From an uncultured Alphaproteobacteria bacterium (GTDB lineage: Bacteria; Pseudomonadota; Alphaproteobacteria; Rs-D84), in the NCBI GenBank assembly GCA_947367055.1, contig CANBCI010000001.1:248001-312000 (forward strand): a DNA stretch of 64,000 nt, in the 5' to 3' direction. Under the pieces are notes generated by a model, which was not told the DNA's origin, searched no databases, and saw nothing but the letters and a program-made list of their open reading frames with translations. This document shows positions 1-64,000 of this stretch, one piece after another. The translations under genes and the position numbers were made by a program. Each line of letters opens with the position of its first letter. Within the stretch, counting starts at the first letter, position 1.

Positions 1-1583
1 GGCGCCACGGTCAGACCGTCACCGGACAATTCCAGCGCGCGCATATACGCCTCGCGCGCGGCGGTGGCGTTGCCCATGGCCACATGTTGATCGCCGATAT
101 TTTCAAACAACGCGGAATTTGAATTTGATACTTCGCCGACGCGTTCCAATAATTTTAAAGCTTCGTTCGCGCCTTCGCGGGCGGCAACAACGCGCCCCAA
201 TGTATCCCACGCCATTACATCGGACGGGTCGCGCTTAATCAGTGCCATTGCATAATCGTATGCGTTTTCAATTTCGCGGTTCTGCATCGCCCATATTTTT
301 GCCTGCAACGCCAATATTTCATCGTCCATTGACAGAACGGCCGCCGCGTCATGCAAATCCGCCTGGGCACGATCCAGGTCGCCAAACACGAAATAAACGT
401 GCGCCCTGCTCTTTTTAAAGAATGCGCGGCCGTCTTCGCCCAGGTTTTTACTTTTCAGCGCCCGATTGACAACGCGCAGGGCCCGCTTTTGCTCGCCGCG
501 TTCTATGTATTTTGCAACAAGAACGTTTGACGCCGGCACGAACAGCGGATTGTCGTCCAGCATTTTTTGTAGTGCGTTTATGTCATCGCGCTTTTCCGCC
601 ATGCGCAGAACGGCGAACGGATAAAACGGGCTTTGGGGCTTTATCGCTTCAAAATATGCGGCCCAGTCGCCGGTGTTATTAAAGAAAAACTGGCCCAGAT
701 AGTAATTTACGGCGTCGCCGTTTTTACTGAAATCTGGGCCAACTATTTGGGCGAAACGCAACAATAAAATCGCCAGATCGGAATACATCATAATCTGGGT
801 GTGGGATACATTCTGAACCAAACTGAACGCCAGGGCGTTTCGAAAACCGGAAAACGTATTCCAATCCGGAAAGTCACGAAATTCGGCCATAAACATTCCG
901 CCCGGCATTGCCGTAAAGCGTGTGCGCAGATTTTCGGCCGCCGCGTCCATGTCATGTGCGCGGAAAAACGCCATTAAATACAGATAATCATTGATGTTCA
1001 TAAATTCCGGGCGAACCTTTTCAAATTCGGCCGCGGCCTGATCCGCCTTGCCGGTTTCGGCATAAATCTGGCCGGAAACGAACGATTTCCATGACGCGTT
1101 CGTCGGCAGTTTTTTAATGAATTTCAATGCATCCTGGGCGCGTCCGGTTGCAACCGAAGACCAAACACGCAACGGCGCCGCCAGGGCCGATTCATCGTTC
1201 TTGTGGCGCTTGTATAATTCGTCCCAATTGTTTTCTGTGACCAGGTGGGCGTCGTATATCAATCGCGCGGCCAATCCGCCCTCTTCCGCCAATTGGTCGG
1301 CACCGTCGGGCATGCGTCCGCTTAAAAATTCCGACATCAGTCGCGTATTTTCAACAATCGGATAGTCTATGTCCGAAATTTTTTTTATTTCATCCGCGGC
1401 GCGGTTGAAATCATTTGTATAAATCGCGTGCTGGGCGGCCAAAAAGGCCCCGTATTTTGTCGTTTGTTGATTTTCGGCAACGGCTTGCACGTTGCGGTTA
1501 CAGTGTCGCCACATCGTGATTCCGGTTGTGGCAACGGCAGCCAATAATATTGCGCTGATAAATAAGTTTTCTCTTTTTCTCAT
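1..1583 (-). CDS. TPR-repeat protein with N-terminal membrane anchor (C-terminus outside the window)
   Basis: The open frame runs from ATG at 1583 to the left window edge with no stop (about 527 codons seen). It starts with a short basic stretch and one hydrophobic segment (about residues 7-20: LFISAILLAAVATTG), so it is probably an inner-membrane-anchored or exported protein. The rest is alanine-rich, with repeated helix pairs of TPR type such as AMALIKRDPSDVMAWDTLG and AREAYMRALELSGDG near the visible end. TPR proteins act as scaffolds; no partner can be named. It diverges from rsmG across a 21-bp gap. The exact function and full length are unknown. Confidence 0.75.
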   Translation of the reverse strand, partial: MRKRENLFISAILLAAVATTGITMWRHCNRNVQAVAENQQTTKYGAFLAAQHAIYTNDFNRAADEIKKISDIDYPIVENTRLMSEFLSGRMPDGADQLAEEGGLAARLIYDAHLVTENNWDELYKRHKNDESALAAPLRVWSSVATGRAQDALKFIKKLPTNASWKSFVSGQIYAETGKADQAAAEFEKVRPEFMNINDYLYLMAFFRAHDMDAAAENLRTRFTAMPGGMFMAEFRDFPDWNTFSGFRNALAFSLVQNVSHTQIMMYSDLAILLLRFAQIVGPDFSKNGDAVNYYLGQFFFNNTGDWAAYFEAIKPQSPFYPFAVLRMAEKRDDINALQKMLDDNPLFVPASNVLVAKYIERGEQKRALRVVNRALKSKNLGEDGRAFFKKSRAHVYFVFGDLDRAQADLHDAAAVLSMDDEILALQAKIWAMQNREIENAYDYAMALIKRDPSDVMAWDTLGRVVAAREGANEALKLLERVGEVSNSNSALFENIGDQHVAMGNATAAREAYMRALELSGDGLTVA

Positions 1584-1604
1584 GATTATGTTAGAATACC
1601 CAAT

Positions 1605-2180
1605 ATGAATAACAATGTCAAATTTGAACAATACGAAAAAATGTTGCGCGATTGGTCGTCGCGCATGAACCTGGTTGCGCCCAGTACGCTGTCCGACATA
1701 AAAACGCGACATTTTGCCGATTCGGCGCAGTTGGCGGATTTGCTGCCGCGTGATGCGCAGATTGTGGATTTGGGCAGTGGTGCCGGATTCCCCGGCGTGG
1801 TGTTGGCCATTTTGGGGTGGCGTGTTACATGTATTGAATCCATCGGTAAAAAGGCCGCGTTTTTATCCGCACTAAAAGATGAATTGAATTTGCCGAATTT
1901 GACCGTCTTTCATGGCCGCGTTGAAGACTATATGAAAAATTTGCGCCCGGCCCCGAAAAATTTAATTTTTACCGCCCGCGCGTTTGCGTCACTGGCAAAG
2001 ATTCTGGATTATGTCGCGCCGGCAAATAGGCCATTATTTTTATTAAAAGGCCGGGAAGTTGAATCCGAGATTGATGCGGCAAAGAAAAAATATGTTTTTG
2101 ATTATGAACTTGTGCCGTCAAAAACTGGTGACGGTTTTGTAATTATTATTAGAAATTGCCGGTTGTTTCATGTGAAATAA
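1605..2180 (+). CDS. rsmG: 16S rRNA (guanine527-N7)-methyltransferase RsmG (GidB)
   Basis: RsmG methylates N7 of G527 in 16S rRNA using SAM. The 191-aa protein has the class I methyltransferase glycine-rich loop VDLGSGAGFPGVVLAI (about residues 50-66) and the typical N-terminal part WSSRMNLVAPST, and its length is close to the family norm. A -10-like TAGAAT (1592-1597) lies 7 nt before the ATG and there is no Shine-Dalgarno, so the mRNA may be leaderless. The neighbourhood rsmG-parA-parB is a classic origin-proximal arrangement, here interrupted by a minus-strand gene. Confidence 0.95.
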   Translation: MNNNVKFEQYEKMLRDWSSRMNLVAPSTLSDIKTRHFADSAQLADLLPRDAQIVDLGSGAGFPGVVLAILGWRVTCIESIGKKAAFLSALKDELNLPNLTVFHGRVEDYMKNLRPAPKNLIFTARAFASLAKILDYVAPANRPLFLLKGREVESEIDAAKKKYVFDYELVPSKTGDGFVIIIRNCRLFHVK

Positions 2181-2197
2181 AACGTAATCTGTTGATT

Positions 2198-3115
2198 TTA
2201 GCGCGTTTTTGTATTTTTGTTAAAAAGTGGGTTTTGGCCGGCAAATTTTTTTACCACGGAATCAGCTTTTGAAATCAATATGTTTCTTGTGCTGTCTGAT
2301 GCGTATATCCATGGATTGACTGTGCCGCGACGACTTTCAAATTGCCATAATGGCGCCCATACGTTTAAGTCGGGATTAAACAGTTGATACTGTGTCATTT
2401 CACACCGGTCACTGGGGGTGTATGGTAATTGTATCCCGGTCAGTTTTTCCGAAATTGCCTTGCGATAAAGAGAACTGTATTTAAGAAAATATTCGCCCGC
2501 ATGCCGAACGGTTATGTCTGCTATTTTTGGGTTGTTAAAATCAATTGGCCATTCCAGGTTTTGTGCCCGTATTTCTGCAAGGATGTCGTTGCGCGCCGCC
2601 CGTGTCAGCTTGTCCAGTCCAGGATAAATCTGTCCCGTATCAAATTCATAGTCCATTGCGGCGATTATTTCCGCGGTGCATGAAACCATTTCATTAAAAA
2701 CCTCTACGCGGGCGCGGGTGATTCCGGAATAAACAGGTTTGTTAACCAGTGCAGCCTTGCGCGCATGCTCCATTTCGTGACGCATTACGGTTACAAGGCG
2801 TGTATGAATATGCGTACAAAAATTTTTTATTTCGGTCGTGCTGTCTTGCGCCAGGTAGTGGTTGATTTTGATTCGGTTTTTATATCTGTCAAAACTTCCC
2901 AGAATATATCGTTTCTTTATTGTATCAAAATTTTGTCGGCTGACATAAATTGTGTCGTGTGTAAAATTCAGCTTTTGTGGCCATGCGGGCATGCCGGTGT
3001 TTGCCGGTATTTTTACGGTTATTTTTTGCGTCGACACGGAGTTGGTTGCCATAACGATAAGCATCATGAACACGATTGCTGAAATTGATAAAAGGACATT
3101 TTCTGAATATTTCAT
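2198..3115 (-). CDS. membrane-anchored or exported HExxH putative zinc metalloprotease
   Basis: I place the start at 3115 (MKYSENVLL) instead of the upstream ATG at 3268, because a strong promoter TTGACA (3145-3150) -17 bp- TATGTT (3122-3127) puts transcription start at the A of this ATG. This is an apparently leaderless mRNA. The 305-aa product begins with a signal or anchor segment (SISAIVFMMLIVMATNSV, residues about 10-27). Residues 113-117 read HEMEH, a match to the HExxH zinc motif, and downstream acidic residues in NEMVSCTAEI could supply a third ligand. I do not recognise the family; hydrolase function is inferred from the motif alone. It sits between rsmG and parA on the opposite strand. 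Confidence 0.6.
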   Translation of the reverse strand: MKYSENVLLSISAIVFMMLIVMATNSVSTQKITVKIPANTGMPAWPQKLNFTHDTIYVSRQNFDTIKKRYILGSFDRYKNRIKINHYLAQDSTTEIKNFCTHIHTRLVTVMRHEMEHARKAALVNKPVYSGITRARVEVFNEMVSCTAEIIAAMDYEFDTGQIYPGLDKLTRAARNDILAEIRAQNLEWPIDFNNPKIADITVRHAGEYFLKYSSLYRKAISEKLTGIQLPYTPSDRCEMTQYQLFNPDLNVWAPLWQFESRRGTVNPWIYASDSTRNILISKADSVVKKFAGQNPLFNKNTKTR

Positions 3116-3121
3116 ACAAAA

Positions 3122-3150
3122 AACATAATTCAAAAATATGGTTTTGTCAA
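3122..3150 (-). promoter_or_regulatory. promoter of the HExxH gene (leaderless)
   Basis: On the minus strand TTGACA (3150-3145) and TATGTT (3127-3122) are separated by 17 bp. Only 6 nt separate the -10 box from ATG 3115, so the predicted transcript starts at the start codon. Confidence 0.6.
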
Positions 3151-3231
3151 TAAAAATATTTGTTATTTCATGTGAAATAAAGTTTATATGATTGTTTTTT
3201 CTATGTTTTTGTATTTTTGAATGGAAATATC

Positions 3232-3259
3232 TTGACATGGGGAAGGTGGTTTTAATAAT
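3232..3259 (+). promoter_or_regulatory. parA promoter (leaderless)
   Basis: TTGACA at 3232-3237 and AATAAT at 3254-3259 with a 16-bp spacer. The predicted start site (about 3266) falls next to ATG 3267, and no Shine-Dalgarno is seen. Confidence 0.55.
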
Positions 3260-3266
3260 CTTTAAC

Positions 3267-4070
3267 ATGAAAAAGAAACGGACTAAAATGACAAAAGTAA
3301 TTGCATTTGCAAATCAAAAGGGCGGGGTGGGTAAAACCACCACCGCCATTAACATCGGCGCATCATTGGCGGCGATAAAAAAACGCGTATTGTTAATCGA
3401 TTTGGACCCCCAGGGTAATGCAGGAACGGGGCTGGGCTTTGTTCGCGCATCACATAAACAAAGCGTGTATGGTGTTATTATGGGAATGGCGTCGGCGGCG
3501 GATAATATTTTATCAACGGCGGTGCCGGGGCTGCACATTATGCCGTCATCGCAGGCACTGTCCGGGGCAGAGGTTGACTTGCTGGATATGGATAACCGTG
3601 AATATCGTTTGCGCGACGCATTGGCGTCCGTACGCGATCATTATGATTACATATTGCTGGACTGCCCGCCGGCATTGGGTTATTTGACCTTGAATGCATT
3701 GACGACCGCCGATGCGGTGATAATTCCGTTGCAGTGTGAATTCTTTGCACTGGAAGGAATTCAGCACCTGGTCAACACAATTTCAGAGGTTCAGACAAAA
3801 TGGAATCCGAAACTGGAAATTCTGGGGGTTTTGTTGACCATGTATGACAAACGGTATGGTCTGACGCGGGCGGTGGACGAAGACGTAAGAAACACCTTTG
3901 GGGACCGCGTGTTCAAAACCGTTGTTCCGCGCAATGTACGCGTGTCCGAGGCCCCCAGTCACGGCAAGCCGGCATTGTTCTATGATTTTAATTCAAGTGG
4001 CGCCCAGGCATATCTGCGTGTTGCGACCGAGGTTGTTCAAAAAACAGAAGGGGATTTAACAAATGGCTAA
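3267..4070 (+). CDS. parA: chromosome partitioning ATPase ParA (Soj)
   Basis: ParA is a deviant Walker ATPase that moves ParB-bound origin regions. The sequence has the deviant Walker A motif KGGVGKTT, the switch DLDPQGNAG, and LLDCPPALG, all in the expected order. Possible starts are 3267 (MKKKRTKM, favoured by the adjacent promoter) and 3288 (MTKVIAFANQ, the usual family N-terminus); the longer upstream frame from 3192 overlaps the promoter and is unlikely. The 267-aa length is normal. It overlaps parB by 8 bp, so the two are translationally coupled. Confidence 0.95.
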   Translation: MKKKRTKMTKVIAFANQKGGVGKTTTAINIGASLAAIKKRVLLIDLDPQGNAGTGLGFVRASHKQSVYGVIMGMASAADNILSTAVPGLHIMPSSQALSGAEVDLLDMDNREYRLRDALASVRDHYDYILLDCPPALGYLTLNALTTADAVIIPLQCEFFALEGIQHLVNTISEVQTKWNPKLEILGVLLTMYDKRYGLTRAVDEDVRNTFGDRVFKTVVPRNVRVSEAPSHGKPALFYDFNSSGAQAYLRVATEVVQKTEGDLTNG

Positions 4071-4938
4071 ATTTGGATTGGGGCGCGGCTTGGCCGATTT
4101 AAAGAATGAAATGGGGACGATTCCCGATATTTCGATTTTAACCGGCACGGAACGCGTTGTTGTAAAGCAGATTCCAATTGTTCAAATCGGGGCGAATCCT
4201 GATCAGCCGCGCAAGACTTTTTCCGACGATGAATTGGCAGATTTGGCCGCATCGATAAAAGAAAAGGGTGTTTTGCAGCCGATATTGCTGCGTGCGGTGT
4301 CGGGGCGGCCTTATTTATATGAAATTGTCGCGGGTGAACGCCGTTATCGGGCCAGCAAAATGGCGGGACTGGCCGAAATACCGGCGCTGGTAAAGACGTT
4401 GAATGATGAAAATGCAATGGAAATTGCATTGATTGAAAATGTGCAGCGTGAAAATCTAAACCCGATAGAAGAGGGGGCCGCATATAAAAATCTAATGGAA
4501 AAGTGCGGTTATGAATTGGCGGATGTGTCGCGCCTGATTGGGAAATCGGAAAGTTATATAAAGAACATAATGCGTCTGGACACGTTGCCGGCCGATGTCA
4601 AGGCCATGGTGGAGGAGGGCGCACTTTCCGCGTCGCATGCACGAACGATTTCGGTTGCGGAAAACCCGGCGGAAATTGCGCGTGAAATTGTCACGGAAAA
4701 ATTGTCTGTTTCCGAAACGCAGCGACGCGTCAAAAACGGCGCGCGGTCCGGAACATGCCGCGCAAGCACGAATAACGGCATGTCGGCCGATGAAATCCGC
4801 GACATAGAAAAGAAATTGGAATCCGCAATTGGTGCCACCGTTAAATTGCATGAACGGCGCGGCGGTGCGGGACAGTTTGTGATACATTTTTCGACCCGGA
4901 CACAGATGCGTGAACTGATTGAAAAATTAACAAAATAA
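4063..4938 (+). CDS. parB: chromosome partitioning protein ParB (Spo0J)
   Basis: ParB binds parS sites and is a CTP-dependent clamp. It has the N-terminal start MAKFGLGRGLADL typical of ParB, the CTP-binding ParB/Srx region (PDQPRKTFSDDELADLAASI, then GERRYRASKMAGL and ENVQRENLNPIEE), a central HTH (ADVSRLIGKSESYIKNIMRL), and a C-terminal dimerisation segment. The 291-aa length is normal. No perfect parS (TGTTTCACGTGAAACA) was seen, but TTTCATGTGAAATA occurs at about 2166-2179 inside the end of rsmG and again near 3168-3179 upstream of parA; both resemble parS half-site palindromes and are listed under findings. Confidence 0.95.
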   Translation: MAKFGLGRGLADLKNEMGTIPDISILTGTERVVVKQIPIVQIGANPDQPRKTFSDDELADLAASIKEKGVLQPILLRAVSGRPYLYEIVAGERRYRASKMAGLAEIPALVKTLNDENAMEIALIENVQRENLNPIEEGAAYKNLMEKCGYELADVSRLIGKSESYIKNIMRLDTLPADVKAMVEEGALSASHARTISVAENPAEIAREIVTEKLSVSETQRRVKNGARSGTCRASTNNGMSADEIRDIEKKLESAIGATVKLHERRGGAGQFVIHFSTRTQMRELIEKLTK

Positions 4939-4944
4939 TATATA

Positions 4945-4973
4945 AAAAACACCGGCATTTGCCGGTGTTTTTT
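4945..4973. terminator. bidirectional intrinsic terminator
   Basis: A stem of ACACCGGC/GCCGGTGT with an A-run on one side and a T-run on the other lies between convergent parB and the minus-strand cysteine-rich gene, and can serve both. Confidence 0.85.
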
Positions 4974-5238
4974 AATCGGAATAATTGCAGTTGCTTGTGT
5001 ATTGGAAATCGCCGCTTGAATCCGATTTCTTTGTACCGGACGGCAGATAGCATGCGGTCTTGCCGGTATTGTTTCGATCTGCGGATGTGCCGCCGTCTGG
5101 ACATGGCATACAATCGCCGTTTTCAAGATAATACCCCGCCTTGCAGGCACTATAAGATATTGGGTTTGCGGTACAGGCGGCATATGCCATGCCAGGTCCC
5201 AGGGCAAACAAAACAAAAAACAATGATTTTTTTAGCAT
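4972..5238 (-). CDS. small cysteine-rich exported protein (type B)
   Basis: An 88-aa protein with a clear signal peptide (MLKKSLFFVLFALGPGMAYA, cleavage after AYA). The mature part has a regular cysteine pattern: CTANPISYSACKAGYYLENG, then CMPCPDGGTSADRN, then TACYLPSGT and SGDFQYTSNC. The same module recurs in the 32356-32613 gene and at the C-terminus of the 60092-60676 protein, so it is a family conserved within this genome. It resembles small EGF-like, disulfide-bonded surface modules. It follows the type A gene by 21 bp in one operon controlled by an L-leader. Function unknown. Confidence 0.8.
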   Translation of the reverse strand: MLKKSLFFVLFALGPGMAYAACTANPISYSACKAGYYLENGDCMPCPDGGTSADRNNTGKTACYLPSGTKKSDSSGDFQYTSNCNYSD

Positions 5239-5259
5239 GTTGATTCCTTTTGTGTGCTT

Positions 5260-5619
5260 TTAAATTTTGCCGCCGCTATATATGGCGCATTGGAAACATT
5301 TGTATGTTTCAGGCGGAGCTTGTACAAAATTATAGCAGGATGTTGATTGCGCGGTTGCATTGCATGTGCCGTATGTTTGCTGGTAATATCCCTTGGCGTC
5401 GCTGGTTTCCAGGTCTTTTACGCGTGTGCATGTGTTTCCGGACAATGATAATATCCACCCAGTTGGACAGGAGTATGTGGTGTCGGTCTTGCCATTGGGA
5501 CAACAATATCCGGCATTATATCCGGCGCAACAGTCGGCTGCATTTTGGCATATGGCGGCGGCTTCACCGGTAACCATAAGTATGCATCCAATAATAAAAA
5601 ACGGAATAGATCTCGTCAT
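5260..5619 (-). CDS. small cysteine-rich exported protein (type A)
   Basis: A 119-aa protein with an N-terminal signal segment (MTRSIPFFIIGCILMVTGEAAA) and about a dozen cysteines. Its core pattern CCPNG-SCPTGW-LSGNTCTR-GYYQQTYGTCN is repeated in the gene at 31923-32330, so the two are paralogues. It is the first gene of a type A / type B pair and is preceded by the L-leader at 5649-5844, with GGAGG-type ribosome binding just before the ATG. Exported and disulfide-rich by inference; no known function recognised. Confidence 0.8.
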   Translation of the reverse strand: MTRSIPFFIIGCILMVTGEAAAICQNAADCCAGYNAGYCCPNGKTDTTYSCPTGWILSLSGNTCTRVKDLETSDAKGYYQQTYGTCNATAQSTSCYNFVQAPPETYKCFQCAIYSGGKI

Positions 5620-5648
5620 TTTTAGCCTCCGTATGGGTTAAAACAAAA

Positions 5649-5844
5649 ACCACCGGTTTTTTAGGTGGTCAGGAGGCTGAGAACAATTACACGAATTGCG
5701 TGATTTATTGGTTATTTAATCGCCCTCCTGACCGTGGCCAGGAGTTTTATTTATCGTCGTAAATAAAAACGGCGTATTGCGCCAAATATATTCCGACGCG
5801 TGCAATAGGGGTTCTCAGGCCCCGCCGCGGTAACCCACCGCGAC
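5649..5844 (-). promoter_or_regulatory. L-leader copy 1: candidate attenuator or riboswitch
   Basis: Reading the minus strand from about 5844: a 5' hairpin (stem GTCGCGG/CCGCGGC), then a long-range helix TGAGAAC/GTTCTCA, an inner hairpin closed by CTCCTGGCC/GGTCAGGAG, and a second copy of that 5' strand, CCTCCTGACC (5676-5667). The last 3 nt of this copy are the base of an intrinsic terminator (ACCACC/GGTGGT, 5649-5669, then TTTTTG). GGTCAGGAGG can therefore pair either in the inner hairpin or with CCTCCTGACC, and the second pairing would open the terminator base. Four other copies in the window share this logic. Confidence 0.7.
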
Positions 5845-5850
5845 ACATTC

Positions 5851-5879
5851 ATTATATGATTTTATAGGAATGGTGTAAA
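5851..5879 (-). promoter_or_regulatory. promoter of L-leader copy 1
   Basis: Minus strand: TTTACA (5879-5874), a 17-bp spacer, and TATAAT (5856-5851). The predicted start site at about 5844 is the first base of the leader hairpin. Confidence 0.7.
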
Positions 5880-6010
5880 GGCAAAAAGACCATATTTTGA
5901 AAAAACACGCCACAAACAAAAACTTTGTCAATTTTATTTAGGAAAAATATATAAAAATATCCGGTTTTCTGCGGATTTTTAAATCTTATCAAATTATAAC
6001 GGAGGATTTT

Positions 6011-6042
6011 TACTGGTACATATTGCCGTGTTTGTCAACGTA
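6011..6042 (+). repeat. 32-bp direct repeat, copy 1
   Basis: Begins TACTGGTACATATTGCC and ends GTCAACGTA. It is identical to 6685-6716. The sequence around each copy is only loosely similar. Confidence 0.9.
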
Positions 6043-6684
6043 AAAATGGGTGTATTTGGTACGTTTTTTATTGTGTTGCGGTGTGTTGTTGCGTGGATAA
6101 ATGGCGGCTTCTGATGCGCGGATATTTTAAAAATATGATTGGTGGCGCCACATGTTTGTGGTTTGATTTTTTTTATGTAAATCGGTTATGGGGGCGGGGC
6201 TTTTTATTGGTAAAATTTTTATTAAACGGGTACTTAAAAGTGGAAAAAGTGGTGTTTCGGCATCTGTTTTTTGTTATTGTTTTATTATAAAATGGTCGGC
6301 AAATGCCGGTATTTTTGTTGTCCTAATATCCATATCAGGCAATATCGGCAAAACAGGCCCATATTTTACCCAGATGCGGACTAGGCGGGGTCTGGCCAAA
6401 GTATTTTTGGGGCTTTGTCACATGGGGTGGGTGTTAAAAATTGCAAAATTTTGTTTGAAAAGGTGCACTTTTTGAATACAAAATTTCAATAAATATCATC
6501 ATTTTTTTGAAAGGCTTAACTTAAAAATGGTACCAATAATCGTGTTGTCAATAAAAAATGTTGTTTTTTGTATTTGCTGGTATTTTTATTGTGTAATAAA
6601 TGCGGTGGTTTTATGATTTTTTTCAGGTTTTCTGCGGCTTTCGGCGTATTGGCGCAAAAACAGGTTAATGTTGTGCAAAATAAA

Positions 6685-6716
6685 TACTGGTACATATTGC
6701 CGTGTTTGTCAACGTA
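6685..6716 (+). repeat. 32-bp direct repeat, copy 2
   Basis: Identical over 32 bp to 6011-6042, 674 bp downstream of the first copy in the same orientation. Both lie within gene-free DNA. Confidence 0.9.
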
Positions 6717-6749
6717 TTTTGGGCGGTTTTTATGGAAAAAACGGTGCTA

Positions 6750-6778
6750 TTTATATGTGTTTTTTAATTTGTTGTCAA
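6750..6778 (-). promoter_or_regulatory. consensus sigma-70-like promoter without an obvious gene
   Basis: Minus strand TTGACA (6778-6773), a 17-bp spacer, and TATAAA (6755-6750). It would start a transcript at about 6743 running left across repeat copy 2. Only a 59-codon frame beginning MYQYLFCTT follows, with no ribosome binding site, so the product may be an untranslated RNA or nothing functional. Confidence 0.4.
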
Positions 6779-7197
6779 TAATGCTTCATTGTGATTCACG
6801 TAGGTTGCGAATTTTGTATATTTTTTGTTTTTTTAGTCCGGGGCGGTCATTTATTTATCACAAATGTGTCCCGGGGTGGGGATGAATTATAAAATGTCGG
6901 CGCGCGTTCGTTATACGGCGTGGGCGCAAAAATGTATGTGTTCTTGGTGCCATGGCCCCAAAAATATTTGCCAGGGGGGATATAATACAGGTCGTGACTT
7001 TATATATCAGATACGGGCCTTTTCGCCGTGCCGGCGGATTTTTTATCTATTATCCCACTAGCCTAGGGGACTGGTGGCCGATTTATTGATTTATAGGTGT
7101 TTTTCCCGGCATTTGCCGGGTATGGCACCGGAATTTTTTATTGTATGGTGCCAATATTGTCCATATTGCCCGATTTTAGTGGCGGTTATATGTTCAT

Positions 7198-7228
7198 AAT
7201 AAAAAAGCGCGGACAATTGCCCGCGCTT
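7198..7228 (-). terminator. pal terminator
   Basis: A GCGCGG(G)C stem with an AATTG-type loop and a T-run on the minus strand lies 17 bp after the pal stop codon. Confidence 0.8.
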
Positions 7229-7245
7229 AAACAACGCAACCGTTA

Positions 7246-7662
7246 TTATTTAACAGTTGTTGTGGCGTTACGATTCCATTTCCATACTTCTTCGCCGGTA
7301 CCTTTGACCAACGGGCGTTCTTTGCCATAAGAAATTGTGGAAATACGGTTTGCCTGAACACCGTCGTTTACCAAAACAGCCTTTGCGGCGTTCGCACGAC
7401 GCGCACCCAGCGCCAGGTTGTATTCGGTTGAACCGCGTTCGTCGCAGTTACCCGCAATCTGAATCTTGGTGTCTGCATGGTTTTTCATATACAGAGCCTG
7501 ACCCAACAGGTTGTCGCGCGCTTCGTCGGAAATTTCAGACGAATTGAACGCAAAGAATACACGCTGGTCATTCAGGTTCGCCGGTTCAACGATATTCGAG
7601 CCACCGCAAGCAGCCAAAATGCCCGCCGCGCCAGCCAACAAAGCAAAGTTTTTAATTTTCAT
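7246..7662 (-). CDS. pal: peptidoglycan-associated lipoprotein Pal
   Basis: Pal is the outer-membrane lipoprotein of the Tol-Pal system and binds peptidoglycan through its OmpA-like domain. I choose the internal start at 7662 (MKIKNFALLAG) because it gives a lipoprotein signal peptide with lipobox LAAC and has GGGAG 8 nt upstream; the longer frame to 7983 lacks both. The OmpA domain contains FAFNSSEIS, CDERGSTEYNLALGARRA and RISTISYGKERP. At 138 aa it is slightly short for Pal, having a reduced linker after the lipobox. No tolB or tolQRA genes are adjacent. Confidence 0.92.
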   Translation of the reverse strand: MKIKNFALLAGAAGILAACGGSNIVEPANLNDQRVFFAFNSSEISDEARDNLLGQALYMKNHADTKIQIAGNCDERGSTEYNLALGARRANAAKAVLVNDGVQANRISTISYGKERPLVKGTGEEVWKWNRNATTTVK

Positions 7663-7739
7663 GAAAATACTCCCTTGAGTTTCTGTTGCTCGTGTTCTAG
7701 TGTATAATAAAATAATGGCGAAATCAAGGGGAAAACAAA

Positions 7740-8549
7740 ATGTCATTGGATGCGTTGCGTGATTTGGAACTGGCCGGTGTAAAGTGGGAAATAAATGAAA
7801 TCCCGGCGGCCTTGGCGGCCGATGTCGCCGCGGCAACCGTTCATGAGGAGGGCGGGACAAAAAATGCCGCCCCGATGCAGGCCACGCAATCTTTGGCAAC
7901 GCATCCCACATCACGCACGCGTGCGTCTGTGGTGCCGCCCGTGGCGCCGGTGCGCCCGATTTCGGTTGAAACCGCGCGTGCAATGGCGGCCCGGCCCGGC
8001 GATATGCGTGCGCTGTGCCGCATGATTGGCGAATTTAACCATCCGTTGCGCGCCGGGGCGACAAATGTCGTTTTGCCGCATGTTGCAGATTGCGCCGGCC
8101 CGATGATGATAATTACCGATATTCCCGGAACCGAAGACGATGCAACAGGTCGTATTTTGTCGGGACCGTCGGGTGAATTGATGGACAAAATGCTGGCCGC
8201 AATTGGATTGAGACGCGATATGGTGTCGATTGTGCCGTTACTGTTTTGGCGTACACCCGGGGGCCGCACACCGACGGCGGATGAATTGGCCCTGTCGCGG
8301 CCGTTTGTGGATCGAGCGATTGAACTGCTGCGGCCGCGCGTGATTTTGACGCTTGGTACCCTGGCGGCGGATGTGATTGCGAATGTCGCCCTGGGGCGCG
8401 GGCATGGACAAATGACATGTTTGCCGTCGGGTATCCACTGCATGCCGATTTATCATCCGAATTACCTATTGCTGAAACCTGTGGCAAAGCGGGATGTGTG
8501 GACGGCGTTGCAGGCCGTGCAAAATTTGTTGAAAAGTGCCGAATTATAG
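7740..8549 (+). CDS. family 4-like uracil-DNA glycosylase lacking most Fe-S ligands
   Basis: The protein (269 aa) has an Ala/Pro-rich N-terminal extension of about 90 residues, as in phage SPO1 polymerase-like UDGs, followed by a UDG fold. The catalytic-pocket motif reads DIPGTEDDATGRILSG (usual GEAPGxxEDxxGRPFVG) and the second motif reads HPNYLLLKP. Family 4 enzymes normally have four cysteines holding a 4Fe-4S cluster. Here CRMI replaces CxxC, the third position lies in SIVPLLFWRTPGGR without Cys, and the fourth reads LSRPFVDRAIELL with Ser. Removal of uracil or other deaminated bases is expected from the family; activity without the cluster is uncertain. A canonical family 1 ung lies at 48199. 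Ribosome site AAGGGG precedes the ATG. Confidence 0.82.
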   Translation: MSLDALRDLELAGVKWEINEIPAALAADVAAATVHEEGGTKNAAPMQATQSLATHPTSRTRASVVPPVAPVRPISVETARAMAARPGDMRALCRMIGEFNHPLRAGATNVVLPHVADCAGPMMIITDIPGTEDDATGRILSGPSGELMDKMLAAIGLRRDMVSIVPLLFWRTPGGRTPTADELALSRPFVDRAIELLRPRVILTLGTLAADVIANVALGRGHGQMTCLPSGIHCMPIYHPNYLLLKPVAKRDVWTALQAVQNLLKSAEL

Positions 8550-8586
8550 TTAATAATTTCACCGTATATTATAAAAGGAGCATACA

Positions 8587-9135
8587 ATTAAGACGCCAAA
8601 TAACCGTGATAACCGCCGGGACATGGGCCCGCGCATGAATAATCGGATTTTTGCCAAAATGGTCCAGGTCATAAGCGCCGATGGCCAGAATCTGGGCACC
8701 ATGGCAACACCGGCCGCATTGCAAATGGCAATGGACGAAGGAATGGATTTGGTTGAAATCAACGCCAATTCCACGCCGCCCATTGTAAAAATAATGGATT
8801 ACGGCAAATTCAAATACGAACAGAAAAAACGTGCGAACGAGGCACGCAAAAACCAAAAAACGGTCGAAATGAAGGAAGTTTGGGTAAAACCCTTTATCGA
8901 GGAAAACGACCTGAATATAAAAATGAAAAAGGTTTTTGAATTTCTGGACGGCGGCAATAAAGTGAAAATCGCCGTCATGACGCGCGGTTCTAAAAAGGTA
9001 TTGGCCCGCGGCAAGGATGCGGTTCCCGAACTTTTTGCGCGCATTTTGGAAATCATAGGGCCGCGCGGAACGCTGGAGGCAAAGTCAAAGCCCGATGAAC
9101 GGACAAAATCCATCATCGTTGCGCCGGCAAAATAA
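8587..9135 (+). CDS. infC: translation initiation factor IF-3, AUU start
   Basis: IF-3 binds the 30S subunit and checks start-codon pairing. I place the start at ATT 8587, 12 codons before the first in-frame ATG (8623). AAAGGAG lies 6 nt upstream of the ATT, the resulting N-terminus (MKTPNNRDNRRDMGPRMNN) matches the usual IF-3 extension, and infC is known to use AUU so that IF-3 can repress its own synthesis. Domains: IF-3 N (VISADGQNLGTMATPAALQM, DLVEINANSTPPIVKIMDYG), lysine-rich linker, IF-3 C (VKIAVMTRGS). Length is then 182 aa, typical. No rpmI-rplT follow it. Confidence 0.95.
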   Translation: MKTPNNRDNRRDMGPRMNNRIFAKMVQVISADGQNLGTMATPAALQMAMDEGMDLVEINANSTPPIVKIMDYGKFKYEQKKRANEARKNQKTVEMKEVWVKPFIEENDLNIKMKKVFEFLDGGNKVKIAVMTRGSKKVLARGKDAVPELFARILEIIGPRGTLEAKSKPDERTKSIIVAPAK

Positions 9136-9159
9136 AAAATTATTATAAGTAAGATATCT

Positions 9160-9215
9160 GCGGACGAAAAATTTGCATGGTGTATATGACATACATTGGC
9201 AAATCTTTCGCCCGC
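9160..9215. other. long imperfect hairpin between infC and xseB
   Basis: The 17-nt arms GCGGACGAAAAATTTGC and GCAAATCTTTCGCCCGC pair at 15 of 17 positions, enclosing a second small TGTAT/ATACA stem. No T-run follows, so it is not a standard terminator. It could be an RNA processing site or a small inverted-repeat element. Confidence 0.5.
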
Positions 9216-9292
9216 ATTCATATTATTCTGATTTTTTTATAGAAATTCCGATTTTTATTTTGTATCTTAAATTTTGAATAAAAGGATAGGAA

Positions 9293-9487
9293 GTGGACGA
9301 AAAAAAATTGTCTTTTGAAGAGGCTTACAAGCAGTTGACCGAACTTGTAAAAAAAATGGAAAGCGGGGAAATGCCGCTGTCTGACGCAGTTGCGGCGTAC
9401 GAGCAGGGCATTAAACTAAAAGCCTATTGCGAGCAGTTGCTGAAAGAGGCCGAACTGAAAATCGAAACGCTGAAGGTCGGCGCGTAA
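9293..9487 (+). CDS. xseB: exodeoxyribonuclease VII small subunit
   Basis: XseB is a small coiled-coil subunit that wraps XseA in ExoVII, which degrades single-stranded DNA. The 64-aa protein (GTG start after AGGATAGGAA) has the family pattern LSFEEAYKQLTELVKKMESG, then PLSDAVAAYEQGIKL and CEQLLKEAELKIE. The xseA gene is not in the window. It is followed closely by mutS. Confidence 0.92.
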   Translation: MDEKKLSFEEAYKQLTELVKKMESGEMPLSDAVAAYEQGIKLKAYCEQLLKEAELKIETLKVGA

Positions 9488-9520
9488 TCAATTTAATATT
9501 TCTAAACAAATGGATTTATT

Positions 9521-12064
9521 GTGGCGGAGAAAAAAATAAGTCCGGTAATGCAGCAATACCTTGATATGAAATCGGAAAACCCCGATGCGCTGCTGATGTT
9601 CCGGTTGGGTGATTTTTACGAGGCGTTTTTTGACGATGCGCGCGTAATAAGTGAAACATTGGGGCTGGTCCTGACCCAGCGCGGGACGGCAACCATGCCG
9701 GACGGTGAAAACATCCCGATGTGCGGCATCCCATGGCATGCGGCGGACAATTATTTTGGTCGCCTGGTTCGTGCGGGGTACAAGGTTGCGCTGGTTGAAC
9801 AAATGGAAACCCCGGCCGAGGCAAAAGAACGCGGCCACAAGTACATAGAGCGCAAGGTTATCCGCGTGTTGACGCCGGGAACATTGACGGATGAAAATTT
9901 ACTAACGCCGAAAAATTCAAATTTCTTGGTTGCGGTGTTGCCCATGTCGGACGGTCGGTTTGATATTGCCGGTTGTGACATTTCAACGGGTGAATTTTTT
10001 GTCGGCAAAACGGCCAATTTGATTGATGATTTGGTGCGCGTCAGCCCGGCAGAGGTTATTTATCCCGCGGCGGCGGCCGAATCGGAACCTGTTATGAAAC
10101 TGCGCGGATTGTTCAAAACAACGCCTGTTTATGAAAAGTTATACACCCGCCAAGACATTGGCAAAATTGTTTCGCGTATATTCGGCGGCGCAATCAGTGG
10201 TGATAGCGTCGTGTGCGAAAGCGCGGTTGCAATGCTGGCCGGATATTTGTTTAATACGCAGCGCGGTGCAAATATAATATTTCGCGCACCGCATGCGTTT
10301 TGCGGCGGTAATCAATTGTTGGTTGATGCCGCAACTTGGAAAAGCCTGGAAATAGATGCGCCAATAAACGACGGGGGCGCGTGCCTGATTGATGTGCTGG
10401 ATTTGACGCGAACCGCGGCGGGGGCGCGAAAACTGCGTTCTTATTTGCGGATGCTGTCGTCGGATGCGAATGAAATTCGCCACCGTCAGGAACATATCGG
10501 TCACCTGTTGCTGAACCGTGATATTGCGGGCATGGCGTCGGTGACATTATCGCGTCTGCCGGATGTGGGACGCAGTTTGACCAGGTTGCTAACGGGACGC
10601 GGCGCACCGCGCGACCTGCGCCAGGTGGCGCGCTTTGTCACCGAATTGCCGAATGCAAAAATAATGGGAATGCGTTTGGACGACGGTTTTGCCGCGCGCT
10701 TTGCCGAGATGAATACGCATGATGCATTTGGGGCGGAATTAAATTCTGCACTGTCTGATGAAATGCCGACATTTTTCCGCGACGGCGGGGTGATTCGCGA
10801 CGGGTTTGACGCGTCGCTGGACCATATGCGGCGCCTGGCGCATGGGGCCAAGGAAACAATTGCCACAATGCAGGCGGAATACGCCGCGACAACCGGTGTT
10901 TCAACCCTTAAAATCAAGTACAACAATATCTTGGGGTATTTTATAGAGGTGCCCAGCGCCCGCGCGGATGCCCTGATGGCGCCGGACGCGGGATTTATCC
11001 ATCGCCAGACAATGGCGAACAACATGCGCTTTACAACGCCGCGCCTGATTGATTTGGACAATGATGTGCGCAGCGCCGCGGAAAGGGCCGCGGGCATAGA
11101 ATCGGAAATCATCGCCACGTTTATTGACAGAATACGCGAAATGGCGGACGATTTGCTGGGGACGGCGGATTTGCTGGCCGATGTTGATGTGTGGTGTGCG
11201 TTGGCCGAATGTGCCGCGCAGTATGAATGGGTGCGCCCGACAATAACCGACGACCACGCATTTGATGTCACCGGTGGCCGTCATCCGGTTATCGAATGGG
11301 TGTTGCGTCCGCGGGGCGACAACTTTGTCAAAAACGACTGCAATTTGAACGAGATGCCGATTGCGTTGCTGACCGGGCCGAACATGGCCGGTAAATCCAC
11401 ATATCTGCGCCAGAATGCATTGATTGTTGTTTTGACGCATTTGGGGTCGTTCGTGCCGGCCGCGCGCGCCACAATCGGGATTTGTGACCAGTTGTTCAGC
11501 CGTGTTGGTGCGTCGGACAATCTGGCGGCGGGCCAGTCCACCTTTATGGTTGAAATGAGCGAGACCGCCAACATCCTGCGGCGTGCGACGGATAAATCGT
11601 TTATTATATTTGATGAAATCGGCCGTGGGACCGCCACATACGACGGTATGGCGATTGCGCAGGCGGTGCTGGAATTCTTGAACGAAATGCGGCCGCGCAC
11701 ACTGTTTGCGACGCACTATCATGAATTGACGGCATTGGCCGGCATGGGGGCGGGCAGGCTGAATAATGTCGCATGCCTGACGATTGATGTGCGCGAACAC
11801 AACAATGAAATTATTTTCATGCATAAGATAATACCCGGCGTCGCCAGCCGTTCATACGGAATCCAGGTTGCAAAAATGGCCGGCATGCCTGATGCGGTTG
11901 TGGCGCGCGCCCAGCATGTTCTGGATTGCCTGGAGGCCGATAGCATATGCGCACCGGCGCCTGATTTTGGTACGAAAAAGCCGGCAAATGCCGGGGGCCG
12001 CGCCACAAAAAATCCGCATGTTGCGGACAATAAGCCCACCGCACAATTGAACCTGTTCGGATAA
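9521..12064 (+). CDS. mutS: DNA mismatch repair protein MutS
   Basis: MutS recognises mismatches and recruits MutL. The 847-aa protein (GTG start) shows the full domain order: N-terminal mismatch-binding domain with the Phe-x-Glu motif in GDFYEAFFDDA, connector, lever and clamp helices, and the ATPase with Walker A GPNMAGKSTYLRQ, the signature GQSTFMVEMSETANIL, Walker B FIIFDEIGRGTATYDG and the H-loop FATHYHEL. Length and motifs are intact. It overlaps nothing and is followed 11 bp later by truB. Confidence 0.98.
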   Translation: MAEKKISPVMQQYLDMKSENPDALLMFRLGDFYEAFFDDARVISETLGLVLTQRGTATMPDGENIPMCGIPWHAADNYFGRLVRAGYKVALVEQMETPAEAKERGHKYIERKVIRVLTPGTLTDENLLTPKNSNFLVAVLPMSDGRFDIAGCDISTGEFFVGKTANLIDDLVRVSPAEVIYPAAAAESEPVMKLRGLFKTTPVYEKLYTRQDIGKIVSRIFGGAISGDSVVCESAVAMLAGYLFNTQRGANIIFRAPHAFCGGNQLLVDAATWKSLEIDAPINDGGACLIDVLDLTRTAAGARKLRSYLRMLSSDANEIRHRQEHIGHLLLNRDIAGMASVTLSRLPDVGRSLTRLLTGRGAPRDLRQVARFVTELPNAKIMGMRLDDGFAARFAEMNTHDAFGAELNSALSDEMPTFFRDGGVIRDGFDASLDHMRRLAHGAKETIATMQAEYAATTGVSTLKIKYNNILGYFIEVPSARADALMAPDAGFIHRQTMANNMRFTTPRLIDLDNDVRSAAERAAGIESEIIATFIDRIREMADDLLGTADLLADVDVWCALAECAAQYEWVRPTITDDHAFDVTGGRHPVIEWVLRPRGDNFVKNDCNLNEMPIALLTGPNMAGKSTYLRQNALIVVLTHLGSFVPAARATIGICDQLFSRVGASDNLAAGQSTFMVEMSETANILRRATDKSFIIFDEIGRGTATYDGMAIAQAVLEFLNEMRPRTLFATHYHELTALAGMGAGRLNNVACLTIDVREHNNEIIFMHKIIPGVASRSYGIQVAKMAGMPDAVVARAQHVLDCLEADSICAPAPDFGTKKPANAGGRATKNPHVADNKPTAQLNLFG

Positions 12065-12075
12065 AGGCGGATAAA

Positions 12076-12954
12076 GTGGCGGCAACAGGCGCGTTTGTTT
12101 TATTGGATAAGCCCGCAGGCATGTTTAGTCGCACGGCGGGCGGCCGTGTGGCGCGCATGATTGGTATTAAAAAATTCGGGCATATCGGAACGCTGGATCC
12201 AATGGCGTCGGGGGTTTTGCCAATCGCGATTGGGGACGCCACAAAAATGATTCCCTTTGTAGAAGATGCGGCGCCCGACGCCAAAGAATACCTTTTCGGC
12301 GTCCAGTTTGGATTTGAAACGGACACGCTGGATATTACGGGCAGTGTAGTGCGCCGTAATGATGTTATCCCGGATGAAAACGCCGTTCGGGCAGTGTTGG
12401 CGGATTTTATCGGTGAAACGGATCAAGTCCCGCCCATGTACAGCGCGGTTCATGTTGCGGGGCGGCGGGCCTATGAATTGGCGCGGCGTGGCGCGGCGGC
12501 CGATATGCCGGTGCGGCGCGTGCGGATTGATGCGCTGGAACTGCTGGGGGTGGACGGCAATTCATTTCAGTTTCGCATGCGGTGCGCGCGCGGGACCTAT
12601 GTGCGTGCGGTCGCACGTGATATTGCCGCAAAACTCGGCGCCATGGCGACTGTTGACATGATACGTCGGACGATGACAAACGGTTTTTTGATAAAAAATG
12701 CCGTAAAACTTGATTTTCTGGAAAATCTGGTTAATAATGGGGGCGACATCGGGCCATACCTGATGAAAATGGATTTCGGACTGGGGGACATTCCGGTCTT
12801 GAATCTGGACGGCACGGCGGCTGAATTTTATAAAAACGGCGGCTTTGTCGATGTGGCGGCGGCGGCCGGTCGGTATCGCGTGTATTCGGGTAATCAATTT
12901 ATCGGAATTGGTGCGGTCGATGGCGGTGTGCTGCGGCCAAAGCGAACAATTTAA
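12076..12954 (+). CDS. truB: tRNA pseudouridine55 synthase TruB
   Basis: TruB makes pseudouridine 55 in the T-loop of tRNAs. A GTG start gives MAATGAFVLLDKPAGM. The catalytic motif GHIGTLDPMASGVLPIAIG carries the nucleophilic Asp, and YSAVHVAGRRAYELAR and RCARGTYVRAVARDIA match the family. The 292-aa length is normal. It lies between mutS and rpsO; truB-rpsO is a widely conserved pair. Confidence 0.97.
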   Translation: MAATGAFVLLDKPAGMFSRTAGGRVARMIGIKKFGHIGTLDPMASGVLPIAIGDATKMIPFVEDAAPDAKEYLFGVQFGFETDTLDITGSVVRRNDVIPDENAVRAVLADFIGETDQVPPMYSAVHVAGRRAYELARRGAAADMPVRRVRIDALELLGVDGNSFQFRMRCARGTYVRAVARDIAAKLGAMATVDMIRRTMTNGFLIKNAVKLDFLENLVNNGGDIGPYLMKMDFGLGDIPVLNLDGTAAEFYKNGGFVDVAAAAGRYRVYSGNQFIGIGAVDGGVLRPKRTI

Positions 12955-12972
12955 TAAAAAAAGGAAAAACAA

Positions 12973-13245
12973 ATGTCCGTTACAAAAGAAAAAAAGTCGG
13001 AATTGATTAAAGAATACAAAACGACCGAGGCTGACAACGGCGGTTCCGCCGCGTCCCAGGTTGCGGTTTTGACCGAACGTATTCGCAATTTGACCGAACA
13101 TATGAAGGCCAATCACAAGGATCAGCATTCAAAACGCGGGCTGTTGCTGATGGTTAACCGTCGCAAAAAACTGCTGGCGTATATCAAGAGAAAGAATGCG
13201 GCCGACTACGAAGAACTGATTAAAAAATTGGGTCTGCGTAAATAA
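12973..13245 (+). CDS. rpsO: 30S ribosomal protein S15
   Basis: S15 is a primary 16S rRNA-binding protein. The 90-aa sequence contains [38 protein letters not shown] and [20 protein letters not shown], all diagnostic. It starts behind AAAGGAAAAAC and ends in a strong terminator. In many bacteria rpsO is followed by pnp; here pnp is 16 kb away on the other strand. Confidence 0.98.
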
Positions 13246-13247
13246 TA

Positions 13248-13277
13248 AAAAACCCGGGATTGCCCGGGTTTTTTATT
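13248..13277 (+). terminator. rpsO terminator
   Basis: AACCCGGG-ATT-GCCCGGGTT followed by TTTTATTTT. It also lies across the 3' end of the convergent BamB-like gene. Confidence 0.9.
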
Positions 13278-14001
13278 TTATTTCCATACCGGTTTCGGCG
13301 TTGAATTTTTGTTTGCCGACCGTGATGATTTTATTTGCATATTTGACCGCATCCTGTTTCTTTAGCGGGCTTTTCCAATATGCCGCGCCGTCCGTCGTGC
13401 GCAATGCGTAAAGATTGCCGTCCGTCGCCGCGACAAATGCCGCGTCACCTGCGATTTCGAACGCGTGCGCCGTTCCGATGTCCGCGCACCATTTTTTCGC
13501 ACCAGTTTTTGGATTGATGCGGCAGAACGCATCGCCCAAGCCCCCCGCATACACCGCGCCGTCAAATACGCGTATCGGGGCAACAATATCCAGTACGGAT
13601 GCGCCGCCGGTCATATTGCTGGGGCGGTAAATGTCGGCAACCCATGCGACGTCGCGCGTTTGGCCGTTGACCTTTACCAATTCGCCGGTGGTAAGCCCCG
13701 CATAAACAAAGGCATTGTCACAGACCGGGGTTTGCACGCTTTTGACAGAATTGCTGGTGGGAAATCCGCTGAAAATCTTTTTGTCCCCGCGCCAGATGAC
13801 GTTTGACGCGTCCTGCCGGTATGGGCAGTCGGTGTTTTTTGGGGCGGTTGCATCATTTGGCAGGTTTGCAATTTCCTGGTTCAGGATTTTTACACGCCCC
13901 GCGTCAAAGATATCGGTGCGGACGCCCGGCAAAATCGGGTCGTGTTTGGCGCATCCGGTCGCCGCCAATGCACATAATGCAAACAATATTGATTTGCGCA
14001 T
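13273..14001 (-). CDS. BamB-like beta-propeller lipoprotein
   Basis: BamB is a lipoprotein scaffold of the outer-membrane beta-barrel assembly machine. The 242-aa protein has a lipoprotein signal peptide (MRKSILFALCALAATGC) and PQQ/WD-like blades such as NAFVYAGLTTGELVKVNGQT, AVYAGGLGDAFCRINPKTG and AAFVAATDGNLYALRTTDG. It is much shorter than E. coli BamB (about 390 aa), with roughly four recognisable blades. The upstream partner is a YfgM-like gene, and in many proteobacteria yfgM-bamB-der are adjacent, which supports the call; der is elsewhere (33343). Confidence 0.72.
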   Translation of the reverse strand: MRKSILFALCALAATGCAKHDPILPGVRTDIFDAGRVKILNQEIANLPNDATAPKNTDCPYRQDASNVIWRGDKKIFSGFPTSNSVKSVQTPVCDNAFVYAGLTTGELVKVNGQTRDVAWVADIYRPSNMTGGASVLDIVAPIRVFDGAVYAGGLGDAFCRINPKTGAKKWCADIGTAHAFEIAGDAAFVAATDGNLYALRTTDGAAYWKSPLKKQDAVKYANKIITVGKQKFNAETGMEIK

Positions 14002-14026
14002 GTTTTATTCCGTTTGTTTTTTGTTG

Positions 14027-14686
14027 TTAACGCAATGCCTCGGCCGTGCCCTTGATCGATGTTGGGGCGTCGGCATCTGTGATTATTTTATCCAGCCATT
14101 TGTTGGCGTTCGCCCGGTCGCCCGCGGCCAGGTATTTTTGCGCCAGCATCAGGCGTCCCGTGAAATAAAATGGTGATTTTTTTGTGTTCAAATCCGACAG
14201 GTATTCTTCCATTTCGGCCGCGGTCATGTCGTCGCCGCGCATCGCCGCAATATGCAGCCGTGCCAGGTCGCGAAAATCGCGCGTGTTTCCCGAATTTGCC
14301 AATTTTTCCAGTTTTTCCGCATCCCCGTCCAGCAGGTATGACTGAAACAGCGCCAAATCCGCCGTCGCGCCCGACGTGTTTTCACCGATTGCCGCCAGGG
14401 CCGGCGCATCCACGGACAGCAATGCCGCCTCGTAATTCTGGGCGGTGGCGATTTTGTGCGCGCGATGCGTGCGTACGCCGATTTGAATTGCCACGGCCAC
14501 AATTAGTATGGCGATTGCCGCGCCCGCCAGATATCGGCTGTATTTCTTGATAAACGCCATTGTCTTTTCATTGTTCACATCTTCCCATACTTCGCGGTAC
14601 AGGGCGTCTTCGGCGTATTCTTCGCGTGTTTTCTTGTGCGGTTTTTGTGCTTTTGCGTTTTTGTTTCGTTCCAGAATCGTTGCCAT
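14027..14686 (-). CDS. YfgM-like membrane-anchored tetratricopeptide protein
   Basis: I start at 14686 (MATILERNKN) because AGGAGA lies 7 nt upstream; the frame extends further to 14848 without support. The 219-aa protein has a charged cytoplasmic N-terminus, one membrane helix (residues about 52-70, YLAGAAIAILIVAVAIQIGV) and a periplasmic TPR-like helical domain. YfgM in E. coli associates with the Sec translocon and periplasmic chaperones; the role here is inferred from architecture and from its place just upstream of the BamB-like gene. Confidence 0.75.
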   Translation of the reverse strand: MATILERNKNAKAQKPHKKTREEYAEDALYREVWEDVNNEKTMAFIKKYSRYLAGAAIAILIVAVAIQIGVRTHRAHKIATAQNYEAALLSVDAPALAAIGENTSGATADLALFQSYLLDGDAEKLEKLANSGNTRDFRDLARLHIAAMRGDDMTAAEMEEYLSDLNTKKSPFYFTGRLMLAQKYLAAGDRANANKWLDKIITDADAPTSIKGTAEALR

Positions 14687-14703
14687 GGAAAATTCTCCTG
14701 TGC

Positions 14704-14731
14704 TTGATAATTGATATTTTATTGCTATACT
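14704..14731 (+). promoter_or_regulatory. rpoH promoter (near-leaderless)
   Basis: TTGATA at 14704-14709 and TATACT at 14726-14731 with a 16-bp spacer. ATG 14741 follows 9 nt after the -10 box, leaving a leader of about 2-3 nt. Confidence 0.55.
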
Positions 14732-14740
14732 ATAAAAGTT

Positions 14741-15649
14741 ATGAAAAAGCAAATCAAGAACGCTTTGCCGGTCGCACAAAATAGTCTGCCTGTGGCGGGG
14801 GCGGCGGGCGGCGATGCGTCCTTGGCGCGGTATATCCAGACAATTCAAAAATTCCCGATTTTAACCGCCGAAGAGGAATATGAATACGCGACCCAATGGG
14901 TAAAAAATCAGGATAAAATTGCGGCCGAAAAACTGGTGGCGAGTCACCTGCGGCTGGTTGTGTCCGTGGCATATGATTTCAAGAATTATGGAATACCCGT
15001 CACTGATTTGATTGCCAGCGGGAATATGGGCCTGATGCAGGCGTTGCAGAAATTCGACCCGGAAAAGGGGTTCCGTTTTTCCACATACGCCATGTTCTGG
15101 ATTCGGGCCGAGATTTATGAAACCATATTAAATAATTGGTCGATTGTTAAAATCGGCACATCCGCAAATCAAAAGCGTGTGTTCTTTAACCTGTCGCGGG
15201 CAAAGCGTGCGCTGGGGATTATGGATGCAAACCTGTCCGAGGACCAGACGCGACAAATCGCCGAATACCTGGATGTGCCGGAAAATGATGTCCGACGCAT
15301 GGCGACGCGCGTTGGTGCGCGGGATGTATCGCTGAACGCGCCAATGCACAGTGACGACGGCGCGGCGCGTGACATATTGTCCAATCTGCCCGATTCACAC
15401 ACGAATATAGAAGAAATGGCAGAGAGCATGGAATTTCGCCGTCGCGGATATGATTTGCTGCGTCGGCATTTGGCGGATTTGCCGGAACGCGACCGTGAAA
15501 TTTTAACCGCGCGGCGATTGAACGAACCGGTGGCGACACTGGAATCACTGGCCCAGAAATACGGAATTTCACGCGAACGGGTGCGCCAGATAGAAGAACG
15601 TGCGTACACCAAACTGCGCGATGCGATATTACAAGAAACCCAAGGTTGA
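14741..15649 (+). CDS. rpoH: RNA polymerase sigma-32 factor RpoH
   Basis: RpoH directs transcription of heat-shock genes. Region 2 shows HLRLVVSVAYDFKNYG, DLIASGNMGLMQALQKFDP and FRFSTYAMFWIRAEI; the RpoH box reads NQKRVFFNLSRAKRAL; region 4 has PERDREILTARRL and GISRERVRQIEERA. The start at 14741 (MKKQIKNALP) is chosen because the promoter overlaps the longer frame from 14711; 302 aa is typical. No Shine-Dalgarno is visible. The structured 5' leader that controls rpoH translation in enterobacteria cannot exist here if the mRNA is leaderless. Confidence 0.96.
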   Translation: MKKQIKNALPVAQNSLPVAGAAGGDASLARYIQTIQKFPILTAEEEYEYATQWVKNQDKIAAEKLVASHLRLVVSVAYDFKNYGIPVTDLIASGNMGLMQALQKFDPEKGFRFSTYAMFWIRAEIYETILNNWSIVKIGTSANQKRVFFNLSRAKRALGIMDANLSEDQTRQIAEYLDVPENDVRRMATRVGARDVSLNAPMHSDDGAARDILSNLPDSHTNIEEMAESMEFRRRGYDLLRRHLADLPERDREILTARRLNEPVATLESLAQKYGISRERVRQIEERAYTKLRDAILQETQG

Positions 15650-15652
15650 CCT

Positions 15653-16672
15653 ATGAAAGCCAATATATGCCTTATGGCGGCACTTTTTGCGGCGTATGCA
15701 GTGCCCGCGAACGCAATTGAGTTTAATGCGGGGCGTTCAAGTCTGCGCATTTCCGGATACGGGACGGCGGGGATGATTGAACCCGATTTTGACAAGCCGG
15801 ATTTTATCGGCGATTTTCGCGCACGCGCACAATTTGGCTATCGCGCGACAGATGCGTATTCCTTTGGCGCCGTATATTCAATTGATGCGGCGGCCCTGGA
15901 TGAAGGCCGCCCCCTGCGCGAGGCATTTGGTTTCTTTGACGCGCGCGGCGTGGCGCGAATTGAAATGGGGGTTATGGATTCAATTGCGCGAAAGCTGGGC
16001 CTGGGGTTGCCGGATGTTGGCGGGCTGCGCGTTAATGACAAACCGCTTTTTTATAAAAAGATTCATGCCGACGGTCCGGTTATTGCGGATACTATCCTGA
16101 CCACCGGGCGGCGGGCGTTGCGCCTGAATGTGGCCAGTGCGCAAATGGGCGCCGTTCAGGGCGGCGTATCGGTCGCGGGGGGGACGGATGATTTTGATTA
16201 TGCGGTGGACGCCGGGCTCAAAATAAAAAGTTCGGCCGGCAAGACCAAGACGGCGTTTTCGTTGGGCGCATCGTTTATGGACCGGCCCGACAATTACCGT
16301 ACGGACACATATACGCCGCGCGTCACCGCCGATTGGCGCGCCCAGGCGTCCATGGGTATGAATCTGCAGTACAACAGTTGGGTTTTTGGACTGAACGGGC
16401 GCGTGATATATGACCAGAATCCCGTTGGCCGCGCCGCCGACGGATTGGCGTTGGGAACCGGGGTCAGTTATGATATTTTGAATTACAGCGTATCATTGTC
16501 CTATATCTTTTCAGATACGGGCATTTGGCACAAAGACGCGCCGGATTATGCAGACCATACCGTTGTTGCATCTTTCAGATATAAATACAGCGAAAATGTG
16601 GACGGTTGGATGTCAATCGGTATGACGACCGAAACGCCGTTTGTCGCGGCCGGAATGCGGATAACGTTTTGA
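15653..16672 (+). CDS. outer-membrane beta-barrel (porin-like) protein
   Basis: A 339-aa protein with a signal peptide (MKANICLMAALFAAYAVPANA, cleavage after ANA). The mature part alternates polar and hydrophobic residues in beta-strand fashion, ends in Phe (VAAGMRITF) as barrel proteins do, and contains phrases seen in Gram-negative porins (ISGYGTAGMIEPD, ARIEMGVMDSIARKLGLG). It starts 3 bp after rpoH, so it may be cotranscribed. Substrate unknown; a general porin is the simplest reading. Confidence 0.8.
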   Translation: MKANICLMAALFAAYAVPANAIEFNAGRSSLRISGYGTAGMIEPDFDKPDFIGDFRARAQFGYRATDAYSFGAVYSIDAAALDEGRPLREAFGFFDARGVARIEMGVMDSIARKLGLGLPDVGGLRVNDKPLFYKKIHADGPVIADTILTTGRRALRLNVASAQMGAVQGGVSVAGGTDDFDYAVDAGLKIKSSAGKTKTAFSLGASFMDRPDNYRTDTYTPRVTADWRAQASMGMNLQYNSWVFGLNGRVIYDQNPVGRAADGLALGTGVSYDILNYSVSLSYIFSDTGIWHKDAPDYADHTVVASFRYKYSENVDGWMSIGMTTETPFVAAGMRITF

Positions 16673-16688
16673 TATGTATCGCAATTAA

Positions 16689-16718
16689 AAATCCCCGTTT
16701 CCGGGGATTTTGTTTTTT
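16689..16718 (+). terminator. terminator after the porin-like gene
   Basis: AATCCCCG-TTT-CGGGGATT followed by TTGTTTTTT. It overlaps the end of the convergent TPR gene. Confidence 0.85.
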
Positions 16719-17709
16719 AATTTAATTCGGAAATCAAACCTTCCAATCTTTCAACAGTTTCCGCATCGTTCAACGCGGCCGCGATTGTTCGCGCAGATTC
16801 CAAATCATTGCGGGCGGCGGCGATATTGCCTAATTGCAGGTTCAGTGCCGCGGACTTTTCAAAGTAGCCCATGGCGCGTGCGGATTGCGCCTCGCGTGCC
16901 TCCATTGTCGCGGTGCCTTGGATTTGTTCGGAAATAACGCGCACGGCTGATTCATAATCGCTGATTGCGGCCGCATAGTTGCCAAGCGCCGTATATGCCT
17001 CGGCCCGTTCGGCATAAACCGACGGATTTACAACACCGTCCGGCCGCGCCAGCGAATTGGTGTAATCGGCAACCGCGCCGTCCCAGTTCTTTAGCCACAG
17101 GTTCAGTTGCCCGCGCTTTGCATACAGATCGCGCATTTGCAATATGCTGTCCGAACTTGATGCAACCGACGCCAAGGCGTTGTTTATGTCGTTTAATGCG
17201 GCATTGTAATCTTCCAATCTGGTGTTCAGCAACGCCCGGTCATAATATGCGACGCCGTTTGTGGCATCGTTTTCAATCGCCGTGTTAAAGTCGGCCAATG
17301 CCGCACGGTAATTGCCCGCCTGCATATATATTTCACCGCGCAGGATGTATGCGTCGTTGGTGGCATTGTTTGCCTCAATCGCGGTGGTAAGTTCCGCAAT
17401 CGCGCCGTCCAAATCACCGGCCAACATTTTTGATTTGCCCGCATTGTAATAATCGTTTCCCTGCATCAGGGTTTCTTCGGCAACAGGGGCGGCGGTTGTT
17501 TTTGTTAAAACGCCATGGCTGCGTCCCAGAATATAGAACGTTGCCGCGATAAAGAACAAGATTATAAACCAATATATGTAAATCGACAGCGACCACGGGT
17601 TAAAGCATGGTTTGGCGGACTTGCACGGTGCGACGACCGGTTTTGCCGCGCGTGCCGGTGCGGCGGCCCGTTTGGCCTTTGAATTCTTGGCTGCGGTATT
17701 TTTTTTCAT
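16717..17709 (-). CDS. membrane-anchored TPR protein
   Basis: The 330-aa protein has a lysine/alanine-rich cytoplasmic N-terminus, one membrane helix (SIYIYWFIILFFIAATFYIL, about residues 47-66) and then at least five TPR units, e.g. EETLMQGNDYYNAGKSKML, AYILRGEIYMQAGNYRAAL, GVAYYDRALLNTRLEDYNAA and VYAERAEAYTALGNYAAAI. Such proteins usually scaffold complexes in the periplasm; the partner is unknown. It lies upstream of no obvious operon partner and ends against the porin terminator. Confidence 0.8.
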   Translation of the reverse strand: MKKNTAAKNSKAKRAAAPARAAKPVVAPCKSAKPCFNPWSLSIYIYWFIILFFIAATFYILGRSHGVLTKTTAAPVAEETLMQGNDYYNAGKSKMLAGDLDGAIAELTTAIEANNATNDAYILRGEIYMQAGNYRAALADFNTAIENDATNGVAYYDRALLNTRLEDYNAALNDINNALASVASSSDSILQMRDLYAKRGQLNLWLKNWDGAVADYTNSLARPDGVVNPSVYAERAEAYTALGNYAAAISDYESAVRVISEQIQGTATMEAREAQSARAMGYFEKSAALNLQLGNIAAARNDLESARTIAAALNDAETVERLEGLISELN

Positions 17710-17739
17710 GATAAAAACTCCCTTCCTTATTGTTTAATA

Positions 17740-18435
17740 TTAGTGGGTTTTTAACATTGCGTCAATATCTTTCTGTGAAACGCGTCGAATTTGCCCCGGG
17801 GCCAAATCGCCGATTTCAATATTGCCGAACGATATGCGGTGCAATTTCTTTACCGGGGCACCCGCCGCCCGCAGGGCGATGCGGATTTCATTCTTTTTCC
17901 CCTCGCGCACTGTTATGCGCAAATCGCCGTTTTCCATAACGGATATTTTCATTGGTTTGTATTTTATTCCGTCAACCGTTATGCCGCGGCGCACCAAATC
18001 AAGGTTGGACGTGTTGCTCGAAACGCGCGCAATATATGTCCGCGGTATTTCGGATGCGGGCAGCGTCAATCGCCGCGCCACGTCCCCGCTGTTGGTTAGC
18101 AGCAGCAACCCCGTTGTCTTGAAATCCAGCCGCCCGACATATTTCAAATGCCGGTATTTTTTTGGCATGACGTCGTATATGGTCGGCCGACCCATTGGGT
18201 CGCGCGTTGTCGTCATTGTGTTTATCGGTTTGTTGAATGCAAAGATTTCAATATCTTTCGCGCGTTGTATTTCGCGCCCGTCAACACAGACGCTGGACGC
18301 GTCATCAACAAAAAACGCCGGCGTCGTGACGGTGGCGCCATTAACCGAAACGCGGCCGTCCGCAATCATTTGTTCGGCGCCGCGCCGGGATGCAACGCCG
18401 GCGTCCGCAATAAATTTTGCAATTCGTGTGTTCAT
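17740..18435 (-). CDS. RsuA/RluB/RluE/RluF-family rRNA pseudouridine synthase
   Basis: The 231-aa protein has an N-terminal S4 RNA-binding domain (RIAKFIADAGVASRRGAEQM) and the pseudouridine synthase core with the catalytic Asp in VGRLDFKTTGLLLLTN. The family modifies 16S (RsuA) or 23S (RluB/E/F) rRNA. The start FNKPINTMTTTRDPMGRPTI best fits RluB, but the exact target cannot be fixed from sequence. Its start overlaps the end of rsmE by 4 bp, so the two rRNA-modification genes form an operon. Confidence 0.9.
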   Translation of the reverse strand: MNTRIAKFIADAGVASRRGAEQMIADGRVSVNGATVTTPAFFVDDASSVCVDGREIQRAKDIEIFAFNKPINTMTTTRDPMGRPTIYDVMPKKYRHLKYVGRLDFKTTGLLLLTNSGDVARRLTLPASEIPRTYIARVSSNTSNLDLVRRGITVDGIKYKPMKISVMENGDLRITVREGKKNEIRIALRAAGAPVKKLHRISFGNIEIGDLAPGQIRRVSQKDIDAMLKTH

Positions 18436-19085
18436 TTGTTTATTTTCATCACCGCCACGGCCGCCGCCAGTTCCGCCCGCAGTATCGTGCGCCCCAGGGA
18501 TATGCCGCGTGCGCCGCCCGCGTCCAGTGCGGCAAATTCCGCGTCGGAAAACCCACCCTCGGGCCCGACAAGAATTGAATTTGCATCCGCCGTCGTCATC
18601 AAATCGTGCCCGTGCGCGGCCCGTTCATCCGCAAAGGCAAGTTTTGATAAATCCAAATCGGCAAATTTTACCGGTTGTGCAATTTCAGGTACACTGTTTC
18701 GGTTTGATTGTTCGGCGGCCTCAATCGCGATTTTTTGCATGCGGGCCCAGTTTATGTGATGCGCCGTTGTTCGGTCCGTTATTACCGGGACAAATCGCGC
18801 CACGCCCATTTGGGTCGCCATATTTATCAAGTCATCGGTCTTTTTTATCGGTGCAAAATAAAGCGTCACCTGTCCCGACGGGTCGGTGTGTGCGGTCTGC
18901 GTCCCGATAACAAGGCGGCGCCCGTCGGGGGACAGCGTTGCATTAAACTCGCGCCCGCCGCCAAATGCCAGAAAGTTGTCGGTACGCATGACGCGCCGCA
19001 GGTAATGCGTCGTGTCATTTTGGGCCGCCAATTCCATGTTTTCGTGAACATTGTCACCGACAAAGATGCGTGGAATATTTTTCAT
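18432..19085 (-). CDS. rsmE: 16S rRNA (uracil1498-N3)-methyltransferase RsmE
   Basis: RsmE methylates U1498 of 16S rRNA. The SPOUT methyltransferase knot is seen in LVGPEGGFSDAEFAAL and ISLGRTILRAELAAAVAVM. The start at 19085 (MKNIPRIFVGDNV) matches the family N-terminus, whereas the upstream ATG at 19136 adds 17 unrelated residues. The resulting 217 aa is a little short. It diverges from virD4. Confidence 0.93.
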   Translation of the reverse strand: MKNIPRIFVGDNVHENMELAAQNDTTHYLRRVMRTDNFLAFGGGREFNATLSPDGRRLVIGTQTAHTDPSGQVTLYFAPIKKTDDLINMATQMGVARFVPVITDRTTAHHINWARMQKIAIEAAEQSNRNSVPEIAQPVKFADLDLSKLAFADERAAHGHDLMTTADANSILVGPEGGFSDAEFAALDAGGARGISLGRTILRAELAAAVAVMKINK

Positions 19086-19127
19086 AATATTTTGCAATTC
19101 CCGATTTATAATTGGCTTTTTTTCTGA

Positions 19128-19133
19128 TATAAT
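19128..19133 (+). promoter_or_regulatory. -10 box of virD4 (near-leaderless)
   Basis: A perfect TATAAT lies 9 nt before ATG 19143. The -35 region is weak (TTTATA about 17 bp upstream), and no Shine-Dalgarno is present. Confidence 0.5.
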
Positions 19134-19142
19134 CATAACACA

Positions 19143-21365
19143 ATGCCAGACAAGTTCAAGATTTTATCCGCCGGCGGCAAGGGAAAGGGCCTGAATATAT
19201 TCAAGTCCAGCGCGTACAAGGACCATGAAAAAGTCCCAATGGCGCGCGAATTCTGGATGCTGCGCTGGGCGATTGGGATATGGATTGCATGCGCGCTGGC
19301 GTTCGGCTTTTCATTCGTGGCGGAGCATATCTGGCGTTACGGCTGGTCGCCCGCGACGGCGCATTGGACCAAAATTTATCTGACAAACATGCTGATGACG
19401 GGGGGATTGTCGGTCGTGGCGGAAATTCCCGCGTGGATTATGCGTTCCATTATGCGCACCGACATAATGTGCATGGCGCCGCTGATACCAATTGTTGCGT
19501 ACTATTTCATGTCGGACAGTGAACTGACCAAGGAATTTAACCCCAATGCCAAGGACAAGTTCGAGGAAAAATCATCGCGCAAGGCGACCAAGGAAGACAT
19601 TGAAAAAATGGGCCTGTTGAACGGCTTTATGATGGTTCTGGGGTATTTCAAGAAAAAGCCGCTGATGTTCAATGAATGCTTGTCGACGTTGTGCGTGGCG
19701 CCCCCCGGGACCGGTAAGACCCAGGGCGTCGTTTTGCCGACTATTTTTGATACGACCGATGTTTCAATGATTATCAATGATCCGAAACCCGAATTGAAAC
19801 AGAAATCATCGGCGTACCGCGCGTCAATCGGGCCGACGTTTATCATGAACTGGGCGGGCCAGGATGATCCGGCGCGCGGAATATACTATCCGTCGTGGAA
19901 TCCGTTGTCGCCCGAACACGTACCGTTTAATACCGAACAGCGCGATTTGTACATTGATTCCATGTGCAAGGTTTTGATTCCGGACAATACGTCGTCATCG
20001 GCCGACCCGCACTGGACAATATCGGGGCGCGCGGCGCTGTCCGGTATGGTGCAGTTTATTGTATCCAAGGTGGAACGCGCCAAGGCGGACGATTATTTTT
20101 ACGCGCGCCTTCAATCCGGCGAATTTAATGCCGAGGATGCCGCGGTGCTTACCGATTATTATTTATCAATGATGAACGATCCGAACGCGTATGCGGCCAG
20201 TGCGCTGCTCGCGCGCGGGGAATTGAACGCGTCAAACTATGTTCATGTCGGCACGTGGGAAAACATCCCCGACGCATGGGTCGGGCGCGAGGCGTCGCTT
20301 TCCATGATTCTGGACTGGTTGAACGCGTCACAGATTTCAATTGCCCAAAGCCTGGAGGAACGCCGCCGCCAGGGTGACCAAATGGTGATGATGGCCGATC
20401 CGATGAAGGATTTGCTGCAAGGGGCCGTGGAAGAGGCGCGCCGCTATGCCTATGCGCATCGTGCGATTTTGGAATTGACCCAGTTGGCAAACACCCCGGA
20501 CAAGGAACGCGGATCTATTTTGTCCACTGCAATGGCCGGGTTGTCGATATTCCGTAATGCGGCGGTTAAAAATCGCACCAGTCATTCCGATTTCCATTTT
20601 TCGGATTTGCGTGGAATGATTGACCCGCGTGACGGCAAGATGAAACCGGTGACAGTGTACCTGTCCATAAACATGGTTGACGCCCAGGCATTAAATCCGA
20701 TTACGGGCATATTTATTGAACTGATGTCAAATTTCCTGTTGGCGAATATTCCAAACCAGGTTGGGTCAAACGGCGAAAAAATGGGGCCGTATCCGGTGCT
20801 ATTCGTGTTGGATGAAATGCCGAAAATGCAAAAACTTGAGGCCGTGATTCAAGGTCCGGACCTTGGCCGCGGGCAATCTATTTCATATCTGATAATCGGC
20901 CAGGATTTGCACCAGATTGCCGAAAAATACGGCAATGATGCGGCGGCGACCATTATTTCAACAACTGCGGCAAAAATTGTCCTGCGGCAAAATGATCCGG
21001 ACACCGCCACAAGATTTTCGAACATGATGGGCGAAAAAATGGAAAAAAAGAAGGAAAAGGGCCCCGACGGCAAGGAAGTTGAGGTGACAAAGAAAGAATT
21101 GCTGTTCACGCCGATGGATATTATGCGCCTGGACAAGAAGAAACAGTTGGTTATATATCAGGGATGGTATCATCGCCCGATTGAGGCCGATCATCAACCG
21201 GCATGGCAGGATTCGCGTTTATCCGGATACATGGCCATGGGCGAGGCACCCCCACTGCCGGAATTTTTGATACCGTCGCATCATGCGATATTGGGGTATC
21301 CGGGCACGCCGCGTGTATATAATCCCATGACAGAGGAAATACGCGAACTTGCACCATTAAAATAA
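19143..21365 (+). CDS. virD4: VirD4/TraG-type type IV secretion coupling ATPase
   Basis: Coupling proteins recruit substrates to a type IV secretion channel and hydrolyse ATP. The 740-aa protein has two to three N-terminal membrane helices (residues about 42-62, 82-100, 106-123), Walker A APPGTGKTQGVVLPT (about 186-200), the TraG region PTFIMNWAGQDDPARGIYYP, Walker B VLFVLDEMPKMQKLE and the downstream LIIGQDLHQIAEKYG. It is full length. It stands alone: no other vir/rvh genes are in the window, as in Rickettsiales where T4SS genes are scattered. The substrates are unknown. Confidence 0.93.
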   Translation: MPDKFKILSAGGKGKGLNIFKSSAYKDHEKVPMAREFWMLRWAIGIWIACALAFGFSFVAEHIWRYGWSPATAHWTKIYLTNMLMTGGLSVVAEIPAWIMRSIMRTDIMCMAPLIPIVAYYFMSDSELTKEFNPNAKDKFEEKSSRKATKEDIEKMGLLNGFMMVLGYFKKKPLMFNECLSTLCVAPPGTGKTQGVVLPTIFDTTDVSMIINDPKPELKQKSSAYRASIGPTFIMNWAGQDDPARGIYYPSWNPLSPEHVPFNTEQRDLYIDSMCKVLIPDNTSSSADPHWTISGRAALSGMVQFIVSKVERAKADDYFYARLQSGEFNAEDAAVLTDYYLSMMNDPNAYAASALLARGELNASNYVHVGTWENIPDAWVGREASLSMILDWLNASQISIAQSLEERRRQGDQMVMMADPMKDLLQGAVEEARRYAYAHRAILELTQLANTPDKERGSILSTAMAGLSIFRNAAVKNRTSHSDFHFSDLRGMIDPRDGKMKPVTVYLSINMVDAQALNPITGIFIELMSNFLLANIPNQVGSNGEKMGPYPVLFVLDEMPKMQKLEAVIQGPDLGRGQSISYLIIGQDLHQIAEKYGNDAAATIISTTAAKIVLRQNDPDTATRFSNMMGEKMEKKKEKGPDGKEVEVTKKELLFTPMDIMRLDKKKQLVIYQGWYHRPIEADHQPAWQDSRLSGYMAMGEAPPLPEFLIPSHHAILGYPGTPRVYNPMTEEIRELAPLK

Positions 21366-21374
21366 TTAAAAACA

Positions 21375-21414
21375 AGCCGCCAATGGCGGCTTTGATTTTG
21401 ATAGCGAAGGAGGA
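21375..21414 (-). repeat. displaced copy of the tRNA-Met 3' end with its own terminator
   Basis: On the minus strand TCCTCCTTCGCTATCA followed by a T/A-rich spacer repeats the tRNA-Met 3' half (TCCCTCCTTCGCTACCA) with few changes. It is followed by a different terminator hairpin (AGCCGCC/GGCGGCT, 21375-21391). It lies about 189 bp downstream of the intact tRNA. Confidence 0.75.
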
Positions 21415-21561
21415 AATTCGTCGGTGGCGATGATGTTGTCACATCGCCCAACGACGGAACATCGCAAATTCGCGCATCCGCACGACCGGCATGCTGCGTC
21501 TGCCTATTTGCTTGTTTGAACCCCCTTGCGCGGGGGTTCAAGTCTATCATTACCAAAATAA
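21415..21561 (-). other. structured segment between tRNA-Met and its displaced 3' copy
   Basis: Read on the minus strand after the tRNA terminator, it opens with GACTTGAACCCCC, the exact reverse complement of the tRNA T-arm, then GGGGGTTCAA, a direct copy, so a perfect 10-bp hairpin (21516-21541) forms. The remainder is GC-rich with further short inverted repeats. The unit has the same plan as the one after tRNA-Cys. It may be a mini-element inserted in the T-loop. Confidence 0.5.
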
Positions 21562-21580
21562 AATCGCCACAAGGGCGATT
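21562..21580 (-). terminator. tRNA-Met terminator
   Basis: AATCGCC-CTTGT-GGCGATT followed by TTATTTT on the minus strand, just after the CCA end. Confidence 0.75.
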
Positions 21581-21586
21581 TAATTT

Positions 21587-21663
21587 TGGTAGCGAAGGAG
21601 GGACTTGAACCCCCGACACGCGGATTATGATTCCGCTGCTCTAACCGGCTGAGCTACTTCGCC
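21587..21663 (-). tRNA. tRNA-Met (CAT), elongator type
   Basis: A complete cloverleaf with encoded CCA: acceptor GGCGAAG/CTTCGCT, D-arm TAGCTCAGCCGGTTAGAGC, anticodon loop TCATAAT, T-arm GGGGGTTCAAGTCCCTC. The body closely follows the alphaproteobacterial elongator tRNA-Met. A CAT anticodon could also belong to tRNA-Ile2, which is less likely. Confidence 0.93.
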
Positions 21664-21713
21664 AATGCACCGCATTATAACAGACATTTTTTCAAATGCA
21701 AGAAACAATTCGT

Positions 21714-21742
21714 TTGATTTTGCGGTGCGCCCCGGTTATCAT
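21714..21742 (+). promoter_or_regulatory. promoter of L-leader copy 2
   Basis: TTGATT (21714-21719), 17-bp spacer, TATCAT (21737-21742). The predicted start is at about 21749-21750, at the first hairpin. Confidence 0.6.
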
Positions 21743-21749
21743 TGATTTG

Positions 21750-21919
21750 GCGTCGGGTGTTCCGGCGCTGGGATTCAACACCCATTGTATGCGCGTCCGA
21801 GCGGACGTTAAATGCTCCTGCAGATGGCAGGAGTGCGATGCCATATATTGAAAACATCGCGCTATTACGCATACGATAGTGTTGAAACTCCTGCCGTTTT
21901 ATTAAAACGGCTTTTATTT
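21750..21919 (+). promoter_or_regulatory. L-leader copy 2: candidate attenuator or riboswitch upstream of GT8
   Basis: First hairpin GCGTC-GGGTGTTCC-GGCGC, then AACACCC, complementary to the loop (possible pseudoknot). Long-range helices TTCAAC/GTTGAA and TGTATGCG/CGCATACG follow. The inner hairpin is GCTCCTGC/GGCAGGAG(T), and a downstream CTCCTGCC can pair with GGCAGGAG instead. The terminator is GCCGTTTT-ATT-AAAACGGC-TTTTATTT (21893-21919). The first GCC of its stem is shared with the alternative pairing. This is the only copy in front of an enzyme gene and not a cysteine-rich protein. Confidence 0.7.
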
Positions 21920-21942
21920 ATTTCAACACAAGAGGTATGCAA

Positions 21943-22857
21943 ATGTACAAACACTGGAAATTTCGCGAACGGGTCGCGAAAACGGCGTCAATATTTTTTA
22001 GATCAAAAATAAAACGCAGATATGTGCGCGACAAAATAAGATTTCATGATTTTATTCAATCTGTGGGCGTGCGGGATGTGCCGCTGAAAAAGTATCCCGC
22101 GCCGATTGATGTGGCTTTTTGTTTTGACGGGCGGGGCGCAAATCTGGCGGCGGTTGCGGTGCGGTCGCTGGTTGAGGCGGCGGCGGGACTTTGCGACTAT
22201 TGCGTGTACTGCGTTGTGGACGACAGTGTGACCGCCGCGCAAAAGCGCACGCTTGAAAAAATGGTGGGGCACACTGGGTCAACGGTGACTTTTTTGCCGG
22301 CAAACCACGATTTTGATGCGGCCCGTCGTGCCGGGTGGCCGGTTTCAATATGGTATCGGATGATGCTGCCGAAACTATTGTTAGACGTTGATAAAATAAT
22401 ATATGCCGATATTGATACGATATTTTTCCGTGACTTGGTGGAACTGGCGCGGATTGATATGGGGAAAAACCTGGTTGCGGGCGTTCCCGCGCATGGCAAT
22501 AAATACATGAATTCGGGGTTCCTGGTTTTGAATCTGCGGCAAATTCGCGCGGAAAAACTCTATGAAAAATGGATCGCGGCCGCGCAAATTAAAAACTATC
22601 GCCACCCGGACCAGGATTTGTTGAATTTTACCACCCGCGGGCGTGCGATTTACTTGCCGCTGCGTTACAATTTTCAGACATATATGGGGCGACGCGTCTT
22701 CAAACTGTATTCAACCCGTGAATTGGAGGATTTGCGTCACCACCTGGTTGTCATGCACTTTTCCAATTGGATAAAGCCGTGGGGGGGCCGTGGCCAGCGC
22801 CCCGTGTTTTCCGAATATTGGTGGGATGTGGCGAAAAAGACAGGGCTGTATAAATAA
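21943..22857 (+). CDS. glycosyltransferase family 8 protein
   Basis: GT8 enzymes transfer hexoses from nucleotide sugars, in bacteria commonly to the LPS core. The 304-aa protein has the nucleotide-sugar/metal motif YADIDTIFF (DxD at residues 156-158), the family N-terminal pattern IDVAFCFDGRGANLAAVAVRSL, and LPANHDF and YMNSGFLVLNL. I choose ATG 21943 over 21937 because AGAGG lies 7 nt before it. It is preceded by L-leader copy 2 and followed by a PagL-like gene, which suggests LPS modification. Confidence 0.88.
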   Translation: MYKHWKFRERVAKTASIFFRSKIKRRYVRDKIRFHDFIQSVGVRDVPLKKYPAPIDVAFCFDGRGANLAAVAVRSLVEAAAGLCDYCVYCVVDDSVTAAQKRTLEKMVGHTGSTVTFLPANHDFDAARRAGWPVSIWYRMMLPKLLLDVDKIIYADIDTIFFRDLVELARIDMGKNLVAGVPAHGNKYMNSGFLVLNLRQIRAEKLYEKWIAAAQIKNYRHPDQDLLNFTTRGRAIYLPLRYNFQTYMGRRVFKLYSTRELEDLRHHLVVMHFSNWIKPWGGRGQRPVFSEYWWDVAKKTGLYK

Positions 22858-22914
22858 TATACAGCCCCGGACTTTATTCATATAGTAAATTATTATTTTA
22901 TTTAATGAATATTG

Positions 22915-22943
22915 TTGCATTATTTTGCCTGATGTTATATATT
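22915..22943 (+). promoter_or_regulatory. promoter of the pagL-like gene (leaderless)
   Basis: TTGCAT (22915-22920), 17-bp spacer, TATATT (22938-22943). The ATG at 22951 follows after 7 nt, so the message starts at or next to the start codon. Confidence 0.55.
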
Positions 22944-22950
22944 TTTTCGT

Positions 22951-23517
22951 ATGAAAAAAATCGTGACATCTTTGGTGGTGGTGGCATGCGCAGGGTGCGC
23001 GGTGCCGGCGTATGCGTTTAACCCGTTTATGGGCGACAATGAAAATCAAATTGCCGTCAATATAGGCCAGGGTGTCAACAGCGGTTTTATTATTCCGCCG
23101 CCCGAACAATTCGTGCCGTTTTACATGCTGCCGAATATTCAGTATTCCCAGCCTACCACATTTTTCAAATTGCCGGCGCGTCAGTCGCTGAATTTCGGTG
23201 AAACGGTGGGCATGGCGAAAAAATACGGCTGGGATTGGCCGGATTATTCAATTCCCATGATTTTTGCATCGGGTGATGTGGCGCTGCTGTACGGGTGCAA
23301 TTGGTATTTGTCGGCGGGTGCGGGCGTTGGCCTGCAGGCAAAGCAGAACGAACGCCTGGGGGCGAAATTGCTGTTCCAGTTTAAGTTGATTGCCGGATAC
23401 AGGTTTACCGAACACTGGGGTGGTGAATTTTTTATTCAGCACTTTTCCAATGCCAACACGGCCGAAGAAAATAATTCATACGCCTTTTATGGGCTTGGCG
23501 TGACTTATAGTTTTTAG
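22951..23517 (+). CDS. PagL-like lipid A 3-O-deacylase
   Basis: PagL is an outer-membrane beta-barrel esterase that removes a 3-O-linked acyl chain from lipid A. The 188-aa protein has a signal peptide (MKKIVTSLVVVACAGCAVPAYA), beta-strand-like alternation, and near the C-terminus IQHFSNAN, matching the catalytic His-x-Ser-Asn motif, with Glu downstream in the TAEENN stretch and a C-terminal aromatic residue (LGVTYSF). Pattern and length fit the PagL family; overall identity appears low. It neighbours a GT8 glycosyltransferase. Confidence 0.75.
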   Translation: MKKIVTSLVVVACAGCAVPAYAFNPFMGDNENQIAVNIGQGVNSGFIIPPPEQFVPFYMLPNIQYSQPTTFFKLPARQSLNFGETVGMAKKYGWDWPDYSIPMIFASGDVALLYGCNWYLSAGAGVGLQAKQNERLGAKLLFQFKLIAGYRFTEHWGGEFFIQHFSNANTAEENNSYAFYGLGVTYSF

Positions 23518-23519
23518 GA

Positions 23520-24188
23520 TTATGCCGTTTTATCCGCCGCGGTGCAGATTCCGACCACGGGGCATGACGCGCATTGCGGACGCAATGCCTTGCATGTGTA
23601 GCGCCCATGCAGAACCATTACATGATTTACCATTCCGTGATATTTTTTCGGTATGATTTGCAGTAATTTTTCCTCGACCTTTTCAGGGGTGTTGGCGTCC
23701 GCTCCGACCCAGCCGTACCGGTGGGCGTTGCGGAATACATGCGTGTCAACGCCGATATTCGGCATCCCCCACAGGACATTCATGACAACATTTGCGGTCT
23801 TTTGCCCGATGCCGGGCAGTTTCATCAGCGTATCGCGGTCATGATATTTTTTCGGAAATTTATAGTTTGCATCGTCCGCGCCGCCCTCGTTCATTAACTG
23901 TGCCGCGAGATTCAGAATACTTTTCGCCTTGTTGTTAAAGAATGATATGACGCGTATGTGTTCTTTTAGCCCGTCTTCGCCAAGCGCCAGCATTTTTGCG
24001 GGTGTCGGCGCAACACGGAACAGGGCGGGCGTCACCTCATTCACCTTTTTATCCGTTGCCTGGGCCGACAAAATCACCGCCACCGCGAATGTAAATTCGT
24101 TCGTGGAATAAAGTTCGGACCGAATATTCATATCAATTGTTTTCGGCACCGCCTTGAAATACTGTTCGGGCGTCATCATAATCACCAC
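23520..24188 (-). CDS. nth: endonuclease III (Nth)
   Basis: Nth is a bifunctional DNA glycosylase/AP lyase for oxidised pyrimidines. The HhH motif LMKLPGIGQKTANVVMNV contains the catalytic Lys, GVDTHVFRNAHR has the catalytic Asp, and the C-terminal iron-sulfur cluster ligands appear as C-x6-C-x2-C-x5-C in CKALRPQCASCPVVGIC. The 222-aa length is normal. The start overlaps the stop of the upstream gene (24182), so the real start may be the second or third Met (MMTPEQYF). Confidence 0.96.
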   Translation of the reverse strand: MVIMMTPEQYFKAVPKTIDMNIRSELYSTNEFTFAVAVILSAQATDKKVNEVTPALFRVAPTPAKMLALGEDGLKEHIRVISFFNNKAKSILNLAAQLMNEGGADDANYKFPKKYHDRDTLMKLPGIGQKTANVVMNVLWGMPNIGVDTHVFRNAHRYGWVGADANTPEKVEEKLLQIIPKKYHGMVNHVMVLHGRYTCKALRPQCASCPVVGICTAADKTA

Positions 24189-24574
24189 CGTGTCGGAATT
24201 TTAAAATTCGGATTTTCACGCAATGCAGTCCCCACCTTTTCCCGGCACAGGTCCTGGCATCCGGATTCGCATAATGTTTTTGCGTCCGCAGCGTGCGCCG
24301 CCTGGAATTCCAGGTGGTTTACTGATTCAAGGTCCCAGAATGTCGCCTCGTGCGTGTCATCGGAAATAAAACATAGACACTGTGCAAAGTATCCGATGAT
24401 TTTATCATTCTTGTTGTGAACTGGTTCCGCATCACGGCACCCATAGGATATTTCATATTTGGGTGCCGCACCTTGCGGATTCGACATGCGTTTTATATCG
24501 CTGCCAAGTCCCATATAGAACCCGAGCATTGCCGCCGTGCAGAGTATCAAAATCCAAATTATTTTTTCGCGCAT
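24182..24574 (-). CDS. membrane-anchored cysteine-containing hypothetical protein
   Basis: A 130-aa protein with an N-terminal membrane helix or signal (IIWILILCTAAMLGFYMG) and six further cysteines in the exported part, including the cluster CESGCQDLC. Unlike the type A/B proteins it does not share the GYY/CPxGGTS pattern. It lies between ileS and nth and overlaps nth. No family recognised. Confidence 0.65.
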   Translation of the reverse strand: MREKIIWILILCTAAMLGFYMGLGSDIKRMSNPQGAAPKYEISYGCRDAEPVHNKNDKIIGYFAQCLCFISDDTHEATFWDLESVNHLEFQAAHAADAKTLCESGCQDLCREKVGTALRENPNFKIPTRW

Positions 24575-24587
24575 TTTATGCCCTCCT

Positions 24588-27500
24588 TTATGCTTTTTGC
24601 AGACTGATTGCGAACTTGTGGCCTTCGATTACGGTGTCAAAATCTGTTGCGTCGCCCGCATTCATTTCAACAATCAATGCGTCGCGCATTATGCGTTCGC
24701 GATGATTTTCCACCGCCGCCGCAAAATCCGCATCCGCCGCGTATGTCAGTTTTATGCGGTCGGAAACATCAAGGCCGGCCGATTTCCGCGTGTCCTGGAT
24801 AAAGCGCAATGCGTCGTTCGCCAACCCTTCGGCCACGAGTTCCGGTGTGACGGCCGTATCAATCACAATCGCCGCCGTATTGTCCGGCAGGGCCGCGCCC
24901 GTAATCCCCGCCTTTACCGTCAGGCGGTTTTCAAATTCGTCCGAATTTAATTCGTATCCAGCCGCCGTCAGTTTGTCGCCATGGATTTCATATTTGCCCC
25001 CCTTTACCGCGGGTATGATTTCTTTTAACGCACCCCCCAACCGCGCGCCGATTTTTGGCGTAATCAGATACACGAATGCATCCGCAACCGATGCGGCGTC
25101 CGGGGCGAATTCAACCGCCTTGACATTCAGTTCGTCGCGGATAATGTCCGCATACGCCGACAAATCGGCGCCCGCAACGGTAAGGCGCGCCAACGGCAAC
25201 CGGTTGCGCAGTTTGTAGTTTTCACGCAACTGTTTTCCGACCGACACAACGGATTGTACGCGGCGCATGTCGGTGACGATTTGCGCGTCCGCCGAACTGC
25301 GCTGGGTCGGAAAGTCTGTTAAATGAACACTGTCGCCGCCCGTCAGATTACGATATATGTATTCCGAAATAAACGGTGCAAACGGCGCCATCAGGCGGCA
25401 CAATGTGACCAGCACATGATGCAGTACATTGAACGCGGTCTGTTCTTCGTCCCAGAAACGCGCCCGCCCGCGGCGGATGTACCAGTTGTTCAAGATGTCC
25501 AGAAAGCGGACAAACGCGCTAACGGCGGTGTCGGGCTTGTATTCATCCAGCGCGGCGCCAACCGTCGCCGTCAGTTCATCCAATTCCGCCATGATGTATT
25601 TATCCAGCGGATTAGATGACGAAATGTCGTCCGTTGCAGCAATCCCGCCCGCATTCGCATAGAGTGTAAAGAAATGATACGCGTTCCACAGCGGCGTTAG
25701 AATCGTTTTTGCAGTTTCGCTAAACACCTTGCCTTCCTTGTCCACGGGGACGGGTTCGGCCTTCATGAAATTCGACCCCAGGATAAACAGTCGTATCGCA
25801 TCCGCGCCAAACTGTTCAATCTGGGTTTCAGGATTTACAAAGTTTTTCAGCGATTTTGAAAACTTCTTTTTGTTTTCATCAACCACCATGCCGTTTGCGG
25901 ATACGGTTTTGAACGCGGGCTTATCCCACATCGCGGTGGCCAACACCATTAGCGCATAAAACCATCCGCGGGTTTGATCCTGGCCTTCGATAATATAGTC
26001 GGCGGGGAAAGTCGCGGCAAAGCGGTCGGCGTTTTCAAACGGATAGTGCAGGGACGCCCACGGCATAGAACCCGATTCCACCCAGCAATCCAGCACATCC
26101 GGTATGCGTGTCCAGCCGTCCTTGGTCAATGCGTCCAGTGTCGGCCGGTGCAGGTCGCTGATTTCCACACCGAAAAAGTCCTCTAGTTCTTTGATTGAGC
26201 CGAACACCTTGTATTCGCCGTCGCGCGTCCAAATCGGCAGCGGGGTTCCCCAAAAACGGTTGCGCGAAATAGACCACGGGCGCGCATTTTCAATCCATGT
26301 GCGGAACCGTTCGCCGGCCGATGTCCAGTTGACCTTTGCATTATTGGCCAGCAGTTTGTCCTTGATTTTTGGCACATCGATATACCATGAATCCGTCGCG
26401 CGGTAAATCAGTTTTTCCTTTGACCGGTCGCCGTACGGGTAAGAGTGCTTGTACTGTTCCTTTTTAACCAAATGCCCCGTGTTTTTCAGGTGTTCGATGA
26501 TTTTTGGCCCGGCCACAAATATGTTTTGGCCCGCAAAATCGCGCACCGTTTCGTCAAAGTTACCATAGTTGTCGACATTTAATAACACCGGGAATTTCGG
26601 GTCCAGTGCCTTGGCCGCCCAGAAGTCGTCCGCACCATAGGCCGGCGCAATATGCACGATGCCGGTTCCGTCACTGTCGGAGACATAGTCGGCCGGAATT
26701 ATCTGATACAGCAATCCCGTTTCGTTTTCATAATAATCAAACAGTGGCTTGTACCGCATCCCGACCAAATCCGCGCCGGTGATATTGCCCACTTTTTCGG
26801 CGTTTGCAAACTGCTTTTCGTATGCCCCAAGGCGCGATTCGGCCACGATATAAACCGCGCCGTCACTGTCGCGCATGCGCACATAGTTCATGTTTGGATT
26901 TACGGCCAACGCGGAATTCGCCGGCAGTGTCCATGGCGTCGTCGTCCATGCGATTATGCGTTCGCCGCTGTCCAGTTCGAACCAAACCGTCACCGCATCG
27001 TCAACGACATCACGGTAATCCTGGGACGCCTCGGAATTGGAAACGACGGTGCCGTTGACCCAGTCGAACGGGTTCACCGAATAATCCTTGTACAGCAATC
27101 CCTTTTCATATAGCGATTTAAGTGTCCAGAGCATGGATTCCATATAGTTTTTATCCATGGTTTTGTATCCATACCCGTCGCCGATGTCGACCCAGCGGCC
27201 CATGCGGCGAATAAATTTTTCCCATTCGGTCGTGTATGTCATAACATCACGCCGGCACGCGTCACAGAATGCGGCAATGCCGTCGGCCGCGACAATATCC
27301 TTGGCCGATTTGCCCAATTTTTTTTCAACCGAATTTTCGGCCGGCAACCCGTGGCAATCCCAGCCCAATTCGCGCCGCACATGACGGCCGCGCATTGTCT
27401 GATAACGGCAAACCATATCCTTGACCGCGGAAACGCCCAAATGCCCCCAGTGCGGCAACCCGTTTCCAAACGGCGGCCCGTCATAGAAAGAAAACGGTTC

Positions 27501-27617
27501 GCCCATTTTGGTTTTGTTCAAACTTTTGTGGAATGTGTCGTCATTTTTCCAAAATTCCAATATTTCGCGTTCGATTGCCGGAAAGTCCGCGCGCGGGTCA
27601 GTCTTTGGGTATGCCAT
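24588..27617 (-). CDS. ileS: isoleucyl-tRNA synthetase, eukaryote-like clade
   Basis: IleRS charges tRNA-Ile. The 1009-aa protein has the class I motif as HWGH in PPFGNGLPHWGHLGV, the CP1 editing domain (TTPWTLPANSALAVNPN, GTGIVHIAPAYGADDF), the second signature as KKFSKSLKNF (KFSKS replaces KMSKS), and the anticodon-binding part. The wording around HIGH and the length place it in the eukaryotic/archaeal-like clade known from Rickettsia, Chlamydia and mupirocin-resistant enzymes. ATG 27617 follows AAAGGAAACG. tRNA-Thr lies upstream. Confidence 0.97.
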   Translation of the reverse strand: MAYPKTDPRADFPAIEREILEFWKNDDTFHKSLNKTKMGEPFSFYDGPPFGNGLPHWGHLGVSAVKDMVCRYQTMRGRHVRRELGWDCHGLPAENSVEKKLGKSAKDIVAADGIAAFCDACRRDVMTYTTEWEKFIRRMGRWVDIGDGYGYKTMDKNYMESMLWTLKSLYEKGLLYKDYSVNPFDWVNGTVVSNSEASQDYRDVVDDAVTVWFELDSGERIIAWTTTPWTLPANSALAVNPNMNYVRMRDSDGAVYIVAESRLGAYEKQFANAEKVGNITGADLVGMRYKPLFDYYENETGLLYQIIPADYVSDSDGTGIVHIAPAYGADDFWAAKALDPKFPVLLNVDNYGNFDETVRDFAGQNIFVAGPKIIEHLKNTGHLVKKEQYKHSYPYGDRSKEKLIYRATDSWYIDVPKIKDKLLANNAKVNWTSAGERFRTWIENARPWSISRNRFWGTPLPIWTRDGEYKVFGSIKELEDFFGVEISDLHRPTLDALTKDGWTRIPDVLDCWVESGSMPWASLHYPFENADRFAATFPADYIIEGQDQTRGWFYALMVLATAMWDKPAFKTVSANGMVVDENKKKFSKSLKNFVNPETQIEQFGADAIRLFILGSNFMKAEPVPVDKEGKVFSETAKTILTPLWNAYHFFTLYANAGGIAATDDISSSNPLDKYIMAELDELTATVGAALDEYKPDTAVSAFVRFLDILNNWYIRRGRARFWDEEQTAFNVLHHVLVTLCRLMAPFAPFISEYIYRNLTGGDSVHLTDFPTQRSSADAQIVTDMRRVQSVVSVGKQLRENYKLRNRLPLARLTVAGADLSAYADIIRDELNVKAVEFAPDAASVADAFVYLITPKIGARLGGALKEIIPAVKGGKYEIHGDKLTAAGYELNSDEFENRLTVKAGITGAALPDNTAAIVIDTAVTPELVAEGLANDALRFIQDTRKSAGLDVSDRIKLTYAADADFAAAVENHRERIMRDALIVEMNAGDATDFDTVIEGHKFAISLQKA

Positions 27618-27647
27618 TTTCGTTTCCTTTGTGTATTATTATAAAAA

Positions 27648-27669
27648 ACGGGCGCCATATGCGCCCCGG
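27648..27669 (-). terminator. tRNA-Thr terminator
   Basis: GGGGCGC-ATAT-GGCGCCC followed by GTTTTTTAT on the minus strand between tRNA-Thr and ileS. Confidence 0.75.
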
Positions 27670-27737
27670 ACCACCGCCAAAGCGCAGTGCCGAATTATTT
27701 TATAATAATTATCGTTGCCTGATTCATTATTAAAACC

Positions 27738-27813
27738 TGGTGCCGGTGATAGGACTTGAACCTACGACCCCCTCATTACGAATGAGATGCTCTACCAACT
27801 GAGCTACACCGGC
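27738..27813 (-). tRNA. tRNA-Thr (CGT)
   Basis: Acceptor GCCGGTG/CACCGGC with encoded ACCA, D-arm TAGCTCAGTTGGTAGAGC, anticodon loop TTCGTAA, T-arm TAGGTTCAAGTCCTA. A complete 76-nt cloverleaf. Confidence 0.93.
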
Positions 27814-27920
27814 ATTGCCGCAATCATAATATATGTTTTTGAAAAATTCCAGAATAAAATAAATTTTTTTGGGATTTGTTTCGCCTGTCGGTGCGGCGTC
27901 AATTTTGATATATTCACGGT

Positions 27921-28580
27921 ATGCATGATTTTTTGATAAATTACGGACTGATTACGATAAAACTGATTATGGCAATCGCGGTGGCGGTGATATACCTGCG
28001 GTTTTTCAATGCGGCGTCGCAATTGAAACAGATGACACCGCTGGATGTGATTATAAACTTTCTGTTAAGTGCGATTTTGTCGGACTTTATTTTGGACCGG
28101 CACATAGGATTGACGGACTTTGTTGTGATTGTGGTGATTTACGGCGCGTTGCTGTATGTATTAAACCGGTTGACATTTAATACGGATTTTGGCCGGCGCA
28201 TATTTATCGGCAATCCGCGCGTGATAATTAAAAACGGCGAAATTGACGCCGCCATGATGCAGCGGTTAAAAATCAGTGCGCATGATTTGTCATTGGCCAT
28301 GCGCCGCCAACAGATAAAGTCGATAAAAGACATCGAAATGGCGCAGATTGAACCGAGCGGCGATTTAACAATTGTGCGCAAGGGCGCCAAAAAATATTCG
28401 GTTGTGATAATTGACAACGGGGATGTGGATACGGACGCATTGGCGGAAATCGGGCGGGGTGAAAAATGGCTGATGCGGGAACTAAAGAAAAAGAAAATAA
28501 AGAAAATGGACGAAGTATTGTTGGCACAGTGGCATAACAACCGCCTGCAGATTATAAAGAAGAAAGACGAGGCGGAATAA
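27921..28580 (+). CDS. DUF421 (YetF-type) membrane protein
   Basis: The 219-aa protein has three N-terminal membrane helices (about residues 8-28, 40-58, 66-85) followed by a soluble alpha/beta domain with GNPRVIIKNGEIDAAMMQRL and DIEMAQIEPSGDLTIVRKG, the hallmark of the DUF421/YetF family. The cellular role of this family is not established. A lysine-rich tail ends the protein. TATATT (27909-27914) is 6 nt from the ATG and no Shine-Dalgarno is visible. Confidence 0.85.
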   Translation: MHDFLINYGLITIKLIMAIAVAVIYLRFFNAASQLKQMTPLDVIINFLLSAILSDFILDRHIGLTDFVVIVVIYGALLYVLNRLTFNTDFGRRIFIGNPRVIIKNGEIDAAMMQRLKISAHDLSLAMRRQQIKSIKDIEMAQIEPSGDLTIVRKGAKKYSVVIIDNGDVDTDALAEIGRGEKWLMRELKKKKIKKMDEVLLAQWHNNRLQIIKKKDEAE

Positions 28581-28597
28581 ACACGGAATAAAGGAGG

Positions 28598-28935
28598 GGC
28601 CGGCAACCTCGTGTTTGGGTTTTAGTGAGAAACAAATTGCCGGCCACAAAGTATGTTGGCGGCACTAAACTTATTTGAATATTATCCTTTACCACCAACA
28701 TAAAATAGATAAGACCACTAGAAAGTGGCCGGGGTGTTAACAAATCATTACAGCGTAGTGATCCCGCTGGCCTTCGAAATTCGAGAATTCCTATTTTATA
28801 ACCAGCGCACCCCGGCATTAAGGCAGAGGTTTAATAGCGGTGCAAATGCACACATTTTAGATATTGCGATGCAATTCGCACCGCCGCTGTATAAGGCTTG
28901 TTAAGGGCCCCAAATCCAATATCCCTATTGAATTC
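28598..28935 (-). ncRNA. R-RNA copy 1: candidate structured non-coding RNA
   Basis: Transcribed leftward from the promoter at 28942-28969. Sense-strand order: hairpin CAATA-GGGA-TATTG; TTAACAA, which pairs with a distal TTGTTAA; TACAGCG, which pairs with a distal CGCTGTA; a GCGGTGC/GCACCGC arm; a CCGGGGTG/CACCCCGG arm enclosing CGCTGG/CCAGCG; a GCCAC/GTGGT hairpin; a TATGTTGG/CCAACATA hairpin; and the terminal stem GGCCGGCAA/TTGCCGGCC. The helices keep pairing in copies 2 and 3 while the bases change. About 338 nt; no coding frame is conserved. No U-run follows the terminal stem in this copy. Confidence 0.65.
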
Positions 28936-28941
28936 AAATAT

Positions 28942-28969
28942 ATTATACAATATTTGAATAAAAGCACAA
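28942..28969 (-). promoter_or_regulatory. promoter of R-RNA copy 1
   Basis: Minus strand TTGTGC (28969-28964), 16-bp spacer, TATAAT (28947-28942). R-RNA copy 3 has the same TTGTGC -35 word. Confidence 0.6.
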
Positions 28970-28972
28970 GTA

Positions 28973-29000
28973 AAAAACACCGGTATTGCCGGTGTTTTAT
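28973..29000 (-). terminator. ybaB terminator
   Basis: ACACCGGC-AAT-ACCGGTGT followed by TTTTTTAC on the minus strand, just after the ybaB stop. Confidence 0.8.
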
Positions 29001-29019
29001 TGTCTTTTATGGCCGGTTA

Positions 29020-29319
29020 TTACATTGGCATCGGCATGCCGGCCGTGGCGTCGCCCATTACGCGGTCGATAACCGCGTCGGCCTTGGATTTCGCATCGCG
29101 GAATGCGTCGGCCACAATTTCAGATACCGCCGCCGCACCGCCGGACAATGCGTCTTCGCGCAGTGTGATTTTCACCAGGTCGTATTTACCCGTCATTTCA
29201 ACAATGCACGCGCCGGCGTTCGCAATACCCTTTACCGTGGTTTTTGCCAATTCTTCCTGGGCGTTTGCGACCTTGTTTTGTAATTCGGCCGCCTGGGCCA
29301 TTAGTGTTTCCATATCCAT
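29020..29319 (-). CDS. ybaB: YbaB/EbfC nucleoid-associated protein
   Basis: YbaB/EbfC dimers bind DNA without strict sequence preference. The 99-aa protein starts at 29319 (MDMETLMAQAAELQNKVANAQ) behind ACGGGGGA, with the long frame to 29433 rejected because it overlaps pnp. The pattern VKGIANAGACIVEMTGKYDL and ISEIVADAFRDAKSKAD-like C-terminus fit the family. The usual neighbours dnaX and recR are not adjacent. It ends in a Met/Pro-rich tail. Confidence 0.9.
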   Translation of the reverse strand: MDMETLMAQAAELQNKVANAQEELAKTTVKGIANAGACIVEMTGKYDLVKITLREDALSGGAAAVSEIVADAFRDAKSKADAVIDRVMGDATAGMPMPM

Positions 29320-29368
29320 TTTATAATCCCCCGTTATAATTGGCGCCCCGTCTGGGGCGCCATGATTA

Positions 29369-31537
29369 TTATTTGGCGATTTCTGCGCCTGTTTTCTGAT
29401 CGATGCCAACCATGGACATGCGGGTCTTGCCACGCTTGTCCGCGCCCAGGTATTTTACAAACACCTTGTCGCCTTCTTTTATCTTGGTGTCCTCGATCTT
29501 GGCGATTCTTTCACCCGTGATTTCCGAAATGTGAACCATGGATTCAAAACCGTTCATGATTTTCACAAACAGACCGAAATCCTTGACCCCGGAAACAACG
29601 CCCGGATAGATGACGCCCACCTCGGGTTCGGCAACGATTTCCTTGATGCGGCGAATGGCTTCGTCTGCGTCTTCCTTGGCAACCGCCATGATTTTAACCG
29701 TGCCGTCATCTTCCAAATCAATGTTGGTGTTGGTTTCACGCGTCAGGGTTTGAATCACGCTGCCGCCCTTGCCAATGACTTCACGAACCTTGTCCGGGTG
29801 GATTTTGATTGTGTATGTCTGGGGCGCGAATTCGGACACCTTGTCACGCGGGGCCTTGATTGCCTTTTCAATCTTGCCCAAGATGTGCATGCGGCCGTCC
29901 TTGGCCTGGGCCAGTGCCTTTTCCATGATTTCAAATGTTATGGATGTGATTTTAATATCCATTTGCAGGGCGGTGATACCCTTGTCGGTACCCGTCACCT
30001 TGAAATCCATGTCGCCCAGGTGGTCTTCGTCACCCAAGATGTCCGTCAAAATGGCGTAATCGTCGCCCTCTTTAATCAATCCCATGGCGATGCCGGCCAC
30101 CGGACGCTTTAACGGGACGCCGCCGTCCATCATGGCCAGCGTTGCGCCGCATGTTGTCGCCATGGACGATGAACCGTTGGATTCCAAAATATCGGACACA
30201 ATGCGAATCACATAATCAAATTCCGCGCGGGTCGGAATCATCGGGTGCAACGCGCGCCACGCCAGGTTTCCATGCCCCAGTTCCCGACGCGACGGGGATT
30301 TCAGGCCCTTGCATTCGCCAACGGAATAACCCGGGAAATTATAGTTCAGGATAAAGTCGCGTTCTTCGGCGCCGTCCAGTGATTCCAGCGGCAGCGCATC
30401 CTTGCCCCCGCCCAGTGTCAGGGACACCAATGCCTGGGTTTCGCCGCGTGTAAAGAGGGCCGAACCATGTGCGCGCGGCAAAACGCCCAGTTCGATTTCA
30501 ATCGGGCGAACCGTTTTGTTGTCGCGACCGTCAATACGGGGCTTGCCCGCCAGGATGTTTCCACGCATAATGCGCGCCGTGATGTTTTCAACGATTTCAT
30601 CCGCCCATGATTCCAGTGTGGACGCCGCAAAAGTTGTTTCCGGGAACATTTCCGGAATTTGGGCCTTGGCCTTGGCGTGAATTTCGGCCAGTGTGTCCAG
30701 ACGAAGCAATTTTTCCTTTATCTGCAGGGCGCCTTCAATCTCGCCAGAGAGGGATTCAAACTTCGCCTGCATTTCAATATATTCCGGCGCCAGTTCCGGT
30801 GTTGCCCAGCGTTCTTTGCCGGCGTTCGCGACCAGTTCGTTGATTGCCGTGATAACAGCCTGCTGTGCGTCAAAGCCGAACTTGACCGCGCCCAGTGTCG
30901 TTTTTTCATCCAATTCGCCGATTTCGGATTCAACCATTAAAACGCCGTCTTTGGTCGCGGCGACAACCAAGTCCATTTCGGAATCGTCTGCAACCTTTTT
31001 CGACGGGTTAAGGATGTATTGCCCGTCGGCATAACTGACGCGCGCGGCGCCAATCGGGCCCTGGAACGGAACGCCGGACAATGCCAATGCCGCACTGGAC
31101 GCAATCATGGCCAAAATATCGGGCTGATTCTTTTTATCATAAGAAAACACCTGGGCGATAATCTGCACCTTGTTCTTGAATGTTTCCGGGAACAGTGGCC
31201 GTATCGGGCGGTCAATCAGGCGCGCCGTCAATGTTTCGGCGGTTGAAGCCTTGCCTTCGCGGCGGTCGCGCGAACCCGGGATGCGGCCGGCGGACGCAAA
31301 TTTTTCCTGATAATCAACGGTCAAGGGAAAGAAATCCTGGCCCTCGACCGCGGTCTTTTCCGCGCACACGGTCGCCAGAACCATTGTGCCGCCCATTGTC
31401 GCCAAAACGGCGCCGTTTGCCTGCTTTGCCATGCGGCCCGTTTCCAGGCGCAGTGTTTCGTCACCATACGGGATTTCAACCGCAATCGGGTTGTTCAGGT
31501 GTGTTTTGTCGTCTTTGTTGAATAAACCAAACAACAT
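29369..31537 (-). CDS. pnp: polyribonucleotide nucleotidyltransferase (PNPase)
   Basis: PNPase is a trimeric 3'-5' phosphorolytic exoribonuclease of the degradosome. The 722-aa protein (start MLFGLFNKDD at 31537, GGAGA 6 nt upstream; the frame reaches 31645 without support) has both RNase PH domains (LATMGGTMVLATVCAEK, then ALFTRGETQALVSLTLGG with RRELGHGNLAWRAL), the KH domain (VREVIGKGGSVIQTLTRET) and the S1 domain (GVVSGVKDFGLFVKIMNGFE). It reads as complete and active. Confidence 0.97.
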   Translation of the reverse strand: MLFGLFNKDDKTHLNNPIAVEIPYGDETLRLETGRMAKQANGAVLATMGGTMVLATVCAEKTAVEGQDFFPLTVDYQEKFASAGRIPGSRDRREGKASTAETLTARLIDRPIRPLFPETFKNKVQIIAQVFSYDKKNQPDILAMIASSAALALSGVPFQGPIGAARVSYADGQYILNPSKKVADDSEMDLVVAATKDGVLMVESEIGELDEKTTLGAVKFGFDAQQAVITAINELVANAGKERWATPELAPEYIEMQAKFESLSGEIEGALQIKEKLLRLDTLAEIHAKAKAQIPEMFPETTFAASTLESWADEIVENITARIMRGNILAGKPRIDGRDNKTVRPIEIELGVLPRAHGSALFTRGETQALVSLTLGGGKDALPLESLDGAEERDFILNYNFPGYSVGECKGLKSPSRRELGHGNLAWRALHPMIPTRAEFDYVIRIVSDILESNGSSSMATTCGATLAMMDGGVPLKRPVAGIAMGLIKEGDDYAILTDILGDEDHLGDMDFKVTGTDKGITALQMDIKITSITFEIMEKALAQAKDGRMHILGKIEKAIKAPRDKVSEFAPQTYTIKIHPDKVREVIGKGGSVIQTLTRETNTNIDLEDDGTVKIMAVAKEDADEAIRRIKEIVAEPEVGVIYPGVVSGVKDFGLFVKIMNGFESMVHISEITGERIAKIEDTKIKEGDKVFVKYLGADKRGKTRMSMVGIDQKTGAEIAK

Positions 31538-31710
31538 ATTTTTCTCCATTTTTATAAAGTTTACATCAATGCGAAGAAAAATTATTCGTTTTTGCATTCC
31601 GGGCGCATCCAAAAAATGCAAGAATGAACAATTTCCCCTTCGCACGCGTCATTATAAATCATATTTGCCCGTTTGCAAATAATTTAATAGAAATAGGCGA
31701 CTTAATTGTA

Positions 31711-31716
31711 TATAAT
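31711..31716 (+). promoter_or_regulatory. -10 box of L-leader copy 3
   Basis: TATAAT 7 nt before the first base of the leader hairpin (31723). The -35 region is weak. Confidence 0.5.
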
Positions 31717-31722
31717 TGCCTT

Positions 31723-31897
31723 GACGCCGGGTGTTTCGGCGTCGGGGTGTGGAAACCCGTATCAAAGCATCGATACGATGTAAAAAAGACTCCTATCAAA
31801 TGGTAGGAGGGTCGTTGAATATTAAAAATAGACGGCACAATTCTTTGATATTGTTTCCAACCTCCTGCCGCTTTGATTTTTCATGGCGGTTTGATTT
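31723..31897 (+). promoter_or_regulatory. L-leader copy 3: candidate attenuator or riboswitch
   Basis: First hairpin GACGCC-GGGTGTTTC-GGCGTC (31723-31743). Long-range helices follow: TGGAAAC/GTTTCCA and GTATCAAAG/CTTTGATAT. The inner hairpin is CTCCTATC-AAAT-GGTAGGAG, flanked by GAC/GTC. Its 3' strand GGTAGGAGG can pair instead with CCTCCTGCC (31861-31869, one G-U pair), which runs into a terminator stem CCGC/GCGG followed by TTTTGATTTT. The cysteine-rich gene starts at 31923 behind CGGGGGATAA. Confidence 0.7.
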
Positions 31898-31922
31898 TAT
31901 AAGGTCATAACGGGGGATAAAT

Positions 31923-32330
31923 ATGAAATTTTGTATTCAAAACATTATCGTAATTGCGGCGGGTCTGGTTGCAATTGCCGATGCAACGCGGGCTTTTGGT
32001 GCCGTAACAACATGCATGTCATACGAGAACTGCACGAAAAGCATGCTTTGTTCCGGTGATGCGATGTGTTGTCCGACGGGGAATATGGGAACGACAAAAT
32101 CATGCCCGACCGGCTGGGGGTTAAGCGGTTCAACATGCACGCGCAGCGCAACCAACGGTTCGGATTCAAGCGGGTACTACACGCAAACATACGGGACATG
32201 CAACCCCAAGGAAACAAGTTTCGCATGTTATGAAATATCGACGACATATACGGATTCAAAGCAGTGCGCGGCATGCCTTAATGGCGGGATGATTATCAGT
32301 CCGGGCCTGGATTCGGGCATAAAATTATAA
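31923..32330 (+). CDS. small cysteine-rich exported protein (type A paralogue)
   Basis: A 135-aa protein with a signal peptide (IIVIAAGLVAIADATRAFGA region) and about a dozen cysteines. The core MCCPTG-SCPTGWGLSGSTCTR-SSGYYTQTYGTCNP aligns with the 5260-5619 protein, so the two operons (type A then type B, each behind an L-leader) are duplicates. Probably a disulfide-bonded periplasmic or surface protein. Function unknown. Confidence 0.8.
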   Translation: MKFCIQNIIVIAAGLVAIADATRAFGAVTTCMSYENCTKSMLCSGDAMCCPTGNMGTTKSCPTGWGLSGSTCTRSATNGSDSSGYYTQTYGTCNPKETSFACYEISTTYTDSKQCAACLNGGMIISPGLDSGIKL

Positions 32331-32355
32331 ACTAAAACAAAAAGGGGTATAAAAC

Positions 32356-32613
32356 ATGAAAAAAGTATTTTTTGCATTGGTCGCAATACTTTTATCGGGC
32401 GGCGCATATGCGGAATGCACGGCGGACACCAAGACATACACATCGTGCAAGCCGGGATATTACCTGTCAAACGGCTGGTGCCGGGCATGCCCCAATGGCG
32501 GCACATCTGCGGACAAAAACACGGGCGGGATATCCGACTGCTATCTGGCGGCGGGGACAACGGTGACGGACATATCGGGAACATACAGTGTCACGGCCGA
32601 CTGCCCGTATTGA
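32356..32613 (+). CDS. small cysteine-rich exported protein (type B paralogue)
   Basis: An 85-aa protein with signal peptide MKKVFFALVAILLSGGAYA and the mature pattern CTADTKTYTSCKPGYYL, CRACPNGGTSADKNTGG, DCYLAAGTTVTDISG. It aligns along its length with the 4972-5238 protein and with the C-terminus of the 60092-60676 protein. It is second in the operon, 25 bp after the type A gene, with AAAAGGGG before the ATG. Confidence 0.8.
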   Translation: MKKVFFALVAILLSGGAYAECTADTKTYTSCKPGYYLSNGWCRACPNGGTSADKNTGGISDCYLAAGTTVTDISGTYSVTADCPY

Positions 32614-32631
32614 TAGGCGGGCGGCGAATAA

Positions 32632-32658
32632 AAAACCGGCATTGCCGGTTTTTGTTTT
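32632..32658 (+). terminator. terminator of the second cysteine-rich operon
   Basis: AACCGGC-ATT-GCCGGTT with a TTTGTTTTTT tail. Confidence 0.85.
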
Positions 32659-32673
32659 TTCCTTGCAGTTAAA

Positions 32674-33270
32674 TTACATCAGACACGCCAACGCCGCGCC
32701 CGTGTTCTTTAGATAAAACCAGCCCATGCGATAATCGCTGGCATAGACTGTTATCATAAACAGTGCCAGAATGCCGATTACAATAATGACATTGGACTTT
32801 TTCCCGCGCATGCAGTACAGCGATATGTTGTAGAACAAAAACAGGATGTACGCGTCGACCAGAATGCTGATTATCCACATGCTGGTGCAGTTAAAGGCCA
32901 GGGAATTTAATATCAAAATCACCGGATAGACAAAGAACACGGACGCCAGACCCTTGATCGCGATTTCCCAGTCGCGTTCGCCGCCGGTTATTTCCGACAC
33001 CAGCATCAGCAGCCCGCCCATCAGGAACAGCAGCGCCACCGCCAAAACCGGCACGATTATAATCGCCGTGAACACTGCGCCGATTGTGACCGTCGCCCCA
33101 CCAATCAGCCGTATCGCCAACACCGAAAGCCCCCCCAGCAATCCGTATATAAACGCCTTCATCATGGATTCTTCCAGATTGCCGTCGGCGACGATTTTTG
33201 TGAAATAGCGTTTCGGCTTTATAATAACATCGCGCAGGTGGGAAAACATGCCAATAATTTTTTTCTTCAT
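32674..33270 (-). CDS. Yip1-like multi-pass membrane protein
   Basis: The 198-aa protein has a short amphipathic N-terminus (SHLRDVIIKPKRYFTKIVADG) and five to six hydrophobic helices, with the pattern of the YIP1-domain family (PKRYF near the N-terminus, then AFIYGLLGGLSVLAIRLIGG). Function in bacteria is unknown. It diverges from der. Confidence 0.6.
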   Translation of the reverse strand: MKKKIIGMFSHLRDVIIKPKRYFTKIVADGNLEESMMKAFIYGLLGGLSVLAIRLIGGATVTIGAVFTAIIIVPVLAVALLFLMGGLLMLVSEITGGERDWEIAIKGLASVFFVYPVILILNSLAFNCTSMWIISILVDAYILFLFYNISLYCMRGKKSNVIIVIGILALFMITVYASDYRMGWFYLKNTGAALACLM

Positions 33271-33342
33271 GGTGGTGCCTTTTGCTTTGATTTGATTATT
33301 TATATTTTTGCTTTATAATTAAAAAAAATCAATGGAAAAATC

Positions 33343-34677
33343 ATGATAAACATAACAATTGCGGGCCGGCCCAACACCGGTAAATCAACATTGTTCAACG
33401 CACTGACCGGGACGCGCGATGCGCTGGTTCATGACCGGCCCGGCGTCACGCGCGACACAAACGCGGGCATGTTTCGCGACCGGCCGTACCGCGTGTTTGA
33501 CACGGCGGGCCTGGAAAACGCCAAGAGTGGGATTGCCCACGATTCAACCAACATGGCGATTGCGGCAATCGAACGGGCGGACGCGGTTTTGTTCGTGGTG
33601 GACGGGCGCGTGGGTCTGACCAACGAGGATTTGGACTGGGCGCGCATGGTTCGGCGTAAAACGCGGGCGCCGGTACTGCTGCTGGTGAACAAGTCCGAAT
33701 CGGCGCGGCGTATGGCGGATGTGCATGATTTTTACAAACTGGGCTTCGGCGCGCCGAACATGCTGTCGGCGGAACACAAGACCGGGTTTGACGCGATTTA
33801 TGATTTTGTGGATAAAATTGCAGGCGCGGCTGCAAATGAAGCGGCCGATGCGGCGCCGCGTGACGCGCGGCTGAAAATCGCGGTGTTGGGGCAACCGAAT
33901 GTCGGAAAATCAACATTTGTGAACCGCGTTCTGGGCGAAAAAAGACAGATTGTCATGGACGCGCCCGGCATCACGCGCGATACGGTAAAAATACCGACCA
34001 AGTTTTACGGCCGCGATATTGTTTTAATGGATACGGCGGGCCTGCGGCGCAAGGCGGGGGTGACCGACGATGTTGAAACATTGTCCGCGTTAAAGTCGCT
34101 GGACGCGATAGAGAAGGCGGATGTCGTCATTTTAATGGTGGACGCGACGCGGAATATTGAAAATCAGGCACTGGGGATTGCGGCGCGCGTGTATGACGCG
34201 GGAAAGATTTTGTGCGTTGCGCTGAATAAATGGGACCTGGTCCCGGCAGAGGAGCGCGATGAAAAACTGCTGAAACTAAAGCATCAGTTTGCCAATTCAT
34301 TTCATCAGATTATAAAGCCGATGATTTTGGCGATTTCGGCGGAAACGGGAACTGGCGTTCAAAACATGTTCCGCCGCATTTACGAACAGTGGGATATTTC
34401 CGTGTCCACGGTTCCGACCAGCCTGATTAACCGCATTGTTCAAAAGTTGATAGAGGCACGCCAACCCCCGATGTCGCGGCTAAAGCGGCCGATGAAGATA
34501 AAATTTGCGCGCCAGACGGGCCACCACCCGATGCGCATAACGATAAATGTGGGCGGCGCGTCGGACATTCCGGAATCATACACGCGGTATTTGCGGCGCG
34601 GGATTGCGACGGCGTTAAAATGGGAACACCTGCCTATTGTAATTGATTATGAAAAGTCGGATAATCCATTTGATTGA
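33343..34677 (+). CDS. der: ribosome-assembly GTPase Der (EngA)
   Basis: Der is a double GTPase needed for 50S maturation. The 444-aa protein has two G domains: AGRPNTGKSTLFNALTG with DTAGLENAKSG and NKSE, then LGQPNVGKSTFVNRVLG with DTAGLRRK and NKWD, and a C-terminal KH-like domain (RPMKIKFARQTGHHPMRITI). Walker A of the first domain reads RPNTGKS where RPNVGKS is usual. The bamB/yfgM genes that often accompany der are at 13-14 kb. Confidence 0.97.
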   Translation: MINITIAGRPNTGKSTLFNALTGTRDALVHDRPGVTRDTNAGMFRDRPYRVFDTAGLENAKSGIAHDSTNMAIAAIERADAVLFVVDGRVGLTNEDLDWARMVRRKTRAPVLLLVNKSESARRMADVHDFYKLGFGAPNMLSAEHKTGFDAIYDFVDKIAGAAANEAADAAPRDARLKIAVLGQPNVGKSTFVNRVLGEKRQIVMDAPGITRDTVKIPTKFYGRDIVLMDTAGLRRKAGVTDDVETLSALKSLDAIEKADVVILMVDATRNIENQALGIAARVYDAGKILCVALNKWDLVPAEERDEKLLKLKHQFANSFHQIIKPMILAISAETGTGVQNMFRRIYEQWDISVSTVPTSLINRIVQKLIEARQPPMSRLKRPMKIKFARQTGHHPMRITINVGGASDIPESYTRYLRRGIATALKWEHLPIVIDYEKSDNPFD

Positions 34678-34696
34678 TACGCAATCCTTGTGTTTA

Positions 34697-34727
34697 GAAA
34701 AAACGCCCCGAACGGGGTGTTTTTAAT
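34697..34727 (+). terminator. der terminator
   Basis: AACGCCCCG-AA-CGGGGTGTT with A-run before and TTTAATAAAT after. Confidence 0.8.
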
Positions 34728-34823
34728 AAATTTATTATAAAATCTGTTTCTGTTGCATTAACTTTGATGATGCGCAGGCACATTTGTATTTACAATTGCG
34801 TATGAGCAACCCCGGTTCGGTTT

Positions 34824-35675
34824 TTAATCACGGGTTTTCTTGGCGGCGGCAATGATATTCTGTGGGGGCTGGTGAAATGGTTCCCAAACCAATGATGCGG
34901 GTTGGTCAAGGGGCAGATCTTTTATCTGCTGAACCATTGCTGTAAAATATTTTATGCCGCAATACGCATTGATTTCTGTTGGGTTATTGTTATAACACTC
35001 TTCAGAATATTGTTGCGACAGGTAGTACTTAAAAGCGATATGGACAACCTGCGCCCCAAGTGGGGACATATTTGGTGAAAACATATCAACCAGATGTACA
35101 AATTCGTGGGATAAACTTACACACAGACGCACAACGTCATTTCTGTATATCACAGGGTTAATTTTAATACATGTGTTAACTGGGTTTGGTATTTCGTTTT
35201 CGTAATAAATCGACATTTCCGATATATCTTTATCAAATTCAACCGGGATTTTTGGCATATTTGCGCCCAGTTTATTTATTTCTTGCGTCATATGATCAAT
35301 AATATCCTGGGCGAATTTCAGACGTTTATCATCCGTCATGGAATCAAATTCGATCATCCGCCGGCGCGTTTCGTCACGACAGATAAAACTTAAAAACATA
35401 TCGGCGATATTTTCAGTGAATTTGAATAATTTTTTATTTTTAATGCGTTTCGCCGCTTCTTCCAGGATGCGGGTATTTTTCTTTACATTTACCCTTTTGT
35501 ACCCCCTAAGAGCCGCCGCCTTTCTTAAAACGGCCTCCCATTTGCTTATTGGCTGATTATCAAGGCGTGACAAATTTTGGTCAAATGTTGAATACGGACC
35601 CACTATAAATTTCCGGTCTGGATTTGTATTTATATTATCATTAAACGGTGCGAATGTTTTATCGGGACTTTCCAT
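34824..35675 (-). CDS. cytoplasmic HExxH putative metalloprotease
   Basis: A 283-aa protein with no signal peptide. Residues 190-194 are HEFVH in VSLSHEFVHLVDMFSP, and E234 in NPTEINAYCG is placed like the third zinc ligand of gluzincin-type peptidases (the NPxExxA pattern). The N-terminal half is lysine-rich and helical. The family is not recognised. Base composition is more AT-rich than its neighbours, which hints at horizontal origin. An export substrate of the type IV system is possible but unsupported. It lies next to R-RNA copy 2. Confidence 0.65.
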   Translation of the reverse strand: MESPDKTFAPFNDNINTNPDRKFIVGPYSTFDQNLSRLDNQPISKWEAVLRKAAALRGYKRVNVKKNTRILEEAAKRIKNKKLFKFTENIADMFLSFICRDETRRRMIEFDSMTDDKRLKFAQDIIDHMTQEINKLGANMPKIPVEFDKDISEMSIYYENEIPNPVNTCIKINPVIYRNDVVRLCVSLSHEFVHLVDMFSPNMSPLGAQVVHIAFKYYLSQQYSEECYNNNPTEINAYCGIKYFTAMVQQIKDLPLDQPASLVWEPFHQPPQNIIAAAKKTRD

Positions 35676-35730
35676 TAAAAAACCATAGTTTTAACTTTAT
35701 TTATTTTACATTAAAATACCCCAAGATTGC

Positions 35731-36062
35731 AAATAAAAATGGCCGGCAACCTCGTGTTTGGGTTTTAGTGAGAAACAAATTGCCGGCCACAAAGTATGTT
35801 GGCGGCACTAAACTTATTTGAATATTATCCTTTACCACCAACATAAATAGATAAGACCTTCAAAATGAAGGTCGGGGTGTTTAGAAAATCGCACATAGTT
35901 CGACCCGCTGGGTTTCAGATATATCACCAGCGCACCCCGACCATAAAACGGCGTTTGGGGTTATGCGGTGCAAACGCACCATCATGGATATTCCGATGCG
36001 ATTCGCACCGACTATGTGAGAGGCTTTCTAACGGCCCCGAACCCAATATCCCTATTGAATTC
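35731..36062 (-). ncRNA. R-RNA copy 2: candidate structured non-coding RNA
   Basis: Transcribed leftward; the first 105 bases on the plus strand (35741 onward) are almost identical to copy 1, and the 5' end CAATA-GGGA-TATTG is identical. Diagnostic long-range helices differ from copy 1 but still pair: TTAGAAA/TTTCTAA and CACATAGT/ACTATGTG. Other arms: GCGGTGC/GCACCG, CGGGGTG/CACCCCG with CGCTGG/CCAGCG inside, GACCTTC/GAAGGTC, and the terminal GGCCGGCAA/TTGCCGGCC followed by ATTTTTATTT (an intrinsic terminator). A TATAAT box (36074-36069) sits upstream; its -35 is weak. Confidence 0.68.
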
Positions 36063-36115
36063 AAATGCATTATACATCATTAAAATAAAAAAGATAGGAA
36101 AAAATTATGTGCGCA

Positions 36116-37759
36116 TCAACGCTTTACCGCGCGCAGAACGACCATTATTCCCGCCGGCGTCATCCCCGGTATGCGCGACAGGGCCGCAATGTTTTCCGGA
36201 CGCACCCGGTTTAATTTTTCAACCAGTTCGCCCGTCAATCCCGGTAAATTATTGTAATCCATATTGATTGGAATCTTTAATTCCATGTCGCGCCGGTATG
36301 CCGCGATTTCGCGCTCATTGCGTTCAATGTATCCCGCGTAAAATTTATCGTTTTCGGCAATTTCCGCCGCGCGGCGGGCATATATTTCATCACGCACCGA
36401 TGCCGTCAGCATCCCCAGTTCCACCGCCATATCCCCCAGGCGCGCAATCGCGTTATCCGCCCGCAGATGCAGCCGGTATTCCGCGCGCGATGAAAACATC
36501 CGGTATGGCTCGTCCACGCCCATTGTCGTTATGTCGTCAATCATAACGCCAATCATGGCGCGTGTCCGGTCCAGTTCCACGGCCCCCAATCCGATTGCCG
36601 TGGCGCTCGCATTCGCGCCGGCAATGATGCCTTGGGCGGCGGCCTCCTCGTACCCGGATGTGCCGTTTATCTGGCCCGCAAAGAATATGCCCGGCATGGT
36701 CTTGGATTCCAATGTCGCACGCAGTGCGCGCGCGTCAATCGCGTCATATTCAATCGCGTATCCGTACCGCGCCACAACCGCGTTTTCCAGCCCCGGGATT
36801 GTGCGAATCCATGCGTCCTGAATATCCGCGCCAAAACTGGTTGATATGCCGTTCGGGTATATCAGGTCGATGTTTAGACCCTCTGGCTCTAAAAACACAT
36901 GGTGGGACGTGTGGTCCGGGAAACGCATGACCTTGTCCTCTAAACTTGGGCAATATCTGGGGCCGGTGCCGCGAATGTCGCCGTTATACATGGGCGCGTT
37001 CTTAATATTGTTGCGAATGATGTCGTGCGTTTCGGCCGTCGTATGCGTGATATAACACATCGCGTCAAAGTTGTTGTCTATGTTGCGGCCGTGGAACCAA
37101 TCGTGCGGATTGTCCGCGGGCTGGGGCTCACATACGGAAAAATCAATGCTGCGTCGGTATATGCGCGCGGGCGTCCCGGTTTTAAGGCGCATGATGTCAA
37201 ACCCCGCGTCACGCAATGTGCGCGATATGTTTTTGTCCGGCGCCTGATATTCGCCATTGTCCATCAGGCGACCCGACGGAATCTTTTCCGCACCGCGTGT
37301 GACAAGGCCGGACAAAAATGTCCCGGTCGTAATAACAATCGCGCGTGCAGAGTACTTGTTGTTGACGGTTTTGCGGGTCAAATCCAAAGATTCCACCGTT
37401 TCAAAGGCAATGGTTAAATTTTCATATTCTTTTAATATCCGAACCACCGCGTCATGATATAATCCGCGGTCAATCTGTGCCCGCAATGCGCGCGTTGCCG
37501 CGCCATGCGTCGCGTTCAGCATGCGGAAATGAATCCCGCTTGCGTCCGCCGCGCGCCCCATAACGCCCCCCAGGGCATCAATTTCTGCAACCATTTGGGA
37601 TTTGCCGGGGCCGCCGATGCTGGGGTTGCACGACATCGCCCCCAAATCGGATTCCATTTGCGTCAGCAGCAGCGTCCGCGCCCCGCGGCGCGCGGATGCG
37701 GCGGCCGCCTCTACCCCGGCGTGACCGCCGCCAATAATGATTACATCAAATTCCGTCAT
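36116..37759 (-). CDS. mnmG: tRNA uridine-5-carboxymethylaminomethyl modification enzyme MnmG (GidA), compact form
   Basis: MnmG with MnmE modifies U34 of tRNAs. The FAD-binding motif [65 protein letters not shown] and the [18 protein letters not shown] signature are all present. At 547 aa it is roughly 70-80 residues shorter than the usual 620-630, with the shortening in the C-terminal helical region between [20 protein letters not shown] and the conserved [16 protein letters not shown] end. Cysteines and catalytic parts appear retained. It heads a group with fabG and fabD. Confidence 0.95.
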
Positions 37760-37771
37760 TTCATCCGCCGA

Positions 37772-38500
37772 TTAAAAGCGTCCCATGCCGCCGTTGACAT
37801 TCAGTGTCTGGCCGTTGATGTATGATGCCTCGCTTGACGCCAGGAACACGCACGCGTTCGCAATGTCGTCGGGTTCGCCAAAGCGGCCCGCCGGAATTTG
37901 CGCCAGGTATGCCGCCTTTAAATCATCCGGTAAAACATCCGTCATGGGCGTCTTGATAAAGCCCGGCGCGATGCAGTTCGCGGTGATGCCGCGGGATGCA
38001 ACCTCGGCCGCGATGGATTTTGTCATGGCAATCATTCCGCCTTTGCTTGCTGCATAGTTCGCCTGGCCCGGGCCGCCGATAACGCCGATAATCGACGCCA
38101 TGTTGATAATACGGCCAAAGCGGTTTTTCATCATCGGCATAATGCACGCGCGGCAAATCTTAAACGTGCTGCGCAGGTTTGTGTTGATAACATCATCAAA
38201 CTGTTCGTCCGTCATGCGCATGACCAGGCCGTCCTTGGTAATACCCGCGTTGTTGACGACGATGTCAATTTTGCCGGCCGCCTCAATCGTGTTCATGACC
38301 AGTTCCACCGCCGCGCCGTCCGCCGCCAAATCCGCCGGAATCTTGATAAATTCGTCGCCGAATTCGGATTCCAGTTTCGCCGTATTGCGGCCCGATACGA
38401 CGACGGTCGCGCCGGCCTCCTTCATCTTTCGGGCAATCGCGCCGCCAATGCCGCCGGTCGCGCCCGTAATCAAAACAACCCTGTCTTTTAAGTCAAACAT
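37772..38500 (-). CDS. fabG: 3-oxoacyl-[acyl-carrier-protein] reductase FabG
   Basis: FabG reduces 3-oxoacyl-ACP with NADPH in fatty-acid elongation. The 242-aa SDR protein has the cofactor motif TGATGGIGGAIAR, NNAGITKD, the catalytic Ser in NMASIIGVIG, YAASKGG with Tyr and Lys, and NCIAPGFIKTPMTD. It starts at the last base of the small gene 38500-38760. Confidence 0.96.
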   Translation of the reverse strand: MFDLKDRVVLITGATGGIGGAIARKMKEAGATVVVSGRNTAKLESEFGDEFIKIPADLAADGAAVELVMNTIEAAGKIDIVVNNAGITKDGLVMRMTDEQFDDVINTNLRSTFKICRACIMPMMKNRFGRIINMASIIGVIGGPGQANYAASKGGMIAMTKSIAAEVASRGITANCIAPGFIKTPMTDVLPDDLKAAYLAQIPAGRFGEPDDIANACVFLASSEASYINGQTLNVNGGMGRF

Positions 38501-38760
38501 TATTTCTTCCTTTTTTTCATTTGTTTTTTAAACCAGAAATTATACAACCCGATTATATATGAGATTGTATAAATAAAACTGACGGCAAAAATTCCCCATG
38601 ATTTGGATAACCAAGCAGACATAAACCAAAATGGTTCACTTAACAGTCCTAGAATCGCACCCCATTTTGACCATTTATTGTTTAGATTTAGAAAAAATAC
38701 AGCTGATGAGCCTAGAACAAAAATCATCACTTCAGCAATTGCTGATAAGGTGGGCGACAT
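38500..38760 (-). CDS. small membrane protein with three helices
   Basis: An 86-aa protein with three hydrophobic segments (IAEVMIFVLGSSAVFFL, WGAILGLLSEPFWFMSAWL, WGIFAVSFIYTISYIIGLYNF) and a lysine-rich C-terminus. The pattern resembles small membrane proteins found in phages and some proteobacteria. It is wedged between fabD and fabG, touching both, and is more AT-rich than they are. Function unknown. Confidence 0.6.
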   Translation of the reverse strand: MSPTLSAIAEVMIFVLGSSAVFFLNLNNKWSKWGAILGLLSEPFWFMSAWLSKSWGIFAVSFIYTISYIIGLYNFWFKKQMKKRKK

Positions 38761-38762
38761 GA

Positions 38763-39638
38763 CTATATCTCCAATTTTTTAGATGTCATGTCCGGACAAA
38801 TGCGACCGGTCAATCCTGTTAAAACCGCACCCGGCCCGACTTCGACCGTTTCTGTTATTCCCAAACCCTGCATTGCCATAACACTTTCGCGCCAACGCAC
38901 CCCGTGTGTCATTTGATAGACCAGGGCATCTTTAATCTCGGCCGGATCCTCCATCGGGGCGGCCGTCTTGTTCGAAATCAGTTTGGCATTTGGCCGGCGG
39001 ATTTCCGTGTTTTCCAATGCGGCGCGCATCTCGTCCGCGGCGGGCGACTGCATGCGGCAATGAACTGGCACCGACAGCGCCAACGGCAGTGCGCGTTTCG
39101 CGCCCGCATCCTTGGCCGCTTGCATTGCGCGTTCAACCGCATCGCGCGGGCCGGATATCACAACCTGGCCCGGGGAATTGTCGTTCGCAACGTCGCACCC
39201 GGCGGCATCACAAATTTCGCGCACCGCGTCGATTTCCAGCCCCAGCACAACCGCGGTCAGCCCTGCGCCGACCGGTGCCGCGCGCTGCATCGCGTCCCCG
39301 CGCAACCGCAGCAGTTTCGCCGTATCGCGCAGGGACAATGCGCCCGCCGCACACAGCGCCGTATATTCCCCCAGCGAATGGCCCGCGACATATTGGGTTA
39401 GTTCAACATTGCCCGCGCGCATCATTGCAATTGATACCGCCATGATTGCCGGCTGAACATTGCGGGTCAGGGTCAAATCCTCCATCGGGCCGTTGAATAT
39501 GATGTCCGACAGTTTCTGGTTCAACGCGTCGTCAACTTCGTCGAAAACGGCGCGCGCCGCAGGATTTGTTTCATATAATTCACGCGCCATGCCGACTGAT
39601 TGCGAACCCTGGCCCGGGAAAACTAAAATTGATGACAT
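38763..39638 (-). CDS. fabD: malonyl-CoA:ACP acyltransferase FabD
   Basis: FabD loads malonyl onto ACP. The start at 39638 (MSSILVFPGQGSQSVGMA) has AAAGGAG 6 nt upstream; the longer frame has no support. The catalytic Ser is in AGHSLGEYTALCAAGAL, with VPVHCRMQSPAADEM and TVEVGPGAVLTGLTGRI typical. The 291-aa length is slightly short but complete. Confidence 0.95.
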   Translation of the reverse strand: MSSILVFPGQGSQSVGMARELYETNPAARAVFDEVDDALNQKLSDIIFNGPMEDLTLTRNVQPAIMAVSIAMMRAGNVELTQYVAGHSLGEYTALCAAGALSLRDTAKLLRLRGDAMQRAAPVGAGLTAVVLGLEIDAVREICDAAGCDVANDNSPGQVVISGPRDAVERAMQAAKDAGAKRALPLALSVPVHCRMQSPAADEMRAALENTEIRRPNAKLISNKTAAPMEDPAEIKDALVYQMTHGVRWRESVMAMQGLGITETVEVGPGAVLTGLTGRICPDMTSKKLEI

Positions 39639-39704
39639 AAAAACTCCTTTAACCATGCAATTATAGACGCGAATTTACCATATCGCAAATATTTTGATAT
39701 TGTG

Positions 39705-39733
39705 TTGACAAAATATAATTGTTTGTGTAATAT
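39705..39733 (+). promoter_or_regulatory. promoter of the 39763 gene
   Basis: TTGACA (39705-39710), 17-bp spacer, TAATAT (39728-39733), with AAAGGAAA later before the ATG. Confidence 0.6.
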
Positions 39734-39762
39734 GGGCCTTAAACAAAAAAGGAAATTTTATA

Positions 39763-40617
39763 ATGAATCAAAAATCTATGGATATAATGTTGACCTGTGC
39801 CTTGGGGCTGGAGGGCGGATTGCAAAAATACGCGCATCTGGTGCCGGAATTGCCCACCAGCACAATAGATTTTGTTTACACAATGGACTTTATTCATGAA
39901 TGGAATGGCGCGCTGATGTCGGTGCTGAATACGCCACGGTATAAGCAACATCTGGGGCGTGCGGGGCGCGCGTTGTTGGCGCTTAAAAGTCCGAAACTTA
40001 CCGCATGGACCGTTGATAAAATCGCCGTCCCATACCGCAGTTTTTATTATGCGTACCGTTTTGCGAGCGCGTATAAGCATATTTCAAACGGCGCGACGGA
40101 AAATTCACTGGTGTTGGATTATGGAAATGGGTTTTCGCCCCTGCTGCCGATGATGATGTTAAATGAAGGGGTTGCCGGATGCGGCATGGATGCACCTATG
40201 ACCCAGGAAATAGTCGACAAGACTTGCGGCATAATGGAAATAAAGGCGCCGAAACTTTTGGATAACGATTGTTTTGAATATGTGTACAAGGATTTTTCCG
40301 CTTATTGCCGGCATGGATTTGTGTCGCTGGGGACATTCGCCTATATGCCCGGCAGTGTGCAATACCGCACAATGCAAAACGGTTTGTGTTATCCGCATGT
40401 TTATATCGAGGTTGACGGTGCGCCGAATGCGGATGCGCGACTGGTTGAAAAGGTCGGGGCGAAATATGAAGGCGCATGGAATCGCGATACGTTGAATGCC
40501 ATGCTGTTCGGCGAAGGTGTTAGCATAAAAACATTGTCCGAACGCGCGATATTCGCAAAACACGACAAACTGCGCCGTGCGATAAACAAGGCGAACGAAC
40601 TGTTCATAGTGCGATAA
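39763..40617 (+). CDS. hypothetical protein with a possible SAM-binding motif
   Basis: A 284-aa soluble protein without signal peptide. A stretch near residue 113, NSLVLDYGNGFSPLLPMMM followed by GVAGCGMDAP, resembles motif I and II of class I methyltransferases, and the remainder (FVSLGTFAYMPGS, CYPHVYIEVDG) would fit a Rossmann-like fold. No specific family is recognised, so methyltransferase is a tentative reading. It has its own promoter, a ribosome site and a terminator, so it is a single-gene unit. Confidence 0.6.
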   Translation: MNQKSMDIMLTCALGLEGGLQKYAHLVPELPTSTIDFVYTMDFIHEWNGALMSVLNTPRYKQHLGRAGRALLALKSPKLTAWTVDKIAVPYRSFYYAYRFASAYKHISNGATENSLVLDYGNGFSPLLPMMMLNEGVAGCGMDAPMTQEIVDKTCGIMEIKAPKLLDNDCFEYVYKDFSAYCRHGFVSLGTFAYMPGSVQYRTMQNGLCYPHVYIEVDGAPNADARLVEKVGAKYEGAWNRDTLNAMLFGEGVSIKTLSERAIFAKHDKLRRAINKANELFIVR

Positions 40618-40619
40618 TA

Positions 40620-40648
40620 ACACCGCCGTTAATCGGCGGTCTTTTTTT
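40620..40648 (+). terminator. terminator after the 39763 gene
   Basis: ACCGCCG-TTAAT-CGGCGGT followed by CTTTTTTT. Confidence 0.85.
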
Positions 40649-40649
40649 C

Positions 40650-41204
40650 CTAAATTTTACGAATTGAAAATTCGCATCCGCAGTAATTCTGGCGGTAAAA
40701 ATCAGACGCACGGCCAATTTGTTGGCGCAAATTTTCGTCCCATTTTATCGGCATGTATTCAATGTCCGCACCACATGCGTCGCGGGCGGCGGCGTCAACC
40801 TGTGACTGATCCTTGTGTCGCGATACGCCCAGAACGCTGGCGATTGCGTTGTACCCGTTCCGTTTTGCAAATTCGCGCGCATAGCAAAAGCGGAACTTAA
40901 AGCATTGCGTGCACCGCGCCCCGCGTTCGGGGGCATCCTCAAGGCCGTGCACCGCCGCGCGCCATGCGTCGTGATTATATTCGCCGACCGCGTATTTTAC
41001 ACCCAGTGCCTCGCAATACTTTATCTGTTCGGCCAGGCGTTTTTGATATTCGGCCGCCGGATAAATATTCGGGTTGAAAAACAAAACGATAAAGTCCGAC
41101 ACATCCGCAACCATGCCGTCGTGCAGTTGACGTATGGCGCCCGCACTGCACGGCGCACAACATGACACTAAAACCAGGCGCACAGCGCCGTTGTTATCTG
41201 GCAT
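40650..41204 (-). CDS. queH: epoxyqueuosine reductase QueH
   Basis: QueH converts epoxyqueuosine to queuosine in tRNA, replacing the unrelated QueG. The 184-aa protein has the family cysteine motifs LVSCCAPCSAGAI, FFNPNIYP, ERGARCTQCFKFR and NYCGCEFS. Length is typical. The ATG touches the metG stop region, suggesting co-transcription with metG. Confidence 0.93.
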   Translation of the reverse strand: MPDNNGAVRLVLVSCCAPCSAGAIRQLHDGMVADVSDFIVLFFNPNIYPAAEYQKRLAEQIKYCEALGVKYAVGEYNHDAWRAAVHGLEDAPERGARCTQCFKFRFCYAREFAKRNGYNAIASVLGVSRHKDQSQVDAAARDACGADIEYMPIKWDENLRQQIGRASDFYRQNYCGCEFSIRKI

Positions 41205-43222
41205 TATATTTTTGTTTCACTTTTTAAATTGTATTGCGCGCCGACATCCGTATCCCCGGGCAGTTCCAAGATTTCGTCCGGTTTCCCGTCCAGCCCCAGT
41301 TCCGTCGCCCCGCACAGCATTCCGTATGATTCAACGCCCGCAACCGTGCGTTGCGCAATCGGTTTTTTTGCGCCCGGTATGCGCGCACCGACCGGCGCCA
41401 AAACGCAACGCATATCCGCCCGGACATTCGGCGCGGCGCACACGATTTGAATATCGTCATGCGTGCCGTCGTCAACGCGCAGCACATGCAGGTCGCTGCG
41501 CGTCGGGTGGTTTTCAACCGCAATAATTTTTGCGACACGCAGTTTGGGCGCATCGTCTTTCTTGGGCGCAAACCTTTCGGTCAGTTCCAGAACCCGCGCG
41601 TCGTCAATTCGTTGAAACAGGTTTTCCGGCACCGTAAATTCTTCGCCGTCCGTGATGCGGCGTTCGTACGCCCCGGGCCAGGTCAGTTCGTGGCGGCCCG
41701 CAAATATATCGCGCATTTTGTCGGCGGCCGTCGGAATAAACGGTGCGGACACGCGCGCAAAAAGGTCGATTAACTGCAGGCATTCGTTAAGCACCGCGCC
41801 GGCCGCGGCCATGTCGCCCGATTTAACCAGCGCCCACGGTTCCGTTTTGGTCATGTATTCATTGCCGATTGCAAAAAGTGAACGCAGTGCCACAATTGCG
41901 CTACGGAATTCGCACGCGTCCAGTGCCGCCGTCAATTCCACGAGTTTTTCATTGATTTGTGCGGTCAAATCCGCGTCTGGCGCCGCGTGCGCGGGAACGG
42001 TGCGTCCGAAATTCTTGTCGGTCAGTTTGCATACACGTGACACAAAGTTCCCCAGCATGCCGTTTAAATCTTTGTTCACGACATCGGCAAAGCGGGCAAT
42101 TGTAAAATCCGTATCGTCGGTTTCTGGTGCCGACGCCAGCAACGCGTAACGCCACGCGTCGCTTGGCGCGACATCAATCGCCGCATCCAGGAATATGCCG
42201 CGCTTTTCGGATTTTGAGAATTTTCCGCCCTCAAAATTCAAGAAATTCATGGATTTTAGCATGTCGACCGTCTTCCACCCGTCGTGCATGGCCAATTGCT
42301 GCTGCGGAAAAAACACCGCGTGGAATTTCACATTGTCCTTGCCCATAAACTGTGCGTAATGCGTGTCCGGATTTTTCCACCACGATGCCCAATCGGGGGT
42401 TGCGGCCTGGGAAATGGAAACATATCCCCACGGCGCGTCAAACCAGACATAGAAAACCTTGTTCTCGTAGCCGGGTTTGTTGACCGGTATGCCCCACGGC
42501 AAATCACGTGTGATTGACGTGTCGCGCAACCCTTCGTTCGCCCAGCCGGCCGCAATCGCGCTTGCGGTCTTTGACCACTTTGGTGCATGCGTTTTTAACC
42601 ATTCGCGCCAGTCGTCTTCCACCTTGGACGCCAGAAAGAACAGATTTTTTGTCGGGCGCATTTCAATTTTATCGGAACCGGATATGGCGCTGCGCGGGGA
42701 CAGCAGTTCATCCACCTCGTATGTGGCGCCGCATCTGTCGCACTGGTCGCCACGCGCGTTTTCATAGCCGCACTTTGGGCATGTCCCCAACACCTGGCGG
42801 TCGGCCAAGAACATGTTGTCGTCAACGGAAAATGGCTGAATTGTTTCGCGTTCTTCAATCAATCCCTGGGCATCCAGTTGCGAAAAAAGTTCATGAATCA
42901 GTTTTTCTTGGAAATCCGTATGGGTGCGGCCGTACAAATCGAACGACAGGTTAAAGTCGCGCACCGCCCGCAGGTGTTTTTCATAATACTTGTTGGCGTA
43001 TTCAATGACGGGGATTCCTTCTTTTGCGGCGCCGACAACGATTGGCGTTCCGTGTTCATCAGAACCGCAGATATACAGTACATCGCGCCCGCACGCCCGG
43101 CAAAAACGGGCATACACATCACTGGGCAGCCAGCAGCCCACCAAATGCCCCAAATGCAGTTCGCCGTTCACGTACGGCAGTGCGGATGTAATCAAATATT
43201 TTTTAGAATTTTCGTTCGCCAT
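41204..43222 (-). CDS. metG: methionyl-tRNA synthetase
   Basis: MetRS charges initiator and elongator tRNA-Met. The 672-aa protein has the HLGH motif in NGELHLGHLVGCWL, the zinc knuckle CPKCGYENARGDQCDRCG, GGKFSKSEKRGIF (KFSKS in place of KMSKS, as in many MetRS) and a C-terminal EMAP/Trbp111-like tRNA-binding domain (KLRVAKIIAVENHPTRSDLH to GLDGKPDEIL). Complete. Confidence 0.97.
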   Translation of the reverse strand: MANENSKKYLITSALPYVNGELHLGHLVGCWLPSDVYARFCRACGRDVLYICGSDEHGTPIVVGAAKEGIPVIEYANKYYEKHLRAVRDFNLSFDLYGRTHTDFQEKLIHELFSQLDAQGLIEERETIQPFSVDDNMFLADRQVLGTCPKCGYENARGDQCDRCGATYEVDELLSPRSAISGSDKIEMRPTKNLFFLASKVEDDWREWLKTHAPKWSKTASAIAAGWANEGLRDTSITRDLPWGIPVNKPGYENKVFYVWFDAPWGYVSISQAATPDWASWWKNPDTHYAQFMGKDNVKFHAVFFPQQQLAMHDGWKTVDMLKSMNFLNFEGGKFSKSEKRGIFLDAAIDVAPSDAWRYALLASAPETDDTDFTIARFADVVNKDLNGMLGNFVSRVCKLTDKNFGRTVPAHAAPDADLTAQINEKLVELTAALDACEFRSAIVALRSLFAIGNEYMTKTEPWALVKSGDMAAAGAVLNECLQLIDLFARVSAPFIPTAADKMRDIFAGRHELTWPGAYERRITDGEEFTVPENLFQRIDDARVLELTERFAPKKDDAPKLRVAKIIAVENHPTRSDLHVLRVDDGTHDDIQIVCAAPNVRADMRCVLAPVGARIPGAKKPIAQRTVAGVESYGMLCGATELGLDGKPDEILELPGDTDVGAQYNLKSETKI

Positions 43223-43337
43223 GATTTGTGTGCCCTTTGGTAAAAATAAATGGACGCCAACGGGGCGTCCAAAGAATCCCGTTGAAATTTTATTAAAATT
43301 AGTTGTGCATTCGCATTTTTATTTCCGGTTAAAATCG

Positions 43338-43414
43338 TGGTGGGTGGTATTGGACTCGAACCAACGACCTTTACGATGTCAACGTAACGCTCTAACCAAC
43401 TGAGCTAACCACCC
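43338..43414 (-). tRNA. tRNA-Val (GAC)
   Basis: Acceptor GGGTGGT/ACCACCC with encoded ACCA, D-arm TAGCTCAGTTGGTTAGAGC, anticodon loop TTGACAT, T-arm TTGGTTCGAGTCCAA. A hairpin GGACGCC/GGCGTCC near 43253-43272 probably terminates it. Confidence 0.93.
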
Positions 43415-43483
43415 AAAACTTTTTGGCATTTGCCATGCCAAAGCCACATGATTATATCAAAGAATTTTAGGAATGCAATAGTA

Positions 43484-43506
43484 AAAATGCCCCTTTCGGG
43501 GCATTG
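43484..43506 (-). terminator. mreB terminator
   Basis: ATGCCCC-GAAA-GGGGCAT followed by TTTTA on the minus strand. Confidence 0.8.
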
Positions 43507-43514
43507 GTTGAATT

Positions 43515-44576
<1,062 letters not shown>

Positions 44577-44699
44577 TTAATTGTTGTGAATTGCTTTTTT
44601 TGCACTATAAATCTTCGCGCAAAAAAAATCAAGGCGACAAAGTAAAAAAATACTCTTTTTTATTTGATTTGTCCCATATTGTGATATTATATGCGCATT

Positions 44700-45062
44700 A
44701 TGCGAGATACGATAAAGAATCATAAGGATTTTGCCGCGTCGGAAAACGACCCGACCGCGCGCAGCCAATTTTTCCTGATACGGGCAAAGCCGGCCAAGTT
44801 TGCGGATGACGCGCGATATGGCCTGATTGTGACAAAGCGGACATTTAAACTGGCGGTGGACAGAAATCGTGCCAAGCGTATGTTGCGCGACTGGCTGCGT
44901 TTTAATGAAAAACAAATGCGTCCGGAACTGGATTATATAATCATCGCACGTCGTGCGATTTTGGATGCCACGCGAACCGACGGTCGCGTCGCCATGAAAA
45001 AGGCGCTGCATTATATCTATAAAACATATGACGCCCCAAAACCGGATGTGCAGAATCAATAA
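44700..45062 (+). CDS. rnpA: ribonuclease P protein component
   Basis: RnpA assists the RNase P ribozyme in 5' tRNA processing. The core RYGLIVTKRTFKLAVDRNRAKRMLRDWLR carries the RNR motif. I prefer ATG 44700 over 44691: TATTAT (44685-44690) abuts the first ATG, while the second lies 9 nt downstream and fits a leaderless mRNA. It gives 120 aa. The usual partner rpmH is absent upstream; yidD follows with overlap. Confidence 0.93.
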   Translation: MRDTIKNHKDFAASENDPTARSQFFLIRAKPAKFADDARYGLIVTKRTFKLAVDRNRAKRMLRDWLRFNEKQMRPELDYIIIARRAILDATRTDGRVAMKKALHYIYKTYDAPKPDVQNQ

Positions 45063-45282
45063 TTTTTCCCGGCGCGTTGCAATGGGCGCGATAAAATTTT
45101 ACCAGACGGCGATTTCACCCGTAATTGGTGGGCGCGCCGCGTGCCGTTTTACCCCCAGCTGCAGCGAATATGCGCGCCAGGCCATTGAACGGTACGGCGC
45201 GGTGCGCGGCATGCTAATGGGGTTGCGGCGTATAATGCGCTGCCGACCCGGCGGCGGGTTCGGATATGACCCTGTCCCTTGA
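45046..45282 (+). CDS. yidD: membrane protein insertion efficiency factor YidD
   Basis: YidD is a small peripheral membrane protein that helps YidC-dependent insertion. The diagnostic core is AIKFYQTAISPVIGGRAACR, TPSCSEYARQAIERYGAVRG and RIMRCRPGGGFGYDPVP. The start is uncertain: 45028, 45046 or 45082 are all possible and all overlap or abut rnpA. yidC is not in the window. Confidence 0.93.
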   Translation: MCRINNFSRRVAMGAIKFYQTAISPVIGGRAACRFTPSCSEYARQAIERYGAVRGMLMGLRRIMRCRPGGGFGYDPVP

Positions 45283-45353
45283 CAATGGGTGCGAATGTGG
45301 TAAAATCCGGACAGAAAATAAAGTGTACCAATATAACAGAAGGAATAAAAATT

Positions 45354-45800
45354 ATGTCATTTCGTGCAAATGTAGAATCCATGTCCAAAATAATGGACGA
45401 AATGGGGATTACGGAACTGGAACTGGAACGTCAGTTTTTGTTCGGCGTATACCGCAAACACATCCACCTGTCAAAGCAGGCGGCCGCCGCGGTTGCAATG
45501 CCGAGTTTTCCGATTTCCGACACGGCGAAAAAAACCAACAGTGAACCGGCCGCACAAAGCATCAGCGGACATGTCCTAAAATCGCCGATGGTCGGGGTCG
45601 CATACCTGTCGCCGGAACCGGGCGCCAAGGCGTTTACGACGGTCGGTGCATCTATCAAGGCCGGCGATACGGTCGCCCTGGTCGAAGCCATGAAAACGTT
45701 CAACCCGATTAAGTCTGACAAAGACGGCGTGGTCAAGGAAATCTTGGTCACCGACGGCCAGGCGGTTGAATTTGATCAACCATTGATTGTAATTGAATAA
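45354..45800 (+). CDS. accB: acetyl-CoA carboxylase biotin carboxyl carrier protein
   Basis: AccB carries the biotin of acetyl-CoA carboxylase. The start at 45354 ([19 protein letters not shown]) has AGAAGGA upstream; the longer frame from 45279 overlaps yidD. The N-terminal helix is followed by an Ala/Ser linker and the biotinyl domain [19 protein letters not shown] with the biotinylated Lys in [13 protein letters not shown] (EAMKTF instead of the usual EAMKMM). 148 aa. accC follows 2 bp later. Confidence 0.95.
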
Positions 45801-45802
45801 AA

Positions 45803-47188
45803 ATGTCACAGATTAAAAAAGTTTTGATTGCGAACCGCGGGGAAATTGCCCTGCGCATTATTCGTGCGTGCCGCGACATGGGGATTCGCACGGTGGCCGT
45901 GTATTCGACGGTCGACAAAAACGCAATGCACGTGCAATTGGCGGACGAATCGGTCTGCATTGGCCCCGGCCCGTCCAAGGATTCATATCTAAATGAATCG
46001 GCGATATTGACGGCGGCCCTGCTGACAAATGCGGACGCGATACATCCCGGGTACGGATTTTTGTCCGAACGCGCGGACTTTGCCCGCAAGGTGGAACAGC
46101 ACGGCATGATTTGGATTGGCCCCAGCGCCGACATGATTGTCAAAATGGGGGACAAGGTCAACGCCAAGCGCACCGCGATTGAATGCGGTTTGCCGGTGGT
46201 GCCGGGTTCAGACGGTGCGGTCGCCACACTGGAAGATGCGTACGCATGCGCCGAAAAAATCGGATATCCCGTTATGTTAAAGGCGGCGGCCGGCGGCGGC
46301 GGACGCGGAATTCGTCCGGTAATGTGCGCCGATGAAATGGCGGCCGCGTTCCAAATTACAAAGAACGAGGCAAAGTCCGGTTTCGGTGACGACACATTGT
46401 ATATGGAAAAACTGTTGCTGCACCCGCGCCATATTGAATTTCAGGTGCTGGGCGATCAGCATGGGCATGTGGTGATATTCGGGGAACGCGACTGCTCGTT
46501 GCAGCGTAAAAATCAAAAGGTGATGGAGGAATGCCCGGCGGCAATCCTGACCCAGAAGCAGCGCGACGACATGATTGAAATTTGTAAAAAGGCGGCGAAA
46601 AAAATGGGATACACCAACGCCGGCACATTTGAATTCATGTTCGAAGACGGCAAGTTCTATTTCCTGGAAATGAACACGCGCCTGCAGGTGGAACACCCGG
46701 TGACCGAAATGGTGTACGGTGTGGACTTGGTTCGCGAACAGATACGCATTGCGGCGGGTGAACAATTGGGATACACCCAGTCGAATGTTGTTCCGCACGG
46801 CCACGCGATTGAATTCCGCATCAATGCCGAAGACCCGGAAACATTTATCCCAAATCCCGGCACAATAACGCAGTATGCGCCGTCGGGCGGCATGGGCGTT
46901 CGCGTGGACAGTGCGGTTTACACCGGATACACGATTCCGCCGACATATGATTCAATGATTGCGAAACTGGTCGTGCATGCGCAAAATCGTCCGGCGTGCA
47001 TTATGCGTGCGACGCGTGCGCTGGATGAATTCGTGATAGAAGGGGTAAAGACAACCATTCCCCTGCAACAGAAATTGTTGCAGAACAAGGATGTAAAAAC
47101 CCTGAAGTTCGACAATCACTGGTTGGAATCATATCTGTCGGGGGCATCTAAAAAAACGTCTGACGCATCGGCAGATGAAAAAAAATAG
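45803..47188 (+). CDS. accC: acetyl-CoA carboxylase biotin carboxylase subunit
   Basis: AccC carboxylates biotin on AccB with ATP and bicarbonate. The 461-aa protein starts [20 protein letters not shown] and has [14 protein letters not shown], the ATP-grasp loop [30 protein letters not shown] and [18 protein letters not shown]. Complete, with a Lys/Asp-rich tail. accA and accD are elsewhere. Confidence 0.97.
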
Positions 47189-47189
47189 T

Positions 47190-47220
47190 AAAAAACGCCG
47201 GCGGTGCCGGTGTTTTTTTC
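47190..47220 (+). terminator. accBC terminator
   Basis: ACGCCGGC-GGT-GCCGGTGT then TTTTTTTC. Confidence 0.8.
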
Positions 47221-47250
47221 TTGTGCTTTTATGTCCCGATAATGTATCAT
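47221..47250 (+). promoter_or_regulatory. promoter of R-RNA copy 3
   Basis: TTGTGC (47221-47226), 18-bp spacer, TATCAT (47245-47250), matching the copy 1 promoter in its -35 word. Confidence 0.5.
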
Positions 47251-47256
47251 GATGAA

Positions 47257-47550
47257 CGAAGTCAGCAGGGATGCTGGGTTCGGGGCCGTTAGAAAGCCTC
47301 TCAAGTAGTCGGTGCGAATCGCATCGGACATATCCAATATGCGTGCATTTGCACCGCTATTAAACCTCTGTCATTAGGCCGGGGTGCCGTTGGAATATGA
47401 AATAGTGGGATAACCCTCAAAATCCAACGGGGTCGACTACTTGCGATTTTCTAAACGCCCCGGCCACTTTTTTGTGGTCTTATCTTTACATATGGCCGGC
47501 ACAGTTTCTCTTCTCCCAAAAAAATGAAAATATGTTGCCGGCCATTTTTT
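47257..47550 (+). ncRNA. R-RNA copy 3: divergent candidate structured non-coding RNA
   Basis: Same order of helices as copies 1 and 2 but with changed bases: CAGCA-GGGA-TGCTG, TTAGAAA/TTTCTAA, CAAGTAGTC/GACTACTTG, CGGTGCGAATCGCATCGG region with GCACCG, GGCCGGGGTG/CGCCCCGGCC, GGCCAC-TTTTTT-GTGGTC, and the terminal GCCGGC(A)/TTGCCGGC stem followed by ATTTTTTA. It lacks the TATGTTGG/CCAACATA hairpin of the other two, so that arm is optional. It ends just before the convergent tRNA-Thr terminator. Confidence 0.65.
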
Positions 47551-47561
47551 ATCCATAATAA

Positions 47562-47591
47562 AAACACCCGAAACAGGGTGTTTTTTATTCC
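47562..47591 (-). terminator. tRNA-Thr (GGT) terminator
   Basis: AACACCC-TGTTTC-GGGTGTT followed by TTTATTATGG on the minus strand. Confidence 0.75.
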
Positions 47592-47665
47592 TGGTGCCCT
47601 AAGCAAGAATCGGACTTGCGACTCGTCCTTACCAAGGACGTGTTTTACCACTAGACTATTAGGGC
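47592..47665 (-). tRNA. tRNA-Thr (GGT)
   Basis: Acceptor GCCCTAA/TTAGGGC with encoded ACCA, D-arm AGTCTAGTGGTAAAACA, anticodon stem CGTCC/GGACG with loop TTGGTAA, T-arm CAAGTCCGATTCTTG. 74 nt. Confidence 0.9.
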
Positions 47666-47733
47666 GATTTCAATACCGCCAATTATACCGGCGCCCCGCA
47701 AAAAAGCAAGAACAAAATCGCATTCTTTTCATA

Positions 47734-47762
47734 TTGAATTACCCGAAGGGTTAGGGTATAAT
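47734..47762 (+). promoter_or_regulatory. promoter of L-leader copy 4
   Basis: TTGAAT (47734-47739), 17-bp spacer, TATAAT (47757-47762). The leader hairpin starts at 47769. Confidence 0.7.
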
Positions 47763-47768
47763 AATCCT

Positions 47769-47955
47769 ATCCGGGGTGTTCCCGGATTGGGTTTAGCAAC
47801 CCATTGTTTTAGGTTGATTGCTTTGCAATCGTAAAAATCCGTCGCTATGGGCGACTGGATGGTGGTGAATATATTGAATAAACCACACTGTTTCCTAAAG
47901 CACAGTTGCTAACTCCAGTCGCCACCCGATATTTATCCGGTGGTATGTTTTTTAT
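47769..47955 (+). promoter_or_regulatory. L-leader copy 4: divergent candidate attenuator or riboswitch
   Basis: First hairpin ATCCG-GGGTGTTCC-CGGAT, then GGGTTTAGCAACCC. Long-range helices: TAGCAAC/GTTGCTA and TGTTTTAGG/CCTAAAGCA. The inner hairpin uses GTCGC/GCGAC where the other copies use CTCCTG/CAGGAG, and the downstream TCCAGTCGCC is complementary to its 3' strand GGCGACTGGA, so both alternative pairings are preserved by compensatory change. A terminator stem CCACC/GGTGG (from 47922) is followed by TATGTTTTTTA. Confidence 0.68.
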
Positions 47956-47976
47956 ACATAATACGGAGTTAATATT

Positions 47977-48132
47977 ATGCGATACAATTTTATATTTTTG
48001 ATATTGGTTGGCTTTATTTGTACTGGATGCTGTTCCTTGTTTTGCGAATACGAATCCGGTGACGAGGTAGAGGATTGTAGTATAAATTATGACGGCACAG
48101 AATCTATATGCGTGCGCATGATATTGCCATAA
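47977..48132 (+). CDS. 51-aa cysteine-rich lipoprotein
   Basis: A short open frame beginning MRYNFIFLILVGFICTGCC behind ACGGAG (about 8 nt spacing). The hydrophobic N-terminus followed by CTGC fits a lipoprotein signal peptide, leaving a mature peptide of about 34 residues with further cysteines (SLFCEYES, EDCSINYDG, ESICVRM). It is preceded by L-leader copy 4 and followed by a terminator, which argues that it is a real gene despite its size. Function unknown. Confidence 0.65.
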   Translation: MRYNFIFLILVGFICTGCCSLFCEYESGDEVEDCSINYDGTESICVRMILP

Positions 48133-48175
48133 AAGCATACGCGACGATTTATATAAATGAGTATAGTTCAATAAA

Positions 48176-48198
48176 AACGCCCCGTGGGGCGTTTTTAT
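48176..48198. terminator. terminator between the small lipoprotein gene and ung
   Basis: AAACGCCCC-GT-GGGGCGTTT with T-run on the plus and A-run on the minus side; usable in both directions. Confidence 0.8.
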
Positions 48199-48861
48199 TT
48201 ACCATTCAATTGGTGTTTTGCCGTGCTGGGTCAAATATTCGTTCGCGCGCGAAAAATGATGATTGCCGAAAAAACCCCTGTGCGCGGATAGCGGCGACGG
48301 ATGCACCGATTTCAAAATCAGATTTTTATTCGCGTCTACAAATTCCGCCTTGCGCTGGGCGTATGATCCCCACAGCATATATACGATGTTTTCGCGTTCT
48401 GCGACGGTACGGATTACGGCGTCTGTAAATTGTTCCCAGCCGCGCCCAACATGTGATGCCGCCGCATGCGCCCGCACCGTCAATGTCGCGTTCAGCAGCA
48501 ATACACCCTGGCGCGCCCAATGGGTTAATTCACCGTTTGTCACCGACGGCCGCCCCAGGTCATCCTGAATTTCCTTGTAAATATTTACAAGGCTTGGCGG
48601 CACCGGCGTCGGCGGCAAAACGGAAAAACACAGCCCGTGCGCCTGGCCCGGTTCGTGGTATGGGTCTTGGCCGATTATGACGACCTTTACATCATCCAGC
48701 GGACATAAATCAAACGCCGCGAATATATTTTTGGGCGCCGGATACACCGCCCGCCCCGACATATATTCACCGCGTACAAAATCCGTCAGTTTTATAAAAT
48801 AATCCTTGTCAAATTCTGCGGCCAGCGCATTTTTCCAGGATTCTTCGATTTTTACATTCAT
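48199..48861 (-). CDS. ung: uracil-DNA glycosylase, family 1
   Basis: Ung removes uracil from DNA. The 220-aa protein has the water-activating loop VVIIGQDPYHEPGQAHGLCFSV and the minor-groove loop HPSPLSAHRGFFGNHHFSRAN, both canonical. The presence of this enzyme besides the family 4-like protein at 7740 gives two uracil-type glycosylases. The start lies 14 bp after the upstream glycosylase gene. Confidence 0.97.
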   Translation of the reverse strand: MNVKIEESWKNALAAEFDKDYFIKLTDFVRGEYMSGRAVYPAPKNIFAAFDLCPLDDVKVVIIGQDPYHEPGQAHGLCFSVLPPTPVPPSLVNIYKEIQDDLGRPSVTNGELTHWARQGVLLLNATLTVRAHAAASHVGRGWEQFTDAVIRTVAERENIVYMLWGSYAQRKAEFVDANKNLILKSVHPSPLSAHRGFFGNHHFSRANEYLTQHGKTPIEW

Positions 48862-48874
48862 GAGCTTTTCCTTG

Positions 48875-49528
48875 TCAAACTTTAATCAGGCCGATTTGGC
48901 ATGCCTTCCACAGCACGACATCAATATATCCGCGCGGCAGGCCCGTTGCGTCGCGCAGTGTCGCGAACATATCGTCGCATGCACGTTTTACCGCCGCATC
49001 CAGTTTTCCGTTGTCGATTTTGTCGCGCAATGCATCGTCATCGGCAAAGCATACCCCGAGCCGCTGAATCCAGATGTCGTATTTCACAACATCTTCGCCC
49101 AGATTTCGCGCCAGGTGGTTCGCGGTAATTTTTCCAATATGCGGCAGTTTTGACAGATATTCAACGCGCGCGTCCGTATCCGCCAATTCGTAATATGCGC
49201 GGCACAAATCCGCGCGGTTCGCCCAGATTTTGCAAATTGCGTTGATTTTGTTCTTATTGTTGAACAAGGCAATCAGTTCATCAAAATCCGCGCCGTGCGC
49301 ATAAACGCAGTCCATTATTTTGGCGTGAATTTTCTTGGCCGTTTTCTGGGAAAATCCCCCGGCCAAGATAACATACGCGCAGGCGGTCGCAAATTCGTCG
49401 GGCGTGCATACATGGCGCGCCGACAGGTTTTGCTTTATTTCGTCAAAACTTTGCGCATCGGAATCCATTCCCATTTCGCGAATGCGCGTATCCAGCCCGT
49501 TAAACCAATCCGCCGTGAACATGTGCAA
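48875..49528 (-). CDS. HhH-GPD-type putative DNA glycosylase
   Basis: A 217-aa protein with a helix-hairpin-helix LSKLPHIGKITANHLARNLG and a downstream DVVKYDIWIQRLG, where Asp is placed like the catalytic Asp of HhH-GPD glycosylases. The N-terminal helical part (ACAYVILAGGFSQKTAKKI) is also consistent. No iron-sulfur motif is present. The closest reading is an Ogg/AGOG or MutY-like base-excision enzyme, but the substrate is unknown. It lies between gyrB and ung, in a DNA-repair cluster. Confidence 0.75.
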   Translation of the reverse strand: MHMFTADWFNGLDTRIREMGMDSDAQSFDEIKQNLSARHVCTPDEFATACAYVILAGGFSQKTAKKIHAKIMDCVYAHGADFDELIALFNNKNKINAICKIWANRADLCRAYYELADTDARVEYLSKLPHIGKITANHLARNLGEDVVKYDIWIQRLGVCFADDDALRDKIDNGKLDAAVKRACDDMFATLRDATGLPRGYIDVVLWKACQIGLIKV

Positions 49529-49531
49529 TCC

Positions 49532-51970
<2,439 letters not shown>

Positions 51971-52006
51971 TTATGGTATAATTATCAAGAAAAAAGGACA
52001 AAAAAC

Positions 52007-52300
52007 ATGGCGGCTTTATCGAGTAAAAAATTTACCAAAGATGATTTCCTGAATTACGAAAAATTGGCCGAAAAACTGGGTGCCGATCCCGAAGAAGTAT
52101 ACGAGGTGATGCGTCATCATTATAAAGTCAAAACACCTGTGCGCAATCAATCCGGTTCACCGCGAATCAACAGTCAACTGATTGTGCGTACAGGCGACAG
52201 AAAAAGTGCCTCGCACCGCATTAAGAAAACGGATTTGCAGTTGCATCCCATGGGATTTGATGCATTTGTGGAGATGCTGCAATCAACAAAAAGGAAATAA
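52007..52300 (+). CDS. small hypothetical protein, tandem paralogue 1
   Basis: A 97-aa basic protein whose first half, KKFTKDDFLNYEKLAEKLG and ADPEEVYEVMRHHYK, is nearly repeated in the next gene. The C-terminal LQLHPMGFDAFVEML is also shared. No known family recognised. It is the first gene of a three-gene unit. Possibly a DNA-binding or regulatory partner of the RusA-like product. Confidence 0.65.
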   Translation: MAALSSKKFTKDDFLNYEKLAEKLGADPEEVYEVMRHHYKVKTPVRNQSGSPRINSQLIVRTGDRKSASHRIKKTDLQLHPMGFDAFVEMLQSTKRK

Positions 52301-52301
52301 C

Positions 52302-52610
52302 ATGCCGTATCCAGAGAGCAAAAAATATACCAAGGCAGATTTTCTAAATTATAAAAAATTGGCGGAAAAATTGGGCGCCGATCCAGAAGAAGTATATAAA
52401 GTGATGCGTCACCACTGGAAGGCGAGTACACCAGTAAAATATACCGTCGACGGCCGTAATGTTGTTAATCAAATGATTATTATGAATACCGGTCGCAGAT
52501 CGGTTGGGCGCACATCTCGAACATCGACAACAAATAAAAGCGCGCTGTTTTTACACCCGTTGGGATTGGCCAAGTTTGTGGAATCATTTAACAAAGGACA
52601 GACAAAATGA
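52302..52610 (+). CDS. small hypothetical protein, tandem paralogue 2
   Basis: 102 aa from ATG 52302 (MPYPESKKYTKADFLNYKK), with AAGGAAATAAC before it; the frame extending to 52182 overlaps the previous gene. The N-terminal 45 residues are about three-quarters identical to paralogue 1, and the end LFLHPLGLAKFVESF matches its C-terminus; the middle differs. A tandem duplication. It overlaps the next gene by 4 bp. Confidence 0.65.
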   Translation: MPYPESKKYTKADFLNYKKLAEKLGADPEEVYKVMRHHWKASTPVKYTVDGRNVVNQMIIMNTGRRSVGRTSRTSTTNKSALFLHPLGLAKFVESFNKGQTK

Positions 52611-53176
52611 AATTTAAACTGCTGTATTTCGGGGATATTTTAATCAACCCCAAAAAGCGTGCGCAGCACATATCGGATATTCGTATGCAGTTTCATCCGC
52701 AACTGAAAAAACTGCTGGAACACAGACCCTGGGACAACATGACGCAATACATGCTGCCGAACGCAACCAAGAGTCCGATTACAACCCGGCATGTTGGCGG
52801 AATTGACTGGAACCCGATTATAACGCCGAACTTGAAATTGCTGGCGGAACTGGATATACAAATGATGCACCCGGAAATCATCGGCGTGCCGCATTCCGAC
52901 ATAGACAATCGTCTGAAAACACTGTTTGACGGGTTGCGCGCACCGCAAAACGAACATGAAATCGGTGAAAACACACCGCGCGACATCGGGCCGATTTACA
53001 CATTGCTGGACGACGACCACCTGGTGACAAAAACAACTATAAACACCAGCCACCTGTTGTCGGCGGACATATTTGCGCAATGCCGTCCGCATTCACCGGA
53101 TTCCGTGTTTGTTCTGATTGACGTAAATGTCCGCGTCGCCGAAGGGACATTGGAAAATCTGCCGTTTATGATATAA
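52607..53176 (+). CDS. RusA-like protein (possible Holliday-junction resolvase fold)
   Basis: A 189-aa protein with HSDIDNRLKTLFDGLRAPQ (DIDN at 98-101, Lys 104, Asp 108) and a later TLLDDDHLV (135-137). RusA resolvases have the order D-x-DN-x2-K-x3-D-x-L followed by DD, so the placing fits. The N-terminal third has no assigned domain and the protein is longer than phage RusA (about 120 aa). Overlap with the preceding small gene suggests a functional unit. Resolvase activity is a hypothesis. Confidence 0.5.
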   Translation: MKFKLLYFGDILINPKKRAQHISDIRMQFHPQLKKLLEHRPWDNMTQYMLPNATKSPITTRHVGGIDWNPIITPNLKLLAELDIQMMHPEIIGVPHSDIDNRLKTLFDGLRAPQNEHEIGENTPRDIGPIYTLLDDDHLVTKTTINTSHLLSADIFAQCRPHSPDSVFVLIDVNVRVAEGTLENLPFMI

Positions 53177-53189
53177 ATGAAAAGCAAAA

Positions 53190-53222
53190 ATAAAAAACGC
53201 CCGTTTGGGCGTTTTTTATTTC
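53190..53222 (+). terminator. terminator of the three-gene cassette
   Basis: AACGCCC-GTTT-GGGCGTT then TTTTATTTC. Confidence 0.85.
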
Positions 53223-53237
53223 TTTGGTTTGTTTTAT

Positions 53238-54455
53238 TTATTCATACCGCAGACTGTCAATCGGGTTTAGTTTTGCCGCCTTTAGCGCGGGGAATACGCC
53301 GGATGCAAGTCCCACAACAACCGCGACCGTCACCGACACCATTACTGGCCAGATACTGAACGGAACGTTGTATCCCAGTACAAGTCGCCCGATTCCCTGG
53401 GACAGGCCGACACCAAGCAGCAGCCCCGCCATAGACCCGATAAATGAAATCAATATGGATTCGGACAGGAATTGAATTATAATCTGACGCTCGCGCGCGC
53501 CGATTGCCTTGCGTATGCCGATTTCGCGTGTGCGTTCCGCAACCGACACCAGCATCATGTTCATAATACCAATCGCCCCAACCAGCAGGGACACCGCCGC
53601 AATCGCAATCAGCAGCAGTTTCAAATACCCTGTCACGGTGTTCATTGTTTCCATGACCTGTTTCATGTCCATAATTTGAAAATCGTCGACCGCGTCGTCC
53701 TTTAATTTGTGCCGGTCGCGCAGCAGGGCGGTAATCTGTTCAATCGCAAGGGTATTGTCCGCATCGGGATAAAGTTTTAATGCAATCATACTGACCGCGT
53801 TGGGAAAACGGCTGCCCTGCAGGCGCTTTTTTAATGTGGTTATGGGGATTATGACCATGTCGTCCTGGCTGCCCATGGCGGAATCGCCCTTGGCCTTGGT
53901 GACGCCTATGATTACAAACGGTGTGTTTTGCACACGGATAACTTCACCAACCGGATTTGCGGACATCCCCAGTTCTTCGGCCGTTGTCGGGCCGATTACG
54001 GCGTATGTGGACGCGTTTCTGACGGCGGACTGGTCAAAGAATGTTCCGTATTCTATTTCTATGTTTTGAACGGTTGTATAGTCCGGATATACGCCGACCA
54101 TTGAAGACGCCCAGTTCTTGTTTCCGTAAATGATTTGCGCGGCGCTGTTCTGAACGGGGGTCACCGCCATTACATCGGGCAGTTTGGCGATAAATTCCGC
54201 GTCCTGTATGGTCAGTGTCTGGCGGTTGCCGGTGCGCACGCCGGCGCTTTGCGCGGCGCCCGCGCGTATCATAATTGTATTTGTGCCCAGTGATGAAAAC
54301 TGGTCTGTAATTTGCTTTTGCACAGTTTCGCCGACCGCCACCATTATAACCACGGCCATAACACCGATAACGATGCCCAGCACCGTTAAAAACGACCGCA
54401 TTTTATTCCCGCTGACCGACAACCAGGATTCTTTTAATATATCGCCAAAAGTCAT
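53238..54455 (-). CDS. MacB-type ABC transporter permease
   Basis: A 405-aa FtsX/MacB permease with an N-terminal helix (MRSFLTVLGIVIGVMAVVIMVAVG), a large periplasmic MacB_PCD domain and three C-terminal helices (LLLIAIAAVSLLVGAIGIMN, SMAGLLLGVGLSQGIG and VSVTVAVVVGLASGVFPALK). In MacAB-TolC systems the permease and ATPase domains are often one protein; here they are separate genes. It overlaps the ATPase gene by 4 bp. Confidence 0.93.
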   Translation of the reverse strand: MTFGDILKESWLSVSGNKMRSFLTVLGIVIGVMAVVIMVAVGETVQKQITDQFSSLGTNTIMIRAGAAQSAGVRTGNRQTLTIQDAEFIAKLPDVMAVTPVQNSAAQIIYGNKNWASSMVGVYPDYTTVQNIEIEYGTFFDQSAVRNASTYAVIGPTTAEELGMSANPVGEVIRVQNTPFVIIGVTKAKGDSAMGSQDDMVIIPITTLKKRLQGSRFPNAVSMIALKLYPDADNTLAIEQITALLRDRHKLKDDAVDDFQIMDMKQVMETMNTVTGYLKLLLIAIAAVSLLVGAIGIMNMMLVSVAERTREIGIRKAIGARERQIIIQFLSESILISFIGSMAGLLLGVGLSQGIGRLVLGYNVPFSIWPVMVSVTVAVVVGLASGVFPALKAAKLNPIDSLRYE

Positions 54456-55189
54456 TTCTGCCCCCGTTCCAAAACACGTTCATCGCGCGGGACCGGCCCG
54501 TCATAGTTTATGCGCCCGTCACGGATGTGTATCAGGCGGCTTGCATATTTTGCAATGTCAAATTCATGGGTTATCATGACAATCGTGATTCCCATGTCGT
54601 GATTTAACTGCTTTAGAAAGGTCAGGATTTCATGCCCCATTTTACTGTCCAGGGCGCCCGTCGGTTCGTCCGCTAAAATCAGTTTCGGGTCGCCCGCCAA
54701 TGCGCGCGCAATCGCAACGCGCTGCTTCATACCGCCCGACAATTGATTGGGCAGATATGATTCAAACTTTTCCAACCCAACGCGTTTTAACATTTCACGC
54801 GCGCGCCGCACGCGTTCACTCATGGGCAGCCCGCGATACATCAACGGCAACATAACATTGTCCAGAACGCTGCGCTTTGACAGCAGGTTGAACTGCTGGA
54901 ACACGAAACCGATATACTCGTTTCTAATCACGGCCAGTTCATCGGGCGTCATGTTTGCAATATTGCGGCCGTATAGTTCATAAGTGCCGCTGGTTGGTGT
55001 GTCCAGTGCGCCGATAATATTCATACATGTCGACTTGCCCGAACCCGACGGTCCCATGATTGCGACAAATTCGCCGGCATGCACCTTGAATGTTATGTCA
55101 AACAAAACCTGCTGCTGGCCGCCGATTTCCAGCGGAAAACTTTTGCAGATTTTATCCATTGAAATAACTATGTCCTGTGATTTTGGCAT
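54452..55189 (-). CDS. ABC transporter ATP-binding protein (MacB/LolD type)
   Basis: A 245-aa ATPase from 55189 ([19 protein letters not shown]; the longer frame overlaps the adaptor gene). Walker [20 protein letters not shown]-loop [14 protein letters not shown], signature [17 protein letters not shown], Walker [14 protein letters not shown] and H-loop [13 protein letters not shown] are intact. It drives the permease encoded next to it. Confidence 0.94.
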
Positions 55190-55205
55190 AATTTTTCCGT
55201 GTGTT

Positions 55206-56429
55206 TTATCGTGGTCCACCGCCCATCGGGCCACCCATGCGTGATTTGTTGCCACTGGTTGTGCTGGTCGCGCCAACGCGGCCGGTTATGATTTTGTCGC
55301 CGTCTTGAATACCGTCGGAAATTATTTCCGTCTCCGTCGCGGTCACCAGACCCTTTTGATACGGGACAAAAACAATGTCCTTTTGCCCGGCGCGTTCAAT
55401 CGCCAGGTGCGTTTTCGGCGTTGCCGCCCCCGGGTTTTCGGTTATATTTGTAAATGTCCGCACCAGAAAGGCGGAATTTGGCGCCTTGTATACATCTTCT
55501 TTTTCCGATACGACAATCGTCACGAACGCGGTCATTCCCGGCATCAGCGAGAGGTCAGAATTATCCACATCAATTACAACCGTGTAGACAACGACATTTG
55601 ATGTTGTGGTTGGCGACAATCTTATCTGGCGGACAACGCCGTCAAATGTTTGCGACGGATATGCGTCAACCGTGAATGTGACAGGCTGGCCGTCCTTGAT
55701 GACGCCGATGTCCGCCTCTGATACGGCGGTTTCAATCTGCATCTTGGACAGGTCTTCGGCAATTTCGAACAAGTCCGGCGTCTGGAAAGACGCGGCGACG
55801 GTTTGGCCGTTGTCAACCTTGCGCGAAATAACGGTGCCGTCAACGGGCGATGTGATTGTCGCATACCCCAGGTTGGTCATCGCGCGTTCGTATTGCGATT
55901 GCATCCGCAGGACGGATTGTTCCGCCTGTTCATATGTGGTTTGCGATTGTTCCATTTCCGCGCGCGAAATAAATCCTTCGGCGTACAGGGCCTTGTTGCG
56001 TTCATATTCGCTTTTGGCATAGTTGCGCTGGGATTCGGCGCTGACCAGGGATGCCTTGGCCTCGTCCACCGACGCCTGCAGAACGGACGGCTCAATGGTC
56101 AGCAGGATGTCGCCCTTTTTCACCTTGGAATTATAATCCACAAACAGGCCGTTTATGGTGCCGGACACCTGGGAACCGACGCTAACGGTGTTAACGGGCA
56201 TTATTTCGCCCGTGGCGCTTACCACCTGGCGCATGTCGCCGCGGGTGATTTTTACGGTCGAAAATTCCGATTTTTTCTTGTCTTCGCCGCCGGTAAATAT
56301 CATTATAAGCGCGACAATTACGGCGATTATCAGAATCCACCATTTTTTGCGCCATATCCATTTGAACATGCGCCGAATAAACGACGGACGGACCGCAGCA
56401 GTTGCATCGGTGGTTTTATTCTTCTTCAT
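55206..56429 (-). CDS. MacA-type periplasmic adaptor (membrane fusion protein)
   Basis: A 407-aa protein with an N-terminal membrane anchor (KWWILIIAVIVALIMIFTGG), the biotinyl-like half-motif VVSATGEIMPVNTVSVGSQ, a coiled-coil hairpin around ALYAEGFISRAEMEQSQTTY, the second lipoyl half YATITSPVDGTVISRKVDNG and a beta-barrel. It links the inner-membrane ABC pump to a TolC channel. Glycine/methionine-rich C-terminus. Confidence 0.93.
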   Translation of the reverse strand: MKKNKTTDATAAVRPSFIRRMFKWIWRKKWWILIIAVIVALIMIFTGGEDKKKSEFSTVKITRGDMRQVVSATGEIMPVNTVSVGSQVSGTINGLFVDYNSKVKKGDILLTIEPSVLQASVDEAKASLVSAESQRNYAKSEYERNKALYAEGFISRAEMEQSQTTYEQAEQSVLRMQSQYERAMTNLGYATITSPVDGTVISRKVDNGQTVAASFQTPDLFEIAEDLSKMQIETAVSEADIGVIKDGQPVTFTVDAYPSQTFDGVVRQIRLSPTTTSNVVVYTVVIDVDNSDLSLMPGMTAFVTIVVSEKEDVYKAPNSAFLVRTFTNITENPGAATPKTHLAIERAGQKDIVFVPYQKGLVTATETEIISDGIQDGDKIITGRVGATSTTSGNKSRMGGPMGGGPR

Positions 56430-57756
56430 TCTCTATCTCCCGTGGTTCTTCAAGTCCTATGCGTATATCACCTATGGCCAGGGCGACCGCCGCGCGTTTT
56501 GTGAACAAATCATATTTCGCGGCGTTGTTTTGCTTCTGTGCGTCGACCAGTTCGGATTGCGCCGTTTGCCAATCAAGCATGGTTGCGCGCCCGACCTTGT
56601 ACATGCCGGCGGTGACGCGTTCGCTTTCCGTTGCGGATTTCAGCAGTGTTTCGGTTTGCTTTAACACCGTTTGCGCCGTCTTATAGTTTTGATACGCGGT
56701 GAATATGTCCAGGCTTGCATTGTCCTGGGCGTATTTTTCCTGCTCGATTGCGCGTTCATAGTTCGCCTGGGCGGCACGCACATTGTACATGTTTGCAAAG
56801 CCCGCAAATATCGGCATTGATGCGCGGATGCCGATGCTGCCGCTTATCTTGTCGTTGCCGGCGTTAAAACTTTCGGACGGGGTGTCGTTCCAGGACACGC
56901 TGCCCGATGCGGAAATGCTGGGCAAATTCGACAGGAATGATGAATTGCGCCGGTGCCATGCGGCATCCTTGTTCGCCGTCGCGCGCAGCAAGTCTGGCCG
57001 CGATGATTGCGCCATTTGAATCAGTTCGTCGACACTTTGCACCTCGGCCGCGCCGCCGAATTCGGACGGCATGTCGGCGATTTCAATTTCCTGGTTTGCG
57101 GGGAACGACAGTTTGGACAGCAATGTCCCCTTTGCGATTTCACGATTGTTTTTTGCTCGTTCCAATTCCAGTTCGCGGCTGGCCAGTGTGGTGTCGGCCT
57201 TTAACACATCGGCCTTGGCAACAGAACCTGCGCGGAATTTTTTATCGGCCGTATCCTTGGCCGTTTTTGCGACTGTGCGCAGCGCGGTGGCAGACTTAAC
57301 ATCCGCGTCCGCATTCAGCAAATTGTAATACGCCCCGATAATGCCGTAGACATAATTTTGAACGGTTTCATCATAATCAAAACCCGTCGCGCGCCAAACG
57401 GCCGCCAACTGGTTCAAATCCGATAAACGTTTTCCAAAATCAAATATCAGATAAGATGCGGACAGTGACGCGCCCGTCGCCCATTCGCCCCATTTTTCAT
57501 TACGGTATGGCAATGATGCAGACGCCGACGCATCAACCCGCGGCAGATAATTTGCGTATCCCGCATTTTTGGAAAAGCGCGCCGCCTCGTACGATAAATA
57601 TGCGGATGCGGTCTGCGGATTGCGGCACAGCCCCAGATTTACAATTTCGGGCAATGTTAGTTTGCCAGTCGGCACGGTCATGCGCGTTGCGCAATCATCT
57701 GTCCCGGCAAATGCAAACCCCGGCATTGCGCACAGCAACAGCAATAACTTTTTCAT
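56416..57756 (-). CDS. TolC-family outer-membrane efflux protein
   Basis: A 446-aa protein from 57756 (MKKLLLLLCAMPGFAFAG, signal peptide; AGAGGGA upstream). Two similar halves with long helices and beta strands (PRVDASASASLPYRNEKWG and SISASGSVSWNDTPSESFN) are typical of TolC. It overlaps the adaptor gene by 14 bp; the four genes form one operon for export of a drug, peptide or lipid, the substrate being unknown. Confidence 0.92.
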   Translation of the reverse strand: MKKLLLLLCAMPGFAFAGTDDCATRMTVPTGKLTLPEIVNLGLCRNPQTASAYLSYEAARFSKNAGYANYLPRVDASASASLPYRNEKWGEWATGASLSASYLIFDFGKRLSDLNQLAAVWRATGFDYDETVQNYVYGIIGAYYNLLNADADVKSATALRTVAKTAKDTADKKFRAGSVAKADVLKADTTLASRELELERAKNNREIAKGTLLSKLSFPANQEIEIADMPSEFGGAAEVQSVDELIQMAQSSRPDLLRATANKDAAWHRRNSSFLSNLPSISASGSVSWNDTPSESFNAGNDKISGSIGIRASMPIFAGFANMYNVRAAQANYERAIEQEKYAQDNASLDIFTAYQNYKTAQTVLKQTETLLKSATESERVTAGMYKVGRATMLDWQTAQSELVDAQKQNNAAKYDLFTKRAAVALAIGDIRIGLEEPREIENEEE

Positions 57757-57856
57757 AAATCCCTCTCTACCGGTAAAAATCAATTTACGGACCCATTATA
57801 CAATTTTTATGTTGAATTACAATTTTTTTTTGCCTAATATGCGTGTGCAATAGCAC

Positions 57857-57930
57857 GGCCTGGTGGCAGAGTGGTTATGCAGAGGACTGCAAATCCTTGT
57901 ATGCCGGTTCGATTCCGACCCAGGCCTCCA
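57857..57930 (+). tRNA. tRNA-Cys (GCA)
   Basis: Acceptor GGCCTGG/CCAGGCC with encoded TCCA, D-arm TGGCAGAGTGGTTATGCA, anticodon stem AGGA/TCCT with loop CTGCAAA, T-arm starting CCGGTTCGATTCCG. 74 nt. Confidence 0.93.
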
Positions 57931-57937
57931 AAAATTA

Positions 57938-57966
57938 AATCACCCGCAGGGTGATTTTATTTTTGG
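57938..57966 (+). terminator. tRNA-Cys terminator
   Basis: AAATCACCC-GCA-GGGTGATTT followed by TATTTTT. Confidence 0.8.
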
Positions 57967-58107
57967 AAATTGAGTTATCGAACCGGCCCGGTTCGCATAC
58001 AAGCCGTATTTCACGGCGCGGCATATGCCGCCTGCCGCGTTGTGAAATCGTGCGCGTGGTGAACAAGTTGCGTTTAGCAACGGTCGCGCAGAATGCGCGA
58101 TGTGAAC
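57967..58107 (+). other. structured segment between tRNA-Cys and its displaced 3' copy
   Basis: It opens with ATCGAACCGGC, the reverse complement of the tRNA T-arm (GCCGGTTCGAT), then CGGTTCG again directly, so a short hairpin forms at 57979-57995. There follow a long imperfect hairpin with arms ATTTCAC/GTGAAAT and CGCGGCA/TGCCGCG (about 58008-58047) and the hairpin GTTGC-GTTTA-GCAAC. The plan matches the segment next to tRNA-Met. Confidence 0.5.
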
Positions 58108-58167
58108 ATTCCGACCCAGGCCTCCAAAAATAAAATCACCCGTAGGGTGATTTTATTTTTGGAAATT
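58108..58167 (+). repeat. displaced copy of the tRNA-Cys 3' end and terminator
   Basis: 58 of 60 bases are identical to 57912-57971, covering the T-loop end, T-stem 3' strand, acceptor 3' strand, CCA and terminator. The unit repeats with a 196-bp period. The near identity suggests a recent event. Confidence 0.85.
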
Positions 58168-58212
58168 ATGCGCGATGCGCCAAAAAATTAACCGTCCAAA
58201 TGGGCGGTCTGA

Positions 58213-58683
58213 TTATTTGTTTCTGTTTTTTCTGAATTCGTCCAGCGATACAATGCGCCCAGTGTCTGCGGTTGTTTGTTCATCCAGCGGCAATTCCATG
58301 TCATTGTCGGCCGCGGGCGTCGATGCGTTGCGTGGATGAAACGACAGCATGAAATCCACAGACGGATCCTTGAATTCAACCAATGCGGAAAAGGGCACGC
58401 GAATGAAAAACGGCCGGCCGTCAAATGTCAATTGAACACCAAATTCCTTGTCCGACACATTCAGATTGTTATATGAATACTGTAACACGATTGTCATTAT
58501 ATCCGGATAGCGCATCCGCAAAAAATCCGGCAACACCACGCCCGGCGCACGCGTTTTGAATGTTATAAAGAAATGCGTCCCGTCCCCCAGGCCGTTAAAT
58601 TGGGCGTGCGTCAATGCATCCTTTACCACCGATTTCAGTGCGTTGTCCAATAATGCCTGGTAATCAATCTTGCTCATCTTCAT
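58213..58683 (-). CDS. sspB: SspB-family ClpXP adaptor (alphaproteobacterial type)
   Basis: SspB tethers ssrA-tagged and other substrates to ClpXP. The 156-aa protein has GDGTHFFITFKTRAPGVVLP, MRYPDIMTIVLQYSY and FGVQLTFDGRPFFIRVPFSA, which align with the alphaproteobacterial SspB family, and an acidic tail that ends in a conserved-looking IVSLDEFRKNRN for ClpX contact. The start may be 58677 (MSKIDYQ) and overlaps the recF end. Confidence 0.9.
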   Translation of the reverse strand: MKMSKIDYQALLDNALKSVVKDALTHAQFNGLGDGTHFFITFKTRAPGVVLPDFLRMRYPDIMTIVLQYSYNNLNVSDKEFGVQLTFDGRPFFIRVPFSALVEFKDPSVDFMLSFHPRNASTPAADNDMELPLDEQTTADTGRIVSLDEFRKNRNK

Positions 58684-59767
58684 CCGTTTTATTTTGAATA
58701 ACTATATTACTTATTTCCCCATCGTTGCAAGCAACAAATGCCGCGTCATTCACATCTGAAAACGCGTTTGCGTCCAATCCCGTGGCCCAGACCTGGGCGT
58801 GGGCGGCGGCAAATGCGCGGAACATGCGGCGCCGTGCATCCGTGTCTAGGTGGGCCGCCGCCTCGTCCAGCAGGATTATCGGACGACGCCCCGTCTTTTC
58901 ATAAACCAATCGCGCGTGCGCCATTATCAAGTCTATCAAAACGCTTTTCTGTTGGCCCGTGCTGGTAAGCGCCGCCGGCAGGTTAAGTATTTCGTTAAAA
59001 ACACCGAAGTCGGATTTATGCGGGCCGTCCAAAATCATTTTGTCGCCCACCAGTTCCCGCGCCCCGTGCAGGTATTCCAGATATGCGCGTTCCGCGTCCC
59101 CCGGTGTCATTCCCGAAATCAGGTTTGATTCAATCATCCCCGCAACAGATACCGCGGCGCCGGACAAAAAATAGTTGATTTCGCCCGCGTACTGGATGCG
59201 TGCGGCGGCGATTGCAACCGCCACTGATGCGATTTGTGTGTCCAATGCATCGGTCCATCGCGCGTCGCGCCCCGATTTTAATGCGAACGCCCGTTCCGAC
59301 AACAGTTTCCCCAGACGCGCCACCCGCCCGGCGTGCGTTGCGTCAAAGCCCGACACCAGGCGATCAAAAAACGCGCGCCGGTCACCCGCGCCGTCGATGA
59401 AAATTCTGTCTTCGCGCGGGGTAATCCAAACCATTGGCAATTGCGCCACCAATTGCGACAATGGCGCCGCGTCCCCGTCAATTCGTGCGCGGCGGTTTGC
59501 GTCGCCCGCGGTGTATGTTATTGAAATTTCCGTGTCATCGGATAGTTCCGCAAAAATTGAAAAATCGCCGCGTCCGTTAAATCGCGCAATATCCGTCATG
59601 GCGGCCCCGCGCATTCCGCGGTCGCCCGATAGCATTGATACCGCCTCCAGTACGGCGGTCTTGCCGGCGCCGTTTGGTCCTGTGATTATAATATTGCGCC
59701 GGCCGGTCGTTTTTATGCGGCACATTTCATGGTTTCTAAAATCGGTCAGCGTCAAAGTTTCAATCAT
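58664..59767 (-). CDS. recF: DNA replication and repair protein RecF
   Basis: RecF acts in the RecFOR pathway at gaps. Start at 59767 (MIETLTLTDFRNHEMC). Walker A GPNGAGKTAVLEAVSML, the signature LTSTGQQKSVLIDLIMAHA and Walker B PIILLDEAAAHLD are present. 367 aa. dnaA and dnaN are not adjacent; gyrB lies 7 kb away. Confidence 0.94.
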   Translation of the reverse strand: MIETLTLTDFRNHEMCRIKTTGRRNIIITGPNGAGKTAVLEAVSMLSGDRGMRGAAMTDIARFNGRGDFSIFAELSDDTEISITYTAGDANRRARIDGDAAPLSQLVAQLPMVWITPREDRIFIDGAGDRRAFFDRLVSGFDATHAGRVARLGKLLSERAFALKSGRDARWTDALDTQIASVAVAIAAARIQYAGEINYFLSGAAVSVAGMIESNLISGMTPGDAERAYLEYLHGARELVGDKMILDGPHKSDFGVFNEILNLPAALTSTGQQKSVLIDLIMAHARLVYEKTGRRPIILLDEAAAHLDTDARRRMFRAFAAAHAQVWATGLDANAFSDVNDAAFVACNDGEISNIVIQNKTDEDEQD

Positions 59768-59830
59768 GCCCTGATAATACAATTATATCGGAAAAAACTC
59801 AAGTCCCCCATGGTGTGATTTTTTTATTCT

Positions 59831-59858
59831 TTGCAAACAATTGCGGCCATGCTATAAT
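59831..59858 (+). promoter_or_regulatory. promoter of L-leader copy 5
   Basis: TTGCAA (59831-59836), 16-bp spacer, TATAAT (59853-59858); start at about 59865. Confidence 0.65.
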
Positions 59859-59864
59859 ATCCAA

Positions 59865-60064
59865 TGTCGGCGGGTGTTTCGCCGACGGGGTGTGAGAACC
59901 TCGCTTAAGCGTCGTGATAATAATTGGCGCATTGCGCCTTTATTTATTTCGATGAAAAACTCCTGGCCTCTGGGTCAGGAGGGTCGCTTAATATAAAAAT
60001 ACGCGGCACAATACTTAAGATTGTTCTCAACCTCCTGACCACTGAATTTCGGTGGTTTTTTATT
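59865..60064 (+). promoter_or_regulatory. L-leader copy 5: candidate attenuator or riboswitch
   Basis: First hairpin GTCGGC-GGGTGTTTC-GCCGAC (59866-59886). Long-range helices TGAGAAC/GTTCTCA and CTTAAG/CTTAAG follow. The inner hairpin is CTCCTGGCC-TCT-GGGTCAGGAG. CCTCCTGACC (60031-60040) pairs perfectly with GGTCAGGAGG and shares ACC with the terminator stem ACCACTG/CGGTGGT, which is followed by TTTTTT. The start codon is 27 bp further on, behind GAAGGGGG. Confidence 0.72.
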
Positions 60065-60091
60065 TGATTCAAAGAAGGGGGAATAGAACTT

Positions 60092-60676
60092 ATGAAATTT
60101 TTATGCTTTTTAGTGCTTGCCGGGACGGCCGCATTTTGTTTGCAAGATGCGCATGCCGCAACAATACATACCTGCATGCAGAGTTACACATGCAGCAGTG
60201 AATGCACTGTTCTAACCAGGGTTTCCAATTGTTTCTCGTACCGAACGATTTACTATGAACCGTACGGCGGTGTCCAGACGTGCGACACGTGCGAATCCGG
60301 GTATGAGCGGACGGAACATACTTTGCAGCTTGCGACGGCATGCACCGCGACATATTATACATGTGAAGAAATCTGCAACGGTTGCACAAATTGCGTCAGT
60401 GACACGTCGTGGGGTGCCGGCGCCGCCGGATATGAAGTCATGGCAAAACGGCAATGTTATTGTAATACGTGCAGTGAGACATATTCTTTTCGCTGTGCCG
60501 CCGGATATTGGGGTAGCAGTAACAACGGCACATCCGGATGCACAAAATGTCCGGCGCCCGGTACATCGCCCGCGGGTGCGACAAGCGCCACGCAATGCTA
60601 TGTCGCGGCCGGCGTAAAAACAACCGATACGACCGGTAACTACGAATTTACATCCCCGTGCTACAATTCAAATTAA
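60092..60676 (+). CDS. cysteine-rich exported protein with C-terminal type B module
   Basis: A 194-aa protein with a signal peptide (MKFLCFLVLAGTAAFCLQDAHA) and about 27 cysteines. The N-terminal part has closely spaced CxxxC/CxxC pairs (CMQSYTCSSEC, CDTCESGYE, CEEICNGCTNC). The last third (FRCAAGYWGSSN, CTKCPAPGTSPAG, QCYVAAGVKTTDTTG, YEFTSPC) matches the type B proteins at 4972 and 32356, so this gene looks like a larger member of the same family. Probably periplasmic or surface exposed. No function recognised. Confidence 0.8.
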   Translation: MKFLCFLVLAGTAAFCLQDAHAATIHTCMQSYTCSSECTVLTRVSNCFSYRTIYYEPYGGVQTCDTCESGYERTEHTLQLATACTATYYTCEEICNGCTNCVSDTSWGAGAAGYEVMAKRQCYCNTCSETYSFRCAAGYWGSSNNGTSGCTKCPAPGTSPAGATSATQCYVAAGVKTTDTTGNYEFTSPCYNSN

Positions 60677-60681
60677 ATGAA

Positions 60682-60713
60682 AGAACGCCGCCCAATCGGG
60701 CGGCGTTCGGTGT
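60682..60713. terminator. terminator between the cysteine-rich gene and the OmpA-type gene
   Basis: GAACGCCGCCC-AATC-GGGCGGCGTTC. T-run is weak on both sides. Confidence 0.65.
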
Positions 60714-60715
60714 GA

Positions 60716-61363
60716 TTACTTGTTCGGAATAATTTTTATTTCAACACGTCGGTTCTGGGCGCGGCCTGCGGCTGTGCTGTTTGATGCAATCGGGTTTGAT
60801 ATGCCCATGCCGATTACTTCAAATCGCGATGCCTTGACGCCCTGGCCCTGCAGGTATGCGGCAACCGCCTGCGCGCGGCTCTGCGACAGCGTTTGATTGT
60901 ATTCAACCGAACCTGTGTTGTCTGTAAATCCCGACACCATTACGGTTGAATTGCTGTATTTGTTCAAAACTTTGGCCACGGAATTCAGCGTTGCATAGAA
61001 TGACGCGTTTATATCCGCGGAATCGGTCTTGAATGTTATGTTGCCCGGCATAATCAGGCGAATGCTGTCGCTGTCGCGGACAACGCCGACCCCGGTTGAC
61101 GCCAGTTCTTGGCGCAGTTCCGCCTCCTGCGTGTCCAGATAGTATCCGGTGCCGCCGCCGACCGCCGCCCCGGCCAAGCCGCCAATAATTGCGCCGGTGC
61201 CGCTTTTCTTGGCCACCAATGCACCCGTCGCCGCGCCCGTCGCTGCACCGATTGCGGTGCCCCAGACGGCCTTGGACGTTTGGGTTTCGCCGGTATATGG
61301 ATTAACCGTCGTGCATGCCGCCAGCATACCCGTCATCGCCAATGCCAATGCAATTTTCTTCAT
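60716..61363 (-). CDS. OmpA-family outer-membrane lipoprotein (YiaD-like)
   Basis: A 215-aa protein with lipoprotein signal MKKIALALAMTGMLAAC, a glycine-zipper region (AIGAATGAATGALVAKKSG, IIGGLAGAAVGGGTGYYLD) and a C-terminal OmpA peptidoglycan-binding domain (NITFKTDSADINASFYATL, VSGFTDNTGSVEYNQTLSQ, RAQNRRVEIKI). This architecture is that of YiaD/YfiB-type lipoproteins, which stabilise the outer membrane against peptidoglycan. AGGAGA precedes the ATG. Confidence 0.9.
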   Translation of the reverse strand: MKKIALALAMTGMLAACTTVNPYTGETQTSKAVWGTAIGAATGAATGALVAKKSGTGAIIGGLAGAAVGGGTGYYLDTQEAELRQELASTGVGVVRDSDSIRLIMPGNITFKTDSADINASFYATLNSVAKVLNKYSNSTVMVSGFTDNTGSVEYNQTLSQSRAQAVAAYLQGQGVKASRFEVIGMGISNPIASNSTAAGRAQNRRVEIKIIPNK

Positions 61364-61427
61364 GAAATTTCTCCTTTCTTAAAACGGAATAATTTTAACG
61401 TATTTTTTATGAAAACACAAAAAATAT

Positions 61428-61703
61428 TTAGATTTCCAAATACATATATCGTTCGCCGTCCGCGTCACAGTATTTTGCACCCAATTTTTCATAAAACGCC
61501 ACGGCCGGTGTGTTTGGCGACCACACCGACCACATTATCTGCCGTATGTTTTCGTGGTGCGCAATATCAATCAGGGCGTCAAACATGCGGCGCGTTGCGC
61601 CCATGTGGCGGTACGGCGCGCGCACGTAAACACCCGCCAAGCGAAATATCCACAGTGGCGGAACATCGGCGGGGCGTGCAAAGCGAACAGAAATATTGTT
61701 CAT
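61428..61703 (-). CDS. short GNAT-family N-acetyltransferase
   Basis: A 91-aa protein whose central part RLAGVYVRAPYRHMGATRRM carries the acetyl-CoA-binding motif (R/Q-x2-G/A-type loop), followed by WSVWSPNTPAVAFYEKLGAK, a standard GNAT C-terminus. At 91 aa it lacks most of the usual N-terminal half (about 140-160 aa), so it may be a truncated gene or a minimal GNAT. It starts 1 bp past the stop of the upstream gene. Confidence 0.7.
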   Translation of the reverse strand: MNNISVRFARPADVPPLWIFRLAGVYVRAPYRHMGATRRMFDALIDIAHHENIRQIMWSVWSPNTPAVAFYEKLGAKYCDADGERYMYLEI

Positions 61704-61704
61704 T

Positions 61705-62601
61705 TTAATCGTGGCTCTGTCCACCAATCCCCAGAATCAATGACAGCATTTCCTGTGAATATCTGCCGTCAAGATTTGCGCGTCCCTTGGCCAGCGTTTG
61801 TTCATATTTTTGTTCGGCTAATTCGCGTCGTTTTGCCTCTGACAGGTCGGGGCGCATGCGCGCCAGAAGTTGCATGCCCATGTCAACCAATCTTTCTTTG
61901 TTCTTATCAACAACCAATTCTTGGGCGGATTTGAATTTTTGGGATTTGGGCGCGTCGAAAACATGCGGTGCAAATTCGCGCGCATCGGCCAGAACCTGGG
62001 GATTCATTTTTGGGTTGATTAGTTTCAGGTTATCCTGGGTGAAATAGTCCGGGTCATAATTCGTATTGCCGAAATCAACATTTTCCATTATTAATGTATC
62101 ATATTGACCCAACCATGTTTTGGATTCCTTGAATTTAAATGTTCCGCCATTCATTTTTCCGGTAATATGACATTTATATAAGTTCAAATCATCCATTTCG
62201 GTATTTTGCAAATCCAATCCAATATCGGTTTCGTTTGTATGTAAACTTATTATCTTGTTTTTTGCACCGGTTAATTTTAAGTAACCAAATTCCATATATG
62301 CATTGTTTATTGCACTGTCTTGCAGATTCAAAGATAATTCCACATCAAGAACTTTTAGATTATTAAATGCACATTTAATAAATTGACCGGTAAGAGTATG
62401 AACGGATTCTTTATAGCCGTTTGGTGTGTTTTCTTCTGCGTCTTCGTCATCATCATGTGCCGATATTTTTAAATCATTAAATGTTGCGCCAATAACGGTC
62501 GGATTTTTTATTTTACCGCTTAACCATTTATCAATAAATTCTTCGTATTTTAATGTTATTGTTTGGTTGTTTTCAGTATATGTGATGTTTTGTGATGACA
62601 T
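61705..62601 (-). CDS. hypothetical protein with pentapeptide-like solenoid
   Basis: 298 aa from ATG 62601 (MSSQNITYTENNQ; AAGGAT upstream). The N-terminal two-thirds contains stacked short beta units (IKCAFNNLKVLDVELSL, NAYMEFGYLKLTGAK, DLQNTEMDDLNLYKC, MNGGTFKFKES) like a right-handed pentapeptide-type helix. The C-terminal third is helical and charged. No signal peptide. The AT-rich composition resembles the HExxH gene at 34824. No family recognised; a secreted effector is only a possibility. Confidence 0.6.
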   Translation of the reverse strand: MSSQNITYTENNQTITLKYEEFIDKWLSGKIKNPTVIGATFNDLKISAHDDDEDAEENTPNGYKESVHTLTGQFIKCAFNNLKVLDVELSLNLQDSAINNAYMEFGYLKLTGAKNKIISLHTNETDIGLDLQNTEMDDLNLYKCHITGKMNGGTFKFKESKTWLGQYDTLIMENVDFGNTNYDPDYFTQDNLKLINPKMNPQVLADAREFAPHVFDAPKSQKFKSAQELVVDKNKERLVDMGMQLLARMRPDLSEAKRRELAEQKYEQTLAKGRANLDGRYSQEMLSLILGIGGQSHD

Positions 62602-62698
62602 TTTGTATCCTTTCCATGATAGTGGAATTATATCATAGCCGCCCATGCCGTGCAAGTGGGCTCGCCGTTTTATACCCACCCAACGGCATTACAGGTAA

Positions 62699-62724
62699 GA
62701 AAAAAACCGCCGTGCGGCGGTTGA
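62699..62724 (-). terminator. tRNA-Val (TAC) terminator
   Basis: AACCGCCG-CA-CGGCGGTT then TTTTTC on the minus strand. Confidence 0.8.
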
Positions 62725-62729
62725 ATTTT

Positions 62730-62806
62730 TGGTGGGTGTTGAGGGACTCAAACCCCCGACCCTCTCGGTGTAAACGAGATGCTCTAATCAACTGAGCTAA
62801 ACACCC
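62730..62806 (-). tRNA. tRNA-Val (TAC)
   Basis: Acceptor GGGTGTT/AACACCC with encoded ACCA, D-arm TAGCTCAGTTGATTAGAGC, anticodon stem TCTCG/CGAGA with loop TTTACAC, T-arm GGGGGTTTGAGTCCCTC (TTTGAG replaces the usual TTCGAG). 77 nt. Confidence 0.92.
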
Positions 62807-62861
62807 AAGACCGGCAAATAATAAATTATATTTTTGACCGTGTCCAGTATTTTTTATCCCT

Positions 62862-63299
62862 TTACGCGTCACGCGGCTGCATGATTGCGGAAAATGTTGC
62901 CTCGGCCACCTTGCGGCCGCCGACCATTGCAATGCCCTGGAATTTATACAGGCGCATTTTGCTCATCAGCAGTTCCACATGCAGTTCCAATACATCGCCC
63001 GGTTTTACCATGTGGGAAAACTTTACCTTGTCTATTGTTGTAAAGTACCCCAGGGTTTTGCCGTCCGTCGCCCCCATCGCGTTCAGTGCGATAAAGCACG
63101 CGGTCTGGGCCAGTGCCTCGACCTGCAGTACGCCCGGCATAATCGGGCAATCTGGGAAATGCCCCGCGCACCAGAATTCGTTGTCACGCACATAATGAAT
63201 GCCGATACCGCTGGTTTCATTAAATTCCCGGATTTCATCAATCAGGCGCATGTCACCGCGATGCGGTATTATTTTTTCAATGCCATTTGCGTCTACCAT
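62862..63299 (-). CDS. fabZ: 3-hydroxyacyl-[acyl-carrier-protein] dehydratase FabZ
   Basis: FabZ dehydrates 3-hydroxyacyl-ACP. Start at 63299 (MVDANGIEKIIPHRGDMRL; AAAGGAG 9 nt upstream), not the longer frame over lpxD. The catalytic His is in AGHFPDCPIMPGVLQVEALAQ with the Glu in the same motif. 145 aa. It follows lpxD by 14 bp in the conserved lipid A cluster. Confidence 0.95.
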   Translation of the reverse strand: MVDANGIEKIIPHRGDMRLIDEIREFNETSGIGIHYVRDNEFWCAGHFPDCPIMPGVLQVEALAQTACFIALNAMGATDGKTLGYFTTIDKVKFSHMVKPGDVLELHVELLMSKMRLYKFQGIAMVGGRKVAEATFSAIMQPRDA

Positions 63300-63313
63300 T
63301 TGCAAATCTCCTT

Positions 63314-64000
63314 TTATCCCTTTACCTGTTTTCTTAACCACGCGTAGTGGCGCATAAATTCCGTTCCCGGGCCGGCCGGATATCCCATGTGCGTTTCGCC
63401 ATCGGGCACGTTGCGGAAAACACCGCTGTTCGCGCCGACGGACGCGTCGTTGCCAATTTTTACACCGTTCGCGAGTCCCACATGCCCGCCCAGCAATACG
63501 CGGTCGCCAATGACGCAACCGCCCGCAATTCCAACGCCCGCCGCCAGGAAGCATTCACGCCCGACAACGACGCCGTGCGCAATCTGGCACAGGTTGTCTA
63601 TTTTTGTGCCGTCGCCGACGGTTGTGTCCGTCATTGCACCGCGGTCAATGCAGGTGTTTGCCCCCACCGACACACGGTCACCCAATACGACGCGGCCCAC
63701 ATGCGGAATAAACACATTGTGCCCGTCCTGGCGCGTGTAGCCGAACCCATCCTTGCCGATTACCGCGTTCGGGTTGATAACGCAATCCGCACCGATTGTC
63801 GCGTTTTCAATATGCGCGCCGGTCTGTACGATTGTCCCGCGGCCAATTGTCACATTTTTCCCGATATATGCACCGGGGTAAATCTTTACATCGGGTTCAA
63901 TCACGGCGCCGCGTTCGATTGTCGCATACTGACCGACATAGACCGTCTTTTTATCGCGAAAGAACACACCGCGCGCGACCGTTGCATTTCGGCTGATGCC
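63314..64000 (-). CDS. lpxD: UDP-3-O-acylglucosamine N-acyltransferase LpxD (N-terminus outside the window)
   Basis: LpxD adds the N-linked hydroxyacyl chain in lipid A synthesis. The visible 228 residues are a left-handed hexapeptide-repeat helix ([38 protein letters not shown]) with the active-site region [19 protein letters not shown] and the C-terminal [20 protein letters not shown]. The frame stays open through the right window edge ([14 protein letters not shown]), so the start lies beyond it. Followed by fabZ. Confidence 0.95.

Follow-up and report, generated by a model that had tools for sequence, protein, structure and literature searches.

The described systems closest to the leader analysed here are the C4 antisense RNA of phages P1 and P7 (RF01695), c4-a1b1 (RF03163), IsrK of prophage Gifsy-1 (RF01394), and sRNA-Xcc1 (RF02221). 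In the phage P1 record, the order is P1c4 promoter, a1, b1, C4, a2, b2, and icd. In the P1 sequence itself, a 5' hairpin is followed by a1, b1, and a further hairpin whose end is TGCGGTATTTTTGTG. The C4 model is composed of a stem, a hairpin, a second hairpin, a linker, and a stem. According to the accessible part of PMC5320573, C4 is excised by RNase P and base-pairs with the mRNAs that it targets; its b' covers ribosome-binding sites (RBS) and its a' gives the specificity. The same part describes C4-like "Group 1" sRNAs of Acinetobacter baumannii, which are present in many copies in one genome, as the leaders are here. These are processed sRNAs, however, and leaders with a terminator before envelope genes are not described in that part.

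The isrK-orf45 RNA of Gifsy-1 has a silent structure A, in which the 5' part is paired with the body, and an active structure B, in which each is folded alone; short IsrK acts in trans (PMC4825925, accessible part). The terms "C4 RNA", "phage P1", and "sRNA-Xcc1" are absent from the IsrK paper (PMC4825925). In Xanthomonas integrons, sRNA-Xcc1 is located upstream of symE, as far as PMC12444791 is accessible, and this position fits a leader role. In the accessible portion of the literature searched, sRNA-Xcc1 and C4 antisense RNA co-occur as separate annotations. Among the Rfam clans, C4 and c4-a1b1 are placed together, and sRNA-Xcc1 is in none.

The window, which is the whole 64-kb (64,000-nt) stretch of DNA analysed, belongs to a genome of 959,553 bases in five contigs. 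The leader at 59865-60064 (+) can be divided into the following parts.

59831-59858 (+): promoter-like sequence, read from the letters, with -35 TTGCAA at 59831-59836 and -10 TATAAT at 59853-59858
59866-59886 (+): P1, the 5' hairpin, from the computed fold and covariation in the short class
59887-59902 (+): P2, a local hairpin whose loop holds a1, the 5' strand of P2b (59893-59899)
59904-59909 (+): b1, the 5' strand of P3
59909-59954 (+): P4, of the long class, whose tip GGCGC-GCGCC-TTTATTTATTT (59926-59949) resembles the first terminator, T1
59960-59968 (+): 5' arm of P5, from fold and covariation
59973-59982 (+): X, the 3' arm of P5, with Y as alternative partner
59983-60007 (+): P6, a hairpin with a conserved AAUA-rich loop
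60008-60024 (+): P7, hairpin ACAAT-ATTGT, whose loop is b' (the 3' strand of P3)
60023-60029 (+): a', the 3' strand of P2b, GTTCTCA
60031-60040 (+): Y, CCTCCTGACC, putative partner of X in the antiterminated fold; its 3'-most bases are the 5' side of T2
60039-60065 (+): T2, putative intrinsic terminator CCAC-GTGG-TTTTTT
60092-60676 (+): downstream ORF of 194 aa with a signal-peptide-like start and 21 Cys; no Pfam match at E<=0.01

The other copies within the window are as follows.

5645-5856 (-): copy 2, long class, with TATAAT, the leader, a T1-like element at 5783-5761, and T2 at 5669-5645
5619-5260 (-): ORF behind copy 2, 119 aa, secreted-like, 12 Cys
21736-21919 (+): copy 3, short class; its ORF, 21943-22857, is a glycosyltransferase family 8 gene
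31711-31898 (+): copy 4, short class; its ORF, 31923-32330, is 135 aa, secreted-like, with 12 Cys
47757-47953 (+): copy 5, short class; letters of X, Y, and P5 differ with pairing kept
from 47977 (+): ORF behind copy 5, 51 aa, lipoprotein-like by eye
35846-36074 (-): sixth copy, third subtype, with a P6 nearer to that of sRNA-Xcc1 and T2 at 35873-35846; found with RF02221
47261-47487 (+): seventh copy, third subtype, E 0.0036 in the search of selected loci

An earlier, sequence-only reading of this DNA had described the leader at 59865 and copies 2 to 5, each with a promoter directly upstream and a terminator just before a start codon. All five were confirmed by reading the sequence. Four have a TATAAT whose end is 6-7 nt upstream of the 5' hairpin; the copy at 21749 has TATCAT at this place. 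A terminator-like hairpin with a T-rich tail stands ahead of each of the five start codons. The window copies share one architecture, in which P1 is followed by the long-range helices P2a/P2b and P3, then by a junction of P5, P6, and the variable P4, and finally by T2. Folded alone, the five copies have z scores of -8.60, -5.68, -6.91, -6.83, and -5.57, and one further copy from the same genome has -8.73. In each of these six copies, none of 200 dinucleotide shuffles folds as well as the native leader.

A second fold, absent from the earlier description, is formed by the 3' arm of P5 with CCTCCTGACC together with hairpin P7, and it is mutually exclusive with the first. In the proposed terminating fold (fold T), a1 and b1 would pair with a' and b' as P2b and P3, P5 would form, the 3' end of Y would be free, and T2 would form and stop transcription. 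In the alternative (fold A), the local P2 hairpin would hold a1, the P7 loop would hold b', and X would pair with Y. Y would then be occupied, including the 5' side of T2, and the polymerase would enter the gene. Y shares bases with the start of T2, that is, the terminator overlaps one of the two exclusive helices. Fold A should hinder T2 because X:Y takes the first bases of T2.

The comparison was based on 127 distinct leaders, which are 130 model matches minus three poor ones (L099 519-700, L035 994-1200, and L097 1146-1310), drawn from selected loci rather than from all matches of the genome searches. Leaders of more than 172 nt constitute the long class (42 leaders), and the other 85 the short class. 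TANNNT is present at most 20 nt before P1 in 115 of the 127, and in 37 of 127 for a 20-nt control stretch further upstream. The strands of the long-range helices match their own partners and not those across the 127 related leaders, consistent with the earlier observation that pairing is kept despite base changes. Own pairing is above the 95th percentile of cross-leader pairing in 95 (P1), 113 (P2b), and 95 (P3) of the 127 leaders. The tandem pairing of a1b1 with a'b' is above the 95th percentile of cross pairings in 122/127 leaders and above the 99th in 115/127. P7 is not above chance in this test (9/127) because its variation is mainly at one position. Another early claim, a constant P1 loop, is not seen in the larger set: GGTGTT is within the first 16 nt of only 39/127 leaders. 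Pairing between the P1 loop and the 3' side of P6 was examined by eye, had no covariation, and was dropped.

Covariation is clear for both folds in an alignment of 30 short leaders. For fold T (P1, P2a, P2b, P5, and P6), 92.8% of the cells are paired and 20 of 32 pairs are changed on both sides. The covariation score is 0.561, compared with 0.191 for shuffles and at most 0.124 when the partners are slid. For fold A (P1, local P2, X:Y, P6, and P7), 95.3% of the cells are paired and the score is 0.551 (shuffles 0.198; partners slid, at most 0.156). X:Y alone is paired in 98.9% of the cells, and both sides vary in four of its nine pairs. In P7, one pair is A-U in 16 of the 30 leaders and U-A in the other 14, and local P2 has no two-sided change. 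The number of two-sided-change pairs in fold A is equalled in 122 of 500 shuffles, as P7 and local P2 vary little. The fold T pair 25-173 is lost in 8/30 leaders, and the X:Y pair at that column is kept in seven of those. P3 is not alignable by column, and a helix of 5-10 pairs, with G-U allowed, is present in 30/30. RNAalifold picks fold A from the alignment unprompted.

Single-sequence folding nearly always gives fold T, and X:Y appears in the minimum-energy fold of 2/127 leaders cut at Y. The best fold is computed to be more stable than fold A by a median of 6.9 kcal/mol for RNA ending at Y and 11.1 kcal/mol with T2, where the energies are those of the finished RNA and co-transcriptional folding and pseudoknots are ignored. 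Given this difference, the switch is probably off by default, and fold T would be the default state. Candidate triggers of fold A are a binder of the P6 loop, a trans RNA that bears a'b' and acts on a1b1, or the speed of the polymerase.

T2 is found directly after Y in 119/127 leaders, compared with 61/635 mononucleotide shuffles, and in 15/16 leaders from other alphaproteobacterial families. As judged from the aligned leaders, both helix sets are conserved and mutually exclusive, and T2 is nearly always present. The helix exchange would set the read-through. The comparison supports the earlier view of a putative attenuator with selected RNA structure.

ORFs were called when ATG with a purine-rich upstream element and at least 40 aa was found within 140 nt. 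Such an ORF is behind 105/127 leaders, with the median start 48 nt past the model end. By a crude hydrophobicity rule, 74 of the 105 have a secreted-like start, and many are Cys-rich, in a set that includes many truncated and some doubtful ORFs. The Pfam scan covered 53 of the 65 complete downstream ORFs, and at most 20 of the 53 proteins have a match at E<=0.001. Glycosyltransferase family 8, Stealth, PAP2, outer-membrane beta-barrel, and HTH are among the families matched. For leaders from other alphaproteobacterial families, the ORFs behind them are, by reading, lipoprotein-like, outer-membrane-like, or pilin-like, and one resembles an XRE regulator. Three leaders from these families (L165, L173, and L174) are before an ORF starting with GRSMVEMLG or GRSMIEMLG, which is pilin-like.

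From these data, the leader is a real and widespread RNA switch, a variant of the C4/IsrK/sRNA-Xcc1 kind that most likely functions as an attenuator. More specifically, it is probably a C4/IsrK/sRNA-Xcc1-type RNA converted into a cis-acting transcription attenuator of envelope or secreted proteins.

The sequence-only reading regarded the leader as a new class. It stands that Rfam at gathering scores reports no family except tRNA in the window, and no known riboswitch or leader identity was obtained in this way. The separateness is upheld only in part, as the 3' half of related leaders matches RF02221 below the cut-off and the layout is that of phage P1 C4. By their curated scores, the leader is outside RF02221 and RF01695, and it is not an unrelated riboswitch class.

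With permissive settings, RF02221 matched six of ten leader loci: L169 with 45.4 bits (E 3.6e-5), L165 with 33.8, L172 with 33.7, L174 with 30.0, L025 with 26.8, and L177 with 24 bits. The other four had no match at E<=5. None of 21 genomes reaches the gathering score of 53 bits, the best being 46.7. The four alignments displayed span the whole 87-position model (1-87). The outer stem of the model corresponds to X:Y, its first hairpin (AAUACAA, GAAUA) to P6, and its second hairpin to P7. The leaders have the RF02221 layout of closing stem, P6 with the AAUA/GAAUA internal loop, P7, and linker, and the helices covary. Of 14 control genomes, two have RF02221 matches at E<=1 and none at E<=0.001.

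RF02221 exceeds its own cut-off in 35/299 genomes of the phylum, and 30 loci, the best matches of this phylum search rather than all, were compared with the leaders. Many of them, like the window form, have an upstream a1 hairpin and a b1 strand. In most of the loci read, the upstream elements are a hairpin whose loop carries a1, then b1 and the terminator-like hairpin T1, and a' and b' of the RF02221 body are complementary to the upstream a1 and b1. The tandem pairing with upstream a1b1 is above the 95th percentile in 18/30 and above the 99th in 12/30. A second a-b copy (a2b2) at the downstream RBS is above the 95th in 14/30 and above the 99th in 6/30. Looser tests gave 8/30 for P2b alone and 5/30 for P3 alone within 220 nt upstream, and the tandem test gave 16/30 within 220 nt and 12 and 6/30 in narrower windows. 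The 5' arm of P5 as the partner of X was rejected in these loci (1/30 above the 95th percentile).

Similar loci are found in viral contigs. The viral set consists of 67 distinct cores with enough flank, from 80 of at least 120 stretches. Among the matches listed, a1b1 upstream is above the 95th percentile in 25/67 and a2b2 downstream in 33/67, while the controls give 4 and 1/67. Over the four tests on RF02221-type loci, 37-60% of the loci are above the 95% line. Pfam families for 51 downstream viral ORFs, among the matches listed, are P22_AR_C (15), AntA (11), KilA-N (10), Bro-N (9), Rha (7), P22_AR_N (6), ORF6N (6), ORF6C (5), and ORF11CD3 (1), and these families overlap. They are antirepressor and phage regulator types. 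Three viral contigs (L376, L400, and L408) have two sRNA-Xcc1 cores each, 243-534 nt apart. An exact pattern of the alphaproteobacterial form was not found in viral contigs, which is weak evidence since one pattern only was used.

The two forms would differ in their outputs. T1 is present in 25/30 RF02221 loci (shuffles 12/150) and, among the matches listed, in 43/67 viral loci, and T2 is rare in both (2/30 and 5/67). The window form has T2 and is without the RBS copy. Within the leaders, T1 is present in 33/42 of the long class (shuffles 20/210) and in 0/85 of the short class (shuffles 3/425). The simplest series would lead from the phage type (T1, translational output) through the long class (T1 and T2) to the short class (T2 only), with the direction inferred. 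The RF02221 model covers only the 3' half of the leader. The Rfam sRNA-Xcc1 entry contains neither the a1b1-T1 half upstream nor the a2b2 sites downstream, both of which many of its loci have. sRNA-Xcc1 may belong with the C4 clan.

The leader and the C4 systems of P1 and P7, with c4-a1b1, have in common the promoter, 5' hairpin, a1, b1, T1-like hairpin, and body. The shared body is a stem, a hairpin, a hairpin with b' in its loop, a', and a stem. As in C4, the leaders carry b' in the loop of a hairpin and a' in the linker, and these are complementary to the upstream b1 and a1 (122/127). The T1-end motif GCGGTATTTTTGYG is present in P1 and in 7/30 RF02221 loci. Unlike C4, the leaders are without a2b2 and their output would be T2. 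By score, the C4 covariance model had no match at E<=10 in seven leader loci, nor at E<=5 in ten loci, and the c4-a1b1 match on the P1-P2-P3 strand of L163 (E 9.5) is at chance level. Common descent is therefore argued from the layout and helix order, because RF02221 is below its curated cut-off and C4 is unmatched. On the a1b1-T1 part of P1 (L334 131-212), the isrK model scores 35.1 bits, below its cut-off of 50, and isrK hence looks like the 5' half of the same system. Like the leader, IsrK-orf45-anrP is, by the accessible description, one RNA with silent and active structures; unlike it, IsrK acts on orf45/anrP translation in a prophage.

The likeness to C4 and IsrK raises another possibility, that a leader after termination, or a body that RNase P has cut free, targets other leaders or mRNAs. 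RNase P processing with target pairing of C4 and trans action of short IsrK are both described in the accessible parts of PMC5320573 and PMC4825925, a short a1b1 RNA might be freed at T1, which 33/42 long leaders have, and two window copies are without a gene directly downstream. This trans network is the strongest of the alternatives but unlikely, as a2b2 at the downstream RBS is not beyond chance: 10/127 leaders are above the 95th percentile (6 expected), 3/127 above the 99th, and at class level 1/16. In addition, non-cognate pairs reach the cognate median in 2.4% (b) and 4.6% (a) of cases within the genome of the window, and the values between genomes are similar (3.2% and 3.4%). Because cross scores are nearly equal within and between genomes, the copies were not taken to be under selection for private addresses.

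The P6 loop is strongly conserved in the alignments and is unexplained by a1b1 pairing. With the junction, it could be an aptamer at which a small molecule stabilises one fold, and the many copies ahead of envelope-like or secreted-like ORFs would suit such a riboswitch. The P1 loop is not conserved (39/127), though, and internal antisense pairing accounts for the parts other than the P6 loop with no need of a ligand. Viral RF02221 loci before antirepressor-type genes, where a metabolite is less expected, have an AAUA-type P6 internal loop as well. A riboswitch is thus considered improbable. The same loop, or P1, could instead bind a protein that lets RNA polymerase past T2; each leader's own promoter and the position of several leaders before XRE-type regulators are compatible with this. 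No candidate protein is found among the neighbours, and helix exchange alone would suffice, so protein-dependent antitermination is about as improbable as a riboswitch. The reading as a cis attenuator driven by helix exchange is preferred to both.

Blastn with the copy at 59865 found ten places in the genome of the window. The covariance model R1, built from ten own-genome copies, has 39 matches in it at E<1e-4. A search with RF02221 added six copies of a third subtype (E<=0.0052). The genome of less than 1 Mb has at least 45 copies, because 39 were found with R1 and six with RF02221; the five of the sequence-only reading were thus a small part, and even the window has the further copies at 36074-35846 (-) and 47261-47487 (+). 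With at least 45 copies per 0.96 Mb, a dispersed repeat such as a mobile element remnant without a regulatory role might be suspected, but this is extremely improbable: in the long pieces that blastn aligns, the copies are only 72-75% identical and show compensatory changes, covariation contradicts it, most copies follow a promoter-like box and precede an ORF, and two genomes have, as compared by eye, similar leaders in front of similar glycosyltransferase-like ORFs (L024 and L132).

Homologues outside the contig are numerous. R1 matches 40 of 59 genomes: 34/35 of the same genus (including the genome of the window), 6/18 others of the order, and 0/6 others of the class. The model R2, built from the 30 short leaders, matches 183/201 genomes of the order. 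Among 385 genomes sampled across the class, R2 matches 22, namely the genome of the window, three of its genus, and 18 of other families, and all 22 are 0.9-2.1 Mb. These large R2 searches undercount because the filters are strict and few candidates are scored per genome. Among the matches listed, an exact pattern occurs in Candidatus Enterousia intestinigallinarum and also in numerous MAGs of uncultured Alphaproteobacteria and "Rickettsiales", several of them with titles that name sheep, goat, deer, or buffalo guts. Named records share DNA with genomes of the same genus as that of the window, which probably belongs to Enterousia. Enterousia belongs to the order Rs-D84 and has reduced genomes, according to the accessible part of PMC12306168.

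The ancestor may have been a phage-type antirepressor leader, in which a'/b' acted on an a-b copy at the RBS and whose output has been replaced by T2. It can be speculated further, and only tentatively, that a phage antirepressor RNA was domesticated: it would have lost the RBS target, gained a terminator, and spread until a 1-Mb genome held a genome-wide regulon with no fewer than 45 leaders. Its P6 loop would sense a common signal, and it would replace ordinary transcription factors for surface or secreted proteins of a reduced gut symbiont.

If the attenuator reading is true, one two-state architecture links sRNA-Xcc1 with C4, c4-a1b1, and isrK, which are filed apart, and the Rfam sRNA-Xcc1 entry would be the 3' half of a larger switch. 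A phage-type antisense RNA would have given rise to a class of attenuators of which single genomes hold dozens, and a testable handle would be available on the control of surface proteins in uncultured gut Alphaproteobacteria with reduced genomes. A search of mostly non-subscription literature, as far as its texts were accessible, gave nothing apparently relevant on structured RNA attenuators in gut Alphaproteobacteria. Within this mostly non-subscription literature, the attenuator form is apparently not in print.

Leaders are also found in tandem, two or more in a row, at four places: G000 C5:20836-21237, C1:52088-52482, C3:163632-163990, and C3:144123-144959 (L030, L095, L096, and L097). Two arrays are before XRE-like ORFs and one before a secreted-like ORF. 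At the fourth, the contig ends after MSGRS, a start common to the XRE-like ORFs.

The third-subtype copies of the window, 47261-47487 (+) and 36074-35846 (-), are followed by another hairpin, GCCGGC-rich and with a T run, and have no gene directly downstream. The former is missing from the whole-genome R1 list, and no same-strand ORF of at least 80 aa is listed between it and the leader at 47769. Both may be stand-alone RNAs. Three leaders have a divergent tRNA gene (21590-21663, 47595-47665, and L036 1337-1410) about 85-105 nt from the 5' hairpin.
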